DNA from: Natrinema sp. CBA1119
Lineage (GTDB): Archaea > Halobacteriota > Halobacteria > Halobacteriales > Natrialbaceae
Reading direction: 5' to 3'
DNA length: 64,000 bases
Assembly (NCBI RefSeq): GCF_002572525.1
Contig: NZ_PDBS01000001.1
Location: 1,860,001-1,924,000, forward strand
Of the stretch, positions 1 to 64,000 are shown in pieces; position 1 is the first letter of the stretch, and each line of letters starts with the position of its first letter. The position numbers and the translations under genes are program-made. Below the pieces are notes generated by a model, which had not been told where the DNA came from, did no database searches, and was given only the letters and a program-made list of their open reading frames with translations.

Positions 1-397
1 CCGCGTCCGGGTGGAGGTGCTGGAGCGTCTCGACCGAGTAGACGACGTCGAACTGGTCGTCGTCGAAGTCGCCGACGACGCCTTCGATGGTGTCGTGGTA
101 GAACGTGCCGGCGTCGGCGAGATCCGGGTAGGTCTCCTCCATGACGTCGAACGCGTCGCCGTTGACGTCGATCCCGGTCAGGTCGTCGAAGCCGTGCTCG
201 TAGAGGTGTGCGAGGTGTCGGCCCGAACTACAGCCGAGTTCGAGGACGGACGCGTCTCGGTCGACGAAGCGCTCGAGACGCTCGAGAATCGACTCGCTGC
301 GCTCGTCCGGGCCGTAGTAGGCGTAATACTCCGGGGAGTACTCTCCGGTCCGCTCTGCCCACTGGCGACGGACCTCGTTAGAATTCACGTGCATCAT
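1..397 (-). CDS. Class I SAM-dependent methyltransferase (partial, 3' end outside window)
   Basis: The minus strand from position 397 to the window edge is open for 132 codons, so only the N-terminal half of the protein is present. It carries a clear class I methyltransferase motif I (VLELGCSSGRHLAHL, about residues 50-64), an acidic post-I strand (GIDVNGDAF) and a motif II-like strand (FDVVYSVETLQHL). These belong to the SAM-binding Rossmann fold of the Methyltransf_11/25 type. Two ATG codons lie in tandem at 397 and 394; the first is used here. The substrate cannot be inferred from this part. An apparent open frame on the opposite strand is a shadow caused by GC-rich codon usage. Confidence 0.85.
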   Translation of the reverse strand, partial: MMHVNSNEVRRQWAERTGEYSPEYYAYYGPDERSESILERLERFVDRDASVLELGCSSGRHLAHLYEHGFDDLTGIDVNGDAFDVMEETYPDLADAGTFYHDTIEGVVGDFDDDQFDVVYSVETLQHLHPDA

Positions 398-532
398 ATC
401 CGGTGAACACCTAAAGTCTAGTCGGACTCCGACTGGCCCTCGATGGGGTGATAACGAGCCGGGTGCGGTGAGACTGGCCGTGTTCGATAATCCGAGGGCC
501 TACGTATCTTGCACTCGGAGTACGACTGTCGA

Positions 533-1372
533 ATGCCGATCGAATTGTCGCCCGGCGGCCGCGACGTTCGGGAAGCCGTCCGGTTTTATCTCCTGGATCA
601 CCGGACGCCGCTGGGAAAGGCGATCGACATCGCGCTGTTGGTACTCAACCTCGTCTTCGTCGCCGTCTTCGTCGCGGAAACCTATCCGCTCTCCGCCGAG
701 CTTCAGTCTCGACTCTGGCGACTCGAGATCGCGATCGCCGCCGTGTTTCTGGTGGAGTACATCCTCCGACTCTACGGTGCGGCGAATCGCCTCGAGGAGG
801 CCACCGATCCCTACACCGTGGTCGACCTGATCGCGATTCTTCCGACGTTCCTCGTGGTGTTGCTGCCGGGCGTCGCGATGGTTGCCAACGTCGGCTTCCT
901 GCGCGTGGTTCGGGTCGTCCGCGTCCTCCGGTTTTACCGGTTTACGCAGGATGCGGAGTTCTTCTTTGGGACGATTTCGGATAACGCCTTACGCGCGCTG
1001 AAGCTGTTGTTGACGGTGCTGGTGCTTCTTTTCGTCTCTGCTGGCCTGTTCTACAGCGCGGAACACGTTGTTAACCCCGACGTCAGTACGTTTGGTGACG
1101 CGTTCTACTACGTCGTGGTCGCGCTGTCGACCGTCGGATTCGGCGATATCGTCCCGATCACGACCGCAGGGCGGTGGGTCACGGTAGCTGCGATCCTGGC
1201 CGGTATCATCGTTATCCCCTGGCAGGCGAGCAGGATCGTCCGCGAGTGGAGCCACAGGGGGAAGATCAACGTCACGTGCCCGAACTGTGGACTCTCGTAT
1301 CACGACCACGATGCGTCACACTGCAAGGCGTGTGGCCACGTCATCTATCAGGAACACGACTCGCGCGAGTAG
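533..1372 (+). CDS. Voltage-gated potassium channel-like ion transporter with C-terminal zinc ribbon
   Basis: A 279-residue membrane protein with the six-transmembrane layout of Kv channels. S1 is near residues 25-45 and S2 near 65-85; S4 carries arginines at every third position (RVVRVVRVLRFYR). S5, a pore loop with the K+ selectivity filter TVGFGD near residue 200, and S6 follow. After S6 a short cytosolic tail holds a CPNC...CKAC zinc ribbon (residues 249-270) in place of the RCK/TrkA-N domain many prokaryotic K+ channels carry. The ATG at 533 is preferred over an upstream TTG at 509 because it begins directly before the hydrophilic N-terminus. Expected role: voltage- or ligand-gated K+ conductance in the cytoplasmic membrane. 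K+ selectivity is inferred from the GFGD filter. Confidence 0.88.
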   Translation: MPIELSPGGRDVREAVRFYLLDHRTPLGKAIDIALLVLNLVFVAVFVAETYPLSAELQSRLWRLEIAIAAVFLVEYILRLYGAANRLEEATDPYTVVDLIAILPTFLVVLLPGVAMVANVGFLRVVRVVRVLRFYRFTQDAEFFFGTISDNALRALKLLLTVLVLLFVSAGLFYSAEHVVNPDVSTFGDAFYYVVVALSTVGFGDIVPITTAGRWVTVAAILAGIIVIPWQASRIVREWSHRGKINVTCPNCGLSYHDHDASHCKACGHVIYQEHDSRE

Positions 1373-1806
1373 ACCGAACCCGGAAACGGATCGTCCCTCC
1401 TCGGAGACCACAGAGCGAAGACAACGACTCGAGAGTTTACTCCCGTTCTATACGTGCGTTTTCGTCCTGCCGCTGTGCGACGAGTGATTCGTCACTCTCG
1501 CGCTCGGGAGCACGGGTTGTAACCGGTACGTCGACTGTCGATACAACTGCGGCTGAATGACACCGGATCGCCGAGGATGAGAGACGAGAACGGGAGCGGA
1601 TTGCCGGATCACGAGTGGGTTTCTCCAGCTGTATTCCTGGGTAGAGGCCCAATATATGACAATCTGGGCACTCTCTTCCTGGTATCCGAAGTCCGAGAAT
1701 ACAGCCGTCGATGAGGGATACGACAACCGTCGAAAACTCGATCGAAAAAATATGAGTTATCAGTCTGGAGTCGAGCACTTGCAATACCGACCCACACCGA
1801 TCAATA
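1373..1806 (+). other. Intergenic region, no gene recognised
   Basis: This 434-bp stretch is less GC-rich than its flanks and has only short open frames without haloarchaeal codon bias on either strand. An A-rich box (AAAAAATATG near 1745-1754) is the best promoter candidate for the flavoprotein gene starting at 1807 and would leave a leader of about 25-30 nt. I see no RNA gene or repeat here. Confidence 0.5.
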
Positions 1807-3189
1807 ATGTCTGGTAAATACGACCTCGTAATCGTCGGCGGTGGTATCAGTGGTGCATCACTTCTATACACGACTGCGAAGTTCACTGATATCGACTCGA
1901 TCGCGCTGATCGAAAAGGAATCGGAGATCGCAGCGATCAACTCCCACCACACGAACAACTCACAGACCCTCCACTTCGGAGACATCGAGACGAACTACAC
2001 GCTTGAGAAGGCCGAAGAGGTCAAAGAGGGAGCGGAACTCCTTGCGGGCTATCTGGAGAACACCGACCCCGACCGAGAGATGCACGCCAAGCGCAGCAAG
2101 ATGGTGCTCGGCGTCGGTGACGAGGAGGTCGCGGAACTCGAGCAACGGTACGAGGACGACGGCTTCGGCGACCTCTACCCGAAGCTTCGACCGATCGATC
2201 GCGAGGAAATCGGCGAGATCGAGCCAAAAGTCGTCGAGGGCCGCGATCCCTCGCAGGACATGCTCGCGCTGCAGACGCCGGACGGCTACGTCGTCGATTA
2301 CGGCGAGACGACGAAGTCGTTCGTCGCCGAGGCCGAGGCGGAGGCGAACGTCGACGTCTTCACCGGGACGGAAGTCACGGATATCACGCCGACGCTCGAG
2401 GGCTACACGATCGAGACGGACGACGGGCGCTTCGACTGTGACGCCACCGTCGTCGCGGCCGGCTCGCACAGCCTCCAGATCGCGAAGGAACTCGGCTACG
2501 GCCAGGACAAGGTCCTCCTCCCCATCGCCGGGAGCTTCTTCCTCGCGGACGACCTCCTGAACGGGAAGGTCTACACGCTCCAGATGAAGAAACTGCCCTT
2601 CGCCGCCGTCCACGGCGACGCGGACGTTCACGACTCGTCCATTACGCGATTCGGGCCGACCGCGAAGCTCGTCCCCACGCTCGAGCGCGGGCGCATCACG
2701 ACCGTCAAAGACTTCCTCGACGTGTTCGGACTGAACGCGGCGGCGTTCCTGAGCTACGCCAACATCCTCTCGGATCGGATCCTCCTGCCGTACGTGCTTC
2801 GGAACCTCGTCTACGACCTCCCGAACGTCGGCCGGAAACAGTTCCTGCCCCACGTTCAGAAGGTCGTCCCGAGCGTCGAACTCGAGGACATCGAACGCGC
2901 CAAGGGCTACGGCGGCGTTCGCCCGCAGATCGTCGACACGAAGAACAAGTCCCTCGATATGGGCGAGGCCAAGATCGTCGGCGACGACGTCATCTTCAAC
3001 ATCACGCCGTCGCCGGGTGCCTCGACGTGTCTCAAGAACGCCATGCGGGACACGAACACGGTGCTCGAGTTCCTCGGCGACGAGTACGAGTTCGACGAGG
3101 AGGCGTTCCGCGAGGAGACGATCGACAACTTCCCGCGCGGCGACGACTCCGACGGGCCGAAGGCGATCAAACCCAGCGCCGACGACTGA
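1807..3189 (+). CDS. FAD-dependent oxidoreductase, malate:quinone oxidoreductase-like
   Basis: A 460-residue flavoprotein. The N-terminus has the dinucleotide-binding motif VIVGGGISGAS (residues 8-18) followed by an acidic residue at the end of the second strand (ALIEKES). The segment HHTNNSQTLHFGDIETNYT resembles the characteristic N-terminal region of Mqo (malate dehydrogenase, quinone), and the length is close to that family (about 490-500). A second FAD contact (ATVVAAGSHS) lies mid-protein. Known Mqo enzymes oxidise malate to oxaloacetate and pass electrons to membrane quinone. L-2-hydroxyglutarate oxidase-like activity is the main alternative, because both belong to the DAO-fold flavoproteins. 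It is transcribed alone; the flanking PPOX gene is convergent. Confidence 0.8.
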   Translation: MSGKYDLVIVGGGISGASLLYTTAKFTDIDSIALIEKESEIAAINSHHTNNSQTLHFGDIETNYTLEKAEEVKEGAELLAGYLENTDPDREMHAKRSKMVLGVGDEEVAELEQRYEDDGFGDLYPKLRPIDREEIGEIEPKVVEGRDPSQDMLALQTPDGYVVDYGETTKSFVAEAEAEANVDVFTGTEVTDITPTLEGYTIETDDGRFDCDATVVAAGSHSLQIAKELGYGQDKVLLPIAGSFFLADDLLNGKVYTLQMKKLPFAAVHGDADVHDSSITRFGPTAKLVPTLERGRITTVKDFLDVFGLNAAAFLSYANILSDRILLPYVLRNLVYDLPNVGRKQFLPHVQKVVPSVELEDIERAKGYGGVRPQIVDTKNKSLDMGEAKIVGDDVIFNITPSPGASTCLKNAMRDTNTVLEFLGDEYEFDEEAFREETIDNFPRGDDSDGPKAIKPSADD

Positions 3190-3232
3190 CCGACCGGACA
3201 CCGCGAGACGGAACCGGACGTACTACCGGACG

Positions 3233-3697
3233 TTATTCGGACTTTTCGCTCGTGACTTTCCCCATCCGTTCGCTATAGTCCCAACTGTAGACCGCTCGCG
3301 GCTCGAGTCGGATACGAACCTCGTCGCGGTCGTCGTCGAGCAGTCGCTGTGCGAGCGGGGACCCCGTCCCGCCGAGGTATCGATCGATGAGGGCTCGCAG
3401 GACCGTCTTGTCGCTGTCGGACGAGAGCTCGACGGTTCCGTTCCCCCTGATCCCGCGGTAGGGGATGTCGTTGGTCGAGATGTCGAAGGCGACTTCGGGA
3501 TCACGTCGGAGGAAGCTCACCACGTCCGCGTTCGCCCCCGTTGCACACTCGAGCACGCCGTCTCGATAGCGGAACCACAGCGTGACGACCCACGGCGAGC
3601 CGTCCGGCCGTCGGGTGGCGATTCGGATCGGGATCGTCGCCTCCTGTAGGAACTCCTCGACCTCGTCTTCGGTCCACGCTCCGCGGAAGTCGGTCAT
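3233..3697 (-). CDS. Pyridoxamine 5'-phosphate oxidase-family (split-barrel flavin/F420) protein
   Basis: A 154-residue protein of the PNPOx-like split-barrel fold. The early strand pair IATRRPDGSPWVVTLWF (about residues 22-38) and a central strand with a conserved basic patch (AFDISTNDIPYRGIRGNG) match the FMN/F420-binding core of this superfamily. Members reduce or bind flavin, F420 or haem-related substrates, and the specific substrate is not predictable. The ATG at 3697 is chosen over a GTG four codons upstream (3709). The gene is convergent with the flavoprotein gene ending at 3189 and may be co-oriented with the next gene downstream of its promoter. Confidence 0.82.
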   Translation of the reverse strand: MTDFRGAWTEDEVEEFLQEATIPIRIATRRPDGSPWVVTLWFRYRDGVLECATGANADVVSFLRRDPEVAFDISTNDIPYRGIRGNGTVELSSDSDKTVLRALIDRYLGGTGSPLAQRLLDDDRDEVRIRLEPRAVYSWDYSERMGKVTSEKSE

Positions 3698-3764
3698 GTC
3701 TGGGTACACGTGGCGGAGTCCGAAAAAGCCGACCGGGTGGTGGTTGTTTCGGCGCGCTTGATGT

Positions 3765-4766
3765 TCACGGATCGATCGGTCTCATCGCACTCGCCGACTC
3801 GTTCCCCGCAGACTCGTTCCCCGCCGACTCGTTCGCACTCGAGTCCGCCGCGCCGAGCAGGTCCGTCTCGAACGTCCGTTCGTACGAGATGAAATCGAGC
3901 GGGACCGTGCGCTCGACGCCGCCGTACTCGAGGGTCGCGTCGAAGTCGACGGTCAGGTTCGACGCCTCGTCGTTCCGGAGGTGCGTGACCCACCACTCGT
4001 CGAGTCTGGAGTTATCGATGGCCGCAGTCGCCTCGAGCGATTGCGTCCCGTCGGGCCCCAGCACGGTCCGGTCGGCGGCGGTACCCGTTCCGACGACGAT
4101 TCCGTTCAACTGGACCGTGTACCTGATCTCCGTGATCGGGACCGGGATCGGCGTCGGGTTGGTCACCGTTGCCGACGCGTCGATCGGCGTTCGGTTCGCG
4201 GTAGCGTTCCCCCACGCCGCGTTCGTCTCGTTGACGACCAGTACCGTCCGACCGTACGCCTGAAACTCCTGACTCTCGTTCGTTTCGAGCGGCTCGAGCA
4301 GGTCCGTGTGGACTGTTCGAGTGCGCGTCCACTCGTCCGCCGGAAGGCGGATGCCGGCGACGTCGACGACGACGTCGGGTTGGACTCGCACCGTCGTCGT
4401 CTCGTTGCGATTGATATGGGAGGCCCACCACTCGGGGAGCTCGTCGTTGTCGAGCCGAGTCGAGACGCTGACGGTACTCTCGTCGCCACTGAGGTGGACG
4501 CGATTTTCTCGCTCCGTCGCGAACTCGATGTCGTTCATCGAAACCGTATAGGAGACGTCCGCCGCGGCGTCGCCGACGCGGAGCAACAGCGGATTGTCGA
4601 CGCCGATCCGCGTTTCGACTTCGGTCCGGTCGTTCGTGACGGTCCCCCACTCGTTGTCGACCGATTCGACCTGCGGCCGGTCCACCGCGAGGACGCCGTA
4701 GGCCGCGGTTGCGACGAGCAGGACGACTGCGAGGAGCAGTGCGATTCCAGTTCTCCGACGAACCAT
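3765..4766 (-). CDS. LEA type 2 / WHy-domain membrane-anchored protein
   Basis: A 333-residue protein with an N-terminal signal-anchor (about residues 7-27, after MVRRRTG) followed by two consecutive Ig-like repeats of the LEA_2/WHy type. Each repeat contains the pattern in which an N-terminal Asn-Pro strand (GVDNPLL; TVTNPTP) is followed by a YTV..N strand (DVSYTVSMND; EIRYTVQLNG). Matching DNDELPEWWASHI and DNSRLDEWWVTHL segments lie at the end of each repeat. The C-terminus is a short tandem NESAG repeat. The protein probably sits outside the membrane; LEA2 proteins in archaea are linked to desiccation or osmotic stress, though function here is unproven. The internal duplication is visible directly in the sequence. 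Confidence 0.82.
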   Translation of the reverse strand: MVRRRTGIALLLAVVLLVATAAYGVLAVDRPQVESVDNEWGTVTNDRTEVETRIGVDNPLLLRVGDAAADVSYTVSMNDIEFATERENRVHLSGDESTVSVSTRLDNDELPEWWASHINRNETTTVRVQPDVVVDVAGIRLPADEWTRTRTVHTDLLEPLETNESQEFQAYGRTVLVVNETNAAWGNATANRTPIDASATVTNPTPIPVPITEIRYTVQLNGIVVGTGTAADRTVLGPDGTQSLEATAAIDNSRLDEWWVTHLRNDEASNLTVDFDATLEYGGVERTVPLDFISYERTFETDLLGAADSSANESAGNESAGNESASAMRPIDP

Positions 4767-4869
4767 CTACCGCGCCTTCCATCCGCTCGCAGTTCCGGCG
4801 TCGCGTTACACGTTCAGGCCGTTGATATCCGGGGTGATCGTTCCCCGGTCACGGACGGGACTACCGCGG

Positions 4870-5574
4870 TCACTGCAGCGCCGCGGGGCCGTCCTCAAGC
4901 GCCGCGAGGACCGTTTCGATGTGCTCGTCCCGCGCGGGCGAGTCGAACAGCTGATGGCCGCCCTCGTAGGCGATTCGGTTCGCCTCGGGCGCTCGCTCTT
5001 CGATCGTCGCAGCGCTGACGACGGCGTCGTCGGGCGTGTAGAAGACGACGCCGGTCTCCTCGAACTGGAACGGCGGCAGGTGCGACTGGGCGCGCTTCGC
5101 CTCCCGCAGGAAGGTCGGCGCGACGCGGCTCGGCGTGTCCTCGAGTTGCCGGTCGGTGGCGAGCGCGCCCAGCATCTCCCGGTCCGTGCCCCCGGTCGGG
5201 AGAATCGATCGCGAGAGGGGGAGCGTCATCGCCAGCGAGACGATCGGATTCCGCATGTCCGCGTGGAACCCCCACCACGGACTCAGGTAGACTCGGTGCT
5301 CGGCCCCCTCGAGGTACTCGGCGACGAGGCCGCCCGTGCTGTGGGTGAACAGTCGGTACGACTCGAGTTCGTCGACGACGTCGGCGATCGGTTTCACCCA
5401 TTCCGTTTCGAAGTCGGTGACGACGGTCGGTAGCTGAAAGACGGTGACGCGGTAGTCGGCCTCAGTGAGTCGGTCGACGAGCCACCGGACGTTCTCGTGT
5501 TCGATCCTGTTGCCCCACCCCAGCACGAAGACGAGGTCGCGGTCGCCCGCCTCGTTGCACACCTCGTGTTGCAT
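4870..5574 (-). CDS. Alpha/beta hydrolase
   Basis: A protein of about 234 residues with alpha/beta-hydrolase features: an oxyanion-hole strand (LVFVLGWGNRIEH), a nucleophile elbow HSTGG near residue 100, an acidic residue after strand 7 (FYTPDDAVV) and a catalytic-type His in EGGHQLFD near the C-terminus. The substrate is unknown. The frame is open further upstream with ATG codons at 5613 and 5586. A TATA box at 5601-5609 places the transcription start near 5578, so the ATG at 5574 (MQHEV) is preferred. The gene is divergent from the GMC oxidoreductase gene, sharing a 107-bp promoter region. Confidence 0.82.
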   Translation of the reverse strand: MQHEVCNEAGDRDLVFVLGWGNRIEHENVRWLVDRLTEADYRVTVFQLPTVVTDFETEWVKPIADVVDELESYRLFTHSTGGLVAEYLEGAEHRVYLSPWWGFHADMRNPIVSLAMTLPLSRSILPTGGTDREMLGALATDRQLEDTPSRVAPTFLREAKRAQSHLPPFQFEETGVVFYTPDDAVVSAATIEERAPEANRIAYEGGHQLFDSPARDEHIETVLAALEDGPAALQ

Positions 5575-5600
5575 TCGAGGCAGCATATTCGGAGACCCCG

Positions 5601-5609
5601 TATATAATT
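5601..5609 (-). promoter_or_regulatory. TATA box for the alpha/beta hydrolase gene
   Basis: TATATAATT (read on the plus strand) lies 27-31 nt before the chosen ATG at 5574 on the minus strand, the spacing expected for a nearly leaderless haloarchaeal transcript. It overlaps the alternative upstream ATG at 5613, which argues against that start. Confidence 0.6.
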
Positions 5610-5681
5610 CCAACCGCCCTCTCGGTCATCGTTCTCTCAGTGAAACGTTTATTACAGTCTCGCAATATGGTATGAGGTAAC

Positions 5682-7277
5682 ATGTCAGGGAAAGGACGGT
5701 CCGCCGATTACGTGATCGTCGGCGCGGGGCCGGCGGGGTGTGTGCTCGCGAACAGGCTGTCGGCCGACGCCGACACCGAGGTACTGCTGCTCGAGGCCGG
5801 GACGCCGGACGAGAACCGCGAGATCGGCATTCCGGCGGCGTTCTCGGACCTGTTCCAATCGGGGGTCGACTGGAACTATCACACCGAACCGCAGTCGGAA
5901 CTCAACGACCGGGAGCTCTACTGGCCCCGCGGGAAGACCCTCGGCGGCTCGAGTTCGATCAACGCGATGATCTACGTGCGCGGCCAGCCCGCGGACTACG
6001 ATCACTGGGCGGATCTGGGGAACGACGGCTGGGGGTACGAGGATGTCCTCCCCTCTTTCATGCGGGCCGAAGACAATGAGCGCGGCCCTTCGGATTACCA
6101 CTCGATCAGCGGGCCGCGTCACGTCGCCGACCTCCGGTCGCCGAACGAACTCAGCGAGGCGTTCGTCGATGCCGGACGGGCGGGCGGCCTGGCCCGCAAC
6201 GAGGACTTCAATGCCGGCGAGCAGGACGGGGTCGGCTTCTACCAGGTCACCCAGGAGGACGGCCGTCGCCACAGTGCCGCCGACGCGTACCTGAAACCGG
6301 CGCTGGATCGGCCGAACCTGACCGCGGTGACGGGCGCGCGGGTGACGCGGGTCCGCTTCGACGGGACGACGGCGGTCGGCGTGGAGTACGCTCGAGACGA
6401 TGCCGACGGGAGTCCCGCGACGGTCGATGCGACCGAGGAAGTCATCCTCTCGGCCGGTGCCGTCAACTCGCCTCACCTGCTCATGCTCTCCGGCGTCGGC
6501 CCGGCGGACCACCTCGCGGAACACGGTATTTCCGTCGTCGAAGCGCTTCCCGGCGTCGGCCGAAATCTCCAGGATCACCTGCAGGTCGGTGTCAACTACG
6601 AGTGCGAACAATCGATCAGTCTCGCCGACGCGGACTCGATCCGGAACCTCCTCACGTTCTTGGTGCTGAAGCAGGGACCGCTGACCTCGAACATCGCCGA
6701 AGCCGGCGGCTTCGCGACCGTCGCCGAGGACGCCGACCGGCCCGATATCCAGTTTCACTTCGCCCCGTCGTACTTCGTCGATCACGGGTTCGACAACCCC
6801 GACGGGCACGGCTTCTCTCTGGGCGCGCTCCGGCTCCGTCCCGACAGCCGCGGCCGGATCGCGCTCGAGTCCGCCGACCCCTTCGACGAACCGGCCATCG
6901 ATCCGCGGTATCTGACCGAGGGCGACGATCTCGAGGTGCTGCTCGAGGGGGTCAAACTGGTCCGGGAGATCCTGCAGGCGGAGCCGTTCGACGAGTATCG
7001 CGGGGCGGAGGTCCTCCCCGGCTCCGATGTGCAAAGTGACGAGGAACTGATCGAGCACATCCGCGAGACGGCCGAGACGCTGTACCATCCCGTCGGCACC
7101 TGCAAGATGGGCGATGACGACATGGCCGTCGTCGACGACCGGCTCCGGGTCCGCGGGATCGAGGGGCTACGCGTCGTCGACGCCTCGGTGATGCCGACGA
7201 TCACGAGCGGCAACACGGACGCGCCGACGACGATGATCGCCGAGAAGGCGGCCGATTTCGTTCGGAGCGGTGCCTGA
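5682..7277 (+). CDS. GMC-family oxidoreductase (choline/alcohol dehydrogenase type)
   Basis: A 531-residue flavoprotein with every GMC hallmark: FAD-binding YVIVGAGPAGCVLANRL at the N-terminus, GMC signature 1 around GKTLGGSSSINAMIYVRG (residues 85-105), signature 2 GAVNSPHLLMLSGVGP (residues 258-273), and the C-terminal active-site pair His in YHPVGTCKMG (about 467) and Asn in SGNTDAPTTM (about 509). Length matches choline dehydrogenase (BetA) and related alcohol dehydrogenases. Because GMC substrate ranges are broad and no betaine aldehyde dehydrogenase gene is adjacent, I do not assign betA. A TTATTA box near 5649 lies about 30 nt upstream of the start. Confidence 0.93.
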   Translation: MSGKGRSADYVIVGAGPAGCVLANRLSADADTEVLLLEAGTPDENREIGIPAAFSDLFQSGVDWNYHTEPQSELNDRELYWPRGKTLGGSSSINAMIYVRGQPADYDHWADLGNDGWGYEDVLPSFMRAEDNERGPSDYHSISGPRHVADLRSPNELSEAFVDAGRAGGLARNEDFNAGEQDGVGFYQVTQEDGRRHSAADAYLKPALDRPNLTAVTGARVTRVRFDGTTAVGVEYARDDADGSPATVDATEEVILSAGAVNSPHLLMLSGVGPADHLAEHGISVVEALPGVGRNLQDHLQVGVNYECEQSISLADADSIRNLLTFLVLKQGPLTSNIAEAGGFATVAEDADRPDIQFHFAPSYFVDHGFDNPDGHGFSLGALRLRPDSRGRIALESADPFDEPAIDPRYLTEGDDLEVLLEGVKLVREILQAEPFDEYRGAEVLPGSDVQSDEELIEHIRETAETLYHPVGTCKMGDDDMAVVDDRLRVRGIEGLRVVDASVMPTITSGNTDAPTTMIAEKAADFVRSGA

Positions 7278-7379
7278 GCGACGCCGAGCAGTCGTTCACG
7301 TCGCCCTGAAAGTGGTGTATCAGTAACTATTTCTCCGCTCCCGCCCAAGGGTCAGGAGAGCCGTCTGGCTCGAGATACC

Positions 7380-8045
7380 ATGAACGTCGATGAATTCGTC
7401 AGCGCGAACGAACCGAAAGACGGCGGCGAGACCTTCCAGCTCGAGAACGGCAAGCTACTGGACGTCGACCTCGACGGTTCGGTAACTGCCAAGGCCGGAT
7501 CGATGATCGCGTACGACGGGGACATCTCATTCAAGGGGAAGTCCTCCGCCGAAGGCGGAATCACCGGATTCCTCAAGGAGAAAGCCACGAGCGAGGGAAC
7601 GCCCGTGATGGAGGCAACCGGTACGGGGCATCTCTATCTGGCGGATCGGGAAAAGAAGATCCAGCTCCTCGAACTCGACGCCGGCCAGTCGATCTCGGTC
7701 AACGGGAACGACGTGCTCGCGTTCGAGTCGAGCGTGAACTACGAGATTCGGACCGTCAAGAGCATCGCCGGCTTCTCGGCCGGCGGCATGACCAACGTCT
7801 TCCTCGAGGGTCCCGGCAGCGTCGCGATCACGACCCACGGCGAACCGCTGGTCCTGACACCTCCCGTCAGGACCGATCCCAGTGCGACCGTCGCCTGGAG
7901 CGGGACCACTCCCAGTAGTCACGTCGACAGCGCCCTCTCGAACATGATCGGGCAGTCCTCGGACGAGACCTACCAGCTCGAGTTCACCGGCTCGGAGGGA
8001 TTCGTCGTCGTCCAGCCCTACGAGGAACGGACACCACAGCAGTAG
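7380..8045 (+). CDS. AIM24 family protein
   Basis: A 221-residue protein of the AIM24/TIGR00266 (DUF124) family, recognisable by a beta-rich layout with the VTAKAGSMIAYDGDI strand near residue 40, the LYLADREKKIQLLEL segment near residue 85, and the C-terminal glycine-rich strand SAGGMTNVFLEGPGSVAI. The family is a cytosolic jelly-roll-like barrel of unknown biochemical role in prokaryotes; the mitochondrial homologue affects inner-membrane organisation. It is probably transcribed on its own, with 102 bp to the GMC gene and 80 bp to the exchanger gene, all in the same direction. Confidence 0.9.
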   Translation: MNVDEFVSANEPKDGGETFQLENGKLLDVDLDGSVTAKAGSMIAYDGDISFKGKSSAEGGITGFLKEKATSEGTPVMEATGTGHLYLADREKKIQLLELDAGQSISVNGNDVLAFESSVNYEIRTVKSIAGFSAGGMTNVFLEGPGSVAITTHGEPLVLTPPVRTDPSATVAWSGTTPSSHVDSALSNMIGQSSDETYQLEFTGSEGFVVVQPYEERTPQQ

Positions 8046-8125
8046 CGCCGCAGTAGCAGGCAGTATCGACATCGGATCGCAGTACGTATGCTCTTTCGTT
8101 CGGTACCCGTTTCGAGACGAGTTCC

Positions 8126-9511
8126 ATGAGACGACGAGCGCTCGGCGCGATTTCGGCCGCGGTCGCACTGACACTCCCCTGGGTCGCCGTGGTGGTGGCC
8201 ACCGATCTCCTCCCCTGGCTCGCGACGGTCCTCGGGTTCGAGTATCGAGCGCCGGCTGCGCTCCGAACGCTCTCGACGCTCGCCACGGTGACCGTGACCG
8301 GACTCACCGTCCTCGGTTCGGCGTTCCTCCTCGCGTGGGCCGCTGAAACCGCCGAAAAGGACGTGCCACGAGCGTTCGCCATCGCGGTCCTCGCCGTGTT
8401 GGCGGTCGCGCCCGAATACGCCGTCGACGCGCTCTACGCGTGGAACGCGGGCGTGTTCGCGGGAACCGAACGAGGAGTCGAGGCCGGCAATCTGGCGGTC
8501 GCCAACATGACCGGCGCGAACCGGATCCTCATCGGAATCGGCTGGGCCGGCGTCGCCCTCTTTACGATCTTCCGCCGGGGGTCGTCGGCCGATCCCGCCG
8601 TCGAGAACCGTCCCGGCTTCCTCACTGACGTCGTCATCCTCGACCGAGAGATCGGCCTCGAGATCGTATTCCTCCTCATCGCGACGCTCTGGGCGTTCCT
8701 CGTCCCGCTCAACGGCGGAATCGACGTCTTCGACATGTTGTTTCTGGTCGGCCTCTACGTCAGCTACATCGCGGTCATCCTCCGCGGCGAGGTCGAACCG
8801 GACATGGACCACGTCGGCGTGCCGGCGTACCTTCAGGGCTTCTCGAGACCGGGCCGAATCGCGACCGTCCTCGTGCTCTTCGCCTACTCCGGCGTGATGA
8901 TCTTTACCGCCGTCGAGCCCTTCGCACACGGGCTCGAGTCCCTCGGTGAGAGCGTCGGTATCCCCTCCTTTTTCATGATCCAGTGGATCGCACCACTGGC
9001 CTCCGAAGCGCCGGAGCTCATCGTCGTCGTCTACCTGGTGAACAAGGCGCGCTCGACCGCGGGCTTTAACGCGCTCATCTCGTCGAAGCTCAACCAGTGG
9101 ACGCTGCTCATCGGGACCCTCGTCGTCGTTCACTCACTCGCGTTGGGTCGCTACGGCGTGCTCGCCTTCGACTTCAAGCAGTCCGCGGAGATCTGGTTGA
9201 CCGCCGCCCAGTCATTTTTCGCCGTCTCGCTGCTAGTCCGGTTCGAAATCTCGGTCGGAGAAGCGCTCACCCTGCTCGTCTTGTTCCTCTCGCAGGTCCT
9301 CCTCGAGTTCATCATCATCAGAGATTACGCGACGCTGCCGGTCTCGAGCACAGAGTTGTTGCTCGTCTACAGCGCGATCTACATCGTCCTCGGGACAGTA
9401 CTGTTCGTCAGCCGGCGCCGGGCGTTCGGCCGTCTCATCCAGCGGACGGCGGGGACCGTCGGCGACGCGATGCCGATTGGCGGAGATCGACCACAAAGCG
9501 TCGACGACTGA
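8126..9511 (+). CDS. Sodium/calcium exchanger (CaCA superfamily)
   Basis: A 461-residue polytopic membrane protein with the two inverted alpha-repeats of Ca2+/cation antiporters. The first is around residues 90-140 (VLAVAPEYAVDALYAW followed by NLAVANMTGANRILIG) and the second around 290-325 (WIAPLASEAPELIVVV followed by LISSKLNQWTLLIG). The acidic residues in APE and APEL are the expected ion-coordinating glutamates. About eleven hydrophobic segments are visible. Likely function: Na+ or H+-driven Ca2+ (or other cation) export. Its stop codon TGA shares its last base with the start of palindromic element A, so any 3' end processing would include that structure. Confidence 0.9.
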   Translation: MRRRALGAISAAVALTLPWVAVVVATDLLPWLATVLGFEYRAPAALRTLSTLATVTVTGLTVLGSAFLLAWAAETAEKDVPRAFAIAVLAVLAVAPEYAVDALYAWNAGVFAGTERGVEAGNLAVANMTGANRILIGIGWAGVALFTIFRRGSSADPAVENRPGFLTDVVILDREIGLEIVFLLIATLWAFLVPLNGGIDVFDMLFLVGLYVSYIAVILRGEVEPDMDHVGVPAYLQGFSRPGRIATVLVLFAYSGVMIFTAVEPFAHGLESLGESVGIPSFFMIQWIAPLASEAPELIVVVYLVNKARSTAGFNALISSKLNQWTLLIGTLVVVHSLALGRYGVLAFDFKQSAEIWLTAAQSFFAVSLLVRFEISVGEALTLLVLFLSQVLLEFIIIRDYATLPVSSTELLLVYSAIYIVLGTVLFVSRRRAFGRLIQRTAGTVGDAMPIGGDRPQSVDD

Positions 9512-9592
9512 TACGGACTGCTGTAAGTCAGTTCCGGTGCGACCGCGATACGGCCTGCGGTCGCACCGGTAAATCGTTACAGCAGACCGTAT
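9511..9592 (+). repeat. Palindromic element, copy A (82 bp)
   Basis: Outer arms ATACGGACTGCTGTAAGTCA (left) and TTACAGCAGACCGTAT (right) pair at 15 of 16 positions. An inner perfect 13-bp stem (CCGGTGCGACCGC at 9534-9546 with GCGGTCGCACCGG at 9557-9569) is separated from the arms by 7-nt internal loops and capped by a 10-nt loop. It has the same length and architecture as the elements at 12722 and 62326. It begins at the stop codon of the exchanger gene and lies 52 bp before the next start codon. Confidence 0.85.
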
Positions 9593-9643
9593 GAATCGGC
9601 CGGCCACAGACCTACGTTTGCGGCGGTGGTATCGTCACCGTCG

Positions 9644-10384
9644 ATGCCTTCGATCGGTCCGGTACGATCCGACGCTGTGATCGTTTTCGCGATCGCGATC
9701 GCCCTCGCCCTGATTCACCTCTTCGCCGGCCGACTGGGCGTCAGCGGCCGGGTACCCCGAAGCCGATGGCTGTCAATCGCCGGCGGCATCTCGGTCGCGT
9801 ACGTCTTCGTTCACCTCCTTCCGGACGTCGGGGACGCGGCGGCGACGCTTGCGGAACGCGGGGACCCGACCGCCTTTGCCGAACACCACGGGTATCTGAT
9901 CGCGCTGCTCGGATTCGTCACCTTTTACGGCCTCGAACAGCTCACTCGGCAGTCGAATACCGATCCGGACGAAATCGTCGAATCGGCCGGAACCGGCGTC
10001 TTCTGGATCCACGTCGGATCGTTCGCCGCCTACAACGCGATCATCGGCTATCTCCTGTGGGACCGCGAACTCGGCAGTGTCCTCCTGTTTGCCGTCGCGA
10101 TGGCGCTGCACTTTCTCGTCACGGACGATAGCCTCCGTGACCACCACGGGCGGACGTACCACCGCCGCGGCCGGTGGATACTGTCGGCGGCGGTGATCGC
10201 CGGTGCCGGTGTCGGGTACGCGTTCGAGGCGGTCGAACTCCTCATCGCGGTGTCCGTCCCGTTTCTGGCCGGCGGAATTATACTCAACGTGATCAAGGAG
10301 GAACTGCCGTCGGATCGCGAAAGCCGGTTCTGGGCGTTCGCCGGCGGTGCGACGGGCTACGCCGCGTTGCTGTTGCTCGTGTGA
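9644..10384 (+). CDS. Polytopic membrane protein, distantly ZIP-like
   Basis: A 246-residue integral membrane protein with about seven or eight hydrophobic segments. Features reminiscent of ZIP metal transporters are a VFVHLLPD motif in the second segment, an HFLVTDDSLRDHH histidine-rich loop, and a late segment FLAGGIILNVIKEELP that resembles the ZIP TM5-like HxxEE pattern (here with Glu-Glu but no paired His). Metal transport is therefore only a suggestion. The ATG at 9644 is preferred over the GTG at 9626. It follows a cation exchanger and precedes a DUF2391 protein, all on the same strand. Confidence 0.72.
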   Translation: MPSIGPVRSDAVIVFAIAIALALIHLFAGRLGVSGRVPRSRWLSIAGGISVAYVFVHLLPDVGDAAATLAERGDPTAFAEHHGYLIALLGFVTFYGLEQLTRQSNTDPDEIVESAGTGVFWIHVGSFAAYNAIIGYLLWDRELGSVLLFAVAMALHFLVTDDSLRDHHGRTYHRRGRWILSAAVIAGAGVGYAFEAVELLIAVSVPFLAGGIILNVIKEELPSDRESRFWAFAGGATGYAALLLLV

Positions 10385-10404
10385 GCCCGCCGCAAACGGG
10401 ACCG

Positions 10405-10410
10405 TTTTAT
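10405..10410 (+). promoter_or_regulatory. TATA box for the DUF2391 gene
   Basis: TTTTAT is centred 25 nt before the ATG at 10433, which would make the transcript leaderless. It shows that the gene can be transcribed independently of the membrane-protein gene ending at 10384. Confidence 0.5.
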
Positions 10411-10432
10411 CGCTCCACCATAATTTCCCGCT

Positions 10433-10876
10433 ATGAAGCTTCGCCGGCCGCGCCGTCCGCAGGACTTCCGGCTCGCGGACTCGGCCCAGCAGGTCGTCGG
10501 CGGGTTCTTGCTCGCCGGTCCGTTCGTGGTCACCGAAGAGGTCTGGACGCTCGCGGGGAACATGCACGACCTGCAGGCGCTGGCGATCGTTGCTATCGTC
10601 TTCACTATCGGCTACGCGGCGCTGTACAAGGCGGACACGACCAGAGACGCGGACGACGAACAGGAAGTCGCCGGGATCCCGATCCGTTTCATCTCGCTGA
10701 TGCTGGTCACCTTCGGGTCGGTCACCATCCTCGCGCTCCTGTTCGGCGCTCCCGAGACGTTCCTCAAGCCCGAGACGAACGGCGAGTTCGCCGAGGTCAC
10801 GTTTAAAGCCGTGGCCGTGGGCTCGGTCTTCAGCGTCATCGGCGCGGCGACGGCCGACAGCATTTTTGCGAAGTAA
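10433..10876 (+). CDS. DUF2391 family integral membrane protein
   Basis: A 147-residue protein with a hydrophilic start (MKLRRPRRPQDFRLAD) and four hydrophobic segments: GGFLLAGPFVV, LAIVAIVFTIGYAAL, ISLMLVTFGSVTILALL and AVAVGSVFSVIGAAT. The SAQQVVGGFLLAGPFVVTEE start and overall size match DUF2391/TIGR02587 membrane proteins, a family without assigned function. The gene has its own promoter and is convergent with the acetyltransferase gene on the other strand, 22 bp away. Confidence 0.8.
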   Translation: MKLRRPRRPQDFRLADSAQQVVGGFLLAGPFVVTEEVWTLAGNMHDLQALAIVAIVFTIGYAALYKADTTRDADDEQEVAGIPIRFISLMLVTFGSVTILALLFGAPETFLKPETNGEFAEVTFKAVAVGSVFSVIGAATADSIFAK

Positions 10877-10898
10877 CGGCGCTCGGCTGCCCTCGACG

Positions 10899-11765
10899 TC
10901 AGAGGTGTGAGTCGTCGTACGACTCTTTGGATCGCTCCGCGTGGGAGTTCCCGCAGTCGCGACACTCGAGCCGTTCCATGTTGTCCATCGAGACGTCGAG
11001 CGAGCCGCAGTTCGCACAGTAGTAGCCGTACTGTTCCTCGTGGGCCTCGTCCTCGTAGGTGACGTAAAATGACGCCGCAGTGCCAGACTCCTCCTCGTCG
11101 CGAGCGATGTACACCGTTTTCCCGTCGTCGCTCGTCGCCGACAGATGACCGTTTTTCGTCCCCGTTTCGGGGAATTCGTCCGCCTCCGCGTCCTCCGCAC
11201 CCGATTCGTCTTCCGCCTCCTCCTCGTCACCCGATTCATCCGCCCGCGACTCCGTCGGGAGCTCCACGTCGATATCCGAATCCGTGTACACGTACTTTAC
11301 CAGGGACTCGCCGGCGACCTCGATACGGCGGTCGCCGTCGTGCTCGAGGCCGAACCGTTCGACGAACTGGTGGCCCTCGGTGTTGGCCTCGAGGACGGTC
11401 ACGCAGACGTGGTCGGCACCGCGGTCGCGGAGGGCCTCGGTCGCGGTCTCGTACAGCTCCGTTCCGATACCCTTGCCTCGGTGCTCGGGGTCGACGAACA
11501 GCCAGTTCACTTCGCCCCACTCGTCCTCGAGGCGGCCCTCGACGAAGCCAGCGATGGTCGTGCCGTCGATCCCCTCGCCGGTTTCGACGAGGCGAAGCAG
11601 GGTGTCCTCGTCGCCGATCTTCTCGACGATGGCCTCGTCGGCGAACTGACCGTCGGTAATCCCGTCGATCTGCTGTGGACTGAGCCTGAACGAACTCGTC
11701 ATCGAACTGTCCGCGACCTCGCGAACCCGCTCGGCCTCGTCGGGTTTCGGTTCCCGAATTTCCAT
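10899..11765 (-). CDS. GNAT acetyltransferase fused to a DUF5816-type zinc-ribbon domain
   Basis: A 288-residue two-domain protein. Residues 1-170 form a GNAT N-acetyltransferase, with the acetyl-CoA pyrophosphate loop in EHRGKGIGTELYETA (about residues 95-110) preceded by the beta4 strand WLFVDP. A low-complexity acidic linker (residues 185-210) leads to a C-terminal domain (residues 215-288) with a YYCANCG...ECRDCG zinc ribbon, as in the haloarchaeal DUF5816 family. Expected reaction: transfer of acetyl from acetyl-CoA to an amine; the substrate is not identified. The DUF5816 domain is usually seen alone, so the fusion is noteworthy. Confidence 0.85.
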   Translation of the reverse strand: MEIREPKPDEAERVREVADSSMTSSFRLSPQQIDGITDGQFADEAIVEKIGDEDTLLRLVETGEGIDGTTIAGFVEGRLEDEWGEVNWLFVDPEHRGKGIGTELYETATEALRDRGADHVCVTVLEANTEGHQFVERFGLEHDGDRRIEVAGESLVKYVYTDSDIDVELPTESRADESGDEEEAEDESGAEDAEADEFPETGTKNGHLSATSDDGKTVYIARDEEESGTAASFYVTYEDEAHEEQYGYYCANCGSLDVSMDNMERLECRDCGNSHAERSKESYDDSHL

Positions 11766-11846
11766 ACTGGATGAACGGTCCCGTTCCGGATAAGATGGCT
11801 GCCGGCGGAAACAAGCGACGCTCCGAGTCTACCCGGCCGTGAGTGG

Positions 11847-12272
11847 CTACTCCTCACCACCGCCGCCGGTGACGACCACCGGACGATCCGAACTGAGAAT
11901 GACTCCCTGGGTAGTGCTGCCGAAGATCGCTTTCCCGACCGGCGAGCGCTTTCGGCCGCCGAGAACGATCGAGTCGACGTCGTAGGCCTCGGCTTCCGCG
12001 AGAATGTCGTCTTCCGTGTCGCCGCTGTCCTCGAGGATCGTCACCTCGATGCCGGCGTCCTCGAGTGCCTCCTGAGCGCGGCGGACGGAGCCGATCCGCG
12101 AGGCCGACTTGAACGTCTCGAACTCCTGTGGGAGGTCGTCGCTGTCCTCAGTGAAGACGAACAGGAGGTAGGCCTCGACCGACTCCGCGGCGTTCGGCAG
12201 TGACGTTACGTATTCGGCCTGCGCCAGCGCACGTTCCTCGTTCGTATCGACCGGGATTAACACGCGGTACAT
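11847..12272 (-). CDS. Universal stress protein, UspA family
   Basis: A 141-residue single-domain UspA protein. The N-terminal strand YRVLIPVDTNEERAL and the C-terminal ATP-binding signature G-2x-G-9x-G-S/T (GGRKRSPVGKAIFGST) are complete, followed by SSDRPVVVTG, the usual last strand. This places it in the ATP-binding subclass. The ATG at 12272 is chosen over an upstream extension of 16 codons that lacks family similarity. It is monocistronic on the minus strand. The role is presumably general stress, as in other haloarchaea, which carry many paralogues. Confidence 0.9.
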   Translation of the reverse strand: MYRVLIPVDTNEERALAQAEYVTSLPNAAESVEAYLLFVFTEDSDDLPQEFETFKSASRIGSVRRAQEALEDAGIEVTILEDSGDTEDDILAEAEAYDVDSIVLGGRKRSPVGKAIFGSTTQGVILSSDRPVVVTGGGGEE

Positions 12273-12416
12273 GGCCCGACGTTCGGATGGGGTGACAATA
12301 AAACCCGCTCTGACTCTCACCGTTTCGGCACACAGCAGTTTCGATACGTGCGAGACTCGAGAACTGATAAATTCGAGGTGAGGTTCAGCCGTGCGCCAGC
12401 ACGGACACGAGTCCGA

Positions 12417-12665
12417 TCAGTCTTCTTCGGAGTCCGTTTCTTCGGCTTCGCGTTCCGCTGCCTTCTCGTCCCCGTCGGTTCCACCGGTCGATTCCTCGCT
12501 CGTGTCGCCTTCGCCTTCGACTTCGATCTCCGCTTCGACTTCGATCGTCAGCCCGTTCGCCTCGAGTTCACCCTCGAACTCCCGTTCGTCGCCGACCTCG
12601 ATCTCGAGTTCGTTTGAGTCCACTTCGACTTCGACCTCGACGTCGACGGTGACGTTTTCGTCCAT
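12417..12665 (-). CDS. Small highly acidic protein
   Basis: An 82-residue protein made almost only of Glu, Asp, Val, Thr and Gly. The first half alternates hydrophobic and acidic residues (VTVDVEVEVEVDSNELEIEV), which could form a beta-sheet; the second half is a disordered acidic tail. No family is recognised. Support for it being real is a TATA-like CCTTTAG box about 26 nt upstream of the ATG at 12665 and an ordinary haloarchaeal start. A simple repeat of GTC/GAC codons could give the same open frame by chance, so confidence is moderate. Confidence 0.55.
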   Translation of the reverse strand: MDENVTVDVEVEVEVDSNELEIEVGDEREFEGELEANGLTIEVEAEIEVEGEGDTSEESTGGTDGDEKAAEREAEETDSEED

Positions 12666-12721
12666 ACGTGTCGTTCACCCGTCGTCCCTAAAGGAATATC
12701 GCGTGTTCTCGAAGGCCGAAA

Positions 12722-12804
12722 TATAGTAGCCACTGCAAGTCACTGCACATCTGATCGCACGACGGCTGTGTGATCAGTGTGTGAATGTTGCAGTTGTTAC
12801 TATA
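12722..12804 (+). repeat. Palindromic element, copy B (83 bp)
   Basis: The left arm ATAGTAGCCACTGCAAGTCA begins at 12723 and the right arm TTGCAGTTGTTACTAT ends at 12803; a T and an A extend the palindrome by one pair. The arms pair at 13 or 14 of 16 positions counting G-T pairs. The inner stem uses CACATCTGATCGCAC against GTGTGATCAGTGTG with a GACGGC-type loop. Its left 45 bp is very similar to the reverse complement of copy C at 62326. It lies between the small acidic gene and the Rieske gene. Confidence 0.85.
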
Positions 12805-12878
12805 GACTGCTCGATCGCGATCTCGGGGGCGGCAACTCGGTCCGGAACGCACTTTTAGGCTGGCCGAAAATAGGGCGT

Positions 12879-13469
12879 ATGAGCGATCCTGTCCGCGTAA
12901 CGCTTGAGGGACGCGACGAATCCACCTCCGTTCGCGTCTACGACGACGAGGGCGACGTCTCGACCGACGACGCGACGTTTCGATTCAGCGTCGACGGGGG
13001 AAGCGATGGGGGCTCGAGCGGCGACGAACCCGATGCGACTGATGGAGCCGATGAAACCGACGGGATCGCTCCCGGACGGTCGGCGACGGCGAGCGACGGC
13101 CCCCGACGCATCGCTCCGCTCGCGGCCGTTCCGACGAACGGAACGCTTCGGTGTGAGGCTCGGGCCGGGAATCAGGGAACCGAACTGATCCTCCGACGAA
13201 CGGGCGACGAGGTGTCCGCGTGGCGAAACTCGTGTCCGCACAGGCCGACGGTTCGACTCGATCCCGGACCCGGCGCGATCGTCCGCGACGATCAGCTGGT
13301 ATGTCACGAACACGGCGCGCGCTTCGAGTGCGGTGACGGCGTCTGTACGGCCGGGCCGTGCCGCGGTGCGACGCTCGACGCCGTCGCCGTGACCGTTCGC
13401 GACGAGACCGTCTATCTGACCGACGATCGATTCGATTCGTGTCGCCGACTGGACGAGCCGGTCGCGTGA
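12879..13469 (+). CDS. Rieske [2Fe-2S] domain protein
   Basis: A 196-residue protein. Residues 1-85 form an N-terminal section with a charged beta-like start and a long disordered Gly/Ser/Asp-rich stretch. Residues 90-190 form a Rieske domain with ligands CPH (Cys119, His121) and CHEH (Cys142, His145). The spacing between the two ligand pairs (20 residues) is a little longer than the usual 15-17. Rieske proteins transfer electrons, either as ferredoxin-like subunits or as parts of oxygenases. No oxygenase or cytochrome gene is nearby. The ATG at 12879 is preferred because the longer frame would enter the upstream palindromic element. Confidence 0.85.
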   Translation: MSDPVRVTLEGRDESTSVRVYDDEGDVSTDDATFRFSVDGGSDGGSSGDEPDATDGADETDGIAPGRSATASDGPRRIAPLAAVPTNGTLRCEARAGNQGTELILRRTGDEVSAWRNSCPHRPTVRLDPGPGAIVRDDQLVCHEHGARFECGDGVCTAGPCRGATLDAVAVTVRDETVYLTDDRFDSCRRLDEPVA

Positions 13470-13584
13470 TCGGCCGACCGATCCGTTCGATCGGGAACCA
13501 TCACTTCCCGATAACCGTGTACAAACGAGCACATTCAGCTTCGAGAACCGTATACTTCTTTTCCGACTCGCTCCAAACAGGTGT

Positions 13585-14028
13585 ATGTCTCCACCGATCG
13601 AGGACGCGATCACCATTCTGCTGGTCGAACCCAACCCCGGCGACGCGCGGCTGTTCTCAGAATCGTTCGAGGACGCAAACATCGCAAGCGACATTCACAC
13701 GGTCACCGACGGCGAAGCGGCGCTCGATTTCGTCCACCAGCGCAACGACCACGCCGAGAGCCCGCGTCCAGACATGATTCTGCTGGACGTGCACCTCCCC
13801 GATGTCGACGGCTCCGATATCCTCTCCGAACTCAAGTCCGAACGGGCGCTGCGGTCGATCCCCGTGATCGTGCTGACGAGTTCGGCGTCGGAAGAGGACA
13901 TCGCCCGTTCGTACGACCTCCACGCGAACGCGTACGTCCAGAAACCGGTCGAACCCGACGAATTCATCGACCTCGGCCGCTCGTTCGAAAATTTCTGGCT
14001 GACCTTCGTGCGTCTCCCCGGCGAATAA
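13585..14028 (+). CDS. Single-domain response regulator (CheY/Rcp1-like receiver)
   Basis: A 147-residue receiver-domain protein without an output domain. The phosphoacceptor is Asp68 in MILLDVHLPDVDG. The acidic start ILLVEPNPGDARL replaces the usual DDE-type pair with Glu and Asp further along. The switch Thr/Ser lies in VIVLTSSASEED and the conserved Lys in YVQKPVEPDEF. The layout is typical of the many haloarchaeal stand-alone receivers paired with orphan histidine kinases. No kinase gene is adjacent, so the input is unknown. The preceding gene (Rieske) is 115 bp upstream. Confidence 0.92.
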   Translation: MSPPIEDAITILLVEPNPGDARLFSESFEDANIASDIHTVTDGEAALDFVHQRNDHAESPRPDMILLDVHLPDVDGSDILSELKSERALRSIPVIVLTSSASEEDIARSYDLHANAYVQKPVEPDEFIDLGRSFENFWLTFVRLPGE

Positions 14029-14065
14029 TCCCCCTAGACGGTCGGAACCGCCCCGATCGAGACGG

Positions 14066-14947
14066 CTACGACTCGAGCAGGTCCGGTAGCGCGTTGATCG
14101 ACTCGATGACCGCCGCCGCGCCCTCGCGCTCGTACTTCCGCCGTCCCTCCTCGCCGGTCAGCCCGCCGGTCAGCACGCCGATTCCGCGGTACTCCCGGGT
14201 CGAATCGGCGTCGCCGGCGTTGACCGCCGTCCGGATATCGTCCAGCGTGTCGCCGACGAAGACGACCGACTCGGCGTCGAATCGATCCGCGAGCGTCGTC
14301 AACGCCCGCGGATGGGGCTTCCCCTCCTCCCAGTCGTCCATCGTAAAGCGGTGTTCGACCGGAATCGCGTCGTCGAGCCCGACTCGGTCCAGCGCGATCT
14401 CGGCTTCGGCTTCCGGCCGACCGGTCAGGACGCCGACGTCGTCCCCCTCGAGCAGCCGATCTCTCGCCTCGGCGTCGAGCAACACCGGCTCGTCGTGGAT
14501 GAAGCCCGGCGTTTCACGCTCGAGGTCGGGTTCGCCGTCCTCGAGGCCGCGATAGAGTTCGTCGCCGAGATACAGTTGCTGAAAGACGTCGCGGAGCCGC
14601 TCGCGGTCCCAGCGGTTCGTCACGCGCTGGGTCGCCCGCGCGCCGATCGCCTCGCGGACGACGGTTTCGGCCGCCTCGAGGCCGCCGCCCGCCGCGGCGA
14701 TCCCGTCGGTGTACTCCTCGAGCGAGTCGCGATAGCCCTCCTCGGTCGCGAGGATGTAGAGCGCGGCGGCGTCCGTCAGTTCCCAGTCGTTGTTGAACCC
14801 GCCCGCGTCTTTGAACAACTGAATGTCGTCCTTGCGGATCGTCCGGTCGTAGACCGCGTCGACGGATTCGACGATCGCTCGCCGGTAGGAGTCGGCCACG
14901 TCGACGAGTACCCCGTCGATATCGAGGACGACGGCATCTGCGTTCAT
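14066..14947 (-). CDS. HAD-superfamily phosphatase, TIGR01548 type
   Basis: A 293-residue HAD hydrolase. Motif I is [10 protein letters not shown] with nucleophile Asp9 and acid/base Asp11. Motif II is VGVLTGRP (about residue 165), and motif III/IV is the KPHP lysine plus the GDTLDD acidic pair (about residue 235). It matches the archaeal TIGR01548 family (HAD phosphatase once linked to histidine biosynthesis), in both length and the motif order. The physiological substrate is unknown. A TTTTATC box at 14971-14977 predicts a leaderless transcript starting at the ATG. Confidence 0.9.
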
Positions 14948-14970
14948 AGCCGTCCGAACGGGCCGACGGG

Positions 14971-14977
14971 GATAAAA
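14971..14977 (-). promoter_or_regulatory. TATA box for the HAD phosphatase gene
   Basis: GATAAAA on the plus strand (TTTTATC on the minus strand) is centred 27 nt before the ATG at 14947, matching haloarchaeal leaderless spacing. It lies just outside the 3' end of the metalloprotease gene. Confidence 0.5.
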
Positions 14978-14987
14978 GAGACCGATT

Positions 14988-15617
14988 TCAGAGCGGGCCG
15001 AGCCCCACGACCCACGCCGCCAGGACGAACAGGCCGATCGCGTAGAGTACGTCCGCCCAGAGCCACGAGAGCAGGTTCGCGACGTAGATCACGATGACGA
15101 TCGGAACACCGAGTAACACCCTCGGCGACCTCCGCCACTCGGCGCGCGACCGAGTCCAGAGAACGTTCGCGTCCCCTCTGCTCGGAAACGCGTGCATCCC
15201 GATCGAGAGCCCCAGCCAGCCGAGGACGGTTGCGGCGGCGATCGTCCCGTTCGGGACGGTCCGGAGATCACCGACCGCCGTGACGAGCGCTGTGAGACCC
15301 AGGAACGCGGCGAACGCGACCACCGTGTTGACGAGAAACGGCGCGACGCTGACGACGAACGACGCCCGATACCGCTCGGGCGTGACGTGTCGGACATACC
15401 CCGGCGGATCATCGAACCGGAAGTACGCGACCTCGAGGACGGGGATTCCGACGAGGTCGCAGGCCTGTTTATGGGCGAACTCGTGGACGACGACGCCCGG
15501 GGCCGTAAAGAGCCGGAACAGGAATCGAGCGAGGACGGTGATACCAACGACTACCACCGCCAGCACCGCAACGGCGAGCACGGCTGCGAGCGCGTAGGTG
15601 ACGTACTCGGCGTTCAC
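14988..15617 (-). CDS. Membrane zinc metalloprotease, site-2-protease-like
   Basis: A 209-residue membrane protein with about five hydrophobic segments and the HExxH motif in [12 protein letters not shown] (about residue 45), embedded in a segment as in M50/site-2-like and DUF3267 metalloproteases. A second conserved position is a possible Asn/Asp zinc ligand in the later segment ([13 protein letters not shown]). The best start is a GTG at 15617. An AATTATC box near 15644 sits about 27 nt upstream, and the upstream TTG at 15638 would overlap the promoter. Substrate unknown; regulated intramembrane proteolysis is the family norm. Confidence 0.82.
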
Positions 15618-15706
15618 GATCGCCGGAATGTACCGCAAGGGGATAATTCATTCGTGCCGGTCCGTTCGGCTGTGCCGTTCCGGCACGACCGTGCCGCCAA
15701 TCGCAG

Positions 15707-16090
15707 TCACTCCGAAGCTGACGGCAGCGCTCGAGCGACGTACAGCGTCCCCTCTGCGATCGTCTTCCGTTCGACCGACACTGCGGGCTGGTCACCGCCC
15801 AGCGTCGTAAACAGGAAATCGGCGTCGGCGTTGCGGGCCGCCTCGAGCGCCGGCCGGTGGAGTTCCGGCGGCAGGTTTCGCGCGTACACCACGTCTACAC
15901 TCGCGTAAATCGCGGGGTCGGGATCGACGATATCGTCGCGAACGAACTGTACCCCCTCCGGTACGTCGCGATCGTATATGTCGGTCGCGGTGACCGACAC
16001 TCCCCGTTCCGCGAGCGCTCGAGCGGAGTCGGTCCGGCGACCGATCCCGATCTCGACGGCGCGCTCGTAGCGCGCGAGGTGATCGTTCAT
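15707..16090 (-). CDS. UPF0146 family protein (methyltransferase-like)
   Basis: A 127-residue protein with a truncated Rossmann-like fold. The glycine motif VEIGIGRRTDSARAL with the adjacent VTATDIYDR acidic strand resembles SAM-binding motif I, and RNLPPELHRPALEAA plus FLFTTLGGDQP match the rest of UPF0146. Activity has not been shown for the family. The ATG at 16090 ends a much longer open frame that overlaps the archaemetzincin gene and is rejected. It is divergent from archaemetzincin with 69 bp between starts, an arrangement I expect in haloarchaea. Confidence 0.88.
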   Translation of the reverse strand: MNDHLARYERAVEIGIGRRTDSARALAERGVSVTATDIYDRDVPEGVQFVRDDIVDPDPAIYASVDVVYARNLPPELHRPALEAARNADADFLFTTLGGDQPAVSVERKTIAEGTLYVARALPSASE

Positions 16091-16159
16091 GGTCTCGAGA
16101 TTCCGGCGAGAGTGGGCCACGGCGGGACGTTTATGCCACCCGCGGCCATAGCACTTGCT

Positions 16160-16681
16160 ATGCTCGTCGATATCGTGCCGGTCGGCAACGTCCCCGCCGA
16201 GGTCAAGCGGGCGGCCTCCACCGCGTTGCGATCGGTCTACGACTGCGACGTGTCGGTCAACGACTCGCAGTCGGTCCCCAACGGAGCCTACGACTCCGAT
16301 CGAAACCAGTACTCCGCCGAGACGTTCATTCAGCTCGCCGAGCGGGTCGGCCGCGGCACCAAAAACATCGCGATCACTCCTCACGACCTCTTCTACCGAC
16401 GGCGCAACTACGTCTTCGGACTGGCCTACCTCGACGGCAGCGGGAGCGTCGTCTCGACCTACCGGCTGCAGACCTCGAGCGACGGCGGCTTCTCGAACCA
16501 GAGCGCCGCCGACATCTTCGAAGACCGCGTCCGCAAAGAGATCGTCCACGAGATCGGCCATACCTACGGCCTCGAGCACTGTGACAACAACCGCTGTGTC
16601 ATGAACTTCTCGCCGACCGTCCGCGAAGTCGACATCAAAGAGGAGAATCTCTGCGGGAGCTGTCAGCGACTGATTAGCTAA
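16160..16681 (+). CDS. amzA: Archaemetzincin metalloprotease
   Basis: A 173-residue protein with the archaemetzincin zinc signature HEIGHTYGLEHCDNNRCVM (about residues 131-149): three His ligands, the following Cys and the metzincin-type Met turn. A CGSC pair at the C-terminus completes the second, four-Cys zinc site expected in this family. N-terminal strand LVDIVPVGNVP matches as well. Archaemetzincins are small soluble peptidases or peptidase-like proteins of unknown physiological substrate. The ATG at 16160 is chosen because the longer open frame reads through the divergent UPF0146 gene. Confidence 0.95.
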   Translation: MLVDIVPVGNVPAEVKRAASTALRSVYDCDVSVNDSQSVPNGAYDSDRNQYSAETFIQLAERVGRGTKNIAITPHDLFYRRRNYVFGLAYLDGSGSVVSTYRLQTSSDGGFSNQSAADIFEDRVRKEIVHEIGHTYGLEHCDNNRCVMNFSPTVREVDIKEENLCGSCQRLIS

Positions 16682-16737
16682 TTCCTGCCAGCTATAGTAT
16701 TGACGCGGTACCGACTGCCGAATTCCGAGCCGCCGGC

Positions 16738-18552
16738 CTACGGCGCGTAGTAGTACTCGCCCTCGCTTTTCTGCTGACTATCCAGCTGCGAGTCGGGCTT
16801 GTTGATCCGCGGCCGCGAGGTGCGCTCGTCCCGGCGGAAGGTCACCTCGAGGTTCGCGAGGAACTCGTTCATGCCGTCGCGCATCGGTTGTGGCTGGCCG
16901 GCACGACCGTGAACCGCGGGCTCGCCGTCGAAAACCATCAGTCGATCCGCGAGCAGATCCATCATGTAGATGTCGTGGTCGATAACCATCACGGTGGCGT
17001 CTTGCTGTTCGGCGTAGCGCCGAATCGCCTTGGAGGCCTGCACTCGCTGTTCGACGTCGAGGTGGGCCGAGGGTTCGTCGAGCAAGTAGAGGTCGGCCGA
17101 GTCCGACAGGCAGGCCGCGATGGCCACCCGCTGGCGTTCGCCGCCGGAGAGATCCGACAGGTTCTGCTCCATGATCCGCTCTAACTGGAGCGGCTGGGCG
17201 ATCTCGGTGTTCCAGTACGAGGAACCGAACTGGTCCGTGATCGACGAGAGGAACGCGTCGACCCGCATGTGCTGGTCGATCGTGACGTACTGGGGCTTGT
17301 AGGAGATATCGAGATCGAGGTCGGTATCGCCGCCGTCGGGCGTGAGGTTCCCGGTGAGCAATTTCGCGAACGTCGACTTCCCGATCCCGTTCGGACCGAC
17401 GACTCCCAGCACTTCGTTCTCGCGAATCCCGCCGCCCTCGACCTCGAGGGAGAACTCGCCCTCGCCGTAGCTCTTGGTGAGGTCGGGGTACTCCACGAGC
17501 GGGTCGCCGTAGGTTTCGGTTCGGGGCGCGTGCTCCTCGAACTCGATGGGATCTGGCCGGATCCGCATGTTCTCGTTGTCGAGGTAGCCCGAGAGGTACT
17601 CGTTGATCCCGTTGCGGACCGATTTCGGCGAGGTGATGACGCCGTACGCACCCGGCTCACCGTAGGCGACGTGGAGCGTGTCCGCGAGCAAGTCGAGAAT
17701 CGCGAGGTCGTGTTCGACGACGAGTACCGACTTCCCCGCTTCCTCGGCGAGTTCACGGATCAGCCGCGCCGCAGTCACGCGCTGGCCGATATCCAGATAC
17801 GGCGTGACCTCGTCGAGGAAGTAAAAGTCCGTATCGCGGGCGAGCGTGGCCGCGATGGCGACCCGCTGGAGCTCCCCGCCCGAGAGGTCGTCGATCGACT
17901 GCTCCATGACCGGCCCGATCTCGAGCCGTTCGACCAGTTCGTCAAGCGCATCGCGCTCGTCGGTTCGCTCGAGCAGCTGTCGGGTGTTCCCGTCGAAACT
18001 GTTCGGGATCTGATCGACGTACTGGGGCTTTCTCGCGATCGTGATGTCGCCGTCGCGCACGTCCGCGATGTAGTCCTGCAGTTCGGTTCCGCGATAGGCC
18101 TCGAGCACCTCGTCCCAGCCCGGTTCCTCCTCGTGGCGGCCGAGGTTCGGCTCGAGTTCGCCGGCCAGAATGCGGACGGCGGTCGTCTTTCCGATCCCGT
18201 TGGGACCGAGGATCCCGGTGACCTGGCCCTCCTGTGGCGCGGGGAGGCCGTACAGCGAGAAGGCGTTCTCGCCGTAGCGGTGGACGGGCTCGTCCTGGAG
18301 TTCCTGCGGGAGGTTGATAATCTCGATCGCGTCGAAGGGACACTTCTCGACGCAGATGCCACAGGTCTCGCCCAGACAGATCTCCTCGGAGATGTGGATC
18401 TGTTCGGGCTGGCCCTCGGCAGCCTCCTCGCCGCGGAGGGTGATACACTCCTTCCCGGTTCGATTCGGCGGGCAGTAGTTCTTGCACTCGTAGCTGCACC
18501 GATCGGGCTGACACCGGTCTAAGTCTACGACGGCGATGCTGTCGTCCGCCAT
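16738..18552 (-). CDS. Ribosome recycling/translation initiation factor ABCE1 (RNase L inhibitor homologue)
   Basis: A 604-residue twin-ATPase. The N-terminus carries two 4Fe-4S clusters (CQPDRCSYECKNYCP, and CLGETCGICVEKCP). NBD1 has Walker A GPNGIGKTT and signature LSGGELQR; NBD2 has GPNGIGKST and LSGGERQR. Walker B/D-loop of NBD1 reads FYFLDEVTPYLDI, where many homologues have DEPSSYLD; NBD2 has the standard LLDEPSAHLD. ABCE1 splits post-termination ribosomes with aRF1/Pelota and joins initiation. The start MADDSIAV at 18552 is preferred to an upstream frame. The EMC6-like gene ends 2 nt upstream, indicating co-transcription. Confidence 0.96.
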   Translation of the reverse strand: MADDSIAVVDLDRCQPDRCSYECKNYCPPNRTGKECITLRGEEAAEGQPEQIHISEEICLGETCGICVEKCPFDAIEIINLPQELQDEPVHRYGENAFSLYGLPAPQEGQVTGILGPNGIGKTTAVRILAGELEPNLGRHEEEPGWDEVLEAYRGTELQDYIADVRDGDITIARKPQYVDQIPNSFDGNTRQLLERTDERDALDELVERLEIGPVMEQSIDDLSGGELQRVAIAATLARDTDFYFLDEVTPYLDIGQRVTAARLIRELAEEAGKSVLVVEHDLAILDLLADTLHVAYGEPGAYGVITSPKSVRNGINEYLSGYLDNENMRIRPDPIEFEEHAPRTETYGDPLVEYPDLTKSYGEGEFSLEVEGGGIRENEVLGVVGPNGIGKSTFAKLLTGNLTPDGGDTDLDLDISYKPQYVTIDQHMRVDAFLSSITDQFGSSYWNTEIAQPLQLERIMEQNLSDLSGGERQRVAIAACLSDSADLYLLDEPSAHLDVEQRVQASKAIRRYAEQQDATVMVIDHDIYMMDLLADRLMVFDGEPAVHGRAGQPQPMRDGMNEFLANLEVTFRRDERTSRPRINKPDSQLDSQQKSEGEYYYAP

Positions 18553-18554
18553 GG

Positions 18555-18872
18555 TTAGCCCGAGAACTCCGCGGTCAGCAGGATGCCCCACGTCACGAAC
18601 CACAGCGAGAAGGTCATGAACGCGATGAACAGGTAGTGTTTCGCCCCGAACTCGTCCTCGCCGTAGATCCCCGAGACGTTGATGAGGATGTACTGGACGA
18701 GGATCGCCCCCAGGACGAACGCGAGCGCCTGCGTGTTCTGGGCCGCGGCGCTGGATACTCCGACCCAGGACGCGGAGGCCAGCGCCGCGCCGACGCCCAG
18801 CAGCGCGGACAGGGCGGTTACGCTGACCGAGCGAATGTGTTCGCGTCGGTCGCTGATCGATTCGGTCGACAT
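18555..18872 (-). CDS. Small membrane protein, EMC6/Rab5IP-like
   Basis: A 105-residue protein with a hydrophilic N-terminus (MSTESISDRREHIR) and three hydrophobic segments (about residues 18-45, 50-67 and 82-103). Size and three-helix layout, and a short GIYGEDEFGAKHYLFIAFMTF turn before the last helix, resemble archaeal EMC6-like membrane proteins related to insertases of the Oxa1/GET superfamily. The similarity is faint. It is co-transcribed with ABCE1 (2-nt gap), which would suit a role near ribosomes, but that is inference. A TATA-like CTTTTTAGCC box lies 26 nt before the start (leaderless). Confidence 0.7.
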   Translation of the reverse strand: MSTESISDRREHIRSVSVTALSALLGVGAALASASWVGVSSAAAQNTQALAFVLGAILVQYILINVSGIYGEDEFGAKHYLFIAFMTFSLWFVTWGILLTAEFSG

Positions 18873-18894
18873 GGTAAAAAGTGTGGAGGCGGGG

Positions 18895-18901
18895 CTAAAA
18901 A
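18895..18901 (-). promoter_or_regulatory. TATA box of the EMC6-like/ABCE1 operon
   Basis: CTAAAAA on the plus strand (TTTTTAG on the minus strand) is centred 26 nt before the ATG at 18872, consistent with a leaderless transcript for the two-gene operon. It lies in the AT-rich gap before the surface-protein gene. Confidence 0.5.
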
Positions 18902-18992
18902 GGCGTTCGCATTCTACGAAGGCTTAAGCAATAACGGGGTCCCCGAAGCGGTATCATTGTACGGTGAACCGCTAGTGTACTATATTAAACCG

Positions 18993-20018
18993 CTATCCTA
19001 CATACTCAATGCCATCTGTTGCTTTGATCAGTTCCATCACCTCTAGCCGGGTCTCATAACCGGTTTCGTCTACTATCCTATTGAGGTCTGAGTCGGTAAC
19101 TGTCGCTTGGTCAGTGTTACTTGCATCAGCGGTTGTAGCAGTGCTCGTGGAGGAGAAACCAAACGATCCTGTACTCAAGAAGAAGTCTCCCCCTGTTTGG
19201 CCAGTTTCTGACTCTGTTGCAGTTATAATCCCGTAACCAAACCCATCGGTATTGATTCCGGCGATGGAAATAGTCACCTGATCACCGGCCTTGAGTTGGG
19301 TCTGTGGGGTAAATTCGATAGTCGCGCTCCCGCCATCTCGCGCTATGAAATCTGCAGAGTCCTTCTTTCTTGGACCATCTACTGCGATTACCTCAGCAGC
19401 ATCGTAATTAACACCACTAAGACCTTCAATCGCTATAGTAACCGTTCCTCCCTTGGAGAGCCTTCCGTTCATCGTAAACGAAATCTCTTGAGTTGCTGGC
19501 GTTGTATCTTGGATATCACTCGCACTGACGCTTTGGAATCCACCAGGGTCTGGATTCCCACCAGTACAACTATAGTCAAATGTATAACTATGATTTAAAT
19601 CATGAATCTCTAGTTGTTGGCTAGATGCAGATGCAGCGGTATTGATCACCGCAGTTCCGCTGCCACCGCCGGTACATGTCAACTCCAGCCCTGTCGTCTC
19701 TCCCTGACCGAGACTGGTTTGAAATCCGTCGCTGATTTCGAGTGCGTTTCTTGGATCAGAAAGACTAACATCAGTGTTCAGTGTCTCGAAGTCCTCATTA
19801 GCATTATTTACGAGTTCGAGTACAACTGCATTATTCTGATTGCTCGGCGTCTGACCGGTCTCTCTCACTCCGAGGAGTGCAGTCGACTGGTCATCAGCGA
19901 CCGTAACACTCGTACCGCGATCGGCCGCAAGTGACGAGAAACCAAATGTTGGTCCAGCCATCGCGATCACTCCAGCAATGATCAAACTGGCTGCAATTAC
20001 AGTATTGACTCTTGTCAT
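18993..20018 (-). CDS. Exported DUF1102/TasA-like surface protein
   Basis: A 341-residue exported protein. The N-terminus is a Sec-type signal with a hydrophobic core (VIAASLIIAGVIAMAG) ending in TFGFSSLAADRGTSVTV. Residues 28-52 match the pattern FSS--ADR---V----D-SA--G also seen in the protein at 23949-24464. The rest is Thr/Ser/Gly-rich with no Cys-rich core beyond a CTGGG and a CTGGN motif, and probably beta-rich (strands near SYTFDYSC, TIEFTPQTQ and VTISIAGI). This is the DUF1102/SipW-dependent type of surface protein. It follows the membrane regulator gene with a 1-nt gap, so both are one operon. The gene is markedly AT-richer than the regulator gene. Confidence 0.75.
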   Translation of the reverse strand: MTRVNTVIAASLIIAGVIAMAGPTFGFSSLAADRGTSVTVADDQSTALLGVRETGQTPSNQNNAVVLELVNNANEDFETLNTDVSLSDPRNALEISDGFQTSLGQGETTGLELTCTGGGSGTAVINTAASASSQQLEIHDLNHSYTFDYSCTGGNPDPGGFQSVSASDIQDTTPATQEISFTMNGRLSKGGTVTIAIEGLSGVNYDAAEVIAVDGPRKKDSADFIARDGGSATIEFTPQTQLKAGDQVTISIAGINTDGFGYGIITATESETGQTGGDFFLSTGSFGFSSTSTATTADASNTDQATVTDSDLNRIVDETGYETRLEVMELIKATDGIEYVG

Positions 20019-20019
20019 A

Positions 20020-20592
20020 TTACGGTAGTCGCTCTATCTCCCCGAGCCGCATTTGTCTGGTTTTTATCACATGGACAACCGCTGATACGGCAAACAACGC
20101 AAATACTAGCGTTGCCCAGGCAAGTTCCGGTATCATCTCTGTCGGAACGACCTCGAGCCACAACCCCGCCATCACGACCGAGCCGACCGCAGTTAACCCG
20201 AGGTAGTAGACGGCCCACGGGACCGAGTCGCCTGGGACGATATCGAGATAGACGTCCAGTTCGGCCGCCTCGTCCGTGAGTTCGATCGTTCGATCGTCGA
20301 ACTCGATCATATCCGCGCGCTCGAGCGTCGGGAGATGCGTTTGCTGGAGCGAGGTGTAGACGCGCTTTCGCTCGGCGGACGTGATCGCTTCGACGTCCTT
20401 CTCGAGTTCCCAGGCGGCGACGTGTTCGGCGAGGTCGCCCAGGGTGACGGGTTCGCCCTCGCGCTTGCAGTAGTGGATGGCGTACCGGCGGCGCTGGTTG
20501 CTTAACAGGTCAAAAATTTCACCTTCCCGCGACTGAGTGTCGTTGCTCGCAGGTCCTGTTTTGGTCGGCTGGCTCTCGCTGGTCGTTGCCAT
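20020..20592 (-). CDS. DUF7344-type winged-helix membrane regulator
   Basis: A 190-residue protein. After a Ser/Thr-rich start, residues 25-100 form a winged helix-turn-helix (IFDLLSNQRRRYAIHYCKRE, then VTLGDLAEHVAAWE, then RVYTSLQQTHLPTLERADMI). The pattern LSNQRRR is common to DUF7344 proteins. Two hydrophobic helices (about residues 125-148 and 155-178) end it. The type is a membrane-tethered DNA-binding protein of haloarchaea. It is the first gene of a two-gene operon with the exported TasA-like protein, so a role in regulating surface genes is plausible. It has normal GC content, unlike the gene it precedes. Confidence 0.8.
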   Translation of the reverse strand: MATTSESQPTKTGPASNDTQSREGEIFDLLSNQRRRYAIHYCKREGEPVTLGDLAEHVAAWELEKDVEAITSAERKRVYTSLQQTHLPTLERADMIEFDDRTIELTDEAAELDVYLDIVPGDSVPWAVYYLGLTAVGSVVMAGLWLEVVPTEMIPELAWATLVFALFAVSAVVHVIKTRQMRLGEIERLP

Positions 20593-20879
20593 TCCCCTGA
20601 TTAGTAGAATAACAGGACCGCTGATACATAACCCTTGCTGCCCACTCGTAATCGTCTAGCTCGAAAAATACTATCGACGTAGTCTGCTTAACCGTCAGTT
20701 CGGTAATGGCTGCAAACGGTTGTCGGTATTTAAACACGTCGGTCAGATCTTCGTTAGCCATATCGATCTGGTACCGAACTGAAAGAAGGGAGCACCCTCC
20801 TTTCGAAAACTGCCGATGAGTCCGTGATAAGATCAGTTCAGTCCGTGAGTTATACGAAACCGGTTCTGGAATCGCCCGC

Positions 20880-23516
20880 TCACTCGTCAATCGTTATCGT
20901 CTGCTCGGATACGCTGATCGCATAACCGCTCGTCGTCTCTTGCTCGTTCGTGACAGAGATTCCGATCTGCGTGTCCGCATCGACTTCAACCTCGTCTTTG
21001 GCGATCGTCTCGAAGATTTCGCGGAGAGCATCGGCGTTGTCGGCTTTGTAGAACTCCCCTCCGGTGTCCTGTGCCCAGTTCTCGAGTTGAGACTCGGGGA
21101 TAGGTGCATCCTCTGGTCCGGTCAGTCCAACGGTATAAATGGTCGTATTAAGCGTATTTGCCTCGTCTACCAGATCGTCCATGTCATCATTGTAGTCGTC
21201 GTCGCTGTTTTTCCCGTCGCTCAGCAACACTGTAATGCGTTCCTGGTCCGTGTCTTCGTTTTTGCGATAGTCGTCGAGGGCCTCATCCAGTCCAGCGGCC
21301 ATGTTCGTGCCGTAATATGCGTTGCCTTCGACGCTTTGTTTCGCCGCCTCGAGGTCACCATCCAGCTCGTGGAGAACGTTAGCGTTCTGTTCGAACTCGT
21401 ATACTCCCACGCGATCACCGTTGCTCTCCTTCATCAACTCAATGAAATTCCTTGTCGCTTCAACGCGGACTCCCGATGGATCGTTCCCCGGATGATTATA
21501 CGTGCCGAGTATCGCATCAGGGTGACACCGATAACACGATTCGACGCGAATTTCCTGCCAGTTGTCCGGATCGGCTGGATCTCGGCGTTCAAGTCGCTTT
21601 GTCTCACCCGTAGTCGTATTTCTAAGTATGACGTCGTCACCGTCTACGTTTCGGAACGGCTCGTCGACGGGAATCGGTCGCCAGTCGTCGCCGTAAATAT
21701 ATTCCTCATCGATAGGCGTGTACGTGTTCCACGGTCTATTGGGGTTGTGCGGCCCCATCGAGCCGGATCGATCCAGCACGAACGTCGCGTCGATAGGCGC
21801 TCTCGTATCACCGTACTCGAACATCTTGTTTTCATCGGCGTCCGAAAGCGGTGTGTCCGTCCGGAGCGACCGATCGAAGTTGATCTCGACGTTGTCGCCG
21901 ATCCCCGCATCGTTGCCGGCGACGATTGCGCCGTCTATCGTCGTCCTATCTGCGATCTCGATATCGGCACCCGGCGCATAGATCACACCTTGGAAGTCGC
22001 CATCGATCGTTATCTCCGAATCGCTTGAGGCGTAAATCCAGAGGGCGTTCGCTCGGTCGTCGGGTTCGATATCGACGTCCGAGAGCTCGACGTCGCCATC
22101 GACGTAGATGCTCGTCCGGTTGTCCCCTTTCACCTCGACATTGTTGAGATCGACGTCACTATCGACGCCAATGTGAACGTTTCCGTCCGACGAATCGAGG
22201 GTATCAATAGATCCGGTTCCCTCGTACAATCCTGCGGTGACGGCTCCGTCAGCAGTTGGGTTCCCGCCGAGGTAGTTCGTTTGAACGTCGTCGATTTCAC
22301 TGTTGACCTCGTCGATGTCGCTGTACGAGGTGGACAACTCGGTTGCAAGTGCATCCCTGTCACTTTCACTCGCACCTAACCAGTACGCGTTGTTATCCTC
22401 GTCAAACGGACCCCTGTTATGTACCGGGTTGACAGTGAGACCGTATCCGATCGAAGAGAGCTCTGGATTGCCAAGAGAACTGAGATCACCATTTACGACT
22501 GGTACACCCGCTATGTTCGCGTGGTTGTCGAGAGTGTACGTATCGTAGTTCGCCAGGAAGAGGTCCTCGCTCTCATTGGTTCCAGTTCTATGACCGTCGT
22601 ATCCGTTCACCTCGAGTCGGTTACTGAAGCGGTCCGACGTTCCTTCGATATACAGGCCGCCGTATACCGTCGGTTCGATATCTACGAGGTTCGCGAGCGG
22701 TGCCTCCCCGTCGACGGTCGCGACGACGGTAACCGTCTCTCCCAGTTCGTCGTGGCAGATGATGTTCTCGTCGACGTTACCGGGGTTAGTACAGTTTGCC
22801 GAGACCTTACTTTCGTCGGTCGCATCGAACTCTTCTTTCAAAAAGTCGTACCATCCGTGATGGTATGAGGTGCCGGTAACCTCGACCGTCACGTAGTTCA
22901 CGTACTCGATGTCCTCACCGAACGAGTCGAACGTGTTCAAGCCGGTTTGCTGCGCACTGTGTTCTCCGCTCCCGATGGACCCGTCAATCGTCGTGGGCGA
23001 AACGTCGACTCGTCCGACGTGTTCACCGTTGACGGTTTCGGTGTAGTATCTGAGATTCGGATCCGTCACCGCCGTCGCTCGATCATCGTTGAGGCGCCAG
23101 AGGCCTCCTCCTTGATACGCGAACTCGTTCCCACTCTCGTCAGTTGTAACCAGCGTGCGAAGTTCGATAGGATCGCTCTCGTCTTTCACGTAGCCGTCCG
23201 ATACCGTTACTGTAAGTTCGCCATCTATTACGATTTCGTTTTCAGTCCCTTCATCGAGATAGACAGATTTCGGCGTATCGTTTTGCATCCCGAGCGTCGC
23301 CAAATCCGAATCGAACTGTTTCAGCGTTTGCTCGGTTTGTTCTGCGTGTGTTTGTGACTGAAGCACGTCAAACATCGCCGAGCCGGCGACGAAGACCAGC
23401 ATCGCGCCCATCATCACGAGCGCGAACAACAGTATGATCCCGATGAGCGGACTCGCGGCATGCGTGTCCCGACGTTCGCGGGTATCTCCCCACCTGCACC
23501 TTTCCTTGTCGGCCAT
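20880..23516 (-). CDS. Large pilin-like von Willebrand factor A protein
   Basis: An 878-residue protein of three parts. Residues 1-60: basic start, a segment SPLIGIILLFALVMMGA like a DUF7289 haloarchaeal type IV pilin-like N-terminus, and then a Q/E-rich coil (QTHAEQTEQTLKQFD). Residues 61-570: beta-rich secreted region, including a polymer-forming/PilX-like stretch (GDFQGVIYAPGADIE ... GAIVAGNDAGIGDN). Residues 572-850: vWA domain with MIDAS DRSGSMG (about 577-583), a later ITVLLSDGKN and the Thr/Asp positions. An insertion in the vWA domain carries CYRCHP (about 661-666), a CxxCH pattern. It is probably an adhesive surface fibre component; the vWA would bind a metal-dependent ligand. Confidence 0.85.
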   Translation of the reverse strand: MADKERCRWGDTRERRDTHAASPLIGIILLFALVMMGAMLVFVAGSAMFDVLQSQTHAEQTEQTLKQFDSDLATLGMQNDTPKSVYLDEGTENEIVIDGELTVTVSDGYVKDESDPIELRTLVTTDESGNEFAYQGGGLWRLNDDRATAVTDPNLRYYTETVNGEHVGRVDVSPTTIDGSIGSGEHSAQQTGLNTFDSFGEDIEYVNYVTVEVTGTSYHHGWYDFLKEEFDATDESKVSANCTNPGNVDENIICHDELGETVTVVATVDGEAPLANLVDIEPTVYGGLYIEGTSDRFSNRLEVNGYDGHRTGTNESEDLFLANYDTYTLDNHANIAGVPVVNGDLSSLGNPELSSIGYGLTVNPVHNRGPFDEDNNAYWLGASESDRDALATELSTSYSDIDEVNSEIDDVQTNYLGGNPTADGAVTAGLYEGTGSIDTLDSSDGNVHIGVDSDVDLNNVEVKGDNRTSIYVDGDVELSDVDIEPDDRANALWIYASSDSEITIDGDFQGVIYAPGADIEIADRTTIDGAIVAGNDAGIGDNVEINFDRSLRTDTPLSDADENKMFEYGDTRAPIDATFVLDRSGSMGPHNPNRPWNTYTPIDEEYIYGDDWRPIPVDEPFRNVDGDDVILRNTTTGETKRLERRDPADPDNWQEIRVESCYRCHPDAILGTYNHPGNDPSGVRVEATRNFIELMKESNGDRVGVYEFEQNANVLHELDGDLEAAKQSVEGNAYYGTNMAAGLDEALDDYRKNEDTDQERITVLLSDGKNSDDDYNDDMDDLVDEANTLNTTIYTVGLTGPEDAPIPESQLENWAQDTGGEFYKADNADALREIFETIAKDEVEVDADTQIGISVTNEQETTSGYAISVSEQTITIDE

Positions 23517-23948
23517 TTTCAGCTTAATAGCGGTTACTTCATAAAAGCATACATGATATTTTAGTTATCAAGGATGATTACTGGACAGTCAAGTACCTCT
23601 TGTGTGGTGCTTGCGCTGCTACTGGCGCAGTCGGGGAATAGCCGAGTGTATCACTTTTACTTACAAATCGCACCTGAAATGGGATCGGGAAATTATTTCG
23701 CCACTGGTCGAGCAATCCGTCCTCGAGTCTCGAGCACACGCGGTTCACCCGACGGTGTTCAGGGGGTGCTTGTGTTGATTGACGATCTCGATCACCGCTT
23801 CAGGCTCGGCTTGAACGGTCGTATGGCCGGTCTTTCGGATGTTCTGGATACTCAATACAAAGTGGGTGACGTTCGTGGGAGCGAGTAGGAACTGCGTTCT
23901 GGCATCCCTCGGAGGTTGATGCTGGGGCGTGGAACGGTGACCATAATC
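23517..23948 (+). other. Intergenic region between divergent surface genes
   Basis: This 432-bp AT-richer gap holds the promoters of the vWA gene (minus) and of the TasA-like gene (plus). A 104-codon open frame at 23574-23888 has no haloarchaeal amino-acid bias (it is neither acidic nor alanine-rich) and no recognisable domain. A hydrophobic start (SCVVLALLLAQSG) makes it only a weak candidate. Otherwise I see nothing here beyond an A/T-rich block just upstream of 23574. Confidence 0.5.
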
Positions 23949-24464
23949 ATGAGAATGAATCGTCGTAATGTGTTAGTCGGATTGGGTACGATTGTCGCGG
24001 GCGGCGGAGCCGCGCTCGGAACGGGCGCGTTTAGTAGTGTGGAAGCGGATCGGACCGTGACTGTGAGTACCTCCGGTGATAGTAGCGCATATATCGGTAT
24101 CTCAGTTGATGGGAGCTATGCGACAGACAACGGTGGAGGCGATGCAGTCGAAGTCAACCTCGGAGATAGCTATAACGATTCGGCGACAACTCGAATAAAC
24201 GGCGTTCTAACGCTTGAAAATAATGCCGCCGATAGCGGAGACGTTTTAGTCAGTCTTGGTGATAGTTCGGCACACGATAACAGCACAACAATCGGCGTAG
24301 ACGATGTCGCAGAAGTCACCTTTGAGTTAAGTACTACTGATACTGGTGAAAGCTACTATACCCTCACAACTGAGAATTCGGTAGCGATTGACGTTACTGT
24401 TGACACAACTATTGACAGTCCAGGAACTGACGACTCTATTTCGCTCTACGCGGAAAGCGCATAA
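23949..24464 (+). CDS. DUF1102/SipW-dependent (TasA-like) surface protein
   Basis: A 171-residue exported protein. N-terminus MRMNRRNVLVGLG plus a Gly/Ala core and the exit motif GTGAFSSVEADR is the canonical haloarchaeal SipW-dependent signal. The RR in NRRNV also fits a Tat signal, so the export route is uncertain. The mature part is about 140 residues of beta-rich sequence: TVTVSTSGDSSAYIGI, a middle repeat of acidic Ser/Thr strands and an acidic end. It is short like TasA/camelysin-type fibre subunits. The ATG at 23949 is used; a second ATG at 23955 would remove two residues. The gene sits 80 bp before the Ig-fold protein and upstream of the signal peptidase gene. Confidence 0.8.
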   Translation: MRMNRRNVLVGLGTIVAGGGAALGTGAFSSVEADRTVTVSTSGDSSAYIGISVDGSYATDNGGGDAVEVNLGDSYNDSATTRINGVLTLENNAADSGDVLVSLGDSSAHDNSTTIGVDDVAEVTFELSTTDTGESYYTLTTENSVAIDVTVDTTIDSPGTDDSISLYAESA

Positions 24465-24544
24465 ATCGATACTTGAGTGCTCTCCTGAGAACGTATTGGA
24501 TACTGATACCGTGTATGTAAGTGTGTGATGGGGTTAAAACTAGA

Positions 24545-25669
24545 ATGGGATTGTCTACACAACTATCCGTTGTTATTTGCATTCTTCTTATTGTCGTAGT
24601 ACCGGCCACCGCAGCGGTCACGATTGGCGAAGAACGGGGCACTGCTGATGTCATTCTGGAGCCGACCGACACCCAATACGCCTCGATTGATGACGGCGAA
24701 ATCAAAATCGACTTCCAGAAACTCAACGACCGTGCAATCACCCGCGTAGACGATGTCTTCACCATCTCGGTCACCGACGACGATGTCGAACGGATCTGGA
24801 TCGAGAACGACGTTCCCGGACTCACCTTCTACAGGGGCGACGATCCGACGAACACGATCAGCCGATCGAACCCCCTCGAGCCGATGCCGGGTTCGACAAC
24901 CAGCATCGGCGTCGCGGTTGACACGCACGAGGCGGTCAACGGGACGGAGACGTTCACGGTCGTCGCGCAGTACGAGGACGAGGACGAAACCGAGTCCGAT
25001 ATCGACGGCTCTAACCTGAGCGTTTCGCCGACGAACGTCGAGGCGGGCGAGACGGTCACGGTCAACGCGACCTACCGAAATAACGGCGACGGGTGGGGCA
25101 CCGAAACGGCCCGGCTGACGGTCGGCGGGACCGTCGTCGACCGGCGAACGATCGCCCTCTCGTCGGGCGAGGAAGAGACCGTCAGCTTCGAGCGACGCAT
25201 GGAGTGGCCCGGCACGTACGATGTCGGAATCGAGGGACTCGGGCATCAGTCGGTGACCGTCGAGGGTCCGCAGGTCGAGGTCTCGAGCGCCACCATCGAC
25301 GACGCAACGATCACCGCCGGCGAGACCGCCACCGTCCGGGCGACGGTTCGGAACCCGTCCGACAGATCACTCGAGCGAACGCTCGAGCTTTCGGTCGACG
25401 GCATCGTCGTCGATACCAGAACCGTTTCGATCCCGGCCAACGGCGAGCGGACGGTGACCTTCGAGCGGCGGTTCGCGGCGGCGGGGACCTACGAGGTCGG
25501 GGTCAGCGGCGTGTCCGCAGGGACGGTGACCGTCGAGGAACCGGGGCCGTTTTCGATCCAGAACCGCGAGCTCTCGGCGGCGACGACGGCGGCGCTCGCG
25601 CCGCCCGCGACGGCCGGACTGTTGGCCCTGGCGGTCGTCGCGAACCGGCGGTGGACCGTTTTCCGCTAG
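24545..25669 (+). CDS. Membrane-anchored CARDB/Ig-fold surface protein
   Basis: A 374-residue exported protein. It has a signal sequence (LSVVICILLIVVVPATAAV), a first domain of about 130 residues that continues like the N-terminal DUF1102 proteins (TIGEERGTADVILEPTD), and then two CARDB-like Ig domains. These carry the repeated patterns NVEAGETVTVNATYRN and TITAGETATVRATVRN (about residues 170-235 and 255-320). A C-terminal hydrophobic anchor (LAPPATAGLLALAVVAN) is followed by RRW. The domain pair suggests an extracellular cell-wall-linked protein. The start MGLSTQL is chosen over a GTG eight codons earlier. It is downstream of the TasA-like gene, probably the same transcript. Confidence 0.82.
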   Translation: MGLSTQLSVVICILLIVVVPATAAVTIGEERGTADVILEPTDTQYASIDDGEIKIDFQKLNDRAITRVDDVFTISVTDDDVERIWIENDVPGLTFYRGDDPTNTISRSNPLEPMPGSTTSIGVAVDTHEAVNGTETFTVVAQYEDEDETESDIDGSNLSVSPTNVEAGETVTVNATYRNNGDGWGTETARLTVGGTVVDRRTIALSSGEEETVSFERRMEWPGTYDVGIEGLGHQSVTVEGPQVEVSSATIDDATITAGETATVRATVRNPSDRSLERTLELSVDGIVVDTRTVSIPANGERTVTFERRFAAAGTYEVGVSGVSAGTVTVEEPGPFSIQNRELSAATTAALAPPATAGLLALAVVANRRWTVFR

Positions 25670-26010
25670 TTCGTTTGTCACCACGTCTCGAAACCACGAC
25701 CAGTACGGACAACTGTCCTGCTCAGGCCGGCAACTAGGGATTTCCACGCCCTCCCCAGCCGACTCGTTCGCTCGCAGGCTCGCTCACTCATCCCTCGCAC
25801 GATGTCACCGACGCACTCTCGAGTTTTCTCGAGCGCGTCGCCAGCGCGCGCCACCGCAGGGTGACAGTCAGTGGAGCCGAAACGCGAGGTCTCTCGAGCA
25901 CGCGACGGACGATGGGACTCCCCGTCGGAACTCTCGCGGGCTTTATACTGGTGAAGTAACATAGTGTAGTCGAACAGTCAGCCAGCCATGATCGTACTCG
26001 TCACTCGTCG
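25670..26010 (+). other. Intergenic region with repeat-like sequence and the signal-peptidase promoter
   Basis: The 341-bp gap begins with a low-complexity stretch (about 25730-25800: CTCGTTCGCTCGCAGGCTCG with many CTCG/CGCTC repeats), then a short palindrome TCGAGTTTTCTCGA near 25820. It resembles sequence that often follows insertion sequences in haloarchaea, but I cannot prove a mobile-element origin. The last part has a TATA box at 25942-25949 and a minimal upstream ORF at 25988-26014. No larger gene is visible. Confidence 0.45.
25942..25949 (+). promoter_or_regulatory. TATA box of the signal peptidase gene
   Basis: TTTATACT is centred about 26 nt upstream of position 25972. A transcript starting there would have a 16-nt leader before the uORF at 25988 and about 39 nt before the gene start at 26011. 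Confidence 0.5.
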
Positions 26011-26014
26011 ATGA
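25988..26014 (+). other. Eight-codon upstream ORF overlapping the signal peptidase start
   Basis: ATG at 25988 encodes MIVLVTRR and stops with TGA at 26012-26014, overlapping the ATG at 26011 in an ATGA configuration. Such an overlap can couple translation. I cannot tell whether it is used. It is the first ATG after the predicted transcription start. Confidence 0.35.
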
Positions 26015-27192
26015 CTACCGCGTCACTCCTCAAGCGGGGGCTCGGGTTCGGCCTCGCGCTGGTCGTCGTCCTGCTGATCGTCGGGCAGCTCCTCGGACAG
26101 CCGATTCTGCTCGGCTACGTCGCGACCGGTAGCATGGAGCCTGCGGTGGACGCCGGCGACGGGTTCGTCTCCGTTCCCAGCGCCGTCACCGGCGACATCG
26201 AGGAGGGCGACGTCGTCGTCTTTCAGGCCAAAGAACTCCACGGCGGCGGGCTGACGACTCACCGCGTGGTCGGCGAGACCGAGGAGGGGTACGTCACGAA
26301 GGGCGACGCGAACCCGTTTACCGATCAGGACGGCGGTGAGCCCCACGTCACGGACGGCCAGATCGTCGCCAAAGCCTGGCAGGTAAACGGGGAGGTCGTG
26401 ACGATCCCTCACCTCGGAACGGCCGTTATGGGCATTCAGAGCTTCGCAACGGGGACTTACGAAACCGTCGCGTCGATCCTCGGCCTGACGACGACCGCCT
26501 CCGGTAACGGGCTCGGCGCAATGTTGGTCGCGATCGGCGTTGCCATGCTCGGCTTCGGGACGGTGTTCGAGCGACTCGGTCCGACGCGGCGCGAGACGAG
26601 CAGACGGCGCTCGCGAGAGAACGTGATCGCGTTCTGGACGACGCTCGGCCTCATCCTGCTCCTGTTTGCTACCCTGGCAACCGCTGCGATGGTCGTCCCG
26701 TCTGGGACGTCCGAGTACGGGTTCGTGAGCACCGAATCACCGACCGACGACCCCCAGATCGTCGCGCCGGGTGCGACAACCGAACTCACCAGGTCGGTCG
26801 ATAACGCCGGTTACCTGCCGGTAGTGGTCGTCCACGACGCCGAAAGCGAGGGGATCGCGGCCGATCCCGGGTGGCAGACGCTCGGGATTCGTGGGAGCGG
26901 AGAGACGACGGTGACGCTGTCCGCGCCTGAGGAAACGGGAGAATATACGCGTCATCTCGGTGAATACCGGTATCTCGCCGTTCTCCCGCCGTCGGTGCTG
27001 GTTTGGCTCCACGGGATTCACCCCTTCGCCGCGATTGCCGCGGTAAACGGGGTCATCGTCGGGATCACCGTTGCAATCGTCCTCGTGATCTTCGGCAGCG
27101 GCGATCTCCGGGTTCGGTCTGCGGGGGGTCACGTCCCACTCTCGACCCGCCTCGAGCGACGACTGCGGAAGTGGCTTCGCGACCGAGAGTAG
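26011..27192 (+). CDS. SipW/Sec11-type signal peptidase I with C-terminal membrane extension
   Basis: A 393-residue protein. Residues 1-170 are a signal peptidase of the archaeal/ER (S26B) type: N-terminal helix, catalytic Ser in ATGSMEPAV (about 47), His in LTTHRVVG (about 90) in place of the bacterial Lys, and the KGDANPFTDQ acidic box. Then come a hydrophobic segment (about 165-185), another helix pair (about 205-230 and 330-360), an extracellular part of about 100 residues and a basic tail. The size is double that of plain archaeal SPase, and the additional part is not recognised. Its location between Ig-fold and DUF5305 surface genes points to a dedicated protease for the locus's exported proteins. 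Confidence 0.85.
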   Translation: MTTASLLKRGLGFGLALVVVLLIVGQLLGQPILLGYVATGSMEPAVDAGDGFVSVPSAVTGDIEEGDVVVFQAKELHGGGLTTHRVVGETEEGYVTKGDANPFTDQDGGEPHVTDGQIVAKAWQVNGEVVTIPHLGTAVMGIQSFATGTYETVASILGLTTTASGNGLGAMLVAIGVAMLGFGTVFERLGPTRRETSRRRSRENVIAFWTTLGLILLLFATLATAAMVVPSGTSEYGFVSTESPTDDPQIVAPGATTELTRSVDNAGYLPVVVVHDAESEGIAADPGWQTLGIRGSGETTVTLSAPEETGEYTRHLGEYRYLAVLPPSVLVWLHGIHPFAAIAAVNGVIVGITVAIVLVIFGSGDLRVRSAGGHVPLSTRLERRLRKWLRDRE

Positions 27193-27211
27193 CCGCTCGA
27201 GGCCACTACCC

Positions 27212-27218
27212 TTATAAT
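27212..27218 (+). promoter_or_regulatory. TATA box upstream of the DUF5305 gene
   Basis: TTATAAT is centred 26 nt before the ATG at 27241, giving a transcript that would begin at or close to that ATG. It indicates an independent promoter for the DUF5305 region, separate from the signal peptidase promoter. Confidence 0.5.
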
Positions 27219-27240
27219 GGTCGGTTTCTTTCACACACGC

Positions 27241-27357
27241 ATGTATTGTTCCGGTGACCGACCAGTTCGGAAACGGACAGCTCGGCCAGCGGGCGGGCGT
27301 GGTCGGCCAGCGGACGAGTTCGGACGACGAGGCCGAATCGGAAGGGGTGGCAAATGA
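27241..27357 (+). CDS. Small ORF (38 residues) before DUF5305, possible leader peptide
   Basis: ATG at 27241 opens a 38-codon frame rich in Arg and Gly (MYCSGDRPVRKRTARPAG...), ending at a TGA that overlaps the DUF5305 start in an ATGA arrangement. The predicted transcription start lies exactly at this ATG. The composition is unlike a haloarchaeal acidic protein, so it may be a regulatory leader or simply untranslated sequence. A competing GTG frame at 27254 is more acidic at first but becomes Arg-rich later. Confidence 0.3.
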   Translation: MYCSGDRPVRKRTARPAGGRGRPADEFGRRGRIGRGGK

Positions 27358-28538
27358 TCGACAGCCCGCGGCTCGAACTGGTGCTCGCCAGACACGGACG
27401 CGCGATCGCGATCGCGCTGGTCGTCGTCGGCGTTCTCGCGATCGCCGCAACCGGTTGGGCAGTCGCGAATCCGGTGACGACGACTGCGGCCCAGTTCAGC
27501 GAAGAACGCGTCACGACCGACGCGGAAACGAGCGCCGTCGTCACCGAGAACGGCACGCTCTGGACCGAGGGCGAGCGCCTCGAGGATAGCTCAGTTTACT
27601 TTCTGAATGCCACGCCGGAGTTGACGATCCGGCCCGAGACGCGGCTCCGTAACGAAACCGGCGGGACCCCTATCGAGGACGGGGACGTGACGCACGAACT
27701 ACGGCTTCGGTTCGAGGCGACCCGCGACGGCTCAACGTTCTGGAACGAGAGCCACGAGGTGGTCGCCGAGTCGGCGTCGGTCGAGAACGGCGTCGCAACG
27801 TCGAACGCGACGATCGACGTGGAATCCTACCGGCAGCGACAGCGACAACTCGAGCGCGAGGTCTCCGGCATCGGTTCGGTCGAGTTGTCGATGGTGCTCC
27901 GCGTCGAGTACGATACGGGCCGTCAGCAGGGGACAGTGACGACGACGACGCCGGTAGAGATAACGGACGACGCCTACTGGCTCGGGAACTCGCTGTCGGA
28001 TTCGGCGACGCACAGCCATCGGAGCGGGACGGCGCGGACGACCGAGTCCCGCAGTGCGACGCTTGTCGGCGGTCTCTCGGTGCTCGGAACGCTGTCGCTG
28101 GCCGGTGCAGCGCTCGTCGCCCGCCGGTCTCCCGCGGATCTCGAGGCGGCCCGTCGTGCGGTCCACGAACGGCGCTACGCCGAGTGGATCTCGCAGGGCT
28201 CGATCCCGATGTGGATTGGCGACTATCACGTCTCGCTCGACACGCTCGAGGACGTGGTCGACGTCGCGATCGATACGAACGAACGCGTCGTCCACGACAC
28301 GCAGCGGGGGCTGTTCGCGGTCGTCAACGACGGCGTCGTCTACTACTACAGCGACCGCGGCCTCTGGGAGGAGACCGCCTGGCCGGAGATGGACCTCGAG
28401 GAACAGCCGGCCGTCATCGACGGCGACGGGGACCTGTCGCCCGAGGATCTCTCGGAGCTCGACCCGAGCGACGAGTTCGCGGCGGCCGACGATCCGGACG
28501 GGTTCGAGGACGACCGGAACGTCTGGGAGCGACTCTGA
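27354..28538 (+). CDS. DUF5305 domain membrane protein
   Basis: A 394-residue protein: an N-terminal signal-anchor (AIAIALVVVGVLAIAATGWA, about residues 17-36), a long extracellular beta-rich region (residues 40-225) with Thr/Glu-rich strands, a second hydrophobic helix (LVGGLSVLGTLSLAGAALVA, about 235-254), and an intracellular acidic C-terminus of about 140 residues. This two-helix layout with a long exterior domain matches DUF5305, which I know from haloarchaeal neighbours of signal peptidase genes. The function is not known. The internal region GDYHVSLDTLEDVVDVAIDT is conserved-looking. It overlaps the small ORF by 4 nt. Confidence 0.78.
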   Translation: MIDSPRLELVLARHGRAIAIALVVVGVLAIAATGWAVANPVTTTAAQFSEERVTTDAETSAVVTENGTLWTEGERLEDSSVYFLNATPELTIRPETRLRNETGGTPIEDGDVTHELRLRFEATRDGSTFWNESHEVVAESASVENGVATSNATIDVESYRQRQRQLEREVSGIGSVELSMVLRVEYDTGRQQGTVTTTTPVEITDDAYWLGNSLSDSATHSHRSGTARTTESRSATLVGGLSVLGTLSLAGAALVARRSPADLEAARRAVHERRYAEWISQGSIPMWIGDYHVSLDTLEDVVDVAIDTNERVVHDTQRGLFAVVNDGVVYYYSDRGLWEETAWPEMDLEEQPAVIDGDGDLSPEDLSELDPSDEFAAADDPDGFEDDRNVWERL

Positions 28539-28649
28539 ACCGGACGACGCTTCCCGAGGCGACGGTTGAGCGCGCCATCCTATCGGCCGTTCCTCACGTT
28601 CGATAATAAACGAAATACGTATAGGATTGATTCGCAAAAACTACGGCAC

Positions 28650-30260
28650 ATGGAAACGCCACTCGTCGTCACTGATTTCCTCGAGCAGGCGCGGGAGCAC
28701 TACGGAGACGAGGAAGCGATCGTGGGGGTCGACGGTGACCGGTTCTCCTACGCGGAGTTCGGCGAGCGCGCCGACCGGTTCTCGTCAGCGCTCCAGGACC
28801 GCGGAATCGAGAAGGGCGACCGCGTCGCCGTTCTCGACCCGAACACGCACTACCACCTCGAGGCGGCCTTCGGTGCGATGCAACTCGGTGCGGTCCACAC
28901 GCCGCTGAATTACCGCCTCGAGCCGGCCGATTACGAGTACATTCTGTCGGACGCGGGCGTCGACGCGATCTACGCCGACTACGCGTTCGCAGAGAAGATC
29001 GAGGCGATCCGCGACGAGGTGCCGACGGAGACGTTCGTCACGAACGACGCGGACGCGGTGGCGGGGAACTGGGAGGAGTTCGACGGCGTCCTCGAGGATG
29101 CCGGGACCGAGTTCGATCAGCCCGAGATGGCCGAAGACGAGATCATCACGATCAACTACACCTCGGGGACGACGGGCGATCCGAAGGGGGTCTGTCGCAC
29201 GCATCGGACCGAGACGCTCCACGCGTATCTGATGTCGATCTACCACGAAATTACCGATGACGACACCTATCTGTGGACGCTGCCGATGTTCCACGTCAAC
29301 GGCTGGGGCCATATCTACGCGGTGACCGGCATGGGCGCGACCCACGTCTGTACGCGCGGGGTCAATCCCGACGAGGTCGTCTCGTCGATTCGCGAGGAAG
29401 ACGTGTCCTTCCTCTGTGCGGCTCCGGCGGTGCTCAACCAACTGATCGACTACTACGAAGCCGAGGGAGAACCCGAGATGACCGGCGAGAAGCGGGTTCG
29501 GGTAACGACTGCCGGGAGTGCGCCGCCGGAAGCCACCATTCGGGCCGTCGAGGACCGCTTCGGCTGGTATCTGAAACATCTCTACGGGGCGACCGAGACG
29601 GGACCGCTGATCACCATCTCCGACACCAAGCGCCTCATGAACGACGAGAACCGCTTCGAGATCAAGAAGCGCCAGGGGATGGGCGTTCTCGGCACCGACG
29701 TTCGCGTCGTCGACGAGGAGGGGAACGACGTCCCGCGCGACGATGCGACGCTCGGCGAGATCGTCGTCCGGGGCAACCAGATCATGGACCGCTACTGGAA
29801 CAAGCCCGACGAGACCGACGACGCGTTCAACGACCGCGTCGAGGGCTACTACCACACCGGCGATCTCGCGTCGATCGACGAGAACGGTCTGATCGCGATC
29901 CGGGACCGCAAGAAGGATATCATCATCTCGGGCGGGGAGAACATCTCGAGCATCGAACTCGAGGACGCGCTGTTCGATCACGACGCGGTCGCGGACGCGG
30001 CCGTGATCCCGGCACCGAGCGACAAGTGGGGCGAAACGCCGAAGGCCTTCGTCGTCCCCTCGAACGGGGATCCGACCGATCCGCCGGTGTCGGCCGACGA
30101 ACTGACCGAGTTCACCCGTGACCGACTGGCGAGTTACAAAGTCGTCCGACGGGTCGAATACGTCAAAGAGCTCCCGAAAACGGCGACTGGAAAGACCCAG
30201 AAGTACGAACTGCGCGAGCGGGAGTGGGAGGACGAAGACCGGATGATCGGCGAGGGCTGA
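28650..30260 (+). CDS. Acyl-CoA synthetase (AMP-forming), first paralogue
   Basis: A 536-residue member of the ANL superfamily: AMP-binding A3 loop YTSGTTGDPKG (about residue 167), A5 region HLYGATETGP, A8 hinge DRKKDIIISGGENISS (about 418), and A10 lysine in PKTATGKTQKYELR. These activate carboxylic acids to acyl-adenylate and then acyl-CoA. The size and the loop sequences fit a medium/long-chain fatty acid or aryl-CoA ligase. A close paralogue lies at 54496-56109 on the other strand. The start METPLVV at 28650 is preferred over an upstream frame, with an ACGTATAGG box about 32 nt upstream. Confidence 0.92.
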   Translation: METPLVVTDFLEQAREHYGDEEAIVGVDGDRFSYAEFGERADRFSSALQDRGIEKGDRVAVLDPNTHYHLEAAFGAMQLGAVHTPLNYRLEPADYEYILSDAGVDAIYADYAFAEKIEAIRDEVPTETFVTNDADAVAGNWEEFDGVLEDAGTEFDQPEMAEDEIITINYTSGTTGDPKGVCRTHRTETLHAYLMSIYHEITDDDTYLWTLPMFHVNGWGHIYAVTGMGATHVCTRGVNPDEVVSSIREEDVSFLCAAPAVLNQLIDYYEAEGEPEMTGEKRVRVTTAGSAPPEATIRAVEDRFGWYLKHLYGATETGPLITISDTKRLMNDENRFEIKKRQGMGVLGTDVRVVDEEGNDVPRDDATLGEIVVRGNQIMDRYWNKPDETDDAFNDRVEGYYHTGDLASIDENGLIAIRDRKKDIIISGGENISSIELEDALFDHDAVADAAVIPAPSDKWGETPKAFVVPSNGDPTDPPVSADELTEFTRDRLASYKVVRRVEYVKELPKTATGKTQKYELREREWEDEDRMIGEG

Positions 30261-30311
30261 GCGGCGAGGGCTGAGCGGCGAGGGCTGAGCGGCGAGGGCT
30301 GAGCGGCGAGG
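30251..30311 (+). repeat. 14-bp tandem repeat (about 4.4 copies) at the end of the acyl-CoA synthetase gene
   Basis: The unit CGAGGGCTGAGCGG starts at 30251, 30265, 30279 and 30293, with a partial fifth copy at 30307. The first copy contains the last codons and the TGA stop codon of the synthetase gene, so the repeat provides repeated TGA triplets after the gene. It is a microsatellite-like array likely prone to slippage. Confidence 0.85.
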
Positions 30312-30583
30312 CGGACTGGCCGAGGACGATTTCCGCGGGGCGAACACTGACGAATCGGTCGCTGACCGAATCGCAGCCTCGTTTTGAACGCTGTGAGGCG
30401 AACATATCCAATTCACAGAGTCACGTCGTTGCTGATACTCTCTGCCGGATCAGACACAACAGTGATATCGAACGGTTCGGCGACTCAGGGGACAATTTAC
30501 ACGAGTAAAACTATTACATTCTATTCCGGTACTCGTCGGGTAAGGCTCAACTTTTATACTGCTGGGGCCTTTCGATTCGTAAT
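30312..30583 (+). promoter_or_regulatory. Intergenic region with the promoter of the winged-helix gene
   Basis: After the tandem array, 272 bp follow with no convincing open frame. TTTTATA at 30552-30558 is centred about 29 nt before the ATG at 30584, predicting a leaderless transcript for the winged-helix gene. Nothing else is recognised. Confidence 0.5.
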
Positions 30584-30877
30584 ATGGCAGAGACCGACGG
30601 GGAGGAAATCGAAGACTTGCCACCGAGTGCGAAACTCGTCTTCAAGGTTCTCGAGTACGATGGGCCACTGACGCAGAAACAAATCGTCGAGGAATCGATG
30701 CTCTCGGCCCGGACGGTACGGTACGCGCTCGAGCGACTCGAAGATATCGGGATCGTCGATGAGGACATCTACTTTGCGGATGCTCGGCAGAGTCTCTACC
30801 GGCTCGAGGAGCCGGTCGCGGCCGACGGGAACGGTGTCGAGGACTCCCCGAAAAAGGACGCTTGCTGCGCCGAATAA
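30584..30877 (+). CDS. Small winged-helix (MarR-like) transcriptional regulator
   Basis: A 97-residue protein. Residues 10-75 form a winged helix: PPSAKLVFKVLEYDGPL, recognition region TQKQIVEESMLSARTVRYAL (helix 3) and the wing DEDIYFADARQSLYRL. This matches compact MarR/TrmB-like haloarchaeal HTH proteins. The C-terminal tail is Asp/Gly-rich and ends in KKDACCAE with a CC pair, which might respond to redox or metals, though that is speculative. It is followed by a small membrane protein gene 45 bp downstream in the same direction. Confidence 0.82.
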   Translation: MAETDGEEIEDLPPSAKLVFKVLEYDGPLTQKQIVEESMLSARTVRYALERLEDIGIVDEDIYFADARQSLYRLEEPVAADGNGVEDSPKKDACCAE

Positions 30878-30922
30878 CGGCGAGAACGGCAGTATTATTT
30901 TCCAGCGGTGATCGTCCCCGGT

Positions 30923-31336
30923 ATGGAGAAAGAACGGCTCCCGCGATGGGGCTGGCTGCTGATCGGCCTGTTTCTCGCGGCGATGGTCGCGAATCTGTTG
31001 AACCTGTTCGTGCTGGGGCCGACTGTGCTTCCCGAGGCGTACCGATCGATTACGGTTATCGCGATCATGTCGCCGGTGTTGATCTACGTCGGTATCTGGT
31101 ACGACGAGGATCGACAACGGTACTGGACGAGTTCGCGGGCGAAGATCGCCGGTGACGTCCTGTTCGTCGTGACGGGAGCAGCGATGGGGTCGGCGCTCGT
31201 GCTCGTGGCGATCGTCGGGTTCGGGCTCCCCAACTTCCTGATGGATATCCTCGCGATGGGCGTCGGCTTCCTCCTGTCGTGGGGGCTGTTCTGGTGGCGC
31301 AACCAGGGCCTGTATACCGACGAGCCGGCACGCTGA
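30923..31336 (+). CDS. Hypothetical four-helix membrane protein
   Basis: A 137-residue protein with about four hydrophobic segments (residues 10-35, 45-62, 78-103 and 105-125). A charged loop WYDEDRQRYWTSSRAKIAG lies in the middle. No family is recognised. The first ATG (30923) is preferred over a GTG five codons upstream. It follows the winged-helix gene closely (45 bp) and probably shares its transcript. It is convergent with the NAD synthase gene, 5 bp away. Confidence 0.75.
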   Translation: MEKERLPRWGWLLIGLFLAAMVANLLNLFVLGPTVLPEAYRSITVIAIMSPVLIYVGIWYDEDRQRYWTSSRAKIAGDVLFVVTGAAMGSALVLVAIVGFGLPNFLMDILAMGVGFLLSWGLFWWRNQGLYTDEPAR

Positions 31337-31341
31337 ATCCG

Positions 31342-32304
31342 CTATCGAGGGACGATCACGGATCGACGCGGCCGCGTGCCGTTGCGATCACTCGAGCGCG
31401 TCCGAACCGTCGAGGAGTCCTTCCTTGCCACGGCCAGCGATCCCCGGTGTCGGGGGGTGGCGCGTTTGTGTTCGGTGTCTGCGTGTAGCGAGGCGATCTC
31501 CTCGGCCGTGTCGCGATCGAGTTGCAGTTCGGCGACGGCCTCGTCGAACGAGCGACCCTCCTCGACGAGCCGGTACAACAGCGGGTCGATGACGTCGTAG
31601 CGCGCGCCGAGCTCGTCGGCGTCCGTCTGGGTGGCCCAAAAGCCCGCCGTCGGTTCCTTGCTGACGATCCGGCGGGGGAGTCCGATGTGTTTTGCGAGCG
31701 CCCGAACCTCCGTTTTGTAGCAGTCGCCGATCGGGTAGGCGTCGGCCGCGCCGTCTCCGTATTTGGTGAAGTAGCCGAGTAACCACTCCGAGCGGTTCGC
31801 CGTGCCGAGGACGACCCGTGACTGACGGTTAGCCGCGTAGTAGGCGGTGAGCATCCTGAGCCGCGCGGTCGCGTTTCCGATTTCGCGGTTCCGCTCGTTC
31901 GGTCGGTTGTCGGCCTCGGTCTCTGACTCGAGTTCGCTCGCGACCGTCTCGTCGAAGACCTCGAGGAGCGGGCGCAACTGGATCTCTTCGAAGTCGATTC
32001 CCATTCCCTCGGCGATCGTGTGCGCGTCGCTGACGTGGGCCTCCTCGGTCATGTGGCAGGGCAATCCCAGCCCGAGGACGCTCTCGCTGCCGACGGCCTC
32101 GACCGCCAGCGCCGTCGTCAGCGTCGAGTCGATGCCGCCGCTCATCGCGACGACGACCCCGTCCACGCCGGCGTCGGCCACGGTCGCCCGGATATCGGCG
32201 ACGATCCGTTCGCGAACCGCCTCGAGCGATCGGTGATCCGTGAAAAAGGGCCCGTTCGTGCGTTCGATACTCTGATAGACGAGCGTCTTACTATCTGCTC
32301 CCAT
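31342..32304 (-). CDS. nadE: NH3-dependent NAD+ synthetase, 3' end apparently frameshifted
   Basis: A 320-residue N-type ATP pyrophosphatase with the P-loop MSGGIDSTLTT (about residue 54), GTANRSEWLLGYFTKYGDG and the KEPTAGFWATQTDADELG region of NadE. The enzyme makes NAD from nicotinic acid adenine dinucleotide, ammonia and ATP. The last 45 or so residues (after HADTEHKRATP) are Arg-rich and unlike NadE. In the neighbouring frame the sequence continues PPTPGIAGRGKEGLLDG to a TGA at 31388-31390, which looks like the natural C-terminus. A one-base length change in the run of six G at 31452-31457 would explain it. Confidence 0.9.
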   Translation of the reverse strand: MGADSKTLVYQSIERTNGPFFTDHRSLEAVRERIVADIRATVADAGVDGVVVAMSGGIDSTLTTALAVEAVGSESVLGLGLPCHMTEEAHVSDAHTIAEGMGIDFEEIQLRPLLEVFDETVASELESETEADNRPNERNREIGNATARLRMLTAYYAANRQSRVVLGTANRSEWLLGYFTKYGDGAADAYPIGDCYKTEVRALAKHIGLPRRIVSKEPTAGFWATQTDADELGARYDVIDPLLYRLVEEGRSFDEAVAELQLDRDTAEEIASLHADTEHKRATPRHRGSLAVARKDSSTVRTRSSDRNGTRPRRSVIVPR

Positions 32305-32554
32305 ACGTGTGGAACACCATGTTGTTCTCTATTTCTCCAAACGATCGTATCGTATATGAAGCTACTGCCTAAATTATAGTCAATTATGGTGTGGTCCCTC
32401 ATCACACGGATCGATTCTGTCGCCGACGGGTGACCGTTTATCCATTCCAATCCGATCTGAAGGGAACGTTCTCTCCATTCGTGGTTACGTTGGGCCGGTA
32501 GAGGGATCCACATCTGCGTCTTAATTGTCGGAACGCGCTCGCGCGCGGTCCGCC

Positions 32555-33122
32555 GTACAGTATCCTACGATGGAACGATTGTTACCGGATCTTTCCGGTC
32601 GATCGCTCGCTCGAGTTCCTCCGCGATCGCGCTCCCTCGAGACACCTGAATCTCGCACACGTACCTTTTTCTCGTCGGGTTCGCTCGTTGCACTCGCTCA
32701 CCACTCCTCCAAAAATCTACGCTAAAAACCGCTCGCTCACTTCGTTCGCTCCAAACCGCGCTCGCTTCGAACCGCACACCTCTCGCGGTACAGTATCCTA
32801 CGATGGAACGATTGTTACCGGATCTTTCCGGTCGATCGCTCGCTCGAGTTCCTCCGCGATCGCGCTCCCTCGAGACACCTGAATCTCGCACACGTACCTT
32901 TTTCTCGTCGGGTTCGCTCGTTGCACTCGCTCACCACTCCTCCAAAAATCTACGCTAAAAACCGCTCGCTCACTTCGTTCGCTCCAAACCGCGCTCGCTT
33001 CGAACCGCACACCTCTCGCGGTACAGTATCCTACGATGGAACGATTGTTACCGGATCTTTCCGGTCGATCGCTCGCTCGAGTTCCTCCGCGATCGCGCTC
33101 CCTCGAGACACCTGAATCTCGC
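32555..33122. repeat. 233-bp tandem repeat (2.4 copies) that includes the 3' end of the PIN-ATPase gene
   Basis: Exact copies start at 32555, 32788 and 33021, so the period is 233 bp. The third copy is only 102 bp long (33021-33122) and is the last part of the PIN-ATPase gene (its stop codon is at 33031). Each full unit holds those 102 bp plus a 131-bp spacer rich in CGCTCGCT-type low-complexity hairpins. No base difference between the two full copies is visible, and they give identical translations of their open frames. The 250 bp upstream of it (32305-32554) contains no gene. Confidence 0.92.
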
Positions 33123-34926
33123 CGCCGCGGCTCACCGTTGCGGTAAACAGGTACTCGCCGGCGGCCTGGACCTCGACGGTTTCGCCGTGGTTGCCGTCGA
33201 CGGGGATGACGATGTGCCGCGAGGTAATTTCGGGCTGGACCATCTGACCGGCCTTGGAACCGCCGCTACTGCCACCACCACTACCGCCGTGGCCGTTCGC
33301 GCTGGCTCCGCCGGCACCACCGCCTGCACCGTAGTTCGGGTTCTCGTCGTGCGTTCGGACGTCGATGTCGATCCCCAGCCGGTTCTCGACGTCGGTGATG
33401 CGGCCGCCACCTTTGCCGATGACGCTCGAGATGTCGTCTTCTTCCACGTAGACGACGGCCTTGTCCTGGCCCTTGAGTTCGACGTCGACGTAGCCGTGGG
33501 CGATCGAGCGGATCTCCCGTTCGATCTCCTGTTTGGCGATGCGGTCGACGCCGGACTCGTTCGCCGGGCCGCCGTCCTCATCTTTCAGCGGGACGGTGAC
33601 GACCTGTCGGTTGAAGGTGTAGATCTCGTACTCGGGCTCGCCGGTCTGGAAGTTCGTGATCTGAATCACGGGCCGAGCGAGGTCCTCCTCGGTGAGTCCT
33701 GCGGGCACCTTGACCTCGGTCTTGACGTCGTAGACGGTATGGACCTCGCCGGCTTCGATGTAGACGACGGTGTCGACGACCTGCGGAATCATCCCAAGTT
33801 CGACGCGACCCACGAGCCGCTGGAGCGCGTCGATCGCTCGCGTCGCGTGAACGACGCCGATCATGCCGACGCCGGCCAGTCGCATGTCCGCGAAGACCTC
33901 GAAGTCGTTGGTCTTGCGGACCTCGTCGTAGATGGTGTAGTCGGGTCGGACCATCAACAGGGCGTCGGCGGTCTTGGCCATCTCGCCGCCCAGTTCCGTG
34001 TACTGGGTGATGTCCGGACCGACCTGCAGGTCCCGCGGTTTCTCCATCGTCTTGACCGAGTAGTCGTGGTCCGAAATGTAGCGGGCGACCGCCTGCGCGA
34101 ACGTCGACTTCCCGGCCCCGGGCGCACCCGAAATGAGAACGCCGCGCTGGCGCTCGAGCAGCCGGTCTTTCAGTTCGTCGGCGTGCTCGTAGTCGTCGAT
34201 GTCGGTCTGGGCGATCGGACGGACGGCGGTGATCTCGATGCCGTCCGAGAAGGGCGGACGGCCGATCGCGATTCGGTAGTCTCGGAACTGAACGATGTTC
34301 ATCCCCGGCTCCGAGAGCTCGAGGAAACCGTCGGAGGACTCCTTCGCGCCGTCGACGACTTCACGGGCGTACTCGTCCATCGTCGCCTCATCGAGGGGCT
34401 CGTCGGCGATCTCTTCGTAGCTCATCTCGCCGAGTTCGCCGCGTTTGGCCTTCGGTACGGCGTCCGTCTTGAGGTGGACGCTCATCGTCTGCTCGTCGAA
34501 GAACTCCTCGACGGCCAGCGTCCCGACCTCGCGAACCTCGGGTGAGACGTGCTCGACGTCGAGCCCCTTCGCCTCGGCGACCTCGGCCTGGACGACGTCG
34601 CTCGTGACGAAGGTCGCGTCGAGTTCCTCCGCGAGATCGCGGATCAGGGCGTCGATCTCGCCCTCGGAGGCGTGGCCCCGCTCAATGGCGTTGGGCCGCT
34701 CGCCGACGTACTCGAGGTCGACGACGCCCTCGTCGGCTAGGTCAGCCAGCCGCTGGAGTTCCTCGAGGCCGTCCCAGCCGCTGTCGATCCCGTCGTTCGC
34801 CTGCGCCTCGAGTTCCGCGACGACCGCCTCGGGGACGCAGATCGTCGCTCCCTCGAACTGCCCGTCTTCGATAGTCGCCGAAACGCGGCCGTCGATAACC
34901 ACGCTTGTATCCGGCACGACGTTCAT
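33031..34926 (-). CDS. PIN-domain, type II/IV-secretion-like ATPase and KH-domain protein (PINc/VapC family ATPase)
   Basis: A 631-residue protein in three parts. Residues 1-140 are a PIN domain, with the first Asp in VPDTSVVIDGR, Glu in AVVAELEAQ and Asp in TFVTSDVVQAEVA. Residues 200-470 are a secretion-type ATPase with Walker A ISGAPGAGKSTFAQ (about 268) and a Walker B-like TIYDEVRKTND. Residues 515-560 are a KH-like RNA-binding module with VIGKGGGRITDVENRLGID. A Gly/Ser-rich linker and a short C-terminal beta region follow. The combination suggests an ATP-dependent RNA-binding/cleaving protein. Its last 30 residues lie in the tandemly copied DNA. Confidence 0.9.
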   Translation of the reverse strand: MNVVPDTSVVIDGRVSATIEDGQFEGATICVPEAVVAELEAQANDGIDSGWDGLEELQRLADLADEGVVDLEYVGERPNAIERGHASEGEIDALIRDLAEELDATFVTSDVVQAEVAEAKGLDVEHVSPEVREVGTLAVEEFFDEQTMSVHLKTDAVPKAKRGELGEMSYEEIADEPLDEATMDEYAREVVDGAKESSDGFLELSEPGMNIVQFRDYRIAIGRPPFSDGIEITAVRPIAQTDIDDYEHADELKDRLLERQRGVLISGAPGAGKSTFAQAVARYISDHDYSVKTMEKPRDLQVGPDITQYTELGGEMAKTADALLMVRPDYTIYDEVRKTNDFEVFADMRLAGVGMIGVVHATRAIDALQRLVGRVELGMIPQVVDTVVYIEAGEVHTVYDVKTEVKVPAGLTEEDLARPVIQITNFQTGEPEYEIYTFNRQVVTVPLKDEDGGPANESGVDRIAKQEIEREIRSIAHGYVDVELKGQDKAVVYVEEDDISSVIGKGGGRITDVENRLGIDIDVRTHDENPNYGAGGGAGGASANGHGGSGGGSSGGSKAGQMVQPEITSRHIVIPVDGNHGETVEVQAAGEYLFTATVSRGGEIQVSRGSAIAEELERAIDRKDPVTIVPS

Positions 34927-35084
34927 ACGTAAACTGGTCGACGTACGCCTATAAGGGTGTCCACAGCAAACCTACGCTCCTCGTTTCCACTCCACACGCC
35001 CCGATCCGTGCGACTGAATCCCACATTCCTATTCAGCGGGAACACTCACGGAAACTTACTCGATCGACCGAACACGTTTCGATC

Positions 35085-36728
35085 ATGCAATCGCAGCAGA
35101 CGTTCGGACGCGGCGGACTCAACGGCTTTCTCGACGTCGACGAACTCGTCGATCGTATCGGGCTCGACGAGGACGAAATCGCGTGGCGAAAGGAGTTCAT
35201 CGGATTCGATGCGGACGACGAGCGGCGGCTGTCGGCCCTCGAGCCGTTGGTCCAGGCGAACGCCGAGGCGATCGCCGACGACTTCTACGAGAACGTGTTG
35301 CACTACGAGCAGACCCGAGCGATCGTCGACCGGTCGCCGAAAGATGTCGACGCCCTCAAGCAAACGCAGCAGGCGTATCTCGTCTCGCTGGCCGCCGGGG
35401 AGTACGACCGGGAGTTCTTCATGAATCGGGCGCGGATCGGCAAACTCCACGAGCTACTGGACATGCCCCTGAAGCAGTACGTGGGACAGTACGGCGTCTA
35501 CTACGATCTGATCCTGTCCCGGCTAAACGAGCGGGTCCAGCAACAGGTCGTCGACGCCATCGAGGAGTGGGCCGAAGAGCGCGACGCCGAGGGAGACGGC
35601 GGTCTCGAGCGGTTCGTCGGCGCGCTGGGACTCGGTGGCGGCGTCGAGGACGCGGAAGACGGCCTCGAGGAGTCGTTCGAGGAAACCGTCAGAGACGCCA
35701 TCGACGACGGCATGATGGACGTCCTCTCGCTGTTGCGGATCATCAATCTCGACATGCAGGTCGCGGTCGACACGTACGTCGACTCGTACGCACAGCAACT
35801 CGAGGAGTCGATCGAACGCCGGACGCGACTCGCCCGCGAGGTCGAAGCGGACGTTCAGGGGCCAATCGCCGAACTCCACGACTCGAGCGAGGCGGTCGCG
35901 AACCGCGCCGAGGCGATCAGCGAGCACACCGAGTCACAGGCGACCGGCGTCACGCGGGCCGCGGGCGAACTCAACGACGTGAGCGCCGCGGTTGAGGAGG
36001 TCGCGAGCGTCGCCGATGAGGTTCGCGAGGAGAGCGACCGGACCGAGCGACTCGCCGCCGAGGGCGTCGATGCGGCCGACGACGCGCTGTCCGAACTCGA
36101 GGCGATCGAGGACGCGACCGACCGCGTCGCCGACGCCGTCGACGCCCTCGCAGAGCGGACGGACGAGATCGACGACATCGTCGACCGGCTGGACGACCTC
36201 GCGGAACGGACGACGGTGTTGGCGGCGAACGCGAAGATCGAGTCTTCGCGATCGGACGCCGACGGCGGCGAGACGATGGGCGTCATCGCGAGCGAAGTCC
36301 GCTCGTTCGCCGAGCAGACGAAAGCCGACCTCGCCGAGATCGAAACCGCGGTCGAAGCCGTCCGCGAGGACGCGGCGGCGACCGTCGAGACGACCGAGGA
36401 AACGGTGAGCCGCGTCGAGACCGGGACGGACCGCGTCCGGGAGACGGTCGACTCGCTCGAGGAGATCCACGAGTCGGCGCGCGAGACGGCATCGGGGATG
36501 GAGGACGTGGCGGCCGCGACCGATCAACAGGCCCGCGGCGTCGAGGCGACCGCGGAGACGATCGAGGAGCTCTCGGAGTCGGCAGACAGGGTCGCGAGCG
36601 CCGCGGGGTCGGTCGCGGCGGCGAGCCAACAGCAGACGGCCAGCCTCAGCGAGGTCCGCGAGTCGGTCGCGCGCTTGACCGACGACGAGCCCGAATCCGA
36701 GCCGCCGGTCTACGAGCGACTCGGCTGA
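35085..36728 (+). CDS. HemAT-like globin-coupled methyl-accepting transducer
   Basis: A 547-residue cytosolic transducer. Residues 30-190 form a sensor globin with the proximal His122 in RIGKLHELLDM. A coiled region follows, and residues 280-535 form an MCP signalling domain. The hairpin tip AERTTVLAANAKIESSR with TMGVIASEVRSFAEQ is a diverged form of the usual LLALNAAIEAAR/GFAVVADEVR. Such proteins sense O2 and direct aerotaxis through CheA/CheW. There are no transmembrane segments. Downstream of it, 66 bp away, is a peptidase gene on the same strand; no che genes are near. Start ATG at 35085 follows MQSQQTFG. Confidence 0.92.
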   Translation: MQSQQTFGRGGLNGFLDVDELVDRIGLDEDEIAWRKEFIGFDADDERRLSALEPLVQANAEAIADDFYENVLHYEQTRAIVDRSPKDVDALKQTQQAYLVSLAAGEYDREFFMNRARIGKLHELLDMPLKQYVGQYGVYYDLILSRLNERVQQQVVDAIEEWAEERDAEGDGGLERFVGALGLGGGVEDAEDGLEESFEETVRDAIDDGMMDVLSLLRIINLDMQVAVDTYVDSYAQQLEESIERRTRLAREVEADVQGPIAELHDSSEAVANRAEAISEHTESQATGVTRAAGELNDVSAAVEEVASVADEVREESDRTERLAAEGVDAADDALSELEAIEDATDRVADAVDALAERTDEIDDIVDRLDDLAERTTVLAANAKIESSRSDADGGETMGVIASEVRSFAEQTKADLAEIETAVEAVREDAAATVETTEETVSRVETGTDRVRETVDSLEEIHESARETASGMEDVAAATDQQARGVEATAETIEELSESADRVASAAGSVAAASQQQTASLSEVRESVARLTDDEPESEPPVYERLG

Positions 36729-36794
36729 TCCGGACCGCAGACACCGACTGCGGGCGTCGGTGCACTGAACACGACCGGGGCCGACACTTCTTGT

Positions 36795-37898
36795 ATGACT
36801 CTCGTCGATCTGACGCGCGAACTCGTCGCCATCCCGAGCCACGAGGACGAGACCGCTGCCGGCGACTTCCTCGAGACGTGGCTCCGTCGCGAGACCGACG
36901 CCGACGTGACTCGAGACGCCGCTGGCAACGTGATCGCTCGGACGGGAACGGGCGAGGAAACGCTCGCGCTGGTCGGACATCACGACGTCGTAGCGCCGGC
37001 CGAGTCACAGGTCGCGAGCGGCGGCGGAGACGGCGACGGAGCGAACGAGTACGCCGTCGACGAGCGCGACGGTCGCCTCTACGGTCGCGGCACGGCGGAC
37101 ATGAAGGGTGCGGTCGCGGCCGCGCTGCTCGCCTTTCGCGACGCCGACCCCGCCGGCGAGTTGGTCTTCGCGAGCTTCGTCGGCGAGGAGGTCGGCGGCG
37201 TCGGCGCACGGCACGCGATCGAGCAGGGGTTCTCACCCGACTACGCCGTCGTCGGCGAGGGATCGACGAACTACTCGGGGCCGGACGTCACCGACGTGGC
37301 CGTCGCACACAAGGGTCGCCGCGGGAGCACAATCACTGCCCGCGGGACGGCGGCGCACGCCAGCGAGGCTGACGCCGGCGAGAACGCCATCTACCGCGCT
37401 ACTGCGGCCGTCGACCTTGTCCGTGACCTCGAGCCCCCGTCGGTCGACGCGGCGGGCGACACGCTCGAGGGCCGGCTCACCGTCACGGAGATCGAGGGCG
37501 GGTCGGCGATGAACGTCGTTCCGGCCCGCTGTGCGTTCACCGTCGACGAGCGGACGGTGCCGGGGGAACGTGCGGCCCTCGAGCGGGTCGCAGACCTCGA
37601 GGGAATCGAGTGGACAGTCGACCAGGATCTGCCGCCGATGCGCTGTGACGACGACGCGTTCGCCGACGCGGTTCTGGCGGCCGCAACCGACGCGCAGGCG
37701 AGCGAGCCCGAACTCGTGACGAAACCGCACGCGACCGACGCCGGCTGGCTCTCGCAGGCCGGGACGGAGTGTGTCATCTACGGCCCGTCCGAACCCGGCG
37801 AAGCCCACACCGACGACGAGAGCGTCTCGATCGCCGTCCTCGAGCGCTGCCTCGAGACCTATCGGGGACTCGCGGAGCGGTGGCCGCCATCGCGGTGA
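36795..37898 (+). CDS. M20-family metallopeptidase (ArgE/DapE/ACY1 type)
   Basis: A 367-residue zinc amidohydrolase. Metal-site motifs are GHHDVVAP (His and Asp about residue 58), GRGTADMKGA (about 98), the catalytic Glu pair in FVGEEVGGVG (about 136), VGEGSTN (about 155) and the last His in GEAHTDDES. The dimerisation lid lies between residues 175 and 290 (VAHKGRRGSTITARG). The family deacylates N-acyl amino acids or cleaves peptides. A Lys/Orn-pathway role (such as LysK) would need pathway genes nearby, and none are present, so I leave the symbol empty. Confidence 0.88.
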   Translation: MTLVDLTRELVAIPSHEDETAAGDFLETWLRRETDADVTRDAAGNVIARTGTGEETLALVGHHDVVAPAESQVASGGGDGDGANEYAVDERDGRLYGRGTADMKGAVAAALLAFRDADPAGELVFASFVGEEVGGVGARHAIEQGFSPDYAVVGEGSTNYSGPDVTDVAVAHKGRRGSTITARGTAAHASEADAGENAIYRATAAVDLVRDLEPPSVDAAGDTLEGRLTVTEIEGGSAMNVVPARCAFTVDERTVPGERAALERVADLEGIEWTVDQDLPPMRCDDDAFADAVLAAATDAQASEPELVTKPHATDAGWLSQAGTECVIYGPSEPGEAHTDDESVSIAVLERCLETYRGLAERWPPSR

Positions 37899-37934
37899 CG
37901 TCGTCGCGGTAGCCGGCTCTTTGATCGTCGATTT

Positions 37935-38303
37935 TCAGACCCCCGGGACGCCGACCGCCTCGAAACCGGTGACGCCGAGCACGGCGAGGGCGTAGAGCAC
38001 GATCAGGACGGTGACCCACGCCACGAGCCCGATCATCGCCGCGGCGGTCCAGTCGCCGGGATACCGCCAGTTGATGACCGCGACGTAAGCGATCAGTGCC
38101 AGTAGCGGCCCGACGAGTGGTATCCAGCCGACGACGAAACCGACGATCGCCCAGACGATGGCTCCGATCAACGCGGTGACGATGGCGTGATCGTAGTCTC
38201 CCCGACCAACGATAACTCGCGCACCCGCGTAGATGCCGAGCGCACCGATCAGCAGGCTTACGATGAATACGATAGCTGACGCGATTGGTGATGCAACGAC
38301 CAT
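37935..38303 (-). CDS. Hypothetical membrane protein
   Basis: A 122-residue protein with four hydrophobic segments (residues 4-22, 37-50, 52-72 and 88-108) and little else: a positive ARVIVGRGDYDHA loop after the first and an INWRYPGDWTAAAM loop before the last. No family is recognised. The ATG at 38303 is chosen because the longer reading frame (to 38402) has no membrane-protein character. It is convergent with the M20 gene, 36 bp away. Confidence 0.68.
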   Translation of the reverse strand: MVVASPIASAIVFIVSLLIGALGIYAGARVIVGRGDYDHAIVTALIGAIVWAIVGFVVGWIPLVGPLLALIAYVAVINWRYPGDWTAAAMIGLVAWVTVLIVLYALAVLGVTGFEAVGVPGV

Positions 38304-38529
38304 AGTGAGACGGCTTACGTCAGCTCGGTGGAACAGTCCGCTGCTTGCACGTTCCATCTGTCTCTCATGGGCTGGCGAGCGCAGCGTGACAGCAGCGTGC
38401 AACGCCTTTGCAACGGTGTACTGATCGTCTCGAGAGTCGACAGGTCTTCGAGTGCCCGCCCGCCATTCGCATTCGATCGCTTCGAAGTGACCGGAACCAC
38501 GACGTTGATGCCGCTTCCGAGCGAACGAT

Positions 38530-40167
38530 ATGCCTATGGCGACCGATCAGGCTCCGAGCGACGCGAGCGAGGCCGACACGTACGAACAGTTCGAAGACCG
38601 GGTGCAGCGCATCTCGAACGTGGGCAACGCGGCCGGAATCCTGCGGTGGGATCAGGAGGTCGTGATGCCCGATGAGGGGACGCCCGCCCGCGCACAGCAG
38701 CTCTCGACGCTGTCCTCGATCAGTCACGAACTCCTGACCGCCGATGAGACCGGCGAGTTGCTCTCGGAACTTGAAGGCGAGACGACTGTGTCGTCTCGAG
38801 AAGCGAGTAGCGCGGAACGGAGTTCCGCGGACCATTCGAGCGGGCGAAGCCCGCGAGAAGACGGTGAAACCGCGAGCACCGACCTCGAGGATGAACAGGC
38901 CGCGGTCGTCCGCGAGGTTCGTCGCACGTACGATCGCGAGACGAGCGTCCCGGGGGAACTGGTCGAGGAGATCTCGGCGACGGCGTCGAACGCCCATCCC
39001 ACGTGGAAGCAGGCCCGGGAGGAAGACGACTTCGAGCGGTTCGCGCCGACGCTCGAGAAACTGGTCGAACTCAAGCGGGAGTACGCCGAGCACATCGATC
39101 CGGACGCGGATCCCTACGCCGTGCTCTTCGCGGACTACGAGCCGTACATCGACCTCGAGACGGCCGAGCGCGTTCTCGAGCGCCTGCGCGAGAATCTCGT
39201 CCCGCTGATCGATGCGGTCCAGGAGAGCGACGCCGAGCTGACGACCGATGCCTTCGCCGGGCAGTTCGACGACGACGATCAGGAGGCGCTGGCCCGCGAC
39301 GTGCTCGACTCGCTAGGCTACGACTGGGATCGCGGCCGCCTCGATACGGCACCGCATCCGTTCTCCTCGGGAACGCAATTCGACGCGCGCGTGACGACCC
39401 GCTTTGAGGAGGACGACTTGCTCGGGTCGATCACCTCGACGATCCACGAGTTCGGCCACGCCAACTACACGCAGGGTCTCCCGGACGAGGGGTACGCCAC
39501 GCCGCTGGGCGAGGCTCGCGACCTCTCCGTCCACGAGTCCCAGTCTCGACTCTGGGAGAACCACGTTGGCCGCTCTCGTCCCTTCTGGGAGCACTTCCTG
39601 CCGATCGCCCGCGAGCGGTTTCCGGAACTTGAGGACGTTTCCCCCGAGGAGGCCTATGAGGCCGCGAATCAGGTCCACGACGACAATCTCATCCGGGTCG
39701 AGGCGGACGAACTCACCTACCACCTCCATATCGTCATTCGCTTCGAGATCGAACGCGACCTGATCCGGGGGGATCTCGAGGTCTCGGAGGTCCCCGAGGT
39801 TTGGAACGATAAGTACGAGGAATATCTCGGTGTTCGTCCCGAAACCGACGCGGAAGGCTGCCTGCAGGACATTCACTGGTCTCACGGCGACTTCGGCTAC
39901 TTCTCGACGTACTCGCTGGGCTCGGTGCTCGCGGCGCAGTTGTACGCCGCGGCGGAAGACGATCGGGGCACCTTCGACGAGCAGACCCGCGAGGGCGAGT
40001 TCGACGAACTCAACGGCTGGCTCCGCGAGAACGTCCACCGCCACGGCAAGCGCTACGTCACGCCCGACCTGATCGAACGAGCCACCGGCGAGGGACTGAC
40101 CGCGGACTACTTCCTCGAGTACGTCACCTCGAAGTACGGCGAGCTGTACGACCTCGAGAGCTACTGA
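38530..40167 (+). CDS. Thermostable carboxypeptidase 1 (M32 metallopeptidase) with an in-frame hairpin insertion
   Basis: A 545-residue M32 carboxypeptidase. The zinc motif HEFGH is at about residue 307, with the distal Glu in LSVHESQSRLWENHVGRSR. DWDRGRLDTAPHPF and FSSGTQFDARVTTRF are also conserved. The enzyme removes C-terminal residues from peptides in the cytosol. Residues 83-110 (SSREASSAERSSADHSSGR) form an insertion rich in Ser, Arg, Glu and Ala that does not belong to the family. The DNA there holds three perfect hairpins. The insertion keeps the frame and is probably tolerated in a surface loop. The ATG at 38530 opens MPMATD; 38536 is also possible. Confidence 0.92.
   Translation: MPMATDQAPSDASEADTYEQFEDRVQRISNVGNAAGILRWDQEVVMPDEGTPARAQQLSTLSSISHELLTADETGELLSELEGETTVSSREASSAERSSADHSSGRSPREDGETASTDLEDEQAAVVREVRRTYDRETSVPGELVEEISATASNAHPTWKQAREEDDFERFAPTLEKLVELKREYAEHIDPDADPYAVLFADYEPYIDLETAERVLERLRENLVPLIDAVQESDAELTTDAFAGQFDDDDQEALARDVLDSLGYDWDRGRLDTAPHPFSSGTQFDARVTTRFEEDDLLGSITSTIHEFGHANYTQGLPDEGYATPLGEARDLSVHESQSRLWENHVGRSRPFWEHFLPIARERFPELEDVSPEEAYEAANQVHDDNLIRVEADELTYHLHIVIRFEIERDLIRGDLEVSEVPEVWNDKYEEYLGVRPETDAEGCLQDIHWSHGDFGYFSTYSLGSVLAAQLYAAAEDDRGTFDEQTREGEFDELNGWLRENVHRHGKRYVTPDLIERATGEGLTADYFLEYVTSKYGELYDLESY
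38778..38854 (+). repeat. Three successive perfect hairpins in frame in the M32 gene
   Basis: The hairpins are CGAGACGAC-TGT-GTCGTCTCG (38778-38798), CGCGGAAC-GGA-GTTCCGCG (38811-38829) and GCGGGC-GAA-GCCCGC (38840-38854). Each has a perfect stem and a 3-nt loop, and they are 12 and 10 nt apart. The element is in frame and is translated. Similar short hairpin sequences occur in intergenic regions at 42600-42720 and 47240-47400. Confidence 0.85.
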
Positions 40168-40222
40168 ACCGGCGGACTCTGTCGCCCCGCTCACTTACTT
40201 CCCGTTTCCACGGTCGTCGGAG

Positions 40223-40310
40223 TGTCGTTGTCAGAGTCGCCGTCAAACATTCGGACGAGAGGGGAATGTCGTTGTCAGAGTCGCCGTCAAACATTCGGAC
40301 GAGAGGGGAA
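40223..40310. repeat. 44-bp perfect direct repeat, two tandem copies
   Basis: TGTCGTTGTCAGAGTCGCCG and the next 24 bases occur at 40223-40266 and again at 40267-40310 with no difference. It lies in the 153-bp gap between the M32 gene and the convergent unknown gene ending at 40321. There is no inverted repeat inside the unit large enough to call a terminator. Confidence 0.92.
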
Positions 40311-40320
40311 CTGTGATCGA

Positions 40321-40980
40321 TTAGAAGAGACCCCGTCCGAGCACGACCACCGTCACGTTGTTCGCGAACGCGAACAGTCCGAGCGCAACGAGGACGCCAA
40401 GAAATCCCTCGAGCCCCAGCTGCACGGGCCGTTCCAGTCGTCGCGGCACGGCGCGGGCGCGAGCGAAGAGCACCGAGAACAGGCCGAGCGACGCTGTGAG
40501 CAGGCCGACGATCCCCATGATCGGAAGCGCTAGCGCTGCGAGCGCTCGGACGGTGCTCCCACCGTCGTCCGCAGCGGCTTCCCGTCGGTGGACGAACCGA
40601 ACTCGGGCCCCAGCGTGGTCCCCGCGATGACGGTGTTTGAACTCCCGCCACTCGTTCGGCGTCGACGTGTGACAGGTCGTCGAGTAAACGACCACGTCGT
40701 CGAACCGGTCGGCAAGCATGTGGAAATCGCGCCTGAACGCCGAACCCAGCCGATGCGCGATGACGACGCGGACGCCGTCGACGCGAACGTCGTCGGCCGT
40801 TGATGCGTCACTCCGCCGCACGTCTGCCGCCGGAAACGTCGTCGAGAGCCGCCGCGCGATGGCGTCCCTGTCCGACGGACTGGTCGAATACGTCCACTCC
40901 TCGAGCGCCGCTGCCACTTGTGGCGCTCGAACGATACTGCGATCGCTACTGCCGCTGCTCGTCCCCCAATGGCCCCCCAT
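40321..40980 (-). CDS. Hypothetical protein with two C-terminal membrane helices
   Basis: A 219-residue protein I do not recognise. Residues 1-140 are soluble, with the fragment GVRVVIAHRLGSAFRRDF and a conserved-looking DDVVVYSTTCHTSTPNEW (two His/Cys positions). Residues 155-182 and 195-217 are hydrophobic helices. The ATG at 40980 is preferred over the GTG at 40998, because a TATA box at 41005-41012 sits 26-29 nt upstream. The DNA-facing part is rich in Arg and Asp, typical for the genome. No operon partner is evident. Confidence 0.65.
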   Translation of the reverse strand: MGGHWGTSSGSSDRSIVRAPQVAAALEEWTYSTSPSDRDAIARRLSTTFPAADVRRSDASTADDVRVDGVRVVIAHRLGSAFRRDFHMLADRFDDVVVYSTTCHTSTPNEWREFKHRHRGDHAGARVRFVHRREAAADDGGSTVRALAALALPIMGIVGLLTASLGLFSVLFARARAVPRRLERPVQLGLEGFLGVLVALGLFAFANNVTVVVLGRGLF

Positions 40981-41004
40981 TGTACGGAACTGTTTCACAG
41001 TTGT

Positions 41005-41012
41005 CTATATAT
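41005..41012 (-). promoter_or_regulatory. TATA box of the unknown gene at 40321-40980
   Basis: CTATATAT is centred about 28 nt before the ATG at 40980 on the minus strand, predicting a leaderless transcript and supporting that start codon. Confidence 0.5.
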
Positions 41013-41122
41013 CGCTGTCGAACGATTTCCGCCCTGCCTCGTCTCGTCAGCGCGGATCGGTTCGGGACGAGATAGCCAGTGCTGGCCCCGGTTTTAGGGG
41101 CCGGTGCTCAGTACTGTCGGCT

Positions 41123-41869
41123 ATGGTCGATACGTCACTTGCCGAGAAGGCGGCGATCGTCACGGGCGCGAGTTCGGGAATCGGCGCGGCGACCTGTCGC
41201 GAACTCGCCGCCGCGGGAGCGAACGTCGTCCTCGCGGCCCGCAGCGAGGGCCGATTGACCGATCTCGCGGACGACCTCGAAGCGACCCACGACGTCGAAA
41301 CGCTGGTCGTTCCCACGAACGTTCGCGAGGAGGACGACGTCGACGTGCTTCTCGAGGCGGGCGTCGACCGCTTCGGCGGGATCGACGTACTGGTGAACAA
41401 CGCCGGACTGGGCCGCGGGAGCGACGTCGAATCGCTGTCGACCGACGACTACGAGACGATGCAAGAGACCAACGTCGACGGCGTCTTCTACGCGACGCGG
41501 GCGGCGATTCCCCACGTCCGCGAGCGCGAGGGACACCTGATCTTCGTCGCCAGTTTCGCCGGCAAGCACCCGCGGCCGTCCAATCCCGTGTACGCTGCGA
41601 CGAAGTGGTGGGTCCGGGGCTTCGCTAAGAGCCTCGCGGCCCAGATCGGTGACGACGACGTTGGGATCACGATCGTCAACCCCGCGGAGGTCCGCTCTGC
41701 GTTCGGAGCGGCTGACGGCGAGAGTTTCGCCGAGCGGTTCGACGAAGGCGAGGTCACCGAACCAGAGGAGGTCGCCGAAGCGATTCGCTTCGCCGCGACT
41801 CGCGGGGGCTCGAGCGTGAGCGAACTCGATATCAATCGGCGAGACAAGTTCGCGGATACCTTCCACTGA
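41123..41869 (+). CDS. Short-chain dehydrogenase/reductase
   Basis: A 248-residue classical SDR: cofactor motif VTGASSGIGAAT (residues 12-23), NNAG (about 91), catalytic Ser in FVASFAGKH, and YAATK (Tyr and Lys, about 157-161). The positively charged AARSEGR after strand 2 suggests NADP(H) preference. Substrate unknown; similar proteins reduce ketones or act in fatty-acid or polyol metabolism. A TTTTAG box about 26 nt upstream predicts a leaderless transcript. It is divergent from the unknown gene at 40321-40980, with which it shares a 142-bp promoter region. Confidence 0.92.
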   Translation: MVDTSLAEKAAIVTGASSGIGAATCRELAAAGANVVLAARSEGRLTDLADDLEATHDVETLVVPTNVREEDDVDVLLEAGVDRFGGIDVLVNNAGLGRGSDVESLSTDDYETMQETNVDGVFYATRAAIPHVREREGHLIFVASFAGKHPRPSNPVYAATKWWVRGFAKSLAAQIGDDDVGITIVNPAEVRSAFGAADGESFAERFDEGEVTEPEEVAEAIRFAATRGGSSVSELDINRRDKFADTFH

Positions 41870-41969
41870 CGGGAGCGAAACGGGCGGCCCGAATCCGCCG
41901 CGCCCCCTATAAAACGAGGCTGGGAGTGCCGGGTCGGGACTCACCCGTTCCCGGCCCCCTACCACGAGT

Positions 41970-42491
41970 ATGCGACTCTCAATTCCGCGCGTTCCGGGCG
42001 TCTACTTCGACACCGACGGCGAATCGACGGCGAAGACCATCGCGCTGAGCGCCGCGGGCCGACGGGCACCGAAACCGCAGGGCTACGCGCTTCAGGCCCT
42101 TCCCTACATCTGGTCGTTCGACGTCGACCTCCGCGAGGTACCGACCGATCATCCGATCCAGTACCTCCATCCGGAGGGGGCACGGAGTCTGGGCGATCTC
42201 TCCCGGCAGCGCGGCGTCCGCGAGGTCGGGACCGAACTCGAGTCCGTCCTGCGGTTCGTCTGGTCGGTCAATCAGGAAGTGGAGTCGGCGACGGGACAGT
42301 TACTGGGGCTGTCCTCGGACGACGACGGCGTCACCATCGAGGTCCAGGACGGGGCCATCAGCGCCGACGGCTCGGCGCTCGAGACCGATGCCTTCGACCT
42401 CGAGGATTCGGATATCGGCGAGTCCGGCACCGATGAATTCGACGTTCACGAGCCCGATCACGACCGGTTCGATCCCGACGACGAGCTGTGA
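41970..42491 (+). CDS. Conserved-looking haloarchaeal protein of unknown function
   Basis: A 173-residue soluble protein without a recognised domain. Residues 1-95 have a mixed fold (MRLSIPRVPGVYFDTDGEST, then KTIALSAAGRRAPK and YIWSFDVDLREVPTD) and the rest is increasingly acidic (DIGESGTDEFDVHEPDH). The start MRLSIP at 41970 is the only one with a TATA-like CTATAAA about 57 nt upstream, leaving a 31-nt leader. The gene follows the SDR gene in the same direction and is followed by a 308-bp gap. Confidence 0.72.
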   Translation: MRLSIPRVPGVYFDTDGESTAKTIALSAAGRRAPKPQGYALQALPYIWSFDVDLREVPTDHPIQYLHPEGARSLGDLSRQRGVREVGTELESVLRFVWSVNQEVESATGQLLGLSSDDDGVTIEVQDGAISADGSALETDAFDLEDSDIGESGTDEFDVHEPDHDRFDPDDEL

Positions 42492-42799
42492 GTCGTTGGC
42501 AGGACCGTCATCGAATCGGTTTTCTGATTCGGGTTATTTTCAATACGCTCCGGTAGGCGTGGTATCCGCTCAGTGGATCTGTCTACGTACCTTTTTGCGC
42601 CTCGGGATTCCTCATGGTTCGAGAGACCTTCGGTTTCGCTTGATGCCGAGAGAGCGATGCTCTCTCGTAGCAAACCGCTCGCTTCGCTCGCGGATGCTAG
42701 CAGCGGTAAGTCCTCCGCCTGTACCGTGCGGTCAGTAGCGTCTCCGAATATGAACGAACCGTATAACCCGCTGGCCGCGCTGGATCAACTCGAGACCGA
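42492..42799 (+). other. Intergenic region with short hairpin repeats
   Basis: The 308-bp gap holds no gene. Around 42640-42720 it has hairpin-like sequences, among them GAGAGAGCGATGCTCTCTC and the symmetrical CCGCTCGCTTCGCTCGCGG. The composition is the same low-complexity CGCTCG type seen in the spacer of the 233-bp repeat. The hairpins could act as a terminator for the upstream gene. The rest is unremarkable. Confidence 0.5.
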
Positions 42800-43645
42800 A
42801 TGCCACTCCGCGCGTTCAGAATCGCCTACGACGGTACGGGCTATCACGGCTTCCAGCGCCAGCCCGACGTCCCGACCGTCGAGGATACGATCTTCGACGC
42901 GCTCCGCGCACTCGAGACCCTCGCCCCCGAGGCCGACAAACCCGCGGGCTACGCCGCTGCCGGCCGGACCGACGCGGGCGTCTCCGCGCTCGCCCAGACG
43001 ATCGCGCTCGAGGCCCCGGACTGGCTCGCGCCGCGGGCGCTAAACGCCGAACTTCCCGCGGACGTTCGCGCGTGGGCGGCCGCCGACGCGCCGGCGGCGT
43101 TCCACGCGACACACCACGCGAGCCGTCGAGAATACACCTATCACCTGTATGCACCGCGAGCTCCGCCGTCGAACGCCGAGACGCCCGACCGCTCTCTCGA
43201 CGACGACCGGTTCCGCGCGGCCTGCGAGGCGCTCTCGGGTGCCCACGATTTCCACAATCTGACGCCGGACGACCACAACACCGAACGCTCGCCGTCGCTC
43301 GAGGCGGTCCGAGACGGCGACTATCTACTCGTCACCGTCAGCGCGGACGGCTTCGCCCGCGAACTCGTCCGCCGACTCGTGTCGCTGGCTCGCGACGTCG
43401 GTGCCGGCGACGCCCCGCTCGCGAAAATCGACCGCGTCCTCGACCCCGAGCCGTTGCCCGGCCACGAGGGAATCGCACCCGCGCCGCCGGAACCGCTCGT
43501 GCTGACCGACGTGGACTACCCCAGTCTCGAGTTCGAGACCGACGACGCGGCAGCAGAGAGCGCTCGAGCGGTGTTCGAACGTCGCCGAATCGACCGGCAG
43601 ACCGGGGCTCGAGTCGCTGGACAGGTGGCCGACGGGATCCGCTGA
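42800..43645 (+). CDS. truA: tRNA pseudouridine synthase A
   Basis: A 281-residue TruA: active-site Asp in AAGRTDAGVSAL (about residue 58), the AYDGTGYHGFQRQ N-terminus, and the HHASRREYTYHLY segment (about residue 115). TruA isomerises uridines 38-40 in the tRNA anticodon arm. The C-terminal part (about residues 200-281) has the LTDVDYPSLEF strand typical for archaeal TruA. The start MPLRAFRIAY is used; the gene is downstream of a 308-bp gap and has no operon partner in the same direction except a small membrane protein 92 bp later. Confidence 0.94.
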   Translation: MPLRAFRIAYDGTGYHGFQRQPDVPTVEDTIFDALRALETLAPEADKPAGYAAAGRTDAGVSALAQTIALEAPDWLAPRALNAELPADVRAWAAADAPAAFHATHHASRREYTYHLYAPRAPPSNAETPDRSLDDDRFRAACEALSGAHDFHNLTPDDHNTERSPSLEAVRDGDYLLVTVSADGFARELVRRLVSLARDVGAGDAPLAKIDRVLDPEPLPGHEGIAPAPPEPLVLTDVDYPSLEFETDDAAAESARAVFERRRIDRQTGARVAGQVADGIR

Positions 43646-43737
43646 CGGGAAAGTAGTCGAGCGGAGAGCGTTCGGATCACCGGCCCTTGGTTGGCTGTGT
43701 ACGAGTGTTTTTCACGGGCGAGGACACACGTCGGCGC

Positions 43738-43974
43738 ATGGACCTCTCGCCCGACGAGTACGGTGCCTACTGGCGCGCGTCGATCCGCGTCGCCGCGGGC
43801 GTGCTCGTCCTCTTCTTCGGCCTCCGTCTCACGTCACCGCTACGGACCCATCCCGAGGCGGGTGCGTCCATTTTGGGCGTCATCTTGCTCGTCTTACTCG
43901 TTCTCGTCGGAACGTACGTCGCGATGCTCGGCGTCGCTCGAGTCGTCCGGACTGCGGTCGACGCGGAAACGTAG
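43738..43974 (+). CDS. Small two-helix membrane protein
   Basis: A 78-residue protein: MDLSPDEYGAYWRASIR, then a hydrophobic helix (VAAGVLVLFFGLRL, about residues 18-32) and a second (GVILLVLLVLVGTYVAML, about 45-65), and an Arg/Thr-rich end. No family is recognised. The ATG at 43738 is preferred over an upstream frame that adds a Cys-rich stretch. A TTTTTC box lies about 27 nt before it. Confidence 0.68.
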   Translation: MDLSPDEYGAYWRASIRVAAGVLVLFFGLRLTSPLRTHPEAGASILGVILLVLLVLVGTYVAMLGVARVVRTAVDAET

Positions 43975-44028
43975 GCGTCCGCGAGAGCGTCCGATACCCT
44001 TTACCTCCTCCGTTTCAAAATTCGGGGT

Positions 44029-45822
44029 ATGAGTTCCGTCCCCGAGCGCTCCGAGGTCGACGAGGCGTACACCTGGGACCTCGAGAGCATCTACGCGATG
44101 GACGACGACTGGGAGTCCGCCTACGAAGCGGTCGCCGAACGCGTCGACGACCTCGAGTCCTACGAGGGGCGGGTCACCGACGACGCCGAAACCCTCCTGG
44201 AGGTGCTCGAATTGCGCGACGAGATCATGCGCGAGGTATCGACGGTCGCGGCCTACGCCCGCATGCGCCGCGACGAAGATACGACGAACCAGCAGTACCA
44301 GGCGCTGACGGCCCGCTCGCAGTCACTGGCGGCCGACGCCCAGTCTGCCGCCTCCTTTATCGACCCCGAAATCCAGGAGCTGACCCGCGAGGAGTTCGAG
44401 TCGATGGTCGACGAGGAGTCCGACCTCGAGACCTACGACCACTACGTCGACGACGTCCTCCGGATGAAGCCCCACACCCGCTCGGCCGAGGTCGAGGCGC
44501 TGTTAGCCGACCTCGGCGAAGTGATGGGCGCGACGGGTGAGGTCTACAACATGCTCTCGAACGCGGACATGGAGTTCCCGACGGTCGAGGATCCGACGGG
44601 AGAGGCGGTCGAAATCACCCAGAGCAACGTCACGAACCTGCTCAAGCGACCCGATCGCGAGTTCCGACAGCGCGTCTACGAGGGCTACTTCGACGAGTGG
44701 TCGTCGGTCCGGAACGCGGTCGCCGCGTCCTACAAGAACAGCGTCAAAGCCGACGTCAAGACCGCTCGAGCGCGCAACTACGACACGGCGCGCGAAGCCG
44801 CCCTCGACGGCCCGAACGTCCCCGTCGAGGTCTACGATACGCTCGTCGACACCGTCCACGACAACCTCGACAAGCTCCACCACCACGCCGAACTCAAGGA
44901 GCAAGCGCTGGGGGTCGACGACCTGCAGATGTGGGACCTCTACATGCCCCTGACGGGCGACGAGGGCCCGGACCTCGAGTACGACCAGGCGACCGAGTAC
45001 GTCGTTGACGCGCTCGCGCCGCTGGGCGAGGCGTACCAGTCCCGCGTCGCCGAGGGGCTCGACTCTCAGTGGGTCGACGTCTACGAGAACGAGGGGAAGC
45101 AATCCGGCGCGTATTCGGGAGGTACCTACGACACCCAGCCGTTCATCCTGCTGAACTACCAGCGGGACATCTCCTCGATGTACACGCTGGCCCACGAACT
45201 CGGCCACTCGATGCACTCCGAATTGACGAAGGAGGAACAGCCCTTCATTTACTCGAACTACGAGATCTTCGTCGCCGAGGTCGCCAGCACGGTCAACGAG
45301 GCCCTGCTGACCAATCACCTCCTCGAGACCGTCGACGACCCCGAGTTCCGGAAACACGTCCTCAACGAGTTCCTCGAGCGCGTGCGCTCGACGCTCTACC
45401 GCCAGACGCTGTTCGCGGAGTTCGAACACGAGACCCACCGCCTCGAGGAAGCGGGCGAGCCGCTGACCGCCGATCGACTGGACGAGGTCTATCGCGGACT
45501 CAAGGAAGAGTACTACGAGCCCGCCGTGATCGACGACCGCATCGCCACCGAGTGGATGCGTATCCCGCACTTTTACCGCGCGTTCTACGTCTATCAGTAC
45601 TCGACGGGTATCTCCGCCGCGCTCGCGATCGTCGATGACGTCCTCGAGAACGGTCAGTCCGCCGCCGACGACTACCTCGAGTTCCTCCGCCGCGGTTCCC
45701 GGGAGTACCCGCTCGAGCTCCTGCGGATCGCCGGCGTCGACATGAGCACCTCGGAGCCGATCGATCGCGCGCTCGAGACCTACGGCCAGCGCCTCGAGGA
45801 GTTCGAGTCGCTGCTCGAGTGA
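44029..45822 (+). CDS. pepF: Oligoendopeptidase F (M3 family)
   Basis: A 597-residue M3B metallopeptidase with the zinc motif HELGHSMH at about residue 388 and the distal Glu in YSNYEIFVAEVAST. The EVYNMLSNADMEFPTVED and NLLKRPDREFRQRVYEGYF segments match the PepF family. It cleaves peptides of about 7-17 residues in the cytosol and probably works downstream of the proteasome. It precedes the PAN gene (122 bp apart, both on the plus strand), so the two may be functionally linked in protein turnover. Confidence 0.95.
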   Translation: MSSVPERSEVDEAYTWDLESIYAMDDDWESAYEAVAERVDDLESYEGRVTDDAETLLEVLELRDEIMREVSTVAAYARMRRDEDTTNQQYQALTARSQSLAADAQSAASFIDPEIQELTREEFESMVDEESDLETYDHYVDDVLRMKPHTRSAEVEALLADLGEVMGATGEVYNMLSNADMEFPTVEDPTGEAVEITQSNVTNLLKRPDREFRQRVYEGYFDEWSSVRNAVAASYKNSVKADVKTARARNYDTAREAALDGPNVPVEVYDTLVDTVHDNLDKLHHHAELKEQALGVDDLQMWDLYMPLTGDEGPDLEYDQATEYVVDALAPLGEAYQSRVAEGLDSQWVDVYENEGKQSGAYSGGTYDTQPFILLNYQRDISSMYTLAHELGHSMHSELTKEEQPFIYSNYEIFVAEVASTVNEALLTNHLLETVDDPEFRKHVLNEFLERVRSTLYRQTLFAEFEHETHRLEEAGEPLTADRLDEVYRGLKEEYYEPAVIDDRIATEWMRIPHFYRAFYVYQYSTGISAALAIVDDVLENGQSAADDYLEFLRRGSREYPLELLRIAGVDMSTSEPIDRALETYGQRLEEFESLLE

Positions 45823-45944
45823 TCGAGGCTCCGCTCTTCCCCGGTGGCCTGCCATAGCCGGGTCAACTGTACTGCCAACCGACAGAAATTCCTCCGCGAC
45901 CCAAAGGCACATTTACTGTCGCTATCTTAACGGCGTATATCAGG

Positions 45945-47177
45945 ATGTCTCGAAGCCCGTCTATTCCCGACCGACCTCACCGCGATATCGACGCCGATCT
46001 CCCCGACGACGAGCGGCTCGAGGCGCTTCGCGGGCACTACGAAGAGCTCGTGGACGTCAACGACAAGCTGTCGGCCCAGCTCGATGACGCCGAGGATCGC
46101 CGCGAACGCCTCCGGGAGAAAGTCGACCGCGTCGAACGCGAAAACGAGACGCTGAAGAGCTCATCGCTGTACATCGCCACCGTCGAGGACGTCCTCGACG
46201 ACGAGCAAGTCATCGTCAAACAGCACGGCAACAACCAGGAGGTGCTCACGGACGTCTCCGCTCGGATCGTCGATAGCGTCGCGCCGGGCGACCGCGTCGC
46301 GGTCAACGACTCCTTTGCGATCCAGACGGTGTTGAACACCGAGACCGACGCGCGCGCCCAGTCGATGGAGATCACGGAGAAGCCGGAAGTCACCTACGCC
46401 GACATCGGCGGCATCGACGAGCAGGTCCGCGAGGTCCGCGAAGCCGTCGAACAGCCCCTCGCCGAGCCCGAACTGTTCGACGAGGTCGGGATCGATCCGC
46501 CCAGCGGCGTGCTCCTCTACGGGCCACCGGGAACGGGCAAGACAATGCTCGCCAAGGCCGTCGCCAACGAGACCGACGCCACCTTCATCAAGATGGCCGG
46601 CTCGGAGCTCGTCCGCAAGTTCATCGGCGAGGGCTCCCGGCTCGTTCGAGACCTCTTCGAGATGGCCCGCGAGCGCGAACCGGCCATCATCTTCATCGAC
46701 GAGATCGACGCCATCGCGACTCGTCGCACGGAGTCCAAGACCTCCGGCGACGCCGAGGTCCAGCGGACGATGATGCAGCTCCTCTCGGAGATGGACGGCT
46801 TCGAGGCCCGCGGCGAGATCCGCATCATCGCCGCCACCAACCGATTCGATATGCTCGACCGCGCCATCCTGCGTCCCGGCCGGTTCGACCGCCTCATCGA
46901 AGTCCCCGAACCCAGCGAGGAGGGCCGCGAGCAGATCCTCGCGATCCACACTCGCGGAATGAACGTCGCCGACGACATCGACTTCGCCGACCTGGCGGCC
47001 GACACCGACGGCTACTCCGGTGCAGATATCGAGAGCCTCGCCACCGAGGCCGGCATGTTCGCCATCCGCAACGACCGCGATCAGGTCACCCACCAGGACT
47101 TCGCGGACGCCCTCAAGAAGATCGAGGAAGATGACTCGAGCGACGTGATTTCGTCGGCGGGTTACTTCTATCAATAG
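45945..47177 (+). CDS. pan: Proteasome-activating nucleotidase
   Basis: A 410-residue AAA+ ATPase. N-terminal coiled coil (residues 25-75) and OB fold (VIVKQHGNNQEVLTDVS), then the AAA domain with Walker A GPPGTGKTML (about 190), Walker B IIFIDEIDAI, and the arginine finger region (AILRPGRFDR). The C-terminus ends in the HbYX motif (Phe-Tyr-Gln), which docks in the alpha-ring of the 20S proteasome. Residues 145-410 match PAN/Rpt closely. It unfolds proteins and feeds them to the 20S core. Haloarchaea usually have two PANs; I cannot tell which of the two this is. Confidence 0.96.
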   Translation: MSRSPSIPDRPHRDIDADLPDDERLEALRGHYEELVDVNDKLSAQLDDAEDRRERLREKVDRVERENETLKSSSLYIATVEDVLDDEQVIVKQHGNNQEVLTDVSARIVDSVAPGDRVAVNDSFAIQTVLNTETDARAQSMEITEKPEVTYADIGGIDEQVREVREAVEQPLAEPELFDEVGIDPPSGVLLYGPPGTGKTMLAKAVANETDATFIKMAGSELVRKFIGEGSRLVRDLFEMAREREPAIIFIDEIDAIATRRTESKTSGDAEVQRTMMQLLSEMDGFEARGEIRIIAATNRFDMLDRAILRPGRFDRLIEVPEPSEEGREQILAIHTRGMNVADDIDFADLAADTDGYSGADIESLATEAGMFAIRNDRDQVTHQDFADALKKIEEDDSSDVISSAGYFYQ

Positions 47178-47458
47178 AACCGGAATTTTACGCTGCGGTC
47201 GCGGCTTCGCCGCTCCCTCGGTAAAATTTCGATTAAAAGCACTCCTCTTTCCCCGCCGCTCACTTCATTCGCTCCGGGTCAGTCGTCGGCCCGCTCGTTC
47301 GCTTCGCTCACTCGCGGTGAGTGTCGGTGAGTTGCCTGCCCTCCCCCGACTCGCAGAGCCCTCGGTTCTTCGGGCTCCGCTCGCGGCCACTGAACCGATC
47401 CGTTTCCGCATCGGGACTGGATCGCAACGCCTTACGCCGCTCGTCCCCGAAAGCGAAT
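47178..47458 (+). repeat. Intergenic region with low-complexity hairpin sequences
   Basis: In this 281-bp gap, sequences such as CGCTCGTTCGCTTCGCTCAC (about 47292-47311) and AGCCCTCGGTTCTTCGGGCT (about 47357-47376) form short hairpins. They resemble those in the spacer of the 233-bp repeat and in the M32 insertion. They may act as a 3' terminator for PAN. No gene is seen here. Confidence 0.5.
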
Positions 47459-47944
47459 ATGAGCACGATTCGAGTCGTCTGGGGGTCCGCGTCGGCACCC
47501 ACGGCGATGGCCTCTTACGACGCGGCCCTCGCCGAGGCCGGCGTCGAGAACTACAATCTCGTCTCGGTCTCGTCCGTCATTCCCGCCGAGACCCATGTCG
47601 AGGCCGTCGGCACCGCCCCCGACCTCGGGCCCGCCGGCGAGCGCCTGACCGTCGTCGAGGCTCGAGCCACCATTGCTGGCCCCGGTCGCGTGAGCGCGGC
47701 GCTGGCCTGGGTGCAATCGGTCAACGACGGCCCGGGCCTGTTCTACGAGACCGCGGGCGAGATGGATCGCGAGGACGTCGAACGCCGGGTTCGCGAGGGA
47801 CTGGCCGCGGGACAGGAACTTCGTGACTGGCAGTTCGCAGACCCGCGGGCGGCCGTCGAGAGTCGGCAGGCCGATTCGGGTCGGTACACGACGGCGGTCG
47901 TCCTCGCAGTATACGGCGATAGCGAGCCGATCCTCCCGAATTGA
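47459..47944 (+). CDS. pdaD: Pyruvoyl-dependent arginine decarboxylase
   Basis: A 161-residue PdaD: the self-processing serine motif NLVSVSSVIPAETHVE (about residues 35-50), after which the chain splits and the serine becomes the pyruvoyl group, and the conserved ETAGEMDRED segment (about residues 100-109). The enzyme decarboxylates arginine to agmatine, the substrate for agmatidine modification of tRNA-Ile2 and for polyamine biosynthesis. Its size matches the archaeal PdaD. The ATG at 47459 is preferred because the longer frame is a low-complexity stretch. The DUF5811 gene follows 54 bp downstream. Confidence 0.92.
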   Translation: MSTIRVVWGSASAPTAMASYDAALAEAGVENYNLVSVSSVIPAETHVEAVGTAPDLGPAGERLTVVEARATIAGPGRVSAALAWVQSVNDGPGLFYETAGEMDREDVERRVREGLAAGQELRDWQFADPRAAVESRQADSGRYTTAVVLAVYGDSEPILPN

Positions 47945-47998
47945 CCGAAGGCGAACCCTTTTGACCCGGCGGCGCATTGCTACGGGCACACACTTCTC

Positions 47999-48394
47999 AT
48001 GAACGGAAATACGCCGTACGCAGGGCTACCGGGCGAGACTGGTGCTGGGCAGCGTGCAGCGGCGGACGTTCCGGACCTCTCGAGCGCACAGAAACGACTG
48101 CTCCACCGCGATGTCTCGCGGATCGCGGCCCGTACACGCGAGTTCCTTCCCAACGAATACGTCGTCGACGCCGACGTCTCGACCGGGATGACCGGCCCGC
48201 AGGTCACCGTCGCCGTCCGACCGCCGGTCGGTCACGCGGTCAGTGCCGGCTTCACGCCCGACCTCGAGGAGGCGGCCCCCGAGGAAGTCATCACCGCAGA
48301 CGAACGCGACGAAGTCGCCCGCGGGCTGGCCGCGAGCGCGGCACTGCAGGTGAAACAGGCGATCAGCAACAACGTGCGGCCGACCGGGAAATAG
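47999..48394 (+). CDS. DUF5811 family protein
   Basis: A 131-residue protein: MNGNTPYAGLPG, then LPNEYVVDADVSTGMTGP, QVTVAVRPPVGHAVSAGFTP and a C-terminal ERDEVARGLAASAALQVKQA helix. I recognise these as DUF5811 from haloarchaea. Its function is unknown. A CTTTTGACC box about 42 nt upstream of the start predicts a short leader. It lies directly downstream of the arginine decarboxylase gene. Confidence 0.85.
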   Translation: MNGNTPYAGLPGETGAGQRAAADVPDLSSAQKRLLHRDVSRIAARTREFLPNEYVVDADVSTGMTGPQVTVAVRPPVGHAVSAGFTPDLEEAAPEEVITADERDEVARGLAASAALQVKQAISNNVRPTGK

Positions 48395-48837
48395 CCGGTC
48401 CCGACATCGAGGGTCCGCGCTCGATCGGTCCGTCCCATCGGGACGGAACACATCGCTTTTCGACGCGTTAGCTCGATCAATAGTGCACTTGCTCGAACTC
48501 GAGCGGCGACGCGGTCCGTCGCGAGCGACGAACACAGGTCGAGCGTGAGCCGGATCTCACGCTCGGGTCCGTCGGGAACCGGTCGCTGATGCGTGAGACA
48601 TCCGGGACGCTAATCGGTTTGCGTCTCGGCTGTGATCGGCTCGAGGATCAGACGGTGCGGACGGACGGAACCGAACGCGGCGTCCGACGGTACATCTTTG
48701 CGGTGCTCGTCGGGGCCGGAAACTGAATCACGGACGGAAAACTGAATCGGGAACGAACCGCACTTTGAACGGGCTGTGGAGATCTAATCAGCGGGTGAAC
48801 GTTCGGTCGATCGACCGAGCGAGTCAGCTGGTACGCC
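48395..48837. other. Intergenic region with a perfect hairpin
   Basis: No gene is seen in these 443 bp. A perfect 9-bp hairpin with a 6-nt loop, GAGCGTGAG and CTCACGCTC, lies at 48541-48564. A 45-codon open frame (48589-48726) is short and unsupported. The stretch just before 48838 contains nothing else of note. It separates two convergent units: plus-strand DUF5811 and minus-strand atpD. Confidence 0.45.
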
Positions 48838-49584
48838 TCACTGGGTACTCGTCGGGGACTGTGCGGCGGTGTCCGGCTGAATCTCCTCGAGTTCGTCCTG
48901 TTTCTCCTCGGCTTCTTCGGCTTCGGCCTCCGCCTCGGCCTCTCGTTCTGCCTTCTCTTCGGCTTCCTTTTTCTCCTTGATCTTCTTCAGGCGGAACGTT
49001 TCCTCGCGTTCCTGTTCCTCGAGTTTCTGCTCGATGTACTCCTGATTGTCGTACAGTTCCGGCAGGAGCTTGAACTCGAGGGCGTTGACGCGGCGCTTGG
49101 TGGTCTCGATCTCTCGGAGCATCTTCTTCATCGCCGTCTCGACCTCGGCGGCGAGGATGATGCTCTCGAGGAGGTCCTCGTAGGCTTCGGCGGCCTCGTC
49201 GATGCGGGCGGAGGTGCCCATGATCCCGTAGCCTCGTTGGTCGAGACTCTTGGTGACTTTGGAGGATTCGATCTGGGGCACGACGACGCCCATGATGTTC
49301 TTCGATTCGGTGGTGATCTCGGGGTGTTCCTGTAGCGCCGCCGCGGCACCGCGGACTGCGACGTCACCTTCCATCGCCCGGGCCATGTTGATCTTCTTCT
49401 GGGCGGCCTCGTAGTCCTGCGCGAGCTCGCCGCGGACGTCCTGGGCCTTGTCCAGAATGTCCATGAACTCCATGATCAGCCCGTCGCGTTTCTTCTCGAG
49501 CGTGCCGTGGCCCCGCTCGGAGAGCTCGATGCGATCCTCGATCGCCATCAAGTTCTTGCGGGTGGGCTTGACGTCGTTGGCCAT
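48838..49584 (-). CDS. atpD: A-type ATP synthase subunit D
   Basis: A 248-residue coiled-coil protein: [20 protein letters not shown], a central rotor-shaft coil, [23 protein letters not shown] (D-subunit signature near residue 155) and a long Glu/Ala-rich tail (residues 200-235). It is the rotor subunit inside the A3B3 head. The tail is longer than in many family members. It is on the same strand as the ATP synthase operon but 7.1 kb after the end of atpB, with an ABC transporter, an acyl-CoA synthetase and small genes between, so its expression depends on its own promoter. Confidence 0.93.
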
Positions 49585-49680
49585 CTTGTGGGGGGCTAGC
49601 TCCCCCAGCCGGATAACTGTTTACAGTTTTCCGCGCACCGTTCGCCGCCGAACGGCGGGAACTCGACCTCGAGGGTCGGG

Positions 49681-49884
49681 CTACCCGAGAAACAGATCGA
49701 CCATGTCGCCCGATGACTGGCCCTTGTAGAGTTCCGAATAGCCGCAGTCCGTACAGCTTACGACGTGAAACCGACGGTTTTGGACGTCGAGGAGCTTCGA
49801 GAGGCCGCTCCCGGTCGTCGAAATTTTGTCGATCTCCGTCTCCGTGTGGCCACACTTCGGACAGCCGCGATCGTCGTCTCGCAT
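49681..49884 (-). CDS. Small zinc-ribbon protein
   Basis: A 67-residue protein with two CxxC zinc knuckles (CPKCGHTETE and CTDCGYSEL). Between them, residues 21-40 (STTGSGLSKLLDVQNRRFHV) form a beta ribbon. Proteins like this are nucleic acid or protein adaptors of unknown role. A palindromic promoter at 49907-49921 predicts a leaderless transcript starting near 49887. The gene is divergent from the small membrane protein gene at 49948. Confidence 0.82.
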   Translation of the reverse strand: MRDDDRGCPKCGHTETEIDKISTTGSGLSKLLDVQNRRFHVVSCTDCGYSELYKGQSSGDMVDLFLG

Positions 49885-49906
49885 ACGTGCTCCATTCGTA
49901 TCATCT

Positions 49907-49921
49907 CACAAATCTTTTGTG
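49907..49921. promoter_or_regulatory. Palindromic, probably bidirectional promoter
   Basis: CACAAATCTTTTGTG is a perfect 6-bp inverted repeat with a 3-nt centre. Its A/T blocks are about 26-30 nt before both the ATG of the zinc-ribbon gene (49884, minus) and the ATG at 49948 (plus). It can act as the TATA element in both directions or as an operator. Confidence 0.5.
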
Positions 49922-49947
49922 CTCGGGCTCTCGAGTATCGACGAGAA

Positions 49948-50220
49948 ATGGCTGTCTCCGTCGTGATCCTGCTCCTCGTCTCCCTCGCGATCTCGCTCGT
50001 CCTGTGGCTGGCGATCAGTCGGGAAACGTCGGACCCGACCGTCGTGGATCGGCGGGAAGCGGAACGGATCGCGAAAGATCGCGGTGGCCGAGAATCGTCG
50101 CGTTCGGCCCGCGACCGGAGTCGCTCGGTCGACAGCCGTCGCACGGCTGTCGACGGCCGTGTTCGCGACGACGAGCAGGATCGATCCGCTGGACTCGATC
50201 GGAGCGAGCGCGACGAATGA
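49948..50220 (+). CDS. Small one-helix membrane protein with charged tail
   Basis: A 90-residue protein: one hydrophobic helix (MAVSVVILLLVSLAISLVLW) and a strongly charged Arg/Asp/Ser tail. No family is known. It is supported by the shared promoter and an ATG right after the predicted transcription start. It is convergent with the ABC ATPase gene, 36 bp away. Confidence 0.62.
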   Translation: MAVSVVILLLVSLAISLVLWLAISRETSDPTVVDRREAERIAKDRGGRESSRSARDRSRSVDSRRTAVDGRVRDDEQDRSAGLDRSERDE

Positions 50221-50256
50221 CCATCGTTTCTTTTCGATGGGGTTTCGCAACACCGC

Positions 50257-51270
50257 CTACTCGAGGATGTGGACCCGCTGTTCGTCGATCGAGAGCGGGA
50301 TCGATTCGCCGATCCGATAGCCGTCGATCCCGTCGGTATGCAGCGTCACGGTCGTGTCGTCGGGCAGCGTCGCCGTGAGCCGGGTTCGGTCTCCGAGATA
50401 TGTCGCGCCGGTCACTTTGGCCTCGATCGGTCCCTCGCCGAGTTCGAAGGCGGCGGGCCGGGCCGCGACTTGCACCGAGCCGTCCGTCTCGGCCGCCACG
50501 GGCAGTTCGGTAAAGCCCAGATCGACGTGGCCGTTCTCGGCGACCCCCTCGAGGAGGGTCGAACTCCCGACGAAGTTCGCGACGAAGGGGTTGGCGGGCC
50601 GGCGGTAGATCTCCGCGGGCTGGCCCACCTGTTCGAGCGTCCCGTCCGCCAGCACCGCGATCCGATCGCACATCGCCATCGCCTCCTCCTGATCGTGGGT
50701 GACGTAGAGCGCGGTCACCTCGAGGTCGGACAGCAATTCGCCGATCTCGTCGCGCAGCCGGGTCTTGAGTTCGGCGTCCAACCCCGTCATCGGTTCGTCG
50801 AGCAGGAGGACGTGTGGTTCGATCGCGAGCGCGCGCGCGAGGCCGACCCGCTGTTGCTGGCCGCCCGACAGCGTCGTCGGCCGCCGGTCGGCCAGCTCGG
50901 CGATGTCGAGCAGAGCGAGCAGGTCGTTGGCCCGCTCGCGGCGCTCGGCCTTCGGGACCCCCTGCATTTTCGGCCCGAACGCGACGTTCTCACGGACGGT
51001 CATGGTGTCGAACAGGGCGTAGGACTGGAAGACCAGGCCGACGTTCCGCTCTTCTGGTGGGACGTGCGTCACGTCGACCCCGTCGAACAGCACCCGGCCG
51101 TGGGTCGGCGTCTCGAAGCCGGCGATGGTCCGCAGCGTCGTCGTCTTTCCACAGCCCGAGGGGCCGACGACCCCGAGGATCTCACCGTCCCGGATCGTCA
51201 GGTCGATCCCGTCGACGGCCACCTCGTCGCCGTAAGCCTTGGTCAGCGACTCGAGGGTGACGTCGCTCAC
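50257..51270 (-). CDS. ABC transporter ATP-binding protein with TOBE domain (Fbp/Pot-type importer)
   Basis: A 337-residue ABC ATPase: Walker A GPSGCGKTTTLR (about 36-47), Q-loop FQSYALFDTMTVREN, signature LSGGQQQRVGLARAL, Walker B HVLLLDEPMTG and the switch His in YVTHDQEEA. A C-terminal TOBE-type region (about residues 270-337) follows. It belongs to the family of spermidine/putrescine, iron(III) and thiamine importers. It is the last gene of a four-gene minus-strand operon (substrate-binding protein, two permeases, ATPase). The substrate cannot be assigned from sequence alone. Confidence 0.9.
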   Translation of the reverse strand: MSDVTLESLTKAYGDEVAVDGIDLTIRDGEILGVVGPSGCGKTTTLRTIAGFETPTHGRVLFDGVDVTHVPPEERNVGLVFQSYALFDTMTVRENVAFGPKMQGVPKAERRERANDLLALLDIAELADRRPTTLSGGQQQRVGLARALAIEPHVLLLDEPMTGLDAELKTRLRDEIGELLSDLEVTALYVTHDQEEAMAMCDRIAVLADGTLEQVGQPAEIYRRPANPFVANFVGSSTLLEGVAENGHVDLGFTELPVAAETDGSVQVAARPAAFELGEGPIEAKVTGATYLGDRTRLTATLPDDTTVTLHTDGIDGYRIGESIPLSIDEQRVHILE

Positions 51271-51349
51271 GGGCGCTCACCACCCTCGAGCGCGCTTCGG
51301 TCGATCGGTGTGCGAGCGATTCGACGCCGTACTCCGTTCGTAGCGTGTC

Positions 51350-52297
51350 TCATTGGTGTGCGGTCGAGAACCCCCGTTTGCCGAGCAGTTGCAGGACGAG
51401 TATCGCGGCGACGACGATCACGAAGTAGACCGAGACGGCCGCCGCCGACTGGAGGTGCGTCGCGTTCGAGATGTTCCGGTAGAGGAAGACCGCGAACGGA
51501 TCCGGGCTGCCGCTCGCCACCATGTACGTGAAGTTGAACTCCGCGGCTGCAAGCGTCCAGGTGATGATACAGCCGGCGACGATCCCCCGTTTGGCGTGGG
51601 GGACGACGATCGTCAGAAACGCCCGCGGCCACGAGGCTCCCAGCGATCGGGCGCTCTCCTCGAGGCGGACCAGATCCATCGACTGGAACGAGCTCTGGAC
51701 CGTCAGGACCATGTACGGCGATTTGAGGAGACAGTAGCCGGCGATCAGCCCCAGCGCCGAGCGGCCGTGTTCCGGGTAGGTCTGTACGAACGCGATCCCG
51801 AGGATTAGCCCCGGAACGAGCGGCAGGATTGCGAACGTGTTGACCCAGTCCCGCGCATAGAAGTCGTACCGCGCGAGCGCGTACGCGACCGGAACGCCGA
51901 TGATCACGTTCAGGAGCATTCCGCCGGTCGCGATCGCGAGACTGAACGCGAGCCCGGGGATCGCGTTCGCTTGCACGCCGTGATCGCCGAAACCGAGGAC
52001 CTGTCGCCAGTGTTCGAACGTAACGAACCCTCGGGGGACGACGCCGGCCGCCGACTGCGCGAACGACGAAACGAACGTGACGATGACCGGGACGGTCAGG
52101 AACGCGACGACGATCGCGACGACGCTGACCAGAAGCGGGCGGCCGACCGCTGTCGACAGCGCCGTTCCGGACCGTGACCACTCTTCGCCGGTGGCCGCTT
52201 CGGTAGCGCCGCCGTCCGGGCGCGGACCGACCCGTTCCGATCCGGGAGCCGATGTCGGGTCGCCGCCGTTCTCGTCCGATTCCGTTGGTCCGGTCAT
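51350..52297 (-). CDS. ABC transporter permease, second subunit
   Basis: A 315-residue inner-membrane permease (MetI-like) with a disordered, acidic N-terminus of about 45 residues, six hydrophobic segments, and the cytosolic EAA loop EESARSLGASWPRAFLTIVV (about 210). It starts 1 nt after the stop codon of the first permease gene, so both are one operon. Resemblance is to the PotC/FbpB half. It is 79 bp before the ATPase gene. Confidence 0.9.
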   Translation of the reverse strand: MTGPTESDENGGDPTSAPGSERVGPRPDGGATEAATGEEWSRSGTALSTAVGRPLLVSVVAIVVAFLTVPVIVTFVSSFAQSAAGVVPRGFVTFEHWRQVLGFGDHGVQANAIPGLAFSLAIATGGMLLNVIIGVPVAYALARYDFYARDWVNTFAILPLVPGLILGIAFVQTYPEHGRSALGLIAGYCLLKSPYMVLTVQSSFQSMDLVRLEESARSLGASWPRAFLTIVVPHAKRGIVAGCIITWTLAAAEFNFTYMVASGSPDPFAVFLYRNISNATHLQSAAAVSVYFVIVVAAILVLQLLGKRGFSTAHQ

Positions 52298-52298
52298 C

Positions 52299-53222
52299 TC
52301 AGATCTCCACCGCGTCGTTTTCGACGAACCGAAGCCCGACGAACGTGAACGCCACGATAAAGACCACGTAGACGAGCCCGATCGCGGCCGCGACGTCCGG
52401 GTTGTACGAGCCGACGCTCATCTCGTTGTGTATCTGGAGGGTGATCACCCGATGGCTCTGCAGGATCAACACGGTCCCGAAGATCGCGAGCCCGGAGCGG
52501 AACGTGAGGATCACAGCCGCGACGATCCCTGGGCGGATCTCGGGAAGCGTGACGTGATAGAACGTCCGCCACCGGCTCGCGCCGAGCGCGCGTGCCGCCT
52601 CTTCGGCCTGCGCGTTGATCTCCGCGTAGGTTCCGCGCAACACCATGGTCGCCCGCGGGAGCAACGAGTAGACGAACCCGAGAAAGAGGCCGGTGATCGC
52701 GGTCGCGCTCGCGAGGTCGAGCGGTGCCCCGCCCGTCGCGACGGCGACCGCGTTCGTCACCAGGCCCTGCCGTCCCAGTAGGACGACGATCAGGTACGCG
52801 ACGATGATCCCCGGCAGCGCGATCGGAAACGACACCGCCGCGACGACGACCCGTTCGGCCGGCAGGTCGTACTTCTCGAGGGCGTGTGCGACGGCGACGC
52901 CGAGCGCGACGCTGACCCCCGTCGCCAGCCCGACGAACCATAGCGTGTTCCAGGCGACCCGCCAGTATTCCGGGGTCGTCGCGAGCGTCTCCCAGGCCTC
53001 GAGCGACCAGCCTTCCATCCAGATCGTGTCCTCTGCCAGGCTGATCCGGACGAGCATCGCCAGCGGGACGAACCCTGCCACGATCGCGAGCGCGAAGAAG
53101 GGGAGACAGAGGACCGCGATCCGCCGGCGCTCGCGCTCGCGTTCGGTCGTCGGACGGGCGGTCGTCGACGCCAGCGTCGCGACTCGACGGACCGACGCCG
53201 TCGCCGATTTCCGGACTGACAT
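52299..53222 (-). CDS. ABC transporter permease, first subunit
   Basis: A 307-residue permease (MetI-like) with a basic start (MSVRKSATASVRRVAT), about six transmembrane segments, and the EAA loop EEAARALGASRWRTFYHVTL (about 212). It is of the PotB/FbpB type. The MSVRK start is chosen over a frame two codons longer. The substrate-binding protein gene ends 6 nt upstream, giving one operon. Confidence 0.9.
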   Translation of the reverse strand: MSVRKSATASVRRVATLASTTARPTTERERERRRIAVLCLPFFALAIVAGFVPLAMLVRISLAEDTIWMEGWSLEAWETLATTPEYWRVAWNTLWFVGLATGVSVALGVAVAHALEKYDLPAERVVVAAVSFPIALPGIIVAYLIVVLLGRQGLVTNAVAVATGGAPLDLASATAITGLFLGFVYSLLPRATMVLRGTYAEINAQAEEAARALGASRWRTFYHVTLPEIRPGIVAAVILTFRSGLAIFGTVLILQSHRVITLQIHNEMSVGSYNPDVAAAIGLVYVVFIVAFTFVGLRFVENDAVEI

Positions 53223-53228
53223 CCGCAA

Positions 53229-54374
53229 TCACTGGGCTCCCTGCAGCGGCGTCCGGTCGACGAGCTCCTCCTGAATGCCCTCCTGATTTTCGACGAGCGT
53301 CTCCTGATCGACGGTAAAGCCCGCCGCCTCGTAGGACGACTTGTCCGGGAACTCGTCGGGCTGGTCGAGTTCGTTCGCCCGAATCGGGCGGACGTAGGCG
53401 TCGAAGAACAGCTCCTGGCACTCCTCGGTCAGGACGTAGTCCATGAACAGCTTCGCCGCCTCGGGATTGGGCGCGTTCCGCAGGAGGGCGTAGCCGTAGG
53501 GGACGTTCATCGCGCCGGGCTCGCCGTCGGGCCCCTCGAGGATCGCGACCTCGATCTGGTCCTCGTCGAACTCGTCGTTGTTGTACTTGAGGTTCAGCCC
53601 GGTGTAGTCGTACTCGACGACGGTCGAGATCTCGCCGGCGGTCATCGGCCCCTCGACGTTGCGCCGGAAGTCAGCGCCGTGGTCGGCGATCGCCTCGTGG
53701 TACTCGATGACCGGATCGAGGTCGTCCAGGTCGCCGCCGTAGGCCCGGTTGACCGACAGTGCGGAGGCCTGTCCGTTGGCGGTGTGGGGCGGCGTGAACG
53801 CGAGGTCCTGCGCGATGTCGGGGTGTTTCAGGTCCTCCCAGGTTTCGGGCGCGTCCAGTCCCCGCTTCTCGTAGATGTCGGCCCGATAGGTCACCGCGGT
53901 CGTCATCTGTCGGGTCGCGGTCACGTGGCCGTTGTCGGTCTTCAGATCGCCGGGAACGACGTCCCAGTTGGCCGGCTTGTAATCGCTCGTCAGCTCGTCG
54001 TTCATCGCCTCGAGGCCGAACGAGTAGCCGCCGTTGTACGCCGAGTGGGTCGGGTTTCGGGCGTTGGCCCGCATATCCTCGAGGGCCTCGCCGGAGGAGC
54101 CCTGCGCGTCGTACAGCGGGAGGTCGTACTCCTCTTCGAAGGCTTCCATGACTGCTCCCCAGTTCGACCAGCCGGTCTGGACGCAGTAGATCTGTAGTTC
54201 GTCGGGGAACGACGAGGAGTCGATCTCGGTCTCGTACTCGCCGTGGCCGACGGTGTAGGTCTCGCCGCTCCCCCCGCCGGTGAGATCGCTCAGACAGCCC
54301 GCGACCGCGACGGTCCCGGCGGCAACCCCACTCGAAAGCACTTTTCGTCGCGTCGTCCCTGTCGGGTCGGACAT
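53229..54374 (-). CDS. Tat-exported lipoprotein substrate-binding protein of an ABC importer
   Basis: A 381-residue periplasmic-type binding protein. The signal TTRRKVLSSGVAAGTVAVAGC carries a Tat RR motif and a lipobox AVAGC with Cys27, so it is exported folded and lipid-anchored, as most haloarchaeal binding proteins are. The body is a two-lobe class F/D-like protein (ELQIYCVQTGWSNWGAVMEAF, then AGEISTVVEYDYTGLNLKYN). It resembles polyamine or iron(III) binding proteins. First gene of the ABC operon. A CTATATAG box at 54428-54435 leaves a leader of about 30 nt. Confidence 0.88.
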   Translation of the reverse strand: MSDPTGTTRRKVLSSGVAAGTVAVAGCLSDLTGGGSGETYTVGHGEYETEIDSSSFPDELQIYCVQTGWSNWGAVMEAFEEEYDLPLYDAQGSSGEALEDMRANARNPTHSAYNGGYSFGLEAMNDELTSDYKPANWDVVPGDLKTDNGHVTATRQMTTAVTYRADIYEKRGLDAPETWEDLKHPDIAQDLAFTPPHTANGQASALSVNRAYGGDLDDLDPVIEYHEAIADHGADFRRNVEGPMTAGEISTVVEYDYTGLNLKYNNDEFDEDQIEVAILEGPDGEPGAMNVPYGYALLRNAPNPEAAKLFMDYVLTEECQELFFDAYVRPIRANELDQPDEFPDKSSYEAAGFTVDQETLVENQEGIQEELVDRTPLQGAQ

Positions 54375-54427
54375 ACTCGAGAATCCGCCAAAACCTACTA
54401 ATCCGTTGCTATGTTCGGACTACTGAC

Positions 54428-54435
54428 CTATATAG
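54428..54435 (-). promoter_or_regulatory. TATA box of the ABC importer operon
   Basis: CTATATAG lies 54-61 nt before the ATG at 54374. A transcript starting about 26 nt downstream would have a 30-nt leader. It lies in the 121-bp gap between the acyl-CoA synthetase gene and the operon. Confidence 0.5.
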
Positions 54436-54495
54436 AACGCCGTAGCGACACGGACCGGTCGGGTCCGATCCCTATCTGGGCGCCCGCCTCGAGCG

Positions 54496-56109
54496 TCACC
54501 CCTGTCCGACCATCCGCTCTTCGTCCTCCCACTCCTCCTGGCGGAGTTCGTACTTCTGGACCTTTCCCGTCGCGGTCGTCGGCAGTTCCTCGACGAACTC
54601 GACCCTGTGGACTACTTTGTAGCCCGCGAGGTTCTCGCGAGTAAAGGCCTCGAGATCCCCCTCCGTCACGCCCGGATCGTCCGGATCGCCGCTCGCGGGC
54701 ACGACGAACGCCTTCGGCGTCTCGCCCCACTCGTCGCTCGGTGCCGGAATCACGGCCACGTCCGACACCTCGGGGTGGTCGAAGAGCGCGTCCTCGAGTT
54801 CGATGCTCGAGATGTTCTCGCCGCCGGAGATGATGATGTCCTTCTTGCGGTCCTGAATCGCGATCATCCCGTTCTCGTCGATGGTCGCGAGGTCGCCAGT
54901 GTGGTAGTAGCCCTCGACGCGGTCGGTAAAGGCCTCCTCGGTCGCTTCGGGCTTCTCCCAGTACTTCTCCATGATCTGGTTGCCCCGAACGACGACCTCG
55001 CCGAGCGTCTCGTCGTCGTGAGGGACGTCGTTTCCGTCCTCGTCGACCACTCGGATTTCGGTTCCCAGATAGGCCAGTCCCTGCCGCTTCTTGATCCGGA
55101 ACCGATCGTCGCTGTCGTCGTCGAAGCGCCGGCGGGCGTCGGAGGTAGTGATCAGCGGCCCGGTCTCGGTCGCCCCGTAGACGTGTTTCAGGTACCAGCC
55201 GAACTCGTCCTCGACGGTTCGGATGGTCGCCTCCGGCGGCGCGCTGCCGGCAGTGGCGAGTCGGACGTCCGCGTCGCCGGTCGTCTCTGGCTCGTTTGCT
55301 TCATAGTAATCAACGAGCATGTTCAACACCGTCGGGGCACCGCACATGTACGAGACATCTTCCGACCGCACGGTCTCGAAGATCTCTCCGGCGTCGATCC
55401 CGCGCGTGCAGACGTGGGTCGCGCCGATTCCCGTCACCGCGAAAATGTGGCCCCAGCCGTTCGCGTGGAACATCGGCAGCGTCCACAGGTAGACGTCGTC
55501 GTCGGTGATCTCCTGATGACCGACCAGCAGGTACGCGTGAATCGTCTCACAGCGGTGGGTGCGACAGACCCCCTTCGGATCGCCCGTCGTCCCCGAGGTG
55601 TAGTTGATCGTGATGATCTCGTCCTCGCTCATTTCGGGGCGGTCGTACTCGGTGCCCGCGTCCTCGAGCACGCCGTCGAAACTCTCCCAGTCACCGTCCA
55701 CTTCGGTGGGATCGTTCGTGATGAAGGTCTCCGTCGGCACCTCATCGCGAACCGCCTCGATGCGCTCGGCGAAGTCGTAGTCGGCGTAGATCGCGTCCAC
55801 GCCCGCGTCCGAGAGGATATACTCGAAGTCGTCGGGTGTGAGCCGGTAGTTCAGCGGGGTGTGGACCGCCCCCGTTTGCATGATTCCGTAGGCCGCCTCG
55901 AGGTGGTAGTGCGTGTTCGGATCGAGGACGGCGACGCGGTCGCCCTTTTCGATCCCGCGCTCCTGAAGCGCCGCTGAAAACCGATCGGCGCGCTCGCCGA
56001 GTTCGTCGTACGTGAACCGTTCGCCCGTGGTGGCGACGACCGCCTCGTCGTCGCCGTAGTGCGTCCGCGCCCGGTCGAGGAACTCCGGGACGAGCAGTGG
56101 CTTGTGCAT
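54496..56109 (-). CDS. Acyl-CoA synthetase (AMP-forming), second paralogue
   Basis: A 537-residue ANL-superfamily ligase closely similar along its full length to the one at 28650-30260 (same start-to-end alignment, same loops: YTSGTTGDPKG, HVYGATETGP, DRKKDIIISGGENISS and ATGKVQKYELR). It activates a carboxylic acid to acyl-CoA through acyl-AMP. The MHKPLLVPEF start is preferred over an upstream MVC extension. It stands alone on the minus strand, 121 bp before the ABC operon. Confidence 0.92.
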   Translation of the reverse strand: MHKPLLVPEFLDRARTHYGDDEAVVATTGERFTYDELGERADRFSAALQERGIEKGDRVAVLDPNTHYHLEAAYGIMQTGAVHTPLNYRLTPDDFEYILSDAGVDAIYADYDFAERIEAVRDEVPTETFITNDPTEVDGDWESFDGVLEDAGTEYDRPEMSEDEIITINYTSGTTGDPKGVCRTHRCETIHAYLLVGHQEITDDDVYLWTLPMFHANGWGHIFAVTGIGATHVCTRGIDAGEIFETVRSEDVSYMCGAPTVLNMLVDYYEANEPETTGDADVRLATAGSAPPEATIRTVEDEFGWYLKHVYGATETGPLITTSDARRRFDDDSDDRFRIKKRQGLAYLGTEIRVVDEDGNDVPHDDETLGEVVVRGNQIMEKYWEKPEATEEAFTDRVEGYYHTGDLATIDENGMIAIQDRKKDIIISGGENISSIELEDALFDHPEVSDVAVIPAPSDEWGETPKAFVVPASGDPDDPGVTEGDLEAFTRENLAGYKVVHRVEFVEELPTTATGKVQKYELRQEEWEDEERMVGQG

Positions 56110-56188
56110 ACATACCACGATTCATCGGCGGGGCATACGGTTGTTTCGATCTATCGTATTTTCTGATAGTTCCTCGAGTCGAGCGCCT

Positions 56189-56467
56189 TCACTCCGAAGC
56201 CAGCCAACCTGTTCCCCATCGGCTACCGATAGCAACCGCAACAACCACGAGTACGAGTCCGGCGAGCCCGTACACGAACGACGAGAGATAGGTGTCCGTG
56301 AGCCAGATCAGCACTCCCGATCCGCCACCTGTACCCAATATCTGTAGAACGGTTATCCCACGTTCATCGATTCGATTTTCGATATATACTGTCAAAACGG
56401 ACTCATAGATGAGTAATGCAAACCCAAAGATGACACCGATACAAAGGGCGACTACTGAATCAGCCAT
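56189..56467 (-). CDS. Small membrane protein
   Basis: A 92-residue protein with three hydrophobic helices (about residues 4-24, 40-60 and 65-85), no recognised family. An AT-rich box (CATTTATTTTTC, 56494-56505) lies about 31 nt before the ATG at 56467, predicting a near-leaderless transcript and disfavouring the longer frame up to 56566. It is AT-richer than neighbours. Confidence 0.65.
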   Translation of the reverse strand: MADSVVALCIGVIFGFALLIYESVLTVYIENRIDERGITVLQILGTGGGSGVLIWLTDTYLSSFVYGLAGLVLVVVAVAIGSRWGTGWLASE

Positions 56468-56655
56468 CACTAATAGATACCGCGTCTCCACTGCATTTAT
56501 TTTTCTATTCCAACAGGAATCGAATCTCTCCAGCACCCCTTCTTTCCAGGTTACTTCTCTGTTCACTGGTCCGCGTCGGCTGGCGCTCGAGGCGTCGCTG
56601 AGTCACAAATGGACGATTGAAACGGCAAAAACTGGACGCGGGCGATCCGCGACGA

Positions 56656-58065
56656 TTAGTCGGCCTGCACGGCTTCGGCCGTCTCGTCTTCGCGGTAGTG
56701 CTCCGCGATGAGTTCCTCGTCGATCCGGTTGAGCGCCTCTTTCGGCAGGGTCGACAGCAGATCCCAGCCGATATCGAGCGTCTCGTCGATCGAGCGGTTG
56801 GTGTCGTACCCCTGCTGGACGAACTCCGTCTCGAAGCGGTCGGCGAAGTCAAGGAACTTGTTGTCCCGCTCGGAGAGGGCTTCGCGACCGACGATGTTCA
56901 CGAGGTCGCGCAGGTCCTCACCCTCCGCGTAGGCGGCGTACATCTGGTCGGAGACGTCGCCGTGGTCCTCACGGGTCAGGCCCTCGCCGATCCCGTCGTC
57001 CATCAGCCGCGACAGGCTGGGCAGGACGTTGACGGGCGGCTCGATCCCCTGACTGTTGAGGTCCCGATCCATCATGATCTGGCCCTCGGTAATGTAGCCG
57101 GTCAGGTCCGGAATCGGGTGCGTGTCGTCGTCGCCGGGCATCGTCAGGATCGGAATCTGTGTGACCGACCCCTCCTTGCCCTCGATTCGACCGGCACGCT
57201 CGTAGAGCTGCGCCAGGTCGGTGTACATGTATCCGGGGTAGCCACGGCGTCCCGGGACCTCCTCGCGTGCGGCACCGATCTCCCGCAGTGCCTCACAGTA
57301 GTTGGTCATGTCCGTCAGGATGACGAGCACGTGGTAGTCCTTCTCGAAGGCCAGATACTCGGCCGTGGTGAGCGCGAGTCGGGGCGTGACCTGCCGCTCG
57401 ACTGCGGGGTCGTCCGCGAGGTTCATGAAGACGACCGAGCGCTCGAGTGCGCCCGTGCGTTCGAAGTCGTCCATGAACTCGTTGGCCTCTTCGGCCGTGA
57501 TTCCCATCGCGCCGAAAATGACTGCGAACTCCGAGCCCTCGCCCGATTCGTCTTCCTCCGGAACCGTCGCCTGTCGGGCGATCTGGAGCGCGAGTTCGTT
57601 GTGGGGCAGCCCCGAGCCGGAGAAGATCGGGAGCTTCTGGCCCCGAACCAGCGTGTTCATGCCGTCGATGGCGGAGACGCCGGTTTGGATGAACTCTTCG
57701 GGGTACTCCCGCGAGTAGGGGTTGATCGCTTTGCCGACGATATCCTGTCGTTCGTCGGGAACGATCTCCGGACCGCCGTCGATCGGGTTGCCGGAGCCGT
57801 CGAGCACCCGTCCGAGCAGATCCTCGGTGACGGGCATTTTCATCGTCTCGCCCAGGAAGCGAACGGAGGCGTTGCGGTCGATCCCGCCCGTCCCTTCGAA
57901 CACCTGAATCGAAACGATCCCTTCGCTCGATTCCAGCACCTGGCCGCGCAGCGTTCGCCCGTCCTCGGTCTCGATCTCGACGATCTCGTCGTAGCCGACC
58001 GGTTCGTCGACCTCGGCGAACACCAGCGGACCGCTGATTTCCGTGATAGTCTGGTACTCTTTCAT
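56656..58065 (-). CDS. atpB: A-type ATP synthase subunit B
   Basis: A 469-residue nucleotide-binding but non-catalytic head subunit: [54 protein letters not shown] and [16 protein letters not shown]. It lacks the Walker A P-loop of subunit A, as expected. Last gene of the atp operon in this window, 3 nt after atpA. Its C-terminus ends in ETAEAVQAD. The ATP synthase makes ATP from the proton or sodium gradient at the membrane. Confidence 0.96.
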
Positions 58066-58068
58066 TGT

Positions 58069-59832
58069 TTAATACAGTGCGCGCAGTTGATCTGCGAGGT
58101 CGCTCTCGATGTCGTCGATGAACTCGTTCCACTCCTCGGCCGTGCCCATCCGGTTGAGCTGCGGCGCGGCGTCGACGTCCTGAATCTCCTCGACCGGGAC
58201 GCCCGCTTCGAGCGCTTCGAAGGCCTCGTCGTTGAACGTCTTGATGGCCTCGAGCATCCGGTAGGTCTTCTCGGGTTCGCAGTAGGTGTCGACGTCGTGG
58301 AGCGCGTTCTGCTGGAGCCAGGCCTCACGGATGTAGCGTGCGACCTCCATCGTGAGCTGCTGGTCCTCCGGCAGCGCGTCCTTGCCGACGAGCTGGACGA
58401 TTTCCTGAAGCTCGTCCTCCTCGTCTAACACGTCGACCGCCCACTGGCGGGTCTCCGACCAGTCGCCGGCGACGTTGCTCTCCCACCACGGGTCGAGCTG
58501 GTCCTTGTACAGCGAGTAGGACTCGTTCCAGTTGATCGAGGGGAAGTGCCGACGCTCCGCGAGGTCGGCGTCCAGCGCCCAGAACGTCTTGACGATACGC
58601 AGCGTGTTCTGGGTGACCGGCTCGGAGAAGTCGCCGCCCGGCGGCGAGACCGCGCCGACGACCGAAATCGACCCTTCGCCGCCGTTGATTAGCTGGAACT
58701 TGCCGGCGCGCTCGTAGAACTCCGAGAGCGCAGCGGCCAGATACGCGGGGTAGCCCTCTTCGCCGGGCATCTCCTCGAGTCGACTCGAGATCTCCCGCAT
58801 GGCCTCGGCCCACCGCGAGGTGGAGTCGGCCATCAGCGCGACGTCGTAGCCCATGTCGCGGTAGTACTCCGCGATCGTGATTCCCGTGTAGATACAGGAC
58901 TCACGCGCTGCGACGGGCATGTTCGACGTGTTGGCGATGAGGCAGGTTCGGGCCATCAGCGGGTTCCCGGTCTGGGGGTCCGGCAGTTCCGGGAAGTCCT
59001 CGATGACCTCCGTCATCTCGTTGCCGCGCTCGCCACAGCCAATGTAGACGACGATGTCCGCGTCGGACCACTTGGCGAGTTGCTGCTGGGTGACGGTCTT
59101 CCCGGAGCCAAAGGGGCCGGGAATCGCCGCCGTCCCGCCCTTTGCGAGCGGGAAGAGGCCGTCCTGCACGCGCTGGCCCGTCACCAGCGGTTCGGTTGGC
59201 GTCTCCTTGTCACCGGCGGGTCGGGCCTCGCGGACCGGCCACTCCTGGTGCATCTGGATCTCCTCGCCGTTGTCGAGTTCGACGACGGTCTCCTCGACGT
59301 TGAATTCGCCGTCACCGACGGTGGTCACTTCACCGCCCTCGTAGTCCGGGGGCACCATGACCTTGTGGTCGATCGTGACGGTCTCTTCGACGACCCCGAC
59401 GACGTCGCCGGGTTCGACGGTATCGCCCGTTTCGACTTCTGGGGTAAACTCCCACTTCTTCTCGAGGTCGATCCCGGGGGCGTCGACCCCGCGGTCGAGG
59501 AACGCGGTCCCCATCTTCTCCTCGAGGACGTCGAGTGGCCGCTGGACGCCGTCGTAGATGGAGTCCAGCATGCCGGGTCCGAGGTCGACGCTCAGGGGTT
59601 CGCCCGTGTTCTGGACGGGTTCGCCCGGGCCGACGCCGGAGGTTTCCTCGTACACCTGAATTGTGGTCAGGTTCCCTTCGATTTCGATGACCTCGCCCAT
59701 CAGTCCTTCGTCGCCGACGTAGACGACGTCGTTCATCCGGGCGTCGAGGTCCGTGGCGGTCACGACGGGACCACTCACGCTTTCGATTACACCGTCTTCG
59801 TCGACGGATTCGATGTCTTCTGCCTGGCTCAT
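58069..59832 (-). CDS. atpA: A-type ATP synthase subunit A (catalytic)
   Basis: A 587-residue catalytic subunit with P-loop [12 protein letters not shown] (about 239), the A-subunit insertion ([20 protein letters not shown]) and the [15 protein letters not shown] and [15 protein letters not shown] motifs. It hydrolyses or makes ATP in the A3B3 head. Start at 59832 follows atpF by 3 nt, and the gene ends 3 nt before atpB, so the genes are tightly coupled. Confidence 0.97.
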
Positions 59833-59835
59833 AGT

Positions 59836-60168
59836 TTAGCTGTCTTCGTCCTCGTCCATCAGGTCGATCCCGATCGCGCGTTTGATCTGGTCGCGCAGGC
59901 CGCCGCCACCGGTGCCGCTGCCGATGGTGACGACGACCGGCTCGACGCTCGTTTCGACGTCCTGTCGAACGTTCCGCGACAGATAGTCGAGGTCCTCGTC
60001 GTGCATGATGACGATACCGACGCCCTCGTCCTCGAGGGCAGTCATCGCCGCGTCGTCTAACCGTTCATCCTTCTCGTCGTCCGGAACGTTCTCGAATCGG
60101 CGGACGCCCGCGAGGCGAAAGCCGGTCGTGAACTCCGGGCTGCCGACGACTGCGATTTCCTGGCTCAT
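59836..60168 (-). CDS. atpF: A-type ATP synthase subunit F
   Basis: A 110-residue protein (MSQEIAVVGSPEFTTGFRLA) with a Rossmann-like fold, the central stalk regulatory subunit. A VGIVIMHDEDLDYLS strand pattern is typical. Overlaps atpC by 4 nt (ATGA) upstream and sits 3 nt before atpA. Size matches the family. Confidence 0.93.
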   Translation of the reverse strand: MSQEIAVVGSPEFTTGFRLAGVRRFENVPDDEKDERLDDAAMTALEDEGVGIVIMHDEDLDYLSRNVRQDVETSVEPVVVTIGSGTGGGGLRDQIKRAIGIDLMDEDEDS

Positions 60169-61217
60169 AGAATCACCAGCTCCTCTTCGATTTCGTCCTC
60201 GGAAAGGCCGACTTCGCGACCCCGTGCGATCGCGCGAATGTTTTCCACCTCGCGCTCCTTCGCGAGGATGTACGACAGCACGGCCGACACGGAGGTCGGA
60301 TAGATGCTCGAGAGCGTGTCCGCGTACTCGAGCAACGCAGCGTCTAGTGCGTGCTCGAACTGGATAAGGCTATCAGCTTCTCGCAGCCGCGAGAGCGCGT
60401 CCGAGAGCCGGTCGCCGTAGCGGCCGTTTTCGGCGATGTGATCGACGAGCGCGTCGTAGTCGCCGACGAGTCGGCTTAGCTCCGACTCGCTGAACAGGAC
60501 GCCGCCCTCGATGTAGTAGCTCGCCGGATCGAGGTCGGCCCCGCTCCGTGCGAGACGCAACGCGTTCCGAGCGTTTCGAAAGTCGATTTCGGCCTCGAGA
60601 AACTCGACGTAGTTCGCCTCCGGCCCCTCGTAGGGCCGGCCGAGGTCTGCGAGCAGGTTCTCGTAGAACGCTCGGTCCAGCGCGTTTTCGAGCGGAATGA
60701 GCGCACCGGTCTCCTCGAACGCTTCGGTGGCGGACGCCAGCGGCTCGCCGAATATCGATCCGTCGAGTAGCTCGATCACGTCATCGATCTCGTCGACCTC
60801 GACCAGCCGATCGATCGTCCGCTCGTCGAGTTCGCCGGCGCGGATGAGGTCCGTCCGGATCTCCTCGGGATCGCTGTCGGTGTAGATCCCGCGGATAATC
60901 ACCTTGATGTTCCAGACGTCGAACTTCCGGAGGTACCGGGCGATGAGGTCGTAGAGTCGTCCGTTCGACCACTCCAGAAGATCGTCGAAGTGCTTCGCGA
61001 GGTTGCGGTTCAGTGCGTACTCGATCAAGTCGACGCCCGAAAACCGCGTTCCGAGCTCGTTGATTTCGCGCTCGTACTCCGTTTCTTCCATGAACCGCGC
61101 GATCTCGCTCGGCCCCATCCGGATCAGCTTGCGGTAGTCTTCGTCCGCGAACAGCGTGGCTCGGCGTGACCGAACGCGAGCGTTCACATATTCCGGATTT
61201 GAGGCACCTGCGCTCAT
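60165..61217 (-). CDS. atpC: A-type ATP synthase subunit C
   Basis: A 350-residue helical protein of the V-ATPase subunit d/C family (SNPEYVNARVRSRRATLFAD ... DLIEYALNRNLAKHFDDLLE). It links the central stalk to the K-ring. The MSAGASN start at 61217 overlaps the atpE stop by 4 nt (ATGA), which favours it over the longer frame. It also overlaps atpF by 4 nt. Confidence 0.94.
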   Translation of the reverse strand: MSAGASNPEYVNARVRSRRATLFADEDYRKLIRMGPSEIARFMEETEYEREINELGTRFSGVDLIEYALNRNLAKHFDDLLEWSNGRLYDLIARYLRKFDVWNIKVIIRGIYTDSDPEEIRTDLIRAGELDERTIDRLVEVDEIDDVIELLDGSIFGEPLASATEAFEETGALIPLENALDRAFYENLLADLGRPYEGPEANYVEFLEAEIDFRNARNALRLARSGADLDPASYYIEGGVLFSESELSRLVGDYDALVDHIAENGRYGDRLSDALSRLREADSLIQFEHALDAALLEYADTLSSIYPTSVSAVLSYILAKEREVENIRAIARGREVGLSEDEIEEELVIL

Positions 61218-61795
61218 TGTTCGAAGAGTCGGTTGCTGATCTCCTGGAGGTTGTCTTCCCACACGTCCTCGAGCACCGAGTCGAACGTGTTGTTGATTCG
61301 GACGCGGGACTGGTCGCTCTCGACGACGACGCCGCCGAGACAGTCGTACTCGCCGGCGTACTCGTAGCCGTCGTAGTCGTCGATGATCGACTCGATCAGT
61401 TCGGCGTCCTCGTCGCGACCGTAGACGTTGACGTCGTCGCCCTCGTCGAACTCGGCGCTCGCTGCGTCGAGCAGGTCGCGGGTGAGTTCCTCGCGGGTGT
61501 CTGCCTCGAGTGCGGCGAGTTCCGATTCGACCGCGTCACGGACCTCGCCGAGGACGTCACGGCGTGCCTCCAGGCGCTTCTGTTTCGCCTCCAGCTTCGC
61601 GCTGGAGAGTCGCTGTTCGCGCAACTGCTCGATCTCGCGTTCGACGTCGGCTTCGGCGTCGGCGACGATTTCGTCTGCGTCTGCTTGGGCGGTCGACTCG
61701 ATCTCTTCGGCGCGCGTTTCGCCCTCCGATCGGATGTCCTCCGCACGCGCGTGAGCCTCTTCTCGAATGTCCTCAACGACTGTATCCAGACTCAT
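61214..61795 (-). CDS. atpE: A-type ATP synthase subunit E
   Basis: A 193-residue peripheral-stalk protein: long N-terminal coil (about residues 1-90, Glu/Ala/Arg-rich) and a C-terminal alpha/beta domain (EYDCLGGVVVESDQSRVRIN). The layout is typical of subunit E, which together with AtpH forms the outer stalk. It overlaps atpC by 4 nt and lies 24 nt after atpK. Confidence 0.95.
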   Translation of the reverse strand: MSLDTVVEDIREEAHARAEDIRSEGETRAEEIESTAQADADEIVADAEADVEREIEQLREQRLSSAKLEAKQKRLEARRDVLGEVRDAVESELAALEADTREELTRDLLDAASAEFDEGDDVNVYGRDEDAELIESIIDDYDGYEYAGEYDCLGGVVVESDQSRVRINNTFDSVLEDVWEDNLQEISNRLFEQ

Positions 61796-61819
61796 AGTAA
61801 GAAAGTTCGATAGAACGCT

Positions 61820-62107
61820 TTAGACGAAGAGCGCGACCAGCGCGAAGATCACGAGCGTCTCGGGCAGGACTGTCAGGAGGATCCCGATACCTGGCGAGAT
61901 GGAGTCTTCGGCGAGCGCGCCGACGACTGCGGCACCGATACCGCGCTCCGCATACCCTGCGCCGATCGCTGCGAGACCGATACCGAGTGCAGCTGCCGCC
62001 CCCTGCTCGATCGATGGGCCGCCGCCCGCGGCACCGTCTTGCTGCAGGACGACGTTCTCTGCGAGACTGTTCATGGCGATCGCGATGTCAGGTAGAGGTT
62101 CGATCAT
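61820..62107 (-). CDS. atpK: A-type ATP synthase subunit K (membrane rotor)
   Basis: A 95-residue protein with two transmembrane helices: AAALGIGLAAIGAGYAERGI (about residues 38-57) and GIGILLTVLPETLVIFALVA (about 72-91). The Glu in LPETLV is the ion-carrying carboxylate of the c-ring. It precedes atpE (24-nt gap). A TTTTATG box about 60 nt upstream of the ATG is a possible internal promoter. The stretch upstream to atpI is 455 bp long and holds palindromic element C. Confidence 0.93.
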   Translation of the reverse strand: MIEPLPDIAIAMNSLAENVVLQQDGAAGGGPSIEQGAAAALGIGLAAIGAGYAERGIGAAVVGALAEDSISPGIGILLTVLPETLVIFALVALFV

Positions 62108-62562
62108 GATTACGTGTTCTCTTGTGGTTGTGAAACCGGACAGGTTCTACTACTCCCCACCGTCTTCATAAAACTTCCCAAACCATATTGCCGAATCCCG
62201 TCGTGTAGCCGCTGAGCTCCCTTCACGGAGGATATTACATTTTCCGATTTCCGACCGGCTGTGTCGCTCGTTCACTCGTCTCGAGACCGGGGCCAATCGA
62301 GAGGTGCTCTCGCCGACGAGTCGTTATCGTAGCCACTGAAACGATTTTCACACTGATCGCAACGTCGTCGTTCGATCAGGTGTGCAGTGACTTTCAGTGG
62401 CTACTATCGCGCTCTATTTCGCTCTATTAACGAGTGACATCGAATACCGTATAGCGATTGTGACTCGTTCTCGCTTCCGAGCAGGTCCAAGAACACTGCG
62501 AGCTGCCGCTCGAGTAGCCGATGACAGTTGATAGATACAGCAGAGAACGGTGAGCGGTCGTC
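62108..62562 (-). other. 455-bp gap inside the atp operon
   Basis: Unusually long for an operon otherwise coupled by overlaps or gaps of 24 nt or less. It contains palindromic element C (62326-62407), a possible TTTTATG promoter box near 62166-62172 for atpK and no gene; open frames here are short. Transcription through this gap may be attenuated, or atpI and the downstream atp genes may be expressed separately. Confidence 0.5.
62326..62407 (-). repeat. Palindromic element, copy C (82 bp)
   Basis: Read on the minus strand the element begins ATAGTAGCCACTGAAAGTCA and ends TTTCAGTGGCTACGAT; the arms pair at 15 of 16. Its inner part GCACACCTGATCGAACGACG matches copy B closely. It is in the gap between atpI and atpK. 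Orientation is assigned from the GTCA mark after the left arm. Confidence 0.85.
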
Positions 62563-64000
62563 TCAGTCGTCGTCGGACGAACGCTCGTGGCCGAAGGGGC
62601 TGAACTCTCGGCCGCCGCCCTCGTAGAACTTGTTGAAGAACTCGACGTACTCGAGGCGGATCCCCTGCAGGCCGGCGCTCGTGACACCGAGCAGGAGGAC
62701 GACGATGTGGCCGAGGACGAGGATGAACACGCCGATGATGGCCATGCCGATCCCGCCGTGGAGCAGGCCGTTGAACATGACCTCCGTTACCTCGTGGCCG
62801 TGATAGGTTCCCTGCTCGAGCATGTGCTGGGGCGCGTGGCTCGTTCCGAAGTGCCACTCGGCACCGGACTCCGTCTCGACGACGTACACCCCGAAGAACA
62901 GCATGTTGACGACGAACGCCATACCTGCCTTCGCGAGAATGACCGCCGCGATCCGCAGGTACGAGAGCACGTCACCGAGGACGCTGAAGCTCTCGAGCGC
63001 GCCGATGATGATCCCGAGCACGCCGTAGTGTCGGACCTCGCCGTAGATCATCGTCACCAGCCCGATCACCGCGACCGGAATGCCGATGTAGAGACCAACC
63101 TCGGCTGGGAGGCCCGTGAAGCCGAGTTCGTACGCCGCCTCGGATCCGTTACCGAGCGAGGTGTAGAGGAACGACGGCTTCGGGCCGTCGTACTCCGGCG
63201 CCGATCCGACGCCGTGAAGGCTGAAAATCCAGGCCCAGAAGCCGAGCATGAGCAGCGCCCACGAACCGTGTTCGAAGTAGGATTCGGCGACACCGTGGCT
63301 CATGTCGTTGATGAAGCCGAGGATGTAGCCGACGGTGAGGTGGAGCAGACCGAGCAGGACGCTCAGCATGAGCCACGTCTGGCTGTACTTCGAGTACACC
63401 GGCTGGAGACCCTTGTGCATCGGCGGCGAGCCGCCAAAGAGGATATCTCCCAGGACGTGCATGCCGAAGATCTCCCCGTACAGGATACCGAACAGCATCG
63501 TGAAGCCGCCGGCCCACATCCCGATCGCACCGAGGCTCCGAATCACGTCGCTGTCGAAGCGACTGTACAGCAAGAACCCGATCGTCGTGTACAGGATCCC
63601 GTAGCCGAGGTCGCCAATCATGAACCCGAAGAACGCCGGGAACGTCAACAGCAGGAATATCGTCGGATCGAGTTCGCTGTACTTCGGTCGGTCGATCATC
63701 CTGAGCAGGAACTCGAATGGCTTCGCCGCACCGGTGTTGTCCTGCACGACGGGCGGTTCGTCCACCATCGTCACGACGCCGGTGCTACCGGTCGCCGTCG
63801 TGCCACCGTCGGCGGCCACCTCTCGAGTCGCAGCCTCTCGTTCCTCCTCGTCAGTCGTCTCGTCCGAGCCACCGGGTCCGCCGTGGTCGACGTCTTCCGT
63901 GTGCGTCGGATACCCTTCATCGTTGTAATCGGCTCGCACGAGTTCCTCGACTTCGATGCTGTCGCCGACGGCGTCGTTCAGCGTGGTGACGAGTCGATCG
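62563..64000 (-). CDS. atpI: A-type ATP synthase subunit I (partial, 5' end outside window)
   Basis: The minus strand is open from 64000 to the stop codon at 62563 (479 codons), so the C-terminal membrane domain of the large subunit is present. About seven transmembrane segments are visible, among them FPAFFGFMIGDLGYGILYTT, ILYGEIFGMHVLGDI and YLRIAAVILAKAGMAFVV. The latter region holds the conserved Arg of the ion path (LSYLRIAAV). The acidic N-terminal linker (DVDHGGPGGSDETTD) divides soluble and membrane domains. It provides the stator ion channel. It precedes atpK by 455 bp. Confidence 0.93.
   Translation of the reverse strand, partial: DRLVTTLNDAVGDSIEVEELVRADYNDEGYPTHTEDVDHGGPGGSDETTDEEEREAATREVAADGGTTATGSTGVVTMVDEPPVVQDNTGAAKPFEFLLRMIDRPKYSELDPTIFLLLTFPAFFGFMIGDLGYGILYTTIGFLLYSRFDSDVIRSLGAIGMWAGGFTMLFGILYGEIFGMHVLGDILFGGSPPMHKGLQPVYSKYSQTWLMLSVLLGLLHLTVGYILGFINDMSHGVAESYFEHGSWALLMLGFWAWIFSLHGVGSAPEYDGPKPSFLYTSLGNGSEAAYELGFTGLPAEVGLYIGIPVAVIGLVTMIYGEVRHYGVLGIIIGALESFSVLGDVLSYLRIAAVILAKAGMAFVVNMLFFGVYVVETESGAEWHFGTSHAPQHMLEQGTYHGHEVTEVMFNGLLHGGIGMAIIGVFILVLGHIVVLLLGVTSAGLQGIRLEYVEFFNKFYEGGGREFSPFGHERSSDDD

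Follow-up and report, generated by a model that had tools for sequence, protein, structure and literature searches.

A probable divergent Tat-fimbria (taf) type surface-fibre locus in a Natrinema-group haloarchaeon

Described surface fibres and the Natrinema locus

Tat-exported fimbriae have been reported in haloarchaea (Galeva et al. 2025, as cited in PMC12687288), and their proteins are represented by the curated NCBIfam families TafA, TafC, TafE and TafF (NF052520-NF052523). In Bacillus, TasA is processed by SipW, and the phenylalanine at its P2' position suits it to SipW and makes it a poor substrate of LepB (PMC10269814). The TasA-TapA-SipW system has a dedicated ER-type signal peptidase beside a beta-sandwich subunit, and assembly is likely to occur by donor-strand exchange between subunits. 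Archaeal bundling pili, such as those of Pyrobaculum (PDB 7ueg), have been described as TasA-like (PMC9674648). A fourth point of comparison is a solved pilin of Natrinema gari (PDB 9p0a, named 'Pilin').

The window, a 64,000-nt stretch of the genome of Natrinema sp. CBA1119, contains seven open reading frames between positions 18,993 and 28,538, all of which were confirmed at the coordinates originally predicted for them. Comparison with the described systems indicates that they very probably form a divergent type of haloarchaeal Tat-fimbria (taf) locus, the surface-fibre locus of a Natrinema-group haloarchaeon, since canonical taf loci have the same winged-helix protein and extended peptidase, together with TafC and TafF proteins that score over the family cut-offs. 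The parts of the locus are as follows.

18993..20018, minus strand: P1, TafC-like exported subunit, candidate tip/adhesin (TafC E 1.7e-8; alignment of relatives)
20020..20592, minus strand: P2, winged-helix protein of the DUF7344 family with two membrane segments at its C-terminus, candidate regulator (PF24035 E 4.9e-30)
20880..23516, minus strand: P3, DUF7289/DUF7305/vWA surface protein, lineage-specific neighbour (Pfam, MIDAS)
23799..23817, plus strand: TTCAGG-CTCGG-CTTGAACG, an inverted repeat and putative operator, 150 bp before the start of the pilin gene
23949..24464, plus strand: P4, TafE/TafA-like pilin with leader MRMNRRNVLVGLGTIVAGGGAALGTG and predicted mature start AFSSVEADR (TafE/TafA matches, 9p0a synteny)
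24545..25669, plus strand: P5, exported two-CARDB protein with a C-terminal membrane segment, in the TafF position, candidate fibre base (CARDB 1e-13)
26011..27192, plus strand: P6, dedicated ER-type signal peptidase with a C-terminal membrane domain (TIGR02228)
27354..28538, plus strand: P7, membrane protein of the DUF5305 family, candidate accessory or assembly factor (PF17231 E 1.3e-49)

The gene set is that of a taf locus: a TafC-like gene, a winged helix, a TafE/TafA-like pilin, a gene in the TafF position, an extended signal peptidase and DUF5305 are all present, and a twin-arginine leader with a G-[AST]-F-[ST] exit is likewise common to the locus and to the Tat-fimbriae. The locus differs from described Tat-fimbriae in that its subunits score under the equivalog cut-offs, it encodes a single pilin, with no TafA-type major pilin above the cut-off, its TafC-like protein carries a leader of Sec type and matches no lectin domain, its P5 carries CARDB domains, a vWA protein is an extra neighbour, and the gene order is different. 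Because Tat-exported haloarchaeal fimbriae have already been reported, the locus is not new in kind. Judging from the literature searched, what appears to be new is the variant itself, its architecture of fixed leader and variable body, and the candidate operator.

Conservation of the neighbourhood

Evidence for a conserved unit came from 15 related loci in Natrinema, Natronorubrum and related genera, all of which keep the peptidase gene adjoining DUF5305, as does a second taf-like locus in the same genome. In the related loci with full flanks the pilin and CARDB genes are retained as well, and so is the winged helix except in L023, such that the synteny of P2 and P4-P7 holds in nearly all of them. 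Some genes like those for P4 and TafC lie elsewhere than beside the peptidase, as at L018:7128-8264.

Several parts of this unit extend to canonical taf loci. The membrane winged-helix assignment of P2 was upheld by its DUF7344 match and membrane segments, and a homologue 49-56% identical to P2 adjoins TafA in nearly all canonical TafA/TafE loci checked. The extended peptidase is 38-42% identical to P6 in three canonical TafA/TafE loci read at length, and 38-45% identical near canonical Taf genes overall. A weak DUF5305 match was found in two of the three loci read at length; for P7 itself, the predicted DUF5305 identity is secure. One canonical locus, L097, has TafA, TafC, TafE and TafF proteins over their cut-offs (TafC 568 bits, TafF 582 bits), with homologues of P2 and P6 that are 54% and 41% identical, respectively. 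P5, predicted to be a CARDB-like anchor, indeed has two CARDB stretches and a transmembrane segment at residues 348-366. Among curated Taf models it is unmatched or under cut-off, and it shares 23-24% identity with the canonical-locus gene whose product reaches 582 bits against TafF. These comparisons link the solved archaeal pilin and the curated Taf models to a single conserved neighbourhood with a dedicated, domain-extended peptidase, and so open the assembly machinery to testing.

The pilin and its relationship to a solved structure

P4 matches TafE ('TafE family fimbrial adapter protein') at 74.2 bits (E 1e-20; equivalog cut-off 155) and TafA at 46.6 bits (E 4e-12; cut-off 190). The TafA/TafE equivalog cut-off is reached neither by P4 nor by the solved N. 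gari pilin (77.3 bits). The leader of P4 is of the twin-arginine type (MRMNRRNVLVG) with a GTG-AFSS exit, and this combination of a twin-arginine leader and a G-[AST]-F-[ST] exit is that of a taf pilin. The exit predicted for cleavage by the peptidase is G-[AGST]-F-[ST], with phenylalanine at P2'. An arginine pair lies within the first 12 residues in all 17 P4-like genes, and alignment of the mature proteins shows A1, F2, S3, V5, A7 and R9 to be invariant. A generic TAT model scores P4 at 13.6 bits, below its cut-off of 16.7.

Additional evidence for the identity of P4 came from PDB 9p0a. The syntenic gene in N. gari (L034:7965-8612) encodes the 9p0a protein (215/215 residues identical), and a PDB sequence search with the leader region of P4 finds 9p0a at 6e-18. 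The exit sequence AFSSVEADR is identical in the two proteins, and a single residue differs in the first 36. In contrast, identity outside the leader is only ~16%, so that the two are different pilin types at the same syntenic position. A body-only profile comparison between the P4 and 9p0a types gave a probability of 28%. A profile of mature P4-type proteins finds 9p0a at 6.8e-45, but the N. gari protein is part of that profile, so this match is not independent.

The AlphaFold2 model of mature P4 is all-beta (mean pLDDT 82, lowest over the N-terminal ten residues). Its nearest PDB folds in Foldseek are the donor-strand pilins FimA and SafA and the archaeal bundling pilus 7ueg; the top three have probabilities of 0.98-1.00, with a best E of 3e-3 and none at or below 1e-3. 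9p0a is not among the listed Foldseek matches. While these matches to a predicted model support donor-strand assembly, they do not prove it. The comparison with TasA-type folds proposed with the original prediction yielded one weak match among the best Foldseek hits, to TasA-like 7ueg (E 1.5e-2, 14% identity).

A candidate operator upstream of the pilin

An inverted repeat, TTCARG-N5-CTTGAACG, is conserved in many loci at a distance of about 118-154 bp ahead of the pilin gene. The motif was derived from alignments of the starting loci, so its presence there is not independent evidence, and genome-wide scans serve as the test. In the 5.06-Mb genome the palindrome has a single match, 150 bp before P4. 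It occurs in 39 of 125 genomes of the family, with 53 listed matches compared with ~8 for a reversed-pattern control; because a palindrome is counted once per strand, the 53 listed matches correspond to about 40 distinct sites. A recognisable Tat-pilin leader lies downstream of the palindrome in 25 of 30 loci examined across the family. No match was found in viral contigs with the one exact sequence tried. The winged-helix protein P2 is the obvious candidate for a protein that would bind the palindrome, and a candidate operator makes regulation of the pilin locus testable.

A conserved leader and a variable pilin body

Among 11 syntenic pilin genes, the first 36 residues have a mean identity of 93%, compared with 30% for the rest of the protein and 76% for the peptidase. 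At identical residues, the leader and the peptidase gene have similar codon identity (0.57 and 0.60, respectively), pointing to protein-level selection as what probably holds the leader constant; these values do not support gene conversion as the process keeping it identical.

Three pairs of close relatives show where similarity is lost. In all three, promoter and leader are alike at 0.73-0.97, and the pilin body falls to 0.33-0.61. Between the window and N. zhouii, whose peptidase is 91% identical, DNA identity is ~0.9 just upstream of the gene and in the leader, 0.3-0.5 through the pilin body into the start of the next gene, and 0.7-0.9 thereafter. The L027/L029 pair has the same drop and recovery, and the L026/L031 pair has the drop, in a stretch that ends before the next gene. 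A control pair with the same pilin type, L028/L034, remains at ~0.8-0.97 through leader and body.

The simplest reading of these alignments is that the pilin body has been replaced horizontally. Alternatively, the body of P4 might have diverged rapidly in place rather than being replaced as a cassette, a question that bears on the variability of the fibre and not on its identity. Rapid divergence would be consistent with the lack of a donor, since no silent pilin cassette or second copy of the body was found in the genome, and with some remaining correlation between body and peptidase distances (r 0.41, compared with 0.91 for the neighbouring anchor gene). We nevertheless consider it rather unlikely, because two pairs show a sharp loss of DNA identity past the leader and a return to similarity by the next gene, with flanks at ~0.7-0.97, and because of where the nearest body is found: the body type of the window occurs in 14 of 125 family genomes from seven genera, and its best match is in another genus (51-52%), even though N. 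zhouii is nearest to the window by peptidase. The P1 gene as a whole is also dissimilar between the window and N. zhouii, with conserved flanks, and G+C content is 49-55% from 19 to 25 kb, compared with 63-66% on either side.

Horizontal replacement of the body could be part of a broader arrangement, which we put forward tentatively as one possibility: a modular, type-switching Tat-fimbria with a constant block of operator, promoter, leader and donor strand, in which horizontal exchange would replace the pilin body and, independently of it, the TafC-like adhesin gene, and the winged helix would exert control through the locus-specific palindrome. Pilin surface variation with a fixed tag and a variable body is well known in bacterial pathogens; to our knowledge, a fixed address tag with a swapped body has not been described for archaeal Tat-fimbriae. 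If type-switching does occur, the cell surface could be varied, for example as a defence against viruses, while export and assembly stay intact.

The signal peptidase and the TasA-SipW comparison

P6 scores 54.7 bits against TIGR02228, passing the cut-off of 51.85, which places it among the archaeal/ER-type signal peptidases I (Sec11). The Ser/His catalytic residues and membrane extension attributed to it are both borne out: both Ser41 and His84 are kept without exception in nine homologues, among them the housekeeping copy of the genome, and a long C-terminal extension contains three further membrane segments. Three peptidases in the genome exceed the archaeal model cut-off, namely the housekeeping enzyme (114 bits, C1:3731839), P6, and one in the second taf-like locus. 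The stronger Sec11 match elsewhere rules out a housekeeping role for P6, and with it the scenario, named at the outset as grounds for abandoning the fibre interpretation, in which P6 is the sole, housekeeping signal peptidase.

Across 195 genomes, at least 97 of 150 listed full-length P6 homologues have a listed TafE-family gene no more than 10 kb away, compared with ~1.4 expected; this count is a lower bound, and the second taf-like locus of this genome is among the cases missed. The anticipated clustering of the peptidase in other haloarchaea is therefore real across the order, with genes of the TafE family. Together, 9p0a synteny, TafE linkage and the existence of a separate housekeeping copy support the proposal that this is a haloarchaeal fibre locus served by its own SipW/Sec11-type peptidase.

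The family label given to the locus, DUF1102/TasA-SipW, was wrong. The PF06510 (DUF1102), PF12389 and TIGR04088 profiles gave no match to P1 or P4 at E <= 1, and the SipW model (NF046067) matches P6 at 32.6 bits (E 5.4e-8), far under its cut-off of 190; membership in the DUF1102, TasA, camelysin or SipW families is ruled out on these grounds. It is accordingly highly unlikely that the locus is a genuine TasA/camelysin-DUF1102 fibre system whose peptidase is SipW. The SipW match, the phenylalanine at the predicted P2' position and the weak structural match to 7ueg are in favour of this reading, and the dedicated ER-type peptidase beside a predicted beta-sandwich subunit is a parallel with Bacillus. 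However, the pilin has a Tat rather than a Sec leader, the peptidase has an extra membrane domain, and the Taf models and 9p0a match far better. A second alternative, that P4 and P1 are secreted singly to the surface without polymerising and that P6 is a general second signal peptidase, is also very improbable. In its favour, no fibre has been seen for this strain, related genes can lie apart from the peptidase, and 53 of the 150 peptidases have no TafE-family gene nearby among the matches listed. Against it, 9p0a holds the syntenic N. gari protein under the name 'Pilin', the linkage is strong and conserved, and the 53 is inflated, with the second locus of this genome among them.

The TafC-like protein and a model for assembly

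The original prediction drew attention to an N-terminal pattern shared by P1 and P4 at the end of a signal peptide. The pattern goes beyond chance, as TafC (NF052521) matches the same N-terminal region of both proteins (E 1e-5 for P4). Both are exported with a leader, but the leaders differ in kind: that of P4 is twin-arginine, and that of P1 has no arginine pair, looks Sec-type and exits at GP-TFG-FSS-LAADR. The arginine pair is likewise absent from most relatives of P1, and present in the canonical TafC at L097. That P1 shares the exit motif without an arginine pair hints that Sec and Tat substrates might share one peptidase.

The TafC match of P1 covers residues 10-139 and is under the cut-off. 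Alignment of 11 relatives shows a conserved N-terminal beta domain, two near-invariant cysteines (115 and 151) and a variable C-terminal part. A Laminin_G_3 lectin domain forms the C-terminal end of canonical TafC, which by analogy suggests that TafC-like proteins may present an adhesive domain; in P1 and its relatives the Laminin_G_3 part is replaced by other sequence. The AlphaFold2 model of P1 is poor (pLDDT 60), and its fold matches were set aside.

The best-supported model is that P4 would be the fibre subunit, exported by Tat through its twin-arginine leader and then cut by P6 at GTG|AFSS, a predicted site with phenylalanine at P2' as in Bacillus TasA. The AFSSVEADR N-terminus would probably act as the donor strand completing the beta-sandwich of a neighbouring subunit, so that subunits could chain without an outer-membrane usher or an ATPase. 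P1, which has the exit motif and N-terminal domain in common with P4, probably sits at the end of the fibre as its tip or adhesin, and P5 probably serves as the membrane anchor at the fibre base. A handover platform may be formed by DUF5305 together with the added membrane domain of P6, and the palindrome in front of P4 is probably the site through which P2 acts. Homology, synteny, the catalytic residues, the leader motif and conservation of the operator are the directly supported elements of this model.

A lineage-specific vWA neighbour

The pilin-like vWA protein P3, also assigned to the locus originally, is no conserved core part of it: relatives other than N. zhouii have a different DUF7289 protein or nothing at this position, which rules out a core role. 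PADLOC gave no match that would point to an anti-phage defence role for P2 or P3. The vWA domain of P3 is nonetheless real (3.9e-13), with an intact MIDAS start (DRSGS), and full-length homology is confined to N. zhouii, where the protein is 84% identical.

Surface proteins of the taf locus in relatives

The features compared across syntenic loci are as follows.

Window 20880-23516, large surface protein combining a DUF7289 N-terminus, DUF7305 and a vWA domain
L026:1521-3185, TafC-like gene of a relative
L031:4479-5585, TafC-like gene of a relative
L034:2932-3978, TafC-like gene of Natrinema gari

The N. zhouii counterpart of the vWA protein is 84% identical, and several other relatives have different DUF7289 proteins in its place. 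The C-terminal parts of the three TafC-like genes consist of short GD-rich repeats, beta-helix-like in appearance. They bear little resemblance to the canonical TafC with its lectin domain and suggest that the adhesive part is exchanged too.

Related genes in the window strain

The genome also carries a second, diverged taf-like locus (C1:2994750-3001667; L017:5751-12668), with DUF5305, a DUF7344 winged helix, a TafE-like pilin, two further small exported proteins and a repetitive 522-aa TafC-like protein. It also has a separate signal peptidase of the extended kind, which shares 44% identity with the one in the window's taf locus (P6). An orphan TafC-like protein (L018:7128-8264; about C1:423,100-424,300) has a leader with RR and the exit TGAFSQ; it adjoins a small winged-helix-like gene (L018:6691-7062), and no peptidase was seen nearby. 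Two adjacent ORFs (C1:1520454-1521905, within L019) matched the archaeal signal peptidase model weakly, below its cut-off.

Other window genes

15857-16681, archaemetzincin-family metalloprotease (NF033823, E 5.4e-55)
3765-4766, protein with a LEA_2 domain (E 4.7e-18) and a hydrophobic segment at its N-terminus

The metalloprotease gene has an ABCE1-like ABC protein and EMC6 nearby, and this flank is kept beside the taf locus in several relatives.
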